Shown: positions 1 to 26,438 of the stretch, one piece after another
How the letters are laid out: each line of letters starts with the position of its first letter
Position numbering within the stretch: position 1 is the stretch's first letter
DNA from: Baffinella frigidus
Taxonomy: Eukaryota > Cryptophyceae > Cryptomonadales > Baffinellaceae
DNA: 26,438 nucleotides
NCBI GenBank assembly: GCA_026770585.1
Contig: MU646304.1
Span: 805,252 to 831,689 of the forward strand
Direction: 5' to 3'
Translations under genes and position numbers: made by a program
Notes under the pieces: model-generated
Seen by the model: the letters and a program-made list of their open reading frames with translations, nothing else
What the model was told of the DNA's origin: nothing
Database searches by the model: none

Positions 1-208
1 CTCTGTCTCGCGCAGGTGGCCTGAGGCTCGTAACCTGAGCGAGACAGGTCCGCGGGTGAACAGCGGGCGGACGGACCCGCCTCAGGACCACACACGGCCC
101 GTCTCGGGAACGAAACGGACCAACCTGAGGACCTCAACAGACCCGCCTCAGGACCCTCTTATATGGCGGGCTAAGGCGACCAGGCTCGTAACCTAACCTG
201 AAGGAGGC

Positions 209-210
<2 letters not shown>
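1..210. repeat. Short GC-rich repeat units, no gene seen
   Basis: This stretch repeats short phrases: 'gaggctcgtaacctga' near 24 recurs as 'caggctcgtaacctaa' near 182, and 'cccgcctcaggacc' occurs twice (about 78 and 151). No open frame of useful length is present on either strand. It is probably the edge of a degenerate tandem or dispersed repeat cut by the window end. Confidence 0.45.
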
Positions 211-239
<29 letters not shown>

Positions 240-345
240 GCTCCCTATCCCTCTCTCTCTCTATCCCTCTCTCTCTACCCCTCTCGCTCGCTCGCTCGCT
301 CGGTGTCTGTCTCTCTCTCTCACACACTCACTCTCTCCGGAATAC
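211..345. repeat. CT-rich microsatellite
   Basis: Runs of (CT)n, TCCCT and CTCG units form a low-complexity pyrimidine tract, followed by more CT-rich sequence to about 460. It lies just downstream of a putative minus-strand gene end (stop codon at 465-467). Confidence 0.85.
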
Positions 346-464
346 ACTCCCCCTCAAGCACCTCGAGCTAGCACCCTCCCGCCGCAGTGACTCCTCTCTC
401 CCGTCTCTCCCTGGCTTCCTCTCTCCCGCCGCAGTAGCCTTTTCTCTCCCGTCCAGAGAGAAAC

Positions 465-515
465 TCACAACGGGATGAGGGGCACGTCGTCGTCCGCATC
501 GTCCTTCACCTCAAC
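465..515 (-). CDS. Putative last exon of an unidentified minus-strand gene
   Basis: Reading the minus strand, telomere-like C-rich DNA ends in ...CTAATGCAG, a good acceptor, followed by a 16-residue acidic peptide VEVKDDADDDVPLIPL and a TGA. The exon is phase 0 and joins in frame to the exon at 726-780. The protein is not recognised. The charged, compositionally normal peptide abutting a clean acceptor is the evidence; the exon is short, so chance cannot be excluded. Confidence 0.45.
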   Translation of the reverse strand, partial: VEVKDDADDDVPLIPL

Positions 516-520
516 CTGCA

Positions 521-720
521 TTAGGGTTTAGGGTTTAGAGGTTGAGGTTGAGGTTGAGGTTTAAGTGTGTGGCTTGGGTTTTAGGGTTGAGGGTTTGGGG
601 TTTGGGGTTTGGGGTTAAGGGTTAAGGCTCAAGGTTTCAGGGATTAGGGTTTAGGGTTTAGGGGTTAGGGTTTAGGGTTTAGGGTTTAGGGTTTGGGGTT
701 TGGGGTTTACAACCTTGGGT
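521..720 (+). repeat. Degenerate telomere-like array (TTTAGGG type), probable intron
   Basis: Copies of TTTAGGG, TTGAGGT and TTTGGGG in head-to-tail order, G-rich strand on plus. It sits between two putative minus-strand exons, so its C-rich strand would be the sense strand of an intron of about 210 bp (516-725). Confidence 0.85.
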
Positions 721-725
721 TTTAC

Positions 726-780
726 AGGCTTCTGGACGCGCGGATTCTTCTCGAGGGGCTCTTTTGCCCGCGTTTTTGAC
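726..780 (-). CDS. Putative penultimate exon of the unidentified minus-strand gene
   Basis: On the minus strand an acceptor ...AAATCAG is followed by one base completing a codon and then SKTRAKEPLEKNPRVQKP, ending at a donor CCT|GTAAAA in phase 0. This matches the phase-0 acceptor of the next exon (515 down to 465). The lysine/glutamate/proline-rich peptide is unlike the translated repeats around it. No family is recognised. Confidence 0.45.
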
Positions 781-785
781 CTGAT

Positions 786-1048
786 TTAGCATTTGGGGTT
801 TAGGGTTTGGTGTTTGGTGTTGGGTGTTCGGTGTTTTGTATTTGGTGTTTTGTGTTTGGTGTTTAGTGTTTTGTGTTTGGGGTGTTGGGTTTAGGGTTTA
901 GGGTTTGGGGTTTGGGGTTTGGGGATTGGGGATTGGGGTTTGGGATTTCAGGTTTGAGGTGTGGGGTTTGGGGTTTGGGGTGTAGGGTCTGGGGTCTGGG
1001 GTTTGGGGTTTGGGGTTTGGGGTTTGGGGGTTGGGGGTTGTGGTTTGG
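786..1048 (+). repeat. Degenerate telomere-like array, probable intron
   Basis: TTTAGGG/TTTGGGG/TTTGGTG variants, G-rich on plus. The long open frames here on both strands (proline/asparagine-rich on minus, GFGVWGLG-type on plus) are translated repeat, not genes. The array fills the gap between the putative exons at 726-780 and 1063-1140. Confidence 0.85.
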
Positions 1049-1062
1049 TGTCTGGAGCGAGC

Positions 1063-1140
1063 AAGTATCCCTCCGGAACCCAAACAACCATCGAGTTCTT
1101 GGATTCCGGAAGAAGAGGCGCACCTTTCAAGGTCGCTACG
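1063..1140 (-). CDS. Putative exon of the unidentified minus-strand gene
   Basis: The minus strand gives VATLKGAPLLPESKNSMV followed by VWVPEGY. The acceptor is GCGCAG (phase 2). The end is best placed at a GC donor (TACTT|GCTCGC, phase 2), which joins in frame to SKTRAKEP in the next exon. The alternative acceptor AAG|GCGCAG would add two codons. The three-exon tail is phase-consistent throughout. The GC donor is non-canonical, so this exon end is the least certain; upstream exons were not found. Confidence 0.4.
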
Positions 1141-1194
1141 CTGCGCCTTGCACCACCGCATCTTCCGGGCCCGCCCCAAGTTAATTTAGCTCAT

Positions 1195-1437
1195 ATGAGC
1201 TCCAACCACGTATACCTCAGATGTCAAACCAAGCAAATGTAGAGGTTTCCCCCAATGTACGGAAGTCAGCAAAGTCAAAGGAGAGAGAAAGGAGGAAGTT
1301 CTTTAAGGTCCTTTGGGTTCTTATCCTGCAGAAAGGCCATTCTTTCCTTTCGGATCACATTAAGCCCCCCGGTGCAGAAGGATCGCGGCAAAAACCGGCT
1401 AAAGGGTATCCTCATTGGGTGTGTCAAGGTACCCCTC
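1195..1437. repeat. Dispersed repeat segments
   Basis: Three blocks recur elsewhere in the window. The block 'agctcca.ccacg.atacc.cagatgtcaa' recurs near 4712. The block 'tttcccc..tgtacggaagtcagca' recurs near 4849. A 'ggtcctttgggttctt...ctgcagaaa.gccat...cctttcggatca' block near 1307 recurs near 1990, 4470 and 12178. Their shared order suggests fragments of an old mobile element. No intact coding frame survives. Confidence 0.6.
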
Positions 1438-1525
1438 AAGTGACCAGCAGGCTCATACGCCCTACTGTAGGGCCCCAGGACCTGCCTAGGGCTTCCAGGG
1501 GCGATTATTCGCCTGTTGGTCACTG
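1438..1525. mobile_element. Small inverted-repeat element, family 2
   Basis: The left end AAGTGACCAGCAGG is matched by the inverted right end CCTGTTGGTCACT. The interior 'ctcatacgccctactgtaggg' is shared with 4087-4180 and 2249-2340. It is non-autonomous, under 100 bp, with no coding capacity. Confidence 0.6.
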
Positions 1526-1819
1526 AATTAAGGGATATTGAAATTTCATGTCCTTTGGATCCTTTAGGTTCTTCGAGCCTCCAAGGGGGAAAGCAAGGTT
1601 TGCTAAATTGTCAAACACGACCGCTGTCAGCCATGTGGACGGTTGGGTGATAAAGACGACGATGATAAGGATGAGGATGAGGATCAGGATTACGAAGTTT
1701 GGATGCGGATTACTGGGTTGTGAATAAAGGACGAATATGTACAGAATCATGTCTGGCAACGCTCGATTTTGGTCTCTGCACGTATTCGCGCATGCCTCTG
1801 CATGCTCCATGTACATTCA

Positions 1820-1937
1820 CAGGGGATACCTCGCTCATCCGAAGACGCCCCCCCCCTAGAAACACAGCAGGGCCCTAGGCATAGTCCTACTGTAGGGTCT
1901 TAGAGGGAGACGTTTTCTTATGAGCGAGGTACCTCTG
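1820..1937. mobile_element. MITE, CAGGGGTACCTCGCTCAT family (diverged copy)
   Basis: Terminal inverted repeats CAGGGGATACCTCGCTCAT and ATGAGCGAGGTACCTCTG enclose about 80 bp containing the family's 'cctaggcatag.cctactgtaggg' core. Flanks are CA on the left and TA on the right, so the TA duplication is imperfect in this copy. Confidence 0.75.
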
Positions 1938-1983
1938 TATCTCTGGGCGTTGGTTGTGGGCATCTAGGCTTTAAGGGCACCTA

Positions 1984-2082
1984 TGTCCTTTAGGTCCTTC
2001 AGGTTCTTCGAGCTCCCAACATTGGCGGACACCGGAACTTGTTCTGCAGAAAAGCCATGCTTCCTTTCGGATCACGTGAATC
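1984..2082. repeat. Dispersed repeat, well-conserved copy
   Basis: This roughly 90-bp block starts 'aggtccttcaggttcttcg' and ends near 'tgcttcctttcggatcac'. It is nearly identical to 12173-12256. Related, more diverged blocks lie near 1302, 1555, 4470, 4945, 10928, 12012 and 12500. It shows no coding signal. Confidence 0.7.
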
Positions 2083-2248
2083 TACTGTGGAGGCCTCATA
2101 ACCTTGCATTCTTAGGCGCCTTTAGAGCCTAGATACAGGTACAAACAGTGGCGCAGGCCCGAGCAAGTGGCGCAGTGCCAGACCAGTGCTTCTGAAAAAG
2201 GCATAACCCTTCAGTGCCCATAGGGTGGATATTCACCCTAACTCGCCC

Positions 2249-2340
2249 TAGGCCGGTCCTAGGGCCCTACCGTAGGGCGTATGAGCCTACTGGCCAGTAG
2301 GGCCCTACCGTAGGGCGTGCGAGCCTGCTCGCCACTTAAG
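2249..2340. mobile_element. Two partial copies of the family 2 element, reverse orientation
   Basis: The phrase 'agggccctaccgtagggcgt.gagcct' appears at 2269-2292 and again at 2298-2326. It is the reverse complement of the interior and left end of the elements at 1438 and 4087. The second copy ends in GCCACTTAAGG, matching the right end of the 4087 copy. Confidence 0.55.
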
Positions 2341-2442
2341 GCATACTTGAACTGTGTACTATTGGCGCCATTGCCCCTACCAATGGCTCCAATGGCCTTT
2401 ACCACAGGTACGCCTCCGGGCAGATTGGCCGTGGTCTTGACA

Positions 2443-2569
2443 CACCCTGGAGGCAACTTACGGGCAAATTGATGGTTTCTTAAGTCAACTCATATACAAA
2501 TGCACTCGGAATCTGAGTGCATCTGTGGGAGATTGACTTAAGATTTGCTCCTGGGTTGCCTCCAGGGTG
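2443..2569. mobile_element. Long nested hairpin element (MITE-like)
   Basis: Three nested inverted repeats share one axis. CACCCTGGAGGCAAC (2443-2457) pairs with 2555-2569 without mismatch. CTTAAGTCAA (2479-2488) pairs with 2533-2542. TGCACTC (2501-2507) pairs with 2515-2521 around a 7-base loop. There is no coding capacity. It is best read as a foldback element. Confidence 0.6.
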
Positions 2570-3238
2570 GGGGCGAGGCAAGAGAGACCTTTGCATGCAT
2601 TGCGTGTGAGCCTCGGTCGGACAGGTGATGAGCCTCGGTGGTTGACTAATGAAGCTATCTTTGGTTCTGCGTAAGTATTCCCACGATCCATTCCCCAGAG
2701 AGACCTTTGTTATCACCAACACGGCCTGATGCACCCCCACCGAAGCTGCGTTTGAGCAGGGGCGCCGAGAGAGGCCACGTGCACTCTACAGTGAGACCCT
2801 TCACATCAGTCAACTAGAGGCTCACAACCTGGCCCATGGCCGAGGCTCGCTACCTGTCTGACCGAGGCTCACATACAGAGTGTGCTCTTGTGCTGGAGGC
2901 CCAGCCCTCGCAGAGAACTTCGCTGCGAGGAGTTCTCCGCAACCCTCTGCAGAGGGTTACGGGGAACTCCTTCAGAAAACAGGTGCTTTCACGGTGAGGA
3001 CGGCTCGCTTCCTGTCAGAAAACGCGTCCCCGACTGTGTCAGTACCAGCCACCGACCCCCACAACCTGGGTAAATCGATGATTTTCGACTTTTGTGCAAC
3101 GCAGTTTTAAAACTCCAAACACCCTGCTGTGATCAAGTTTTGGGAGCTTTGAAAATAACCGACGTCGGAATCCGACTTCATCCAAGGGGGGGATTGGATC
3201 AATTTTTTTCTGATTTGCCCAGGCTGTGAGGGTTGGTG
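2570..3238. other. No gene identified; short direct and inverted repeats
   Basis: Phrases 'gagcctcggt.ggac/ggttga' and 'gaggctc..tacctg' recur around 2607-2640 and 2816-2870. Small palindromes lie near 2915-2960. Open frames of 63-76 codons at 2880-3110 overlap these repeats in two frames and show no family features. No gene is supported. Confidence 0.4.
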
Positions 3239-3356
3239 GAGGGGTACCTCGCTTATAAGAAACGAACCCCCCAAAGGACCCTACAGTAGGGCTATGCTCA
3301 GGGTCCTATGGTGGTCCTAGGGGGGGGGGGGGGTTCTTATGACAGAGGTGCCCCTG
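3239..3356. mobile_element. MITE, CAGGGGTACCTCGCTCAT family (diverged copy)
   Basis: The left end GAGGGGTACCTCGCTTATAA and right end TTATGACAGAGGTGCCCCTG are diverged versions of the family TIR. The interior holds 'accctacagtagggctatg' and a poly-G run. No clear TA duplication remains, so it is probably an older copy. Confidence 0.7.
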
Positions 3357-3914
3357 TGCCAAGCCCACCATCAATTCTATTGCGCAAGGCGTCCATCTAA
3401 AGGATATCTCAGGTCATATTTTGTACAACACCAGGCATTTTAAACCCCTGAATCATGGCTCCAAGCCCCAACAAATCTGAGATACTATCTATTGAGTGCC
3501 GCGACGAAATCCACAAAACTCGAAGCTAGAAATGTGAATATTTTAAAGGTTTTAACTTTACAAGTCCTTTACAAGTGGACCGCTGTGCAGTAATTTTCAC
3601 ACAAATATCGCGTTTGGTCACCTTACTGCGAGATATCCCGCAGTAACGTGACGAAGCCCGCCCGTGACTCGTACAAATATTTACAACCACACATTTAAAA
3701 TGCTCCCCTTTACAGCCTCAAGTGGCAGAGCCGCATAACCTTCACTCGCCCTCCCAACTCAAGTATCTTTATCTTTTGGGTCCGGCGGATGTACCAGGAG
3801 TTACCAGGAATCCGCCAGGGCTTATCCGTCCCGAGGCGGGCCCATCCGCCCCACCTCCAAACGATGAGCATAGTTGAGCTGGGAGAGCGGGTGGCTGGGT
3901 TCGGTGAGCAGCTA
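3357..3914. other. No gene identified; contains one 13-bp-stem hairpin
   Basis: This interval is AT-richer than its neighbours, with no long open frame on either strand. The only clear structure is an imperfect palindrome at 3617-3652: GTCAC-C-TTACTGCG, an 8-base loop, then CGCAGTAA-C-GTGAC. It may be a small element remnant or intron. Confidence 0.5.
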
Positions 3915-4032
3915 CAGGGATACCTCGCTCATAAGAAACCGCCTCCCCATAGGACCCTACAGTAGGCCCATGCCTAGGGCCCTATGGTGGTCCTGGGGGG
4001 GGGGGCGGTTTCTTATGAGCGAGGTGCCCCTG
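3915..4032. mobile_element. MITE, CAGGGGTACCTCGCTCAT family, TA target duplication
   Basis: The ends CAGGGATACCTCGCTCATAA and TTATGAGCGAGGTGCCCCTG are flanked directly by TA on both sides (3913-3914 and 4033-4034). The 118-bp interior can fold on itself. TA duplication plus short TIRs is the signature of non-autonomous Tc1/mariner-type elements (established for that superfamily). Confidence 0.85.
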
Positions 4033-4086
4033 TAGGTCAAGGACGGGGCCTTGGGATCTCTACAGTAGGCCTATGTATGATAGCTC

Positions 4087-4180
4087 TCAAGTGACGAGTA
4101 GGCTCATACGCCCTACGGTAGGGCCCTAGGACCTGCCTAGGACCCCTTGCGGGTCAAATTTGACCGCCTGGCCACTTAAG
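4087..4180. mobile_element. Small inverted-repeat element, family 2
   Basis: The left end AAGTGACGAGTAGG and right end CCTGGCCACTTAAG surround 'ctcatacgccctacggtaggg'. The same layout is seen at 1438-1525. It has no coding capacity. Confidence 0.65.
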
Positions 4181-5042
4181 GGCGAGAAACATGACAGGCC
4201 CTCAGACCTGATCCAGCCAGCAATTTAAATGAAATACTCAGGGACTTGACATTGCGGCTAGATTTTGCAGAAATTCCAGCATTTTCCACCCGATTCTCAC
4301 AAAACCGAGCCGTTATCCAGTTTACGGGGATTTAAATTTAAATCTCGATAATGTAGAATTAAATCTGGCGGGATGAGACCTTGAGTAGGAGGCACGAATT
4401 GGCCGACGTGGGGACTCTAGCAGCCCAAAACCACCCAGAGGGTGTGGAGAATAGGCGGACACCTTTTTGTCCTTTAGGTTTTAATTCCTACCAACATAGC
4501 CCAACGACACGCCGTTCCGTGAAAGGGACTGCAGAGAAAGCATTTTTGCTTTCGGATCGCGTTGAGCTCTCCAGTGCAGATGCTCGTGAAGAGGGGATAA
4601 AGGGTGACTCTCTTGGGGTGTTTGACTTAGACCAAAAAGGTACAGGCTCGCACACACACCGAGCCCAAGTCAGCCGTTATGAGGCTCATGGTATCCCATG
4701 GTTGAAGCATAAGAGCTCCAGCCACGGATACCCCAGATGTCAAGAGGGAATAAGATTCCAAAAGGTGCGAGGGAATGTGAGGGGGGATGAGGTGAAATCA
4801 GTCAAGATACCAAAGATGAAAGGAGAGAAAGGTGTTTTTGAAAAAGTTTCCCCCTATGTACGGAAGTCAGCAGAATTGAGGGCAATCCAGTCGTCAGAAA
4901 CAACAACAGCAAATTACCAAAACAAGCGGTAGCACCCACCTTTAGGTCCTTTAGGTCCTTTAGGTTTTAAATGCTCCCAACATGGCCCAACGACACGCCT
5001 TTCCGTAGAAAAGATCTGCATACAAAGCATTTTAGGTCCTTT
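4181..5042. repeat. Dispersed repeat fragments, no gene identified
   Basis: This region holds diverged copies of the blocks listed at 1195-1437 (near 4470-4600, 4712-4745 and 4849-4875). It also has a tandem 'cctttaggtcctttaggtc' near 4941-4965. A 183-codon open frame from 4381 starts at TTG rather than ATG and runs across these repeats, so it is not accepted as a gene. Confidence 0.5.
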
Positions 5043-5253
5043 AAGATCCTAGGTCCGGAAGAACAGGCCCAATGGTGACGCAGAGCGCTCGGGCCAGCTC
5101 CACATCATGCTTGCTCATGAGGCAAAGATCCGTTTTAAAATGGATTTCATGGTGCCCCTGGGGGGGACGTGACCACCAAAAGCCTCCCAAGGCAAAACTG
5201 TATGAACCGCGCCAGACCCGTCCAAACCGCTCATCAGAAGATCCTAGGTCCGG
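5043..5253. repeat. Segment bounded by 16-bp direct repeats
   Basis: AAGATCCTAGGTCCGG occurs at 5043-5058 and exactly again at 5238-5253. The enclosed 179 bp holds an 84-codon minus-strand frame that begins beyond the right repeat, without homology I recognise. The repeat pair could be an insertion footprint or part of a larger tandem structure. Confidence 0.5.
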
Positions 5254-5750
5254 TCCGGAGAGAGATTTTATTGATTGCAAGACCAGCATGACCACATTCT
5301 AAGACCCCCCTGCGGGGGTTTGAGTTCTACTGGGATCTAGGTTTCTCTCACACACTACACCTTTTTGTGAAACAGAGACGAAGGCGCGAACACCCCCGTC
5401 TCGGGGAAAGGGACAGCCCCGTTCCCGCGGGACCCCCAATTCTTGACGACGCGGACACCGGGGCCGGTGGCCCTCGCCGCAGTCGCTCGCCAGACAGCCA
5501 ACGTCAGGCGCGCATCCCATCTACGGAAAGCCCGCTTTGACGCCCCCACCAGCGCGTTGGCCTCGTTGTCTGCTTCAGCACCATCACCCCAGTCTGACAC
5601 CAGACAAACAGACACAGCGTCATGGCACTCTCCCCCGACATACTCCCCAGCGTGTCCGAAGCGAAAGGCACAACGACGTGCTCCGTCTCTGCCCACGCGT
5701 GCTTGAGGCTCTTAAACTGCGCTCGCTGGCGCAGTTTCTTTTCCGGAAGT
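5254..5750. other. GC-rich spacer, no gene identified
   Basis: The interval has overlapping open frames on both strands with arginine/alanine-rich composition typical of GC-rich non-coding DNA. A hairpin AAACTGCGC-6-base loop-GCGCAGTTT lies at 5714-5737, just before the start of the duplicated segment. None of this interval is shared with the second duplicate. It may hold promoter sequence of the zinc-finger gene, but no motif was recognised. Confidence 0.4.
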
Positions 5751-6082
5751 GGGGCGTTCTGGTCAAACTCTAAAACTCTGCTAAAAAAAAGCTGGCCGAG
5801 GATCGAGTCGCTTTACCGTGAAGGGGGGAGAGGTGGAGGGAGCGGGGGGCTGTGTCTGTCTCTGCAGAACAGCACGCCGCCGCAGAGTGTAGCAGAGCAT
5901 CTCCTGCTGCGCCTTCCCTCTTCTCCAGGCGCAAATTCGAGGCGAGATAGGCAGGCGAGGACAAGGCAGGATTGCCAGGGGCGAGCGGGATCCGCTGGCA
6001 CCACGACCGGGCAATCGAGGCTGGGGGGACGTGGCGGCGGCGTGGACGTAAAGCTGGACATTGCAAGCTGAGACCGGGCGCG

Positions 6083-7144
6083 ATGTGCACGATCTTCAGG
6101 TCGGTTGTCTTCGTGCTGGCTCTCGGCGCCACGTTGCAGCTTCCACCAGGGGCCGGCGATTCGCCGGATCGTGTTGGGGCGCAGGGGCCAGCGTCTGGGG
6201 GGGCACGCGTCTTGGCCGGCACTCGGGGTTGGCGATTGAGGGGGAAGAGGGCGCACGCCTTGCCTCTTGACCTGGCGATTATCGGACGCGAGCGGGGAAA
6301 GGAAGAGCCTTCTACCGAAGAGAGAGGGGGCTCTGCTGAGTCGGTGGAGGAGGGGCGGGGCGGGGCTAGGAGCAAGCTGCACGTTGAGTGCACCACCTGC
6401 GGCAAGAGCTGCTCGACGTCCAGCAACCTGACGGTACATATGCGCACCCATTCCGGCGCCCGCCCCTTCGCCTGCGCCACCTGCGGCAAGGCCTTTTCGA
6501 GGTCCTACAGCCTGAAGGAACACACGCGCATCCATTCCGGCGACCGCCCCTACGCCTGCACGACCTGCTTCAAGGCCTTCTCGACGTCCAGCAGCCTGAC
6601 GTCACACATGCGCACCCATTCCGGCGACCGCCCCCATGCCTGCACTACCTGCGGCAAGGCCTTCGCGGAGTCGAGCAACCTAGAAAGACACATGCGCATC
6701 CATTCCGGCGACCGCCGCTACGCTTGCACCACCTGCGGCAAGGCGTTCTCGACGTCCAGCATCCTAACGGTACACACGCGCAGCCATTCCGGCGACCGCC
6801 CCTACGCCTGCACCACCTGCGGCAATGCCTTCGCGACGTCCAGCAACCTGGCGGCACACATGCGTACCCATAACGGCGATCGCCCCCATGCCTGCACTAC
6901 ATGCGGCAAGGCCTTCTCGCAGTCCAGCAACCTTGCGGTGCACATGCGCACCCATTCCGGCGACCGCCGTCATGCCTGCACCACCTGCGGCATGGCCTTC
7001 TCGAGGTCCGACAGCCTGGATCTACACATGCGCAGCCATTCTGGCGACCGTCCCTACGCCTGCCCCGCCTGCGGCAGGGCGTTCTCGATGTCCAGCAACC
7101 TGGCGAGGCACCTTGTCAAAGTGCACGCTCGCGATCAGGAGTGA
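6083..7144 (+). CDS. C2H2 zinc-finger protein, nine fingers, hydrophobic N-terminus (copy A)
   Basis: The product is 353 residues, a probable sequence-specific nucleic-acid-binding protein. I start at the ATG at 6083 because MCTIF..SVVF.LALGA is shared with copy B, while the frame farther upstream has only non-ATG starts. Residues about 4-20 are strongly hydrophobic, like a signal peptide. Residues 23-97 are a variable, arginine/glycine-rich region. Nine C2H2 fingers then run to the end (CxxC...H3H; the last is H4H) with HSGDRPYAC linkers resembling the classic TGEKPY linker. Finger 1 has Cys where the conserved Phe is expected (GKSCS), and finger 3 has CFKAF instead of CGKAF. The helix position-3 residue is Asn in fingers 1, 4, 6, 7 and 9 and Ser in 2, 3 and 8. 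The TGA is followed in the same frame by a conserved module (7206-7340). Possible upstream exons were not identified. Confidence 0.85.
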   Translation: MCTIFRSVVFVLALGATLQLPPGAGDSPDRVGAQGPASGGARVLAGTRGWRLRGKRAHALPLDLAIIGRERGKEEPSTEERGGSAESVEEGRGGARSKLHVECTTCGKSCSTSSNLTVHMRTHSGARPFACATCGKAFSRSYSLKEHTRIHSGDRPYACTTCFKAFSTSSSLTSHMRTHSGDRPHACTTCGKAFAESSNLERHMRIHSGDRRYACTTCGKAFSTSSILTVHTRSHSGDRPYACTTCGNAFATSSNLAAHMRTHNGDRPHACTTCGKAFSQSSNLAVHMRTHSGDRRHACTTCGMAFSRSDSLDLHMRSHSGDRPYACPACGRAFSMSSNLARHLVKVHARDQE

Positions 7145-7205
7145 TGGCATCGGCGTGTCAACGCCCCCGTGTCGTGAACTGCCTCGAGACGTGCGAGAGC
7201 GGCAG

Positions 7206-7340
7206 CATCTGACCACCCGTACACGCCCGTCAAGTCGCCGTTCGACGGCCTCCCGGAGTCGGAAGCACACGTGGAAGTGCGCGCCGACGGCCAACCCGCT
7301 CGACCAGCTCGGCACCACCGAACACGCGTGTCACCCGTAC
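7206..7340 (+). pseudogene. Downstream module unit 1, frameshifted (copy A)
   Basis: An acceptor-like GGCAG precedes HPYTPVKSPFDGLPES. After a one-base insertion relative to copy B (gtcggAagcacac), the reading continues in another frame as NPLDQLGTTEHACHPY before a possible donor TAC|GTCGCG. The intact version is in copy B at 14031-14170. The two sequences share the motif SP[FL]..LP then NPLDQL.TTEHA. The family is unknown. The frame is that of the zinc fingers, but here it is interrupted by the finger stop and a second TGA near 7184, so this copy appears broken. Confidence 0.4.
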
Positions 7341-7371
7341 GTCGCGGTCTGAGATTCCTCTCGACCAAACC

Positions 7372-7600
7372 CTGAACCCGAAGCCCTGAACCCTAAACCC
7401 TAGACCCTAGACCCCAGACCCTAGACCCTAGACCCTAGACCCTAGACCCTGGACCCTGAACCCTGAACCCTAGACCCTAGACCCTAGACCCTAGACCCTA
7501 GACCCTAGACCCTAGACCCTAGACCCCAGACCCTAGACCCTTAACCCTAGACCCGACCATTTACCTTGAACCTCAAACCCTAAGCCCGCAAACCCGAACC
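7372..7600 (+). repeat. CCCTAGA/CCCTAAA array, C-rich on plus
   Basis: About 25 copies of CCCTAGAC variants (first GAACCCTAAACCCTAGACC). This is the one large telomere-like block in the window with the C-rich strand on plus. It sits between module unit 1 and unit 2 of copy A, i.e. in a putative plus-strand intron, so here too the C-rich strand is the sense strand. Copy B has only a short decayed trace (14200-14315). Confidence 0.9.
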
Positions 7601-7836
7601 CAAAACCATAATTATAAACCCTCAGAGCCATCCTCCGCAGCAGCCCGCGTCACGCGCCTCTGACATCGCCGTGCGTGCGTCCCGTGGCCACTCCCCCCAG
7701 ATTGTTTGCTGCTCCACCACGTCGGTACGAGCTGTCTGAGACTTTCCTTGCCAGCGACCCATGCGCTGCTGCACCAGGTTACTTTCCTGTTGATAGAGAG
7801 TGATCGAGTGACCCCTGCCCTGTGCTGCGCCACCAG

Positions 7837-7892
7837 GATACGTCGCCGCTCGAGAAGCTCCCGGACGCGCAGTGCCAGTTCAAGCCTGTCGG
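7837..7892 (+). CDS. Putative exon 2a: first half of module unit 2 (copy A)
   Basis: Acceptor CCACCAG, then DTSPLEKLPDAQCQFKPV, then a donor GG|GTACGC in phase 2. It joins in frame to 8142-8217 and, once joined, aligns along its length with intronless unit 1 (SPL..LP.....WK...PAPNPLDQLDTTEH). The function is unknown. The evidence is the phase match, identical 249-bp introns in both duplicates and the alignment with unit 1. Confidence 0.4.
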
Positions 7893-8141
7893 GTACGCGC
7901 CCCCCGCTCCAAACACTCGTGTGGCCCGACACGTGGTTTTCTGGGACCAAACCGTCCGAGTTTGGTTTTGCCTCGAGATTCTGCATCGCTTTGCAACTGC
8001 TCTCAGAATGGTTCGAGCCCCGCATGAATCTGCTGCCTTACCATGTGGAGGAGACTAGAGTAGTACCGCCCGAATCCTCTCCCCTGCCCTCCGCATGCTG
8101 TCAGCACGGCATGAAGTGTGATCCACCGCGACGCTCGGCAG

Positions 8142-8217
8142 GCCGCCGGCGCCGAACCCGCTGGGCCTGCTCGACATTACGGAGCACATCTGGCACGGCC
8201 AGAAGCCGGAGGACTCG
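8142..8217 (+). CDS. Putative exon 2b: second half of module unit 2 (copy A)
   Basis: Acceptor CTCGGCAG, one base completing the split glycine codon, then PPAPNPLGLLDITEHIWH and GQKPEDS, to a possible donor TCG|GTGCGC in phase 0. The reading frame differs from the long 249-codon frame overlapping it, which I reject. A further exon may follow near 8277-8340 (RPASGGIRPTAPRAERDDDG), also present in copy B but without independent support. Confidence 0.4.
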
Positions 8218-8631
8218 GTGCGCCCGCCCGCCCGCCTCCCTCACGCCTGCGCCCACTCCAACGCTGCGCGCATTCCAGCGGCCCGCCTCGGGAGGAATCC
8301 GGCCAACGGCTCCGAGAGCTGAGCGTGATGATGACGGTGGCAGGTGCTCAAGGGCTGCCGAGCGAGAAGTGGGCGTGGAAGGGCCCGGGAAGGGGTCGGG
8401 GTCCGAGGGGTCTTGTGTCAGGCCGAGAAATGCAGCCTCAGGACCTTCGTTTTAGTACACATGCGTGCCTTTTGACACTGATATGCTGCATCTAGGGGAT
8501 GTCGAGTGAAGGACCTGGGGAGTGAGAGTACGTTTGAGAGAGTTTTGGGGGCTGCACTTTCCACACACATACACACTACAGGTGCGTCTTTAACACAAGA
8601 CTTGTAGATGTAGGACCCCCACAGGGCCCTG

Positions 8632-8748
8632 CAGGGGTACCTCGCTCATAAGAAACTGCCCCCCCCTTGGACCCTACAGTAGGCCTATGCCTAGGGCTCT
8701 ACGGTGGTCCTAAGGGGGGAGCAGTTTCTTATGAGCGAGGTACCCCTG
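8632..8748. mobile_element. MITE, CAGGGGTACCTCGCTCAT family
   Basis: The ends CAGGGGTACCTCGCTCATAA and TTATGAGCGAGGTACCCCTG are perfect inverted repeats. TG precedes the left end and TA follows the right end. The core 'accctacagtaggcctatgcctagg' is the same as in the other copies. Confidence 0.85.
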
Positions 8749-8824
8749 TAAGGGAAGGCTTTTGGCATAATCGATGTACGCCCGCAGCGAGAATGCACAC
8801 GAACAGCTTGCCCCCTGCTCGCTA

Positions 8825-9015
8825 CAGGGGTATCTGGGCTATAAGAACACGGGTGCTCCGACATCGGTCGGTGTGTGTTTTCTTAAATAAGTACCAGAGG
8901 GTTGACGAAACGAAAGATTTTGTGAACCCTCTGAAACTAAACTAAGAAAACGGGGGACCCAAAATCCGGTCTGTGTTTTCAAGTTCTGGTTTCTTATATA
9001 GCCCAGATACCCCTG
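8825..9015. mobile_element. MITE, second TIR type (CAGGGGTATCTGGGCTATAA)
   Basis: The terminal repeats CAGGGGTATCTGGGCTATAA and TATAGCCCAGATACCCCTG are flanked by TA on both sides (8823-8824 and 9016-9017). It shares only the outer CAGGGGTA with the main family and has a different 190-bp interior. A related but distinct subfamily mobilised by the same kind of enzyme is likely. Confidence 0.8.
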
Positions 9016-9017
9016 TA

Positions 9018-9134
9018 CAGGGGTTGTTCGCAAATAAAGACACGCACCTTCCCAGTGTCCTACGGCAGGGCTGGTCCTAGGAGCATACAACCACCCTAGG
9101 GGCAGTGCGTGTCCTCACTCGCGAGTAACCCCTG
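9018..9134. mobile_element. MITE, third TIR type (CAGGGGTTGTTCGC)
   Basis: The left end CAGGGGTTGTTCGC and right end GCGAGTAACCCCTG are flanked by TA (9016-9017, shared with the preceding element, and 9135-9136). The interior includes 'ctagggg' and 'acacgcacc/agtgcgtgtc' inverted arms. Confidence 0.65.
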
Positions 9135-9185
9135 TAGCGGACACGAAAGGCTCCGACGGGTTCGTCGGGGGAATCGTTGAGGATG

Positions 9186-9302
9186 CGGGGGTACCTCGCT
9201 CATAAGAAACTGCCCCCCCCCGAGGACCACCGTAGGGCCCTAGGCATAGGCCTACTGTAGGGTTCTAGGGGGGCGCGGTTTCTTATGAGCGAGGTACCCC
9301 TG
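9186..9302. mobile_element. MITE, CAGGGGTACCTCGCTCAT family, with empty-site paralogue
   Basis: It has the family ends, with one mismatch in the left CAGGGG, and the core in the opposite orientation to the 8632 copy. Flanking sequence on both sides matches 16068-16160, where the element is absent (9137-9185 and 9310-9360 against one continuous stretch). The insertion is therefore directly visible. Confidence 0.85.
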
Positions 9303-9401
9303 TACAACTAGCCCCCCCCCTCCTCCCACACAGCTACGCAGAGATTCCGCGAATCACTGCACCACGGACGACTCAGCGACCGTATGAAAATGTGTTTTGG
9401 A

Positions 9402-10875
9402 TCAGGGTTTAGGGTTCAGGGTTCAGGATCCAGGATTCAGGGTCTAGGATAGGGTTTAGGGTTCAAGGTTCAGGAATTGGGGGTTGGGGTTGAGAGTTGA
9501 GGGATGAGGGTTGAGGGGTGAGGGATGAGGGTTGAGGGTTGAGGGTTCAGAGTTTGCGGTTTAGGGTTTGCGGTTTGAGGTTAGGGTTGAGGGCTGAGGC
9601 TTCAGGGTTCAGGGTTTAGGGTTCAGGGGTGTGGGGTCAGGGTTCAGGGTTTGGAGTGCAGGGTTTACAGTAAGGTTTAAGGTTCAAGGTTCAGGAATTG
9701 GGGTTGAGGTTTGAGGATTGAGGGTTGAGGGATGAGGGGGTTAACCCTTCAAAGGGTTAAGTCTTTAGGTTTGTGGGTTGACGGTTTAGGGTTAAGGGTT
9801 GAGGGTTAGGGGTTTGGGTTGATGGTTGAGAGTTGAGGATTGAGGGTTGCGGGTCCAGGGTTAACGGTTTACTTTTTACTTTTTACGGTTTACAGTTCTG
9901 GATAGGGAGTAAAGAGAAGGGTCAAAGGTTTATTTAGGGTTACGGGTTAAGGGTCAGGGTCAAAGATAAAGTGGTAAAAATGTTTGGTTTAGGGTTACGG
10001 GTGAAGGGTTCAGGGTTCAGGGTTCAGGGTTCAGAAAAGGGTTGACGGTTTGGGGGTTGGGGTTTAGGGTCCAAGGTTCGTGGTATAGGATAGTTCATGG
10101 GATTTAGGGTTTGGAGTTTAGTTTTGAAGGTTTGATGATTCAATATTGGGGTTTAGGATTTAGGGTATTTTCTGTGGGTTGAGTGTTCCGAGTTTGAGGT
10201 TTAGGGTTTGGCAGAGGGTTCATGTTTGAGGGTTCAGGGTTTACGGGGTTTAGCGTTTAACGTGTAGCGTTCAGGTTTTAGAGATTAGGGTCAAGGGTTA
10301 AAGGGTCAGGGTATGGATTTGGGGTTTAGGGTTTAGGAATTGTCTAGGTTTCAGGTTTTAACTTTTAGGGTTTCAGGGTTGATGGTTTAGGGTTTAGGGC
10401 TAGGGTTTGGGTTCCAGGGTTTATGGTTTGCGGTCCAGGGTATAAGGAGTAAGGAGTAGGGTCAAGGGGGGTTTTAAGGTTAGGGGTTAAGGATCAAGGA
10501 TAAAATCGAAAGGGTTTGAGGTTCAGAGTTTAGGGTTTAGGGTTCAGGGTTCAGGTTTCAGGGTGCAAGATATAGGGTTTAGGGTTCAGGGATTAGGGCC
10601 AGAGTTCAGAATTTAGAGTTCAGGGTTTAGGGCTTTGGATTTAGGGTTGAGGAGTTAAGGTTTAGGGTTGAGAATTTAGGGCTTACAAGGGTTTATGGTT
10701 TAGGGGTTAGGGGTGAGGGTTTAGAAGTTAGGGGTTGGGGTTTGTCTAGGCTTCAGGGTTAGGGCTCAGGGTTTTGGGTTTGAGGTTTATGTTTTCGTTT
10801 TTATGATTTAGGGTTCACGGTTTAAGGTTTGTGATTTAGGGTTTGGATTTCAGGCTTGGTGTTGAGGGTTTATGG
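9402..10875 (+). repeat. Degenerate telomere-like block, 1.5 kb
   Basis: Continuous degenerate TTTAGGG units (TTCAGGG, TTGAGGG, TTTACGG and similar), G-rich on plus, with no intact perfect run longer than a few units. It contains no open frame of interest. The unit composition shifts from TTCAGGG-rich to TTGAGGG-rich segments, suggesting patchy local amplification. Confidence 0.9.
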
Positions 10876-11700
10876 TCAGTGCCTTGCAACAAGGCCCCTC
10901 AGGAGGGCTTGGGGCAGCAGCGCATTTTAGGTCCTTGAGGTTTTTCCAACTCCCAACGTAGTCTACATAAAATGCATGCTTTTTTTCGGATGACATCAGG
11001 CCCCTGATTTCCTATCAGGTAGAGGGTGTGCCAGCATTTGTATTTTATTTGTCAAACCCCCCACCCCGTAATTCATTAAAACATGTGATCTCATTTCACC
11101 AAAAGGCTCCAAATCCCAGGGCAAAATGCCTCAAGGAGAACTATATGAGGGCGAAATGACCTAGGCGATGAACGGGCCAGGTTGTTTCAGTAGTAAAAGG
11201 CAATTAGGTACCTGATTCCTGTCTGGAGCTATTGGAGCTATTGGAGCAATTGGAGCCAACGAGGCAAGGGGGGAGAGCGAGGTTTGATGAGTTACCCAAC
11301 ACGACCGCTGCAGAGAGATTGATAATTCATTGCCAAACAACCAGCGTCAGCACCGCACATACCACGCATTGTGCCACTTACTGTACACCGTGTCGGCCGA
11401 TCATACGAGCATTTTCCGGATGGATTCTAACTCCACCTCCGACCGCTGCACGCCATGAGGAGAGGCAGTGGTTCCGGCATTCCTTCTTGGGGGGGGGGGG
11501 GGTTGGATCTTTATTCAAGTGTGTACAGCTACACGACGACACCTTCCTCTACTTAAAACCTGAGTGGAGGCATTCGCAAAAGTCAATTCCGACAAATTCC
11601 CTTCAAATTCTATCATCTTTAAAGCGTGTCTCGCTCCGAGGCGGGCCCAACGAACTTGTTGAGGGGGCGGAGGCTGAGGACGAGAGCTGCTTGCGCTCAG
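10876..11700. other. Mostly repeat-derived spacer, no firm gene
   Basis: It begins with a diverged 'aggtcc.t.aggttctt' repeat (10928-11010), then anonymous sequence and a tandem 'ggagctatt' run (11226-11260). The block at 11268-11320 ('gcgaggtttgatgagttacccaacacgaccgctg') resembles 1588-1625. A 192-codon frame from 11232 starts at TTG and crosses these repeats plus a poly-G run, so I do not accept it as a gene. Confidence 0.45.
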
Positions 11701-11781
11701 GATCGCATGTCGATGGTGGTGTTCCTGGAGTCGTACGTCGATGCGCGTCGGAGTCGGAGACGTCGGAGAGAAGGAGAGAAG
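11701..11781 (+). CDS. Possible isolated exon, arginine-rich
   Basis: Acceptor TGCGCTCAG precedes DRMSMVVFLESYVDARRSRR followed by RRREGEK, ending at a donor AAG|GTACGA. It is exactly 27 codons, phase 0 at both ends. No neighbouring exon was found and no family is recognised, so this is a weak call based on splice-site quality and composition. Confidence 0.25.
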
Positions 11782-12170
11782 GTACGACGCTCATTCTTGG
11801 AGGTCGCTGAGAAAAGCAGGGAGATTGAGGTGGCTTATGAAAGTCAACTCGTCCGTTACGCCCTCCCTTTTCTCGTAACGCTAATAAAGATCGTCTGATT
11901 TCCTGCTGAACCAGGAGATCAGGAGATAACTTTTGGAGAAACGTCAGGAAATCCGGCCTTTTGTGTCAAGCGACTCGATGCGATTGCCCGCACTCAGATC
12001 TAGCGTAGTGAGGTCCTTTAGGTCTTTTGGGTTCTTCGAGATTTCATCATCATAGGCAGACACTGGAACTTGCTTTTGAGATCTCGGGGTTCGAACCCTG
12101 GAGCACCACCTCTCAACTACTCATGGGGGGCTTATAGAGATGATTTCCCCATGGCATTGGAGGGAATCTT
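11782..12170. other. No gene identified; contains an exact pol III B-box-like sequence
   Basis: GGTTCGAACCC at 12088-12098 matches the tRNA T-arm/B-box consensus. The flanking stem does not pair well, and no A box or acceptor stem is visible upstream. A dispersed 'ggtcctttaggtcttttgggttcttcgag' copy lies immediately before it (12012-12040), which would fit a tRNA-derived SINE remnant. Confidence 0.3.
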
Positions 12171-12290
12171 TTAGGTCCTTTAGGTTCTTCGAGCTCCCAA
12201 CATAGGCGGACACCGGAACTTGTTCTGCAGAAAAGCCATGCTTCCTTTCGGATCGCATTCCGCCCCCCCGGTGCAGAGGATCGCGGCAGC
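12171..12290. repeat. Dispersed repeat, well-conserved copy
   Basis: Nearly identical to 1984-2082 over about 85 bp, then continuing like 1360-1390 ('cccccggtgcagaggatcgcgg'). It therefore bridges two fragments seen separately elsewhere and probably shows more of the parental element. Confidence 0.7.
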
Positions 12291-12661
12291 AACCGTTATT
12301 GGAGCTAATGGAGCTTCAATGAACGTCATACAGCAGCACGAACGTTTCTGAGCCCGGTGGACCGAAACGCCGTGGTGAGCACGGCCGCGGGGGCTGAAGA
12401 AGCTATAGTAGAGATCCCTACAGACGCAAGCGTCCATGCAGGACCAAGGCGAATCCCCTTCAGCAGTCCAAGTAGTCGAAGTAGTCGTGATCAGATCGTT
12501 TAGGTCCTTTAGGTTTTAATTTCTCCCGCCGTTGTAGGGGCAATTTCCCGTTGATTTCGTTGATTTCGTGTTCATTAGACAGGATTGTCGGTGTCAGCCC
12601 GTGCCTTTCCCAAGCTAGGACCCGGGCAAAGAGCAAGACCTTTAGGACCTTTAAGACGTTG
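12291..12661. other. No gene identified
   Basis: Anonymous sequence with two more short 'ggtcctttaggttttaat' and 'cctttaggacctttaag' repeat pieces (12499-12525 and 12638-12656). No supported open frame. It ends at the left edge of duplication copy B. Confidence 0.45.
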
Positions 12662-12994
12662 GGGGCCGTTCTGGTCAAACTGAGCTAAAAAAAGCTGGCA
12701 GAGGATCGAGTCGCTTTATCGCGAAGGGCTGAGAGGTGGAGGGAGTGGGGGGCTGTGTCTGTCTCCACAGGACGGCGCGCCGCCGCAGAGTGCAGGAGAA
12801 CATCCCATGCTAGGCCTTCCCTCTTCTCCCGGCGGAAATTCGAGGCGAGAAAGGCAGTGGAGGACAAGGCAGGGGACGACCAGGGCCTGAGCGGGATCCG
12901 CTGGCCCCACAACGGGAAAACCGAGGCGGGCGGGGGCGCGAGGCGGCGTGGACGTGAAGCTGGACACGGGGAACAAAGACCAAGGCTGGACGGG

Positions 12995-13969
12995 ATGTGC
13001 ACGATCTTCAGCTCGGTCGTCTTCCTGCTGGCTCTCGGCGCGACGTTGCAGCTTCCACCATTGGCCCGCGCTTCGCTGGATCTTGCTGTGGCGCAGGGGC
13101 AAGAGTCTGGGGGGGCATGGGCCGGTTTTCGGGGCGGGCCATTGTGGGGGAATCTGGCGCAGGCCTTGCCTCTTGATCTTGCGATTGTCGGACTCGAGCG
13201 GGAAAGGGAAGCGCCTCCTACCGAAGGAGCGAGTGGGGGCTCTGTTGTGTCGATCAAGAAGGGGCGGGACGGGGCGAGGAGCAAGCTCGACTTTGCGTGT
13301 ACGACCTGCGGCAGGGCCTTCCCGTCGTCCAGCAATCTAACGAGACACACGCGCATCCATTCCGGCGCGCGCCCCTACAACTGCACCACCTGTGGCAAGG
13401 CATTCTCGACGTCCGGCAAACTGACGGTTCACACGCGCACCCATTCCGGCGACCGCCCCTACGCCTGTACCACCTGCGGTAAGGCCTTCTCGACGTCCAG
13501 CCACCTGAGGACACATATGCGCACGCATTCCGGCAACCGCCCCTACGCCTGCACCATCTGCGACAAGGCCTTTTCGGCGAACGGCAACCTGGCGGTACAC
13601 ATGCGCATCCATTCCGGCGACCGCCCATACGCCTGCACCACCTGCGGCAAGGCCTGCTCGACATCCAGCCACCTAACGTACCACATGCGTACCCATTCCG
13701 GCGCGCTCCCCTACGCCTGCACCACTTGCGGCAAGGCCTGCTCGACGTCAAGCCACCTGACGGTACACATGCGCAGCCATTCCGGCGACCGCCCCTTCGT
13801 CTGCACCACCTGCGGCAGGGCCTTCTCGCAGTCAAGCCACCTGACCTACCACACGCGCGCCCATTCCGGCGACCGCCCCTACGCCTGCGCCACCTGCGGC
13901 AAGGGCTTCTCACAGTCCAGCGGCCTGGCGAGGCACTGCGACACGGTGCACGCTCGCGATCAGGAGTGA
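12995..13969 (+). CDS. C2H2 zinc-finger protein, eight fingers, hydrophobic N-terminus (copy B)
   Basis: The product is 324 residues, starting at the ATG at 12995, which is conserved with copy A (MCTIF.SVVFLLALGATLQL). The frame upstream has only GTG starts. A hydrophobic N-terminus (residues 4-20) and a variable linker to about residue 93 precede eight C2H2 fingers with HSG[DAN]RPYAC linkers; the last finger is H4H. Fingers 5 and 6 have Cys at the conserved Phe (GKACS). Compared with copy A, helix position 3 is mostly His (fingers 3, 5, 6, 7) instead of Asn, so the predicted base preference differs. The linker before finger 6 is SGALPYAC, lacking the Arg. The protein probably acts in DNA binding if nuclear; the hydrophobic leader makes localisation uncertain. 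The TGA is followed in frame by module unit 1. Confidence 0.85.
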   Translation: MCTIFSSVVFLLALGATLQLPPLARASLDLAVAQGQESGGAWAGFRGGPLWGNLAQALPLDLAIVGLEREREAPPTEGASGGSVVSIKKGRDGARSKLDFACTTCGRAFPSSSNLTRHTRIHSGARPYNCTTCGKAFSTSGKLTVHTRTHSGDRPYACTTCGKAFSTSSHLRTHMRTHSGNRPYACTICDKAFSANGNLAVHMRIHSGDRPYACTTCGKACSTSSHLTYHMRTHSGALPYACTTCGKACSTSSHLTVHMRSHSGDRPFVCTTCGRAFSQSSHLTYHTRAHSGDRPYACATCGKGFSQSSGLARHCDTVHARDQE

Positions 13970-14030
13970 TGGCATCGCCTGGTCAACGCCCCCGTGCCGT
14001 GGACTGTCTCGAGGCGTGCGAGGGCGGCAG

Positions 14031-14170
14031 GATCTCACCACCCGTACACGCCCGATAAGTCGCCGCTTGCCGACCTCCCGGCGTCGGAGCACACGTGGAA
14101 GGGCCCCGCCGCGCCGAACGTCCACCCGCTCGACCAGCTCGACACCACCGAGCACGCGTGGCACCCGTAC
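14031..14170 (+). CDS. Putative exon: downstream module unit 1, intact (copy B)
   Basis: After an acceptor-like GGCGGCAG in phase 1 the frame reads SHHPYTPDKSPLADLPASEH then TWKGPAAPNVHPLDQLDTTE and HAWHPY, up to a possible donor TAC|GTCGCG (phase 0). Without splicing it continues VAV and a TGA at 14180-14182. The frame is the same as the zinc fingers, separated from them by their TGA at 13967-13969 and 61 bases. The end (HPY) and start (HPYTPDKSPL) of the unit fit head-to-tail repetition with unit 2. No known domain is recognised. Confidence 0.45.
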
Positions 14171-14533
14171 GTCGCGGTCTGAGAACCCCACCCCTCACAT
14201 CCATGAACCCCAGAACCTCTACCCTAAGAATGAAGCCCTAGACCCTAGAGCCAAGACACAAGAAACTTAACCTTGCACCCGAGAACCGGAACCACACACG
14301 CTCACTTCTAAACCCTCGGAGCCATCCTCCTGCATTGCCGGCGTAACGCGAACCTGACATCGCCGTGCGTGCGTCCCGTGGCCACTCGCCCCTGATTGTT
14401 GTTTTCTGCTCCGCCACGTCGGTACGAGCTGTCTGGGACTTTCTTTGCCAGCGATCCCTGCGCTGCTCCACCAGGACACTTGCCCGTTAATAGAGAGTGG
14501 TCGAGTGACCCCTGACCTGTGCTGCGCCACCAG

Positions 14534-14589
14534 GATACGTCGCCGCTCGAGAAGCTCCCGGACGCGCAGTGCCAGTGGAAGCCTGTCGG
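14534..14589 (+). CDS. Putative exon 2a: first half of module unit 2 (copy B)
   Basis: Acceptor CACCAG, then DTSPLEKLPDAQCQWKPV, donor GG|GTACGC in phase 2. Joined to 14839 it gives WKPVGPPAPNPLDQLDTTEH, matching unit 1 (WKGPAAPN.HPLDQLDTTEH). The preceding exon would be unit 1, ending HPY in phase 0, which matches this acceptor. Confidence 0.45.
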
Positions 14590-14838
14590 GTACGCGCCCC
14601 CTGCTCGAACCACTCGTGTGGCCCGACACGCGGTTGTCTGGGACCAAACCGTCCGAGTTTGGTTTTGCCTCGAGATTCTGCATCGCGTTGCAGCTGCCCT
14701 CAGAATGGTTTGAGCCCCACATGAATCCGCTGCCTCACCATGTGGAGGAGACTAGAGTCGCACCGCCCGAATCCTCTCCCCTGCCCTCCGCATACTGTCA
14801 GCACGGCATGATGCGTGATCCACTGCGACGCTCGGCAG

Positions 14839-14914
14839 GCCGCCGGCGCCGAACCCGCTGGACCAGCTCGACACCACGGAGCACACCTCGCACGCCCAGA
14901 AGCCGGGGGACTCG
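14839..14914 (+). CDS. Putative exon 2b: second half of module unit 2 (copy B)
   Basis: Acceptor CTCGGCAG, one base, then PPAPNPLDQLDTTEHTSHAQ and KPGDS to a possible donor TCG|GTGCGC. It has the same length (76 bp) and sites as copy A. The function is unknown. Confidence 0.45.
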
Positions 14915-15282
14915 GTGCGCCCGCCCGCCCGCCTCCCTCACGCCCGCCCGCCTGACTCACGCTTGAGCCCACTCTAGCGCTGCGCACCCTTGCGGCCCGC
15001 CTCGGGAGGATCCCGGCCAACGGCTCCGAGAGTTGAGCGTAAGGTTGACGGTGGCAGGTGCTCAATTGGCTGCCGATCGAGCATTGGGCCTTGCGTCGGA
15101 CCCCGGGGGACCCCGGGAAGGGGGCAAGGTCCGAGGGGCCTTGTGCCAGGCCCAGAAATGCAGCCTCAGGACCTTCGTTTCAATACACATACGTGTCTTT
15201 TGATATGCTTCATCTTAGGGGATGTCGAGTGAAGGACCTGGGGAGGGAGAGTGCGTTGAGAGAGTTTTGGGAGATGCACTTT

Positions 15283-15562
15283 GATCTGGGGGAAGTGTAA
15301 AGGAATGCAGAGGAGAAGCATCAGCCTCGGGAGCTTGTACATGAACACTTCACCTTTCGGCCCCTAGTGGCTTGCGCGGTCGTGGTCGGCTGGATTCTGC
15401 TCTGCAACTCACTTGATTTCGCGTTTTTATGCACATCCAGGAAGTTTCATCAATTCAGCACACGACAAGGACCCCTTCTGTGGCGCTTTTATTTGAGCGC
15501 CGGTTTCGTTGAAGTGTCTTTCCATTTCCCCGCTTGAATTCACCCGTGTCTCGCATGTGTTA
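15283..15562. other. No gene identified
   Basis: Unique sequence between duplication copy B and a MITE pair. No long open frame, no recognisable repeat; possible 3' flank of the duplicated genes. Confidence 0.4.
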
Positions 15563-15682
15563 CAGGAGTACCTCGCTCACCCCCTTCCCCCTCCTCTATT
15601 ACCGTCACATTTCTCTACACATGTAGGCGTGGACCTACTGTGGGGTGGCGGATGGCGCTTCCTCATGAGCGAGGTACCCCTG
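15563..15682. mobile_element. MITE, CAGGGGTACCTCGCTCA family (diverged interior)
   Basis: The ends CAGGAGTACCTCGCTCA and TGAGCGAGGTACCCCTG are flanked by TA at 15561-15562 and 15683-15684. The interior is largely unlike the other copies. Confidence 0.75.
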
Positions 15683-15684
15683 TA

Positions 15685-15805
15685 CAGGGGTACCTCGCTC
15701 AGAAGAAACTGCCCCCCCCATAGGACCACCACAGGTCCCTAGCTAGGCATAGGCCTACTGTAGGTTCCTAGGGGTTGGCGCTACCTCATGAAAGAGGTAC
15801 CCCTG
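15685..15805. mobile_element. MITE, CAGGGGTACCTCGCTCA family
   Basis: CAGGGGTACCTCGCTCAGAA and the right end AAAGAGGTACCCCTG are flanked by TA (15683-15684, shared with the preceding element, and 15806-15807). The core 'ctaggcataggcctactgtagg' is present. Confidence 0.8.
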
Positions 15806-15807
15806 TA

Positions 15808-16360
15808 TTGCAAGGGCTTGGCCGAGACGTTCGGTCGCGTGCGCGAGAACCTGTTTGAAACAACATCCCAGCGGTTTCGTCTCGCAAGAATCGGTCGCAC
15901 TGCATAGTACACATGTTGTATTCACAAGCCCCCCCCAGGTGGTTGCATTTCCTGCTTGGTTGGGTTGTAAGAGTCCTGCGGGCAGCGGGATCTGGTGTTC
16001 TGCAGTCCACGGCAGCAACTGCACACATTCTTACTGGATAGTAAAACCTGTTTGGGACACGCAAGACTCTGGAGGGTTCGTCGAGGGCATCGTTGAGGGT
16101 GCAAACCCCCCTCCCTCCTCCCACACAGCTACGACGGGATTCCGTGAATCACTGCTCCTCGGGCATATCCGATATGTCTCCTCGGACAAATCGGATGCCC
16201 TCCCCCCCCTCCTTACCCCCCCGCCTCTCCCTGCCCCCTACGTCCTTCCCTGCCCTAAGCTCACGCTCATGGCAGCGGTCGAGCTATGTTACAGGTGTGG
16301 CACATTGACACACCTGCCCACCACGCCGTAGGGACGGTACGCCTATGCGTGTGGAGCCTC
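15808..16360. other. Paralogous low-copy segment, coding status unresolved
   Basis: 16068-16160 is an uninterrupted version of the sequence split by a MITE at 9186. A pyrimidine-rich tract ending CCCACACAG at 16129 looks like a plus-strand acceptor and is followed by LRRDSVNHC. The paralogue reads LRRDSANHC with two synonymous arginine codon changes, hinting at an exon. Overlapping frames on the minus strand (for example TLNDALDEPSRVLRVPN) are also open, so the strand cannot be decided. Confidence 0.3.
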
Positions 16361-16487
16361 TCAGTCTTGCGCACGCGCGCGGCCCGCAAGGAGGCCACTC
16401 TTGTGCTTCTTGCGAGGCGTCTCGTCTGAGACGATCGGGCGGTAGTTTCCCGGCTGCACTGGCTGTCCGTCGACCGGCTGCTTCATC
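16361..16487 (-). CDS. Last exon: basic C-terminal tail after BRCT 2
   Basis: Acceptor ATGGTGCAG, one base, then MKQPVDGQPVQPGNYRPIVS and DETPRKKHKSGLLAGRARAQ, Asp and TGA. It joins in phase 2 to ...YLKEF(L) of the preceding exon. The tail has a PRKKHK cluster that could serve as a nuclear localisation signal. The overlapping 85-codon frame in this region is a shadow. Confidence 0.65.
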
Positions 16488-19400
16488 CTGCACCATGTGC
16501 GCCACCACTTTCGTCACATTCCCTGCCCCAAGACCTTTCAAGCTTTGCTCGCGCGTCTTTCCACAATCCTGATCCCAGTCTTACAAGACCTTCACGCAAG
16601 GAAATACATGGTGGCCATGTTGGTGTCGATCCGGAACAAACGCAACTTCTGCCCTCAGCGTGTTCGTGTGGGTGGCTCTCGGAGCCTTGGAGCAAGCGAC
16701 GCGACCTCAGGCGGGAAAAGGACGGGTGGAAGCATTGTTGGATGCGTTGAATGCAAGGAGCAAGAGGGGGTGGGGTTGTCGATGGGGCAAGGTACAAGAA
16801 CTCTTTGAGGTAGGCTCCCGTGACGAGTTCGACTCCGCCTGGAGCGCAGCGCCGGAGCTGCGAAACCAGCGCCGCGCCCGCCGCCTGTACACGTCACCAC
16901 ACCCGAGAGTCAGGCCACACGCCGTGGCTCCAATTCTCGCGCCCCCGCCTCATGCACGCATCACCGCCAGAGCGCATCAACCGCCCGGGTGGCTGGCGCC
17001 AGCGTGCGCTCCCACCGAGACATGCCTGTAAAGAGGCTACCAGACTGTCAGCATGTCAGCTGGCAGGCATCGTCCGTACCTGGGAGCCATCGGCGGCAAC
17101 GACGTGGGTGGCGCCAACCGAGAGCGCGCGCTGGACCACGTCCGAGGCCCCGAATCCCGCCGCCTGCATCAGCACGGTCTCGCCGCCCCCCGCGAGTACC
17201 ACCATCGCCAGGATCTCGGGGGGTGGTTTCGTGTCCGGGGAGAGGAGGAAGCGCTGCCCGTGGAAGGGCCCGACGCCGTGCTTTTTCCAGTAGGTGCGCC
17301 ACCGTTTCGGGGCGCCGTGCCAGATGCCTGAGTCTTGGTCCACCTTGCGCGGGTTGTGTCACTCGTGCGCCTGGTTTAGGGTTTAGAGTTTAGGGTGTGG
17401 GGTTCAGGGTTAAAGTTTGAGGGTTAAGATTTGGGTTTGGGTTCCAGGGCTCAGGGTTTCGGGTTTCGGGTTTCGGGTTTCGGGTTTCGGGTTCACGTTC
17501 TCCTTGGGCCACTCGAAGCGCCCGCCCGACTTCAGAAAAGTCGTCTGCCTGCCGCCCCAAGTCGTCTTCCTGCCCCCCCACACTCCAGATCAGCGCCCTC
17601 GTCTTACACTGGGAAGCGCAAGAGGAGGGGGAGGGGACACAAGGGTGGGATGTTGGTGTACGCTGGACGACAGACACCACGCTAGGGCTCTACCTAGCAG
17701 CGTACAGACACTGGCTGGCTAGCGAAAGGGTACGGTGGTGCGGTGGTGGTGGCTGGAAGGGAGGGACGTACAGGATCCACTTGCCCGCAGCGCAGGCGCA
17801 GAGCACCGTCTCAGTCATGCGGAACTCCCTGACGACCATGTGCGTCGCGGCGGGCATGTAGTGGTGTGTGTAGACCGCGCGCGCCCCCAGGTCCCGCACC
17901 ATCTGCGCCTTCATCGCACGGTCCACGCTGTCCCACCCCCCTCCGAACATCACCATCTTGCTGTGGTTGCTCTTGGTGGGGCGAGTCGGCGCGCGCTGCG
18001 ACGCCACGTTGTTCGCGTTCTCCGGCACCGGACAGGCGTAGAGGCGCGCGTGGTGACCGATGTAGAGGTGCGCTTTGTTAGAAGAAACAACGTCCACTGT
18101 GTCCTCACGGTTCTCATTCTCGTCCACCTAGGATTGGAGTTTTAAGGTTTGGAGTTTGGGGTTTTCGGGTTGAGGGTTGAGGGTTTAGGGTTTAGGGTTT
18201 GGAGTTAAGGGTTGTGGATTTTGAGATTGAGAGTTGAGGGTTAAGGGGTTGGGGTTTAGGGCTTCGGAATTTTGGGATTTAGGGTTTGAGGAAATTCAGG
18301 GTTTAGGGTTTAGGGTTTATGGTTGAGGGTTGAGGGTTTAGAGTTGAGGGGTTGGGGTTTGAGCGTGTAGGGTTGAGGGTTTGGGGTTTGAGGTTGAGGG
18401 TTTTAGGGTTTATGGGGTAGAGGTGAGGGTTTAGGGTTGATGGTTTGAGGGTTTGAGGTTGAGGATTTAGGGTTTATGGTTTAGGGTTTGGGGTTTGGGG
18501 TTTGGGGTTTGGGGTTTGGGGTTTGGGGTTTAGGGTCCAGGGTTTGGGGTTTAGGGTTCAGGGTTCAGGATTTAGGGGTTCGCCTGCAGGGTTAGGGTTG
18601 AGGGTTGAGGGTCTAGGGTTCAGGGTTCGGGGTTTAGACTGTAGGGTATAGGGTTTAGGGTGTAGGGTTGAGGATAGGTCAGGGTTTAGTGTTCAGGGTT
18701 TAGGATTTGATGGTGAAGGGTTTAGAGTTTGAGGTTTCTGGTTGAGGGTTTCAGGGTTTATAAACCGTGGTAGGGTTTAATGTGGTAGGGTTTAGGGTTT
18801 AGGGTTTGGGGGTTTGGGGTTTAGGGTTTGGGGTTTAGGGTTTAGGGTTTAGGGTTTAGGGTTTGAGGGTTTGGGGTTTTGGGTTTTGGGTTCGGGGTTT
18901 GGGGTTTGGGGTTCAGGGTTCAGGGTCAGGGTTTAGGGTTTAGGGTTTAGGGTTTAGTCTGTAGGGTTAGGGTTTAGGTTATAGGGTCTAAGTTTGAGGG
19001 TTTAGAGTTCAGGCTATAGGGCATAGGGTTTAGGGTTGAGGGTTGAGGGTAGGTTAGGGTTTAGTGTTGAGCTTTCAAGGTTTAGGGTCCACCTTGCCAG
19101 TGCGGTAGAAGACCACGGTGGCCCACCTTCGGGACACCGTGTCGGTCGTGGTCTGGAAGGTAGCGATGCCGTTGATGATCCCCTGTTCGAGGAGGTCAAG
19201 GTTAGCCTAAGAAGGCTAACTCTTGCAACGGACGCGGTTGATTCTAGCCGAAGGCTTCAAAGTCAACACGGCTGATTCTAGGAGAAGGTGAGAGCAGGCG
19301 CAAGGTGCAAGGTGCAAGAAGATTTGCTGGAGGGCGTGGCCTACTTTGTAGCGGGGCGTGGCCGTCTTGCACATGCCCGTCACCTTGCCCCGGTACCAGC

Positions 19401-22288
19401 CCTCCTTGTTCTCCCCCTTTGCGCTGTACCAGACCGCGACGTCGGCCCCGTCCGTCACGTGCTTCAGAGTGAACAAAGGCAGGGCCTTCTTCCTGTAGCA
19501 GTCCCCGAGTGTCAGGCCGTGGTACGACGTGGGCGCGCCGCGCTCGGTAGCGGTCCGCCGGGTACGAAGCACGTTCTCCATCCTACCCTCCGCCCCGCCC
19601 TCCTGCTCCGCGGCCGCGTTGAGCACTGGCACGCCAGGCCCCTTGTCCCCACGCCCGCCGCGCGTCGCCGCCACAGGCTTCTTGCTACCGCCAGGACTCG
19701 TAGACGTGCCACCCTGAGCGGCTGCGGGCGGCGTGACTGCTGGAGACGCGGTGACCCGCTGCACGCCGCGAGTCGCCTTATGTACCTCATTATCGCTATC
19801 ACCCTCTTCATCTTCCCCCCCCCCCTCCCCCCCCGACCACTCAGAGCTCTCCGGACCGCTGGACTCCTCCTCCTCCTCCTCCTCCTCCTGTGCTGCCGCC
19901 GCGTCGTGCTTTCCTAGCGCGAGAGGAGACTGATCGAGTGTGTGGATCATTGCGCCCTCCTCCTCGTCGGGGTCCTGGTTTAGAGGGTCAAGGATTGGAA
20001 CTGTAGGGTTTAGGGTTTAGGGTTTAGGATTTAAGGTTTAGGGTTTAGGGTTTAGGGTTTAGGGTTCAGGGTTTAGGGTTTAGGGTTTAGGGTTTAGGGT
20101 TTGGTGTTTAGGGTTTAGGGTTCAGGGGCGGGTGGGAGGGGGGTACCGAGTCCTGCTCCATGTCCGAAGCAGAGGAGAATTGTGCCTCCATCTTGTTCTC
20201 GGCGTCTTCGTCGGACTCCTGATGTAGCGTTTAGGGGTTAGGGGTTATGGTCCATGGGTTAGGGTTGGGGGGGTTGGGTTTAGGGCCTGCAGGGAGGTCC
20301 TGGCGCTGTCGTCGTCCTCCCCCCTCTCCTCATCCTCCTCATCCTCCACTACCGGCGCGTCCAGTTTTCCCGCCGCGCGAGGCGACTGGCGTGCAGCCGG
20401 AGAAGACTTGGGCAAGGGTGCTGTCTGCGCCTTCCCAGATCCCACCCCTACCAACTTGCCGCTCGCTCTCGCGGGGCCGCTGCTGGAGTTTTGGGTTTCG
20501 GGTTCATAATTTATGTTTTAGGGTTCAGGTTTCAGGTTTCAGGGTTCATGGTTCAGGGTCCAGGGTTCATGGTTCAGGGTTCAGGTTTCAGGGTTCAGGG
20601 TTCAGGGTTCAGGGTTCAGGGTTCAGGGTTCAGGGTTCAGGGTTCAGGGTTTAGAGTTTGTGGTTCAGGGTTTAGAGTTTGTGGTAGTCTTCTTGCGATG
20701 TGATTGCATGCATGCACGCCAGATGCACACTGGCAGGGCGCCGCCCTGAGGCGGGCCCATCCGTCCCAAGGCGCGCCTATACCTCGCTACAGGGTTACCT
20801 CGCTCACAAGACGCCCTCCCCCCCCAGGACCATCACAGGAACTAGGCATAGGCTCGCTGCAGATTCTTAGGAAGGGGCGACGTCTTACTATCTTAACACG
20901 CCCTGCAACACAACCAACCCCTAAATCCTAAAGCAGGATTGACGTCAACTGACACCATTCAATGCTCCTGTTATGCAATGCGCGGTGAACCGCAGAGGCA
21001 CCGTGGTTTCGGAGTGCAGGCCTGTTCAGTGAAAGACACCTCTCTCTTTCACAATCCGTAGAACTGCTCTGCTCCAAGATGTCACACGACATGTGGACTA
21101 CGAAGGTTTCGGGACCCTGCATACGGGGGGTAACGTGAACAAATTTGCACCAGACAAGACCTCAGAGTTCATTGTCTCAGAACAAGTCGACTTTTGAATG
21201 GTCCATAGTCCACCCTTTGATACAAGGTCCGTAGTCCACCCCTTTGATACAAGGTCCGCAGTCCACCCTGTCTGGCGAGTGTTTGATACTCATCTGGAAC
21301 GAAATCACCATAACCAACTTTAGGCAAATGTGCACTTGTGCTCTGGCCGGTTTGGATGGTAAGGGTGTGAGGTGTAGGGTTTAGGGATGAAGGTGTATGG
21401 TTTAGGGTGTAGGGTGTGGGGTGTAAGGTGTAGGGTTTAGGGATGAGGGTTTTAAGGTTGAGGATTTAGAGATTAGGGTTCAGGGTTTATGGTTTATGGA
21501 GTAGGGTTTAGGGTTTGGAGTTTTGGGTTAAGGGTCCAGGGTTTAGGGTTTGGGGTTAAGGGTTTAGGGTTTGGGGTTTAGGGTTTACGGTTGAGAGTTT
21601 AGGGTTTAGGGTTTAGGGTTTAGGGTTGAGGGTTTAGGGTTTAGGGTTTAGGGTTTAGGGTTTGGGGTTTAGGGATTAGGGTTTAGGGTTTAGGGTTTGG
21701 GGTTTGGGGTTTGGGGTTCAGGGTGTGAGGTTTACGGTTTAGGGTTTAGGGTTCAGGGTTTAGGATTCAGGGTTCAGGTTTCAGGGTTGAGGGTTGACGG
21801 TTGAGAGGTAAGGGTTTGCGGTTTAGGGTTTGGGTTTTAGAGTTAGGGTTGAGGGTTTAGGGTTTAGGTTTTGGGGTGTAGGATTTGATGTTTAAGGTCA
21901 AGGGTTAAGGTTTGAGGGTTGAGTGTTGAGGGTTTAGAGGTTAATGTTGATAATTCAGGGTTGAGGTTTTAGGGTGTAGGGTGTAGGGTTCAGAGTTTAG
22001 GGGTTAGGCTTTTGGGTTCGGTATTGTGGGTTGAGGGTTCAGTATTTGGGGTTTAGAGTTTAAAGTTTAGGTGTGGGGTTTAGGGCTTCGGGGTTCAGGG
22101 TAAGGGTTTGGGGTTGAGGGAAGAGAGTTCAGGAAGTAGGGGTTAGGGTTTAGGATGCAGGCATTAAGATGTATGGTTTGGTGTATAGGGTTTGTAGGTT
22201 GGGTTCGGGTTTTGGGATTTATGGGGTAGGGTTTAGTGTTTAGGGTTTAGGGTTGTTGGTTCAGGGATTAGGGTTTGGGTTCATGGGT

Positions 22289-22320
<32 letters not shown>

Positions 22321-23271
22321 GGTTTGCGGTTCAGGGTTTAGGGTTTAAGGTTTAGAGTTTAGTGTAAGGTTTCAGGGGTTTGGGTTGTGGATTTAGGTTT
22401 TAGGTTTTAGTGTTTAGGGTGTAGGCCTTAGGGTTTAGGGTTGAGGGTTCAGGGTCTGAAGTTTAGGGTTCGTGGTTCAGTGTTCATGGGGTAGGGTTAA
22501 GGGTTGAGGGTTGAGGGTTTAGTTTGTAGGGTTTAGTTTGTAGAGTTTAGTGTTTAGTGTCAAGGGTTTGGGGGTTGGGTGGTTAGGTTTTGGTGTTTAG
22601 GGGTGAGGGTTTGGAAGGTAGGGTTGAGGGTTTGGGGAGCAGGCATTCGCGTGTGGTGTTCAGGGTTGAGGTTTTGGAGTTTGGGGTTCAGGGTCAATGG
22701 TTCATGGGGTAGGTTTTGGGTCAAGAGTTTGGGTTTCAGGGTTTAGGGTTCTTCGTTTGAGGTTTAGGGTTGAGGGTATAGTGGTCAGGGTTCAGGGTTT
22801 AGGGTGTAGGCATGCAGGTTTAGGTTTTTGGGTTGAGGTTTATAATTTAGGGTTTAGGGTTAAGGGTTTAAGGTTTGGGGTGTAGGGGTTAGGGTTTAGG
22901 GTTGAGGGTTTAGGTTTCAGGGTTTTATGGTTTAGGGTTTAGGGTTGAGGGTTGAGGGTGCAGGGTTTAGCGTTGAGGATTGAGGGTTGAGGATTTGGGC
23001 TTGAGGTTTTGGGGTTTCGGGTTTAGAGTTCAATTTTGAGGGTTCAGGTTTTAGGGTTTAGGGTCGAGGGTTTAGGTTTTAGGGTTTAGGGTTCAGAGTT
23101 TGGGGTTTAGGGTGTGGGCATGCGGGTTTAGGGTTCGGGGTTTAGGTTTCAGAGTTTAGGGTTTTGGGTTTAGGGTGTAGGATTTAGGATTTGGGTTTAG
23201 GGTTTGGGGTGTAGTGGCTCGGGTTTAGGGTTAGGGTTTAGGGTTTCGGGTTTAGGGTTTGGGTTTGGGTT

Positions 23272-23302
<31 letters not shown>

Positions 23303-25987
23303 CGTTTCAGGGTTTAGGGTTTAGGGGTTCTGGTGTAGGCCTGAGGGTGTAGGGGTTAGGGTTGAGTGTTCAGGATTTGGGCTTGAGGGTTTAGGGTTTA
23401 AGGTTCGGGGTTAAAGATGTTGGGGTTATGGTGTGGGGTTCAGGGTTCAGGAGTCAGGGTGTACGGTTCAGGGTGTCACGGTGTAGGCCTGAGGGTTTAG
23501 AGGTTATGATTTAGGGTTTATGATTTAGGGTGTAGGGTTTCGGGTGTAGGGTTTCGGGTTTTGGGTCTGGTGTAGGGTTTAGCGTTGAGGGTTTAGGATT
23601 TGGGCTTGAGGGTTTAGCGTTCAGGGTTGAGATTGTAGGCACGAGGGTTTAGGTGTTAGTCTTTAGGGTTTGGTATTTATGTTGTAGGGTTTAGGGTTCA
23701 GTGGTTAGGGTTTGAGGTGTAGGGCTTAGGGTTTTGGGTTTTGGCATGAGGGTTAATGGTTGAGGGTTTACGGTTGAGAATTTAGGGTCTAGGGTTTAGG
23801 GTTGATGGATTCGGTTGTAGGTGTCAGGGTTTAGGGTCTAGGGTTGAGGGATAAGGGTTTAGGCTTGAGGTTTTAGGTTTGAGGGTTGAGGGTTAAGGGT
23901 ATTGGGGTTAGGGTGTGCGTTCAGGGTTCAGGGGTTCGGGTGTAGGGTTTCGGGTTTAGGGTTCAGGCATGAGGGTTAAGGGTTTAGGGTAGAAGGTTTA
24001 GAATTTAGGGTTCAGGGTTCAGGGTTTCTGGGAATGGGTTCAGGTTTAGTTGCACGGTTTAGTGTTTAGGGTTTAAGGTTTAGGGTTTAGTGTTTAGTGT
24101 TTAGGGTTTAGGGTTGAAGGTTGAAGGTTGAAGGTTTAGGAATTTGGGTTTAGGGTGTACAATTCAGGGTTCAGCGTTGAAGGTTGAGGATTCAGGGTTG
24201 AGGAATTAGAGTTTACAGTCTAGGGTTTCGGGTTCGGGGTCGATGGGGTAAGGTTTAGGGTTTAAGGTGAAGGGTATAGGGTTTAGAGTTCACAATTTAG
24301 AGTTTAAGGTTAAGGGTTCAGGCGTTAGAGGTGAGGGTTTGGGGTTTAGGGTTTAGGGTTTTGAGTTCCGGGTGTAGGGTCGAGGTTTTAGGGTTTAGGG
24401 TTTTGGGTTGAGAGTTTGGGGTTTAGTGTTAAGGGTTTGGGGTTGAGGGTTAAGGTTTGAGGGTTTAGGGTTTAGGGTTTGGGGTTGAGGGTTTAGGGTT
24501 TTTTATTCAGGGTTCAGGGGTTAAGGGTAAAGCTGTAGGGCGGAGGATGAGGAGTTGAGGGTCGTCTAGGTTTTATGGTTTTGGGTTGTCTAGGGTTTAA
24601 GATGCAGTGTTTAGGGTGTAGGGTATATGGTTGAGGGTTCAAGGTTAAGGGTGTAGAGTTTGGGGTTGAGGGTCAGGGGTTAGTTTTCAGGGTTTCGGGT
24701 TTGGGGTTTAGGGTTCAGGGTTAAGGGTCGAGAATTGAGGGTTGAGGGTTTAGGGTTTAGGGATCAGGGGTTTATTATCAAGGGTCCAGGTTTTAGGGTT
24801 AAGGGTGGAGGGTGTAGGGTGGAGCGTTGAGGTTCAGGGCTGAGGTTTGAGGGTTGAGGGTTGAGGGGTGAAGAGTCCAGAGTTCAGCTTCTAGGGTTTG
24901 GGGTTTTGGGGTCATGGTGTGGTGTTGACGGTTTAGGGTTTCGGGTGTAGGGTTCAGGGTTTAGGGTGTATGCATTAGGGTGTAGGGTTTGGGGTTGAGG
25001 GTTTAGGGTTTAGGGTTTAGGGCCTGGGGTAGAGAGTCCAAAGTTGAGGGTTTAGGGTTTAGGATTTAGGGTGTAGGGTTCAGGGTTTAGGGTTTAGGGT
25101 TTCGGGTGTGCATACCCGTTTCCCATGATTTTCCAATTGAAGTTGGCTCCGTAGTTAACCAAAAGCTGCTCATGGGATATTGGAATTAGAACGAGGGAGG
25201 TCACGAGGAGGCCACGAGGTAGATTGTGGGGTAGGGCACAAGACTCAAGCTTCTTGTTCTTCATTGCTCTCAGCCAAACAATGCGTGTGCCTACGTATCC
25301 CCGCTTGGAGGATCAGTTCAACAGAAAAGCTCAAAATGGTCACTCGCAAGCTAGCAAGGTTATCGAGTTTCAATTTGTGGAGCAGCCTCCCAGCAAACAT
25401 GCTGCAAGAATCCAGAAGAATTTGGGCAAATCTAGAAGAAACTAGAAGAATCGAGAAGAGTCTAGATGAATCAAGGTTTGTGTCAGCGGTCTGGTAGAGG
25501 GACCAGGCATCTCGAAGCTGAACAAGGGAAACTTCTCTCAGCTGGGAATAGGGTCTATGGTTTAGGGATCAGGGTTTTAGGATGAGGGTTGAAGGTGTAA
25601 TGTGTAGAGTGTAGGTTTTATGGTTTAGGGTGTGGGGTTTAGGGTTTATTTATGGTTTAGGATTTGGGGTTTGGGGCACCTCGGCCCTGGGAAGAATATC
25701 CTTGATTGTGATCACCTGACCTATTCGAGGTTTACGGTTCACGGTTTACGGTTTAGGGGTGAGGGTTTAGGGTTTGGGGTTGAGGGTTTAAGGTTGAGGG
25801 CTGAGGGTTCAGGGTTTAAAGTTTGGGGTTCAGAGTTGAGGGTTTCAGGTTTAGGGTTTAATTTTGAGGGTTCAGGGTTTATGTTTAAGAGTTAGGGATT
25901 AGGGTTTGGGTTTTACGGACCACAATGTGTGGGTTGAAGAGGTTGTCGTACGTCTCCACGAATTCGCAGTTGGCCTCCTTCCCGGTA
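16361..25987 (-). CDS. Multi-exon SET / Tudor-like / tandem BRCT protein, 5' end outside window
   Basis: Twelve minus-strand exons join in one frame with no internal stop. In order these are 25987-25917, 25720-25680, 25168-25116, 20482-20287, 20218-20147, 19974-19345, 19206-19093, 18127-17772, 17548-17497, 17343-17080, 16884-16796 and 16487-16361. The 2065 bases are one leading base plus 688 codons including TGA. The product reads: C-terminal part of a SET domain, roughly 320 residues of acidic and low-complexity linker, a Tudor-like segment, BRCT 1, BRCT 2 and a basic tail. SET domains are protein lysine methyltransferases; Tudor plus tandem BRCT is the reader layout of 53BP1/Crb2-type DNA-damage mediators. 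A nuclear chromatin role is inferred. Ten introns are GT-AG and one is GC-AG. The weakest link is the 4.6-kb intron joining the SET exons to the rest; the phases agree (2 to 2), but two adjacent genes remain possible. Confidence 0.6.
16796..16884 (-). CDS. Exon: end of BRCT 2
   Basis: Acceptor GTACAG, then AAGAALVSQLRRCAPGGVEL and VTGAYLKEF, ending TT|GTACCT in phase 2. The VELVTGAYLKEFL stretch fits the last strand and helix of a BRCT domain, although the usual Trp of that helix is Tyr here. Reading through the donor would give a proline/serine-rich extension that looks non-coding, which supports splicing. Confidence 0.7.
17080..17343 (-). CDS. Exon: start and middle of BRCT 2
   Basis: 88 codons, phase 0 at both ends: acceptor GCGCAAG|GTGGAC, donor CCCAG|GTACGG. 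It begins VDQDSGIWHGAPKRWRTYW, then GPFHGQRFLLSP (first BRCT strand). It continues with ILAMVVLAGGGETV (helix and Gly-rich turn) and ends with ALSVGATHVVAADGSQ (strand with the THVV motif). An in-frame TGA lies 15 bases upstream of the acceptor, so the exon cannot start at the repeat boundary. Confidence 0.75.
17374..17495 (+). repeat. Telomere-like repeat inside BRCT intron
   Basis: TTTAGGG and TTTCGGG units (the latter tandem near 17457-17490) fill most of the 153-bp intron between the exons at 17548-17497 and 17343-17080. The C-rich strand is sense. Confidence 0.85.
17497..17548 (-). CDS. Small exon linking BRCT 1 and BRCT 2
   Basis: Acceptor GCGGCAG, one base, then QTTFLKSGGRFEWPKEN and a donor AAC|GTGAAC. 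It supplies the final BRCT helix after the conserved GKWIL of the preceding exon. An alternative pairing (phase 0, donor TAC|GTCCCT and acceptor CAG|ACGACT) gives nearly the same protein with Tyr instead of Gln. A near-duplicate 16-mer (ggcagg.agacgactt) sits across the acceptor, so both CAG sites are duplicated. Confidence 0.6.
17772..18127 (-). CDS. Exon: end of Tudor-like region and most of BRCT 1
   Basis: Acceptor CAATCCTAG|GTGGAC, then VDENENREDTVDVVSSNKAH. About residues 57-118 form BRCT 1: MVMFGGGWDSVDRAM, then VRDLGARAVY, ATHMVVREFRMTETVLCACA and GKWIL. The ATHMVV strand and GKWI tryptophan are hallmarks of the fold. The donor is ATCCT|GTACGT (phase 2). The exon is free of stops and bordered on the 5' side by telomere-like repeat. 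Confidence 0.75.
18128..19092 (+). repeat. 965-bp intron made almost entirely of telomere-like repeat
   Basis: Degenerate TTTAGGG/TTTGGGG/TTGAGGG units run from just inside one splice site to just inside the other (about 18140-19086 on plus). On the sense strand it begins GTGGACCCTAAACC and ends CCAATCCTAG. The octamer AGGTGGAC spans both junctions (plus 19087-19094 and 18122-18129). Confidence 0.8.
19093..19206 (-). CDS. Exon: Tudor-like region, middle
   Basis: 38 codons, phase 0 at both ends: acceptor CTTCTTAG, donor GGCAAG|GTGGAC. It reads ANLDLLEQGIINGIATFQ and, near its end, RRWATVVFYRTGK. The V.FYRTGKVD pattern with the next exon resembles a beta-strand pair of a Tudor/SH3-like barrel. 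The 61-codon frame reported on this strand in another phase is a shadow. Confidence 0.65.
19345..19974 (-). CDS. Exon: acidic linker and start of Tudor-like domain
   Basis: 210 codons, phase 0 at both ends: acceptor TAAACCAG, donor TACAAA|GTAGGC. The first 60 residues are highly acidic (DPDEEEGA, a run of eight Glu after AAAAQ, and EDEEGDSDNE), followed by a Ser/Pro/Gly-rich stretch. The last 35 residues, GADVAVWYSAKGENKEGWYR then GKVTGMCKTATPRYK, fit the first strands of a Tudor-like domain (W/Y..GKV pattern). The stretch QSPLALGKHDA echoes QSPRAAGKLDA in the exon at 20287-20482. Confidence 0.7.
19996..20135 (+). repeat. Telomere-like repeat inside intron
   Basis: Nearly perfect TTTAGGG units occupy the centre of the 172-bp intron between exons 20218-20147 and 19974-19345. 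This is one of the least degenerate arrays in the window. Confidence 0.9.
20147..20218 (-). CDS. Exon: acidic linker
   Basis: 24 codons, phase 0 at both ends: acceptor TACATCAG, peptide ESDEDAENKMEAQFSSASDM then EQDS, donor GACTCG|GTACCC. It is flanked by telomere-like introns on both sides (68 bp and 172 bp). Confidence 0.65.
20219..20286 (-). other. 68-bp GC-AG intron with telomere-like interior
   Basis: The sense strand runs from CTGCAG|GCCCTAAACCC to CTACATCAG. No GT donor keeps the acidic frame open here, and the GC donor is in phase 0, matching the next exon. GC-AG introns occur in many eukaryotes and are frequent in dinoflagellates (established). Confidence 0.5.
20287..20482 (-). CDS. 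Exon: basic then acidic linker
   Basis: Acceptor AACTCCAG (phase 2), then SGPARASGKLVGVGSGKAQT, a proline-rich stretch, QSPRAAGKLDAPVVEDEEDE and ERGEDDDSARTSLQ, to a GC donor. The phase-2 acceptor is compatible with the phase-2 donor of the SET exon at 25116, giving ...KIMGNGSGPARASG. There is no ATG in this exon, so it is not a first exon. No domain is recognised; it is likely disordered. Confidence 0.6.
20490..20690 (+). repeat. TTCAGGG-type telomere-like array
   Basis: Tandem TTCAGGG units, nearly perfect over 20578-20650. The 135- and 70-codon plus-strand frames here (GSGFRVQGSGFRV type) are translated repeat. It is the 3' end of the large intron on the minus strand. Confidence 0.9.
20790..20890. 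mobile_element. MITE, CAGGGGTACCTCGCTCA family, decayed right end
   Basis: The left end CAGGGTTACCTCGCTCACAA and core 'ctaggcataggctcgctgcag' are recognisable. The right terminal repeat is lost beyond CGTCTTACTATC. TA lies one base removed from the left end. Confidence 0.6.
21201..21271. repeat. 26-27-bp tandem repeat, 2.7 copies
   Basis: The unit gtcc.tagtccaccc.tttgat + acaag occurs at 21201-21226 and 21227-21253, and partly from 21254. Copies differ at a few bases. Confidence 0.8.
21360..25108 (+). repeat. 3.75-kb degenerate telomere-like block, intronic
   Basis: Uninterrupted TTTAGGG-derived sequence, G-rich on plus, with variants TTGAGGG, TTCAGGG, TGTAGGG and TTTGGGG changing in patches. 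No MITE or unique sequence interrupts it. It lies between the SET exons and the linker exons, so if these form one gene it is intronic, with the C-rich strand as sense. Confidence 0.9.
25116..25168 (-). CDS. Exon: end of SET domain
   Basis: Acceptor CCATGAG (phase 0), then QLLVNYGANFNWKIMGN, donor GG|GTATGC (phase 2). QLLVNYG matches the conserved final SET motif (ELL.[ND]YG) that contributes the catalytic tyrosine. It joins in frame to the preceding small exon ending DILPRAE. Confidence 0.65.
25169..25679. other. Intron between SET exons, no other gene
   Basis: It contains unique sequence (25169-25550), including a GAAGAATC-like short repeat near 25410-25460, then telomere-like repeat (25555-25672). 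The 105-codon plus-strand frame overlapping 25180-25497 has no recognisable features and starts inside this intron, so it is not accepted. Confidence 0.45.
25680..25720 (-). CDS. Exon: SET domain, middle
   Basis: Acceptor CGAATAG, two bases completing an Arg codon, then QVITIKDILPRAE, donor GAG|GTGCCC in phase 0. Together with its neighbours it reads IVVRQVITIKDILPRAEQLL and VNYG, the I.V...DI..GE.LL..YG order of SET domains. The usual Gly before Glu is Ala here. Confidence 0.65.
25732..25912 (+). repeat. Telomere-like repeat inside SET intron
   Basis: TTTACGG, TTTAGGG and TTGAGGG units fill the 196-bp intron between exons 25987-25917 and 25720-25680, C-rich strand sense. Confidence 0.85.
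25917..25987 (-). CDS. Exon: SET domain, core Asn-Cys motif region
   Basis: Acceptor TCGCGCAG, one base, then TGKEANCEFVETYDNLFNPH and IVV, donor GTCC|GTAAAA in phase 1. ANCEF corresponds to the SET motif [P/A]NCE[FW], which follows the NH.C signature. The upstream NH motif should lie on the preceding exon, which I could not place. Confidence 0.65.
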
Positions 25988-26032
25988 CTGCGCGAAAATG
26001 TAGAGAATTGGGTGTAAGGCATGTAGTATGAA

Positions 26033-26082
26033 GCATTTAGTGTGAAAATTGTTTTTAACAATGAATGATTCACACTAAATGC
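26033..26082. repeat. Perfect 14-bp-stem hairpin
   Basis: GCATTTAGTGTGAA (26033-26046) pairs exactly with TTCACACTAAATGC (26069-26082) around a 22-base AT-rich loop that itself can pair (AATTGTT/AACAAT). It lies in the putative intron upstream of the first SET exon and may be a miniature element. Confidence 0.7.
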
Positions 26083-26149
26083 AAAGTGTTCATCGTAAAA
26101 CAAAGAGCTTGGAACCTGTGAGCCAGATTTCTGCTCTTTTCGCCCCACA

Positions 26150-26438
26150 GACCTACACCCCTAGCCCCTGACCCCTAAACTATGAACCCCAAAACATAAA
26201 ACCCCAACACCTGCACATTGCACCCTAAACCCCAGACGCGATATGTAACGGCGCCTGCCACTAGGATGCCACCGCGGCTGGGTTTATAGTTTAGGGGGTA
26301 GGATTCACGATTTGGGGTTTAGGGTCCAGGGTTCATGGTTGAGGAATTACAATATGGGGTTGGGGTTTTTAAGGTTTATTGTATAGGGTTTAGGGTTCAG
26401 GGTGTTGGGTTGAGGATTTGGGGTTTGGGGTTTGGGGT
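26150..26438. repeat. Telomere-like repeat in both orientations at the right edge
   Basis: 26150-26235 has the C-rich strand on plus (CCCCTAAAC, CCCTAAACC) and 26281-26438 has the G-rich strand on plus, separated by about 45 bp of unique sequence. The upstream exons of the SET gene are expected at or beyond this region, but none was identified with confidence. Confidence 0.75.

Follow-up and report, generated by a model that had tools for sequence, protein, structure and literature searches.

We find that the minus-strand coding segments between 25987 and 16361 of the window – the whole 26,438-nt stretch of Baffinella frigidus DNA that was analysed – probably (at a probability of roughly 0.7) belong to two adjacent same-strand cryptophyte genes rather than to one fused gene. 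The upstream gene would end in a SET domain, with its first part beyond the window, and would stop soon after ELLVNYGANFNW. The downstream gene would encode an acidic low-complexity front and, at the C-terminus, a tandem BRCT resembling those of SLF1 and TopBP1 (BRCT7/8). We infer the boundary between them, and likewise a nuclear role and a partner for the BRCT protein: like SLF1, which docks on RAD18, it would likely dock on a partner where chromatin is damaged or replication has stalled.

Rebuilding the minus-strand chain from 25987 to 16361 gave 12 exons that encode 675 amino acids and a stop with consistent phases (Table 1). An earlier note on this DNA had placed 12 exons with matching phases, which we reproduced, and had counted 688 codons, which we did not: the rebuilt model has 675, and some boundaries differ. 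Ten of the 11 introns are GT-AG and intron 4 is GC-AG. Intron 3 measures 4633 nt, while the other ten range from 68 to 965 nt and total 2965 nt. Telomere-like heptamers were counted in 7 of the 11, intron 3 among them. The acidic linker described in the earlier note is present on inspection.

Table 1. Coordinates of the coding segments and repeats discussed in the text.
Feature	Position	Strand	Basis and remarks
Candidate extra SET exon (VPSSLFYDEHFAFSVNHS, NHS motif)	26060..26115	-	splice signals, phase, Pfam gain
SET exon 1 (TGKEANCEFVETYDNLFNPHIV)	25921..25987	-	rebuilt chain, Pfam, PDB search; donor GTCCGT weak-looking
SET exon 2 (VITIKDILPRAE)	25680..25715	-	rebuilt chain, Pfam
SET exon 3 (LLVNYGANFNWKIMGNG)	25116..25165	-	rebuilt chain, acceptor/readthrough check
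Degenerate TTTAGGG-type array	21371..25107		~534 units at 67% matches; separates the SET exons from the acidic ones
Degenerate copy of dispersed palindromic element, in gap	20780..20871		repeat comparison
Exon 4, acidic low-complexity	20287..20482	-	GC donor; a single open phase from 20482
Exon 5, acidic	20147..20218	-	rebuilt chain
Exon 6, acidic linker and beginning of so-called Tudor block	19345..19974	-	rebuilt chain, homologue alignment
Exon 7, so-called Tudor block, without family match	19093..19182	-	rebuilt chain, Pfam, PDB
Exon 8, end of so-called Tudor block and BRCT1 core	17772..18127	-	rebuilt chain, homologue, PDB
Exon 9, BRCT1 end	17497..17548	-	rebuilt chain, homologue
Exon 10, linker between the BRCTs (APKRWR..) and beginning of BRCT2	17080..17343	-	rebuilt chain, homologue, PDB
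Exon 11, BRCT2	16796..16884	-	rebuilt chain, homologue
Exon 12, BRCT2 end, basic tail and stop	16361..16487	-	rebuilt chain, homologue
Dispersed palindromic element, ~120 bp around GAGCGAGGTACCCCTGTA	1819-1940, 3240-3358, 8632-8749, 9182-9303, 15561-15808; also 3.8-4.0 kb		

Of 7998 candidates scored against the C-terminal 396 residues, one alone reached E<=0.01: the 637-amino-acid Baffinella frigidus protein T484DRAFT_1759852, the sole homologue. This protein is identical at 163 of 250 positions (65%) to model residues 416-664, which cover most of exons 8-12. The alignment supports the splicing of these exons; the exon 9/10 junction is the least certain, because it falls at a 4-residue gap. 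Identity of 65% also implies that the homologue and the window gene represent different loci or different species. A second alignment, to acidic linker residues 205-272 at 42%, is of low complexity. The size given for the Baffinella genome is 535 Mbp (PMC9756366).

Consistent with the earlier note's claim of a BRCT pair, this homology through exons 8-12 and matches to solved structures establish a real tandem BRCT. A two-sequence profile built from the window protein and T484DRAFT_1759852 matched 28 PDB sequences at E<=10, led by SLF1 (2e-12) and TopBP1 BRCT7/8 (3e-8), then KKT4 (1.2e-5) and BARD1 (6e-4); 53BP1 and Crb2 were absent from the 28. Searched alone, T484DRAFT_1759852 matched TopBP1 at 1.6e-10 and SLF1 at 4.1e-9. 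In Pfam, the BRCTs of the window protein score 15.7-16.5 bits for BRCT (cut-off 21.3) and 14.5-15.8 for BRCT_2 (cut-off 27.3), and the BRCT of T484DRAFT_1759852 passes its cut-off (25.1 bits, E 2e-5). Pfam matched no further BRCT in the 675 residues, and no relative was found in the viral contigs and prokaryote genomes scanned. An AlphaFold model of T484DRAFT_1759852 from a 3-row alignment was of too low quality to support a fold search (mean pLDDT 42.6).

The Tudor domain proposed in the same note was not borne out. For the 146 residues that separate the linker from BRCT1, Pfam gave 0 families at E<=10 and PDB no sequence better than E 0.62; T484DRAFT_1759852 has no counterpart that aligns with them. 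WYRGKV followed by VVFYRTG is Tudor-like by eye, no more, and such a fold could exist without a sequence match. A database protein is identical to part of the exon-6 ORF region (19216-20016, minus strand), in a record whose longest contig is 1008 bases, so a public metagenome may also hold the organism that carries this ORF. The exon-6 ORF, searched by itself as a protein, returned only the window's own ORF, and Rfam gave no match at gathering scores.

The SET fragment that had been recognised at the other end of the chain is real but partial. On their own, exons 1-3 score 21.4 bits against Pfam SET (16.7 bits within the full 675-residue model), under the curated cut-off of 22.4, in an alignment to positions 70-105 of its 105. 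Adding a candidate exon at 26115-26060 raises the score to 27.4 bits, so that SET membership by this cut-off depends on that exon. It is flanked by a CAG acceptor before 26115 and a GT donor after 26060, fits the phase of exon 1 and ends in VNHS. From these signals we regard it as a likely further SET exon, tentatively, since a hairpin-like inverted repeat overlaps it and 0 Pfam families match the ORF there when left unspliced. Translations of 25988-26438 held, by eye, no other SET-like pieces. An alternative exon 1/exon 2 junction, under which the SET score falls to 13.6 bits, was rejected. Exon 1 starts inside the domain, so the gene that contains it begins further upstream, and the first part of the SET domain lies outside the window.

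Among PDB alignments that span all three SET exons, the best was to the SET domain of KMT5A/SETD8 (PH...I..DI...ELL..YG), at a non-significant E of 0.53. Crov588, the nominal top PDB match at 5.8e-8, was dismissed as a relative, since its score adds up numerous weak hits to a repeat protein. A homologue search with the SET region considered proteins of about 371-1181 amino acids and gave 4 candidates, none at E<=1. The search thus gave no sign of the SET part as a stand-alone gene, which counts against the two-gene reading. The missing homologue, the visibility of only the C-terminal part of the domain, the weak-looking exon 1 donor and the replacement of D by N in the ELxxDY motif would also suit an intact BRCT gene with a decaying or partial SET copy, a pseudogene or an assembly junction, in its vicinity. 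We consider this very improbable, given that ~69 joined residues run without stop or frameshift and that the Pfam cut-off is passed with the candidate exon.

The earlier note had joined the SET and BRCT parts from 25116 to 20482, and it is this join that the analysis did not support. A single gene, in which a 4.6-kb repeat-filled intron would link a SET methyltransferase to an SLF1-like tandem BRCT, is in our estimation unlikely. Its frame is continuously open and its parts share strand and order, but the phase match carries little weight. In exon 4, 11 AG positions (bare AG, with acceptor strength unscored) keep the frame open and cover all three phases, so a compatible acceptor is available for any donor phase and the join says little. 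Exon 3, with the donor at 25115 left unused, reads six more whole codons (YAHPKP) and then a stop, which favours two genes. The 4633-nt gap is ~5 times the next longest intron, and 3.7 of its 4.6 kb is degenerate TTTAGGG repeat. It also holds a dispersed palindromic element whose other matches all lie outside the gene, a weak argument for two genes given how little sequence the other introns offer.

The homologue argues in the same direction. T484DRAFT_1759852 consists of a Met, an acidic low-complexity stretch and the tandem BRCT, with no match to SET; this architecture, together with the SLF1 and TopBP1 matches, makes two genes likelier. For the fusion it can be said that this homologue is a single gene model whose start may be wrong, and so is little evidence. 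Repeat-filled introns also occur elsewhere in the chain: intron 7 is filled with a telomere-like array and its downstream exon is supported by homology, which counts against reading the repeat in the gap as a boundary between genes. Third-position GC likewise fails to separate the SET part (37 of 50 codons, against 511 of 625 for the rest; Fisher p 0.19) and leaves the join undecided by composition; corrected for amino acids, the SET part is lower (35 against 39.6 +/- 2.6).

Exon 4 has no in-frame ATG, and the first in-frame ATGs downstream of exon 3, at model residues 126 and 136, are in exon 5. If the BRCT gene is separate, it must therefore begin in exon 5 or 6 or in an additional 5' exon. 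Residues 1-200 of T484DRAFT_1759852 reached at best E 0.44 against the window unmasked and gave no match masked; no rival 5' exon was therefore found, which counts against two genes. Against the fusion, in turn, no SET-BRCT protein was noticed in the accessible portions of the open-licence literature.

The gap also contains, at about 21280-21350 on the minus strand, a peptide KVGYGDFVPDE with possible splice sites on both sides. Its GYGDFVP stretch resembles a potassium-channel filter, a reading that we rejected after it matched 0 Pfam families and a single PDB sequence, a ribosomal protein, at E 0.2. Degenerate TTTAGGG-type arrays fill introns and gaps at 21371-25107, 20004-20127, 18141-19088, 17373-17493, 9404-10876 and 521-1048. 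In those inside the gene, the sense strand overwhelmingly carries the C-rich form (CCCTAAA), and the array at 7367-7607 has the opposite orientation. Elsewhere in the window, two plus-strand C2H2 zinc-finger ORFs, at 5951-7144 and 12689-13969, carry 9 and 8 zf-C2H2 (Pfam) stretches and are apparently duplicates.

The tandem BRCT is a module of SLF1/TopBP1-like type in an apparent cryptophyte. More would follow from a single cryptophyte protein that combines a SET methyltransferase – its nearest, if weak, likeness being to the H4K20 enzyme KMT5A – with an SLF1-type tandem BRCT, a combination that we consider improbable. Such a fusion would physically tether a histone methyltransferase to a damage adaptor, and we know of no SET methyltransferase fused to one. 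In animals, SLF1 reads H4K20 in its unmethylated form on new chromatin; the fusion would therefore bring the enzyme that ends the unmethylated state to stalled forks and act as a self-timing writer.

Both Crb2 and 53BP1 carry their tandem BRCT at the C-terminus, as does the window protein, and TopBP1 BRCT7/8 is also a C-terminal tandem BRCT. The parallel that had been drawn with Crb2/53BP1 lacks support: the block between linker and BRCT1 has no Tudor match, and neither protein is among the 28 PDB matches of the two-sequence profile at E<=10. The SLF1 tandem BRCT, the best PDB match, aligns over BRCT1 and on through the linker with its APKRWR into the beginning of BRCT2; TopBP1 BRCT7/8, the second best, aligns over BRCT1 only and is the best match for T484DRAFT_1759852. 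In SLF1, the phosphoserine of RAD18 is bound by Thr13, Gly14 and Lys56 (PMC10598736). The position of Lys56 is taken by Thr 487 in the window model and by a Lys in T484DRAFT_1759852; Thr13 lies outside the printed alignments, and the strand reads FGG in the window protein and LAG in T484DRAFT_1759852. The change at Lys56 makes phosphopeptide binding by the window copy doubtful. SLF1 also has an ankyrin domain, within its C-terminal Nse5-like region, that reads histone H4 (H4K20me0) (PMC11551741). No such region was found in the window protein, whose BRCT pair is C-terminal, and no ankyrin repeat in the 675-residue model passes its cut-off (Ank_5, inside BRCT2, scores 12.9 bits against 27). Judged by sequence likeness, the BRCT pair is unlike that of 53BP1/Crb2 and is of the SLF1 / TopBP1-BRCT7/8 kind.
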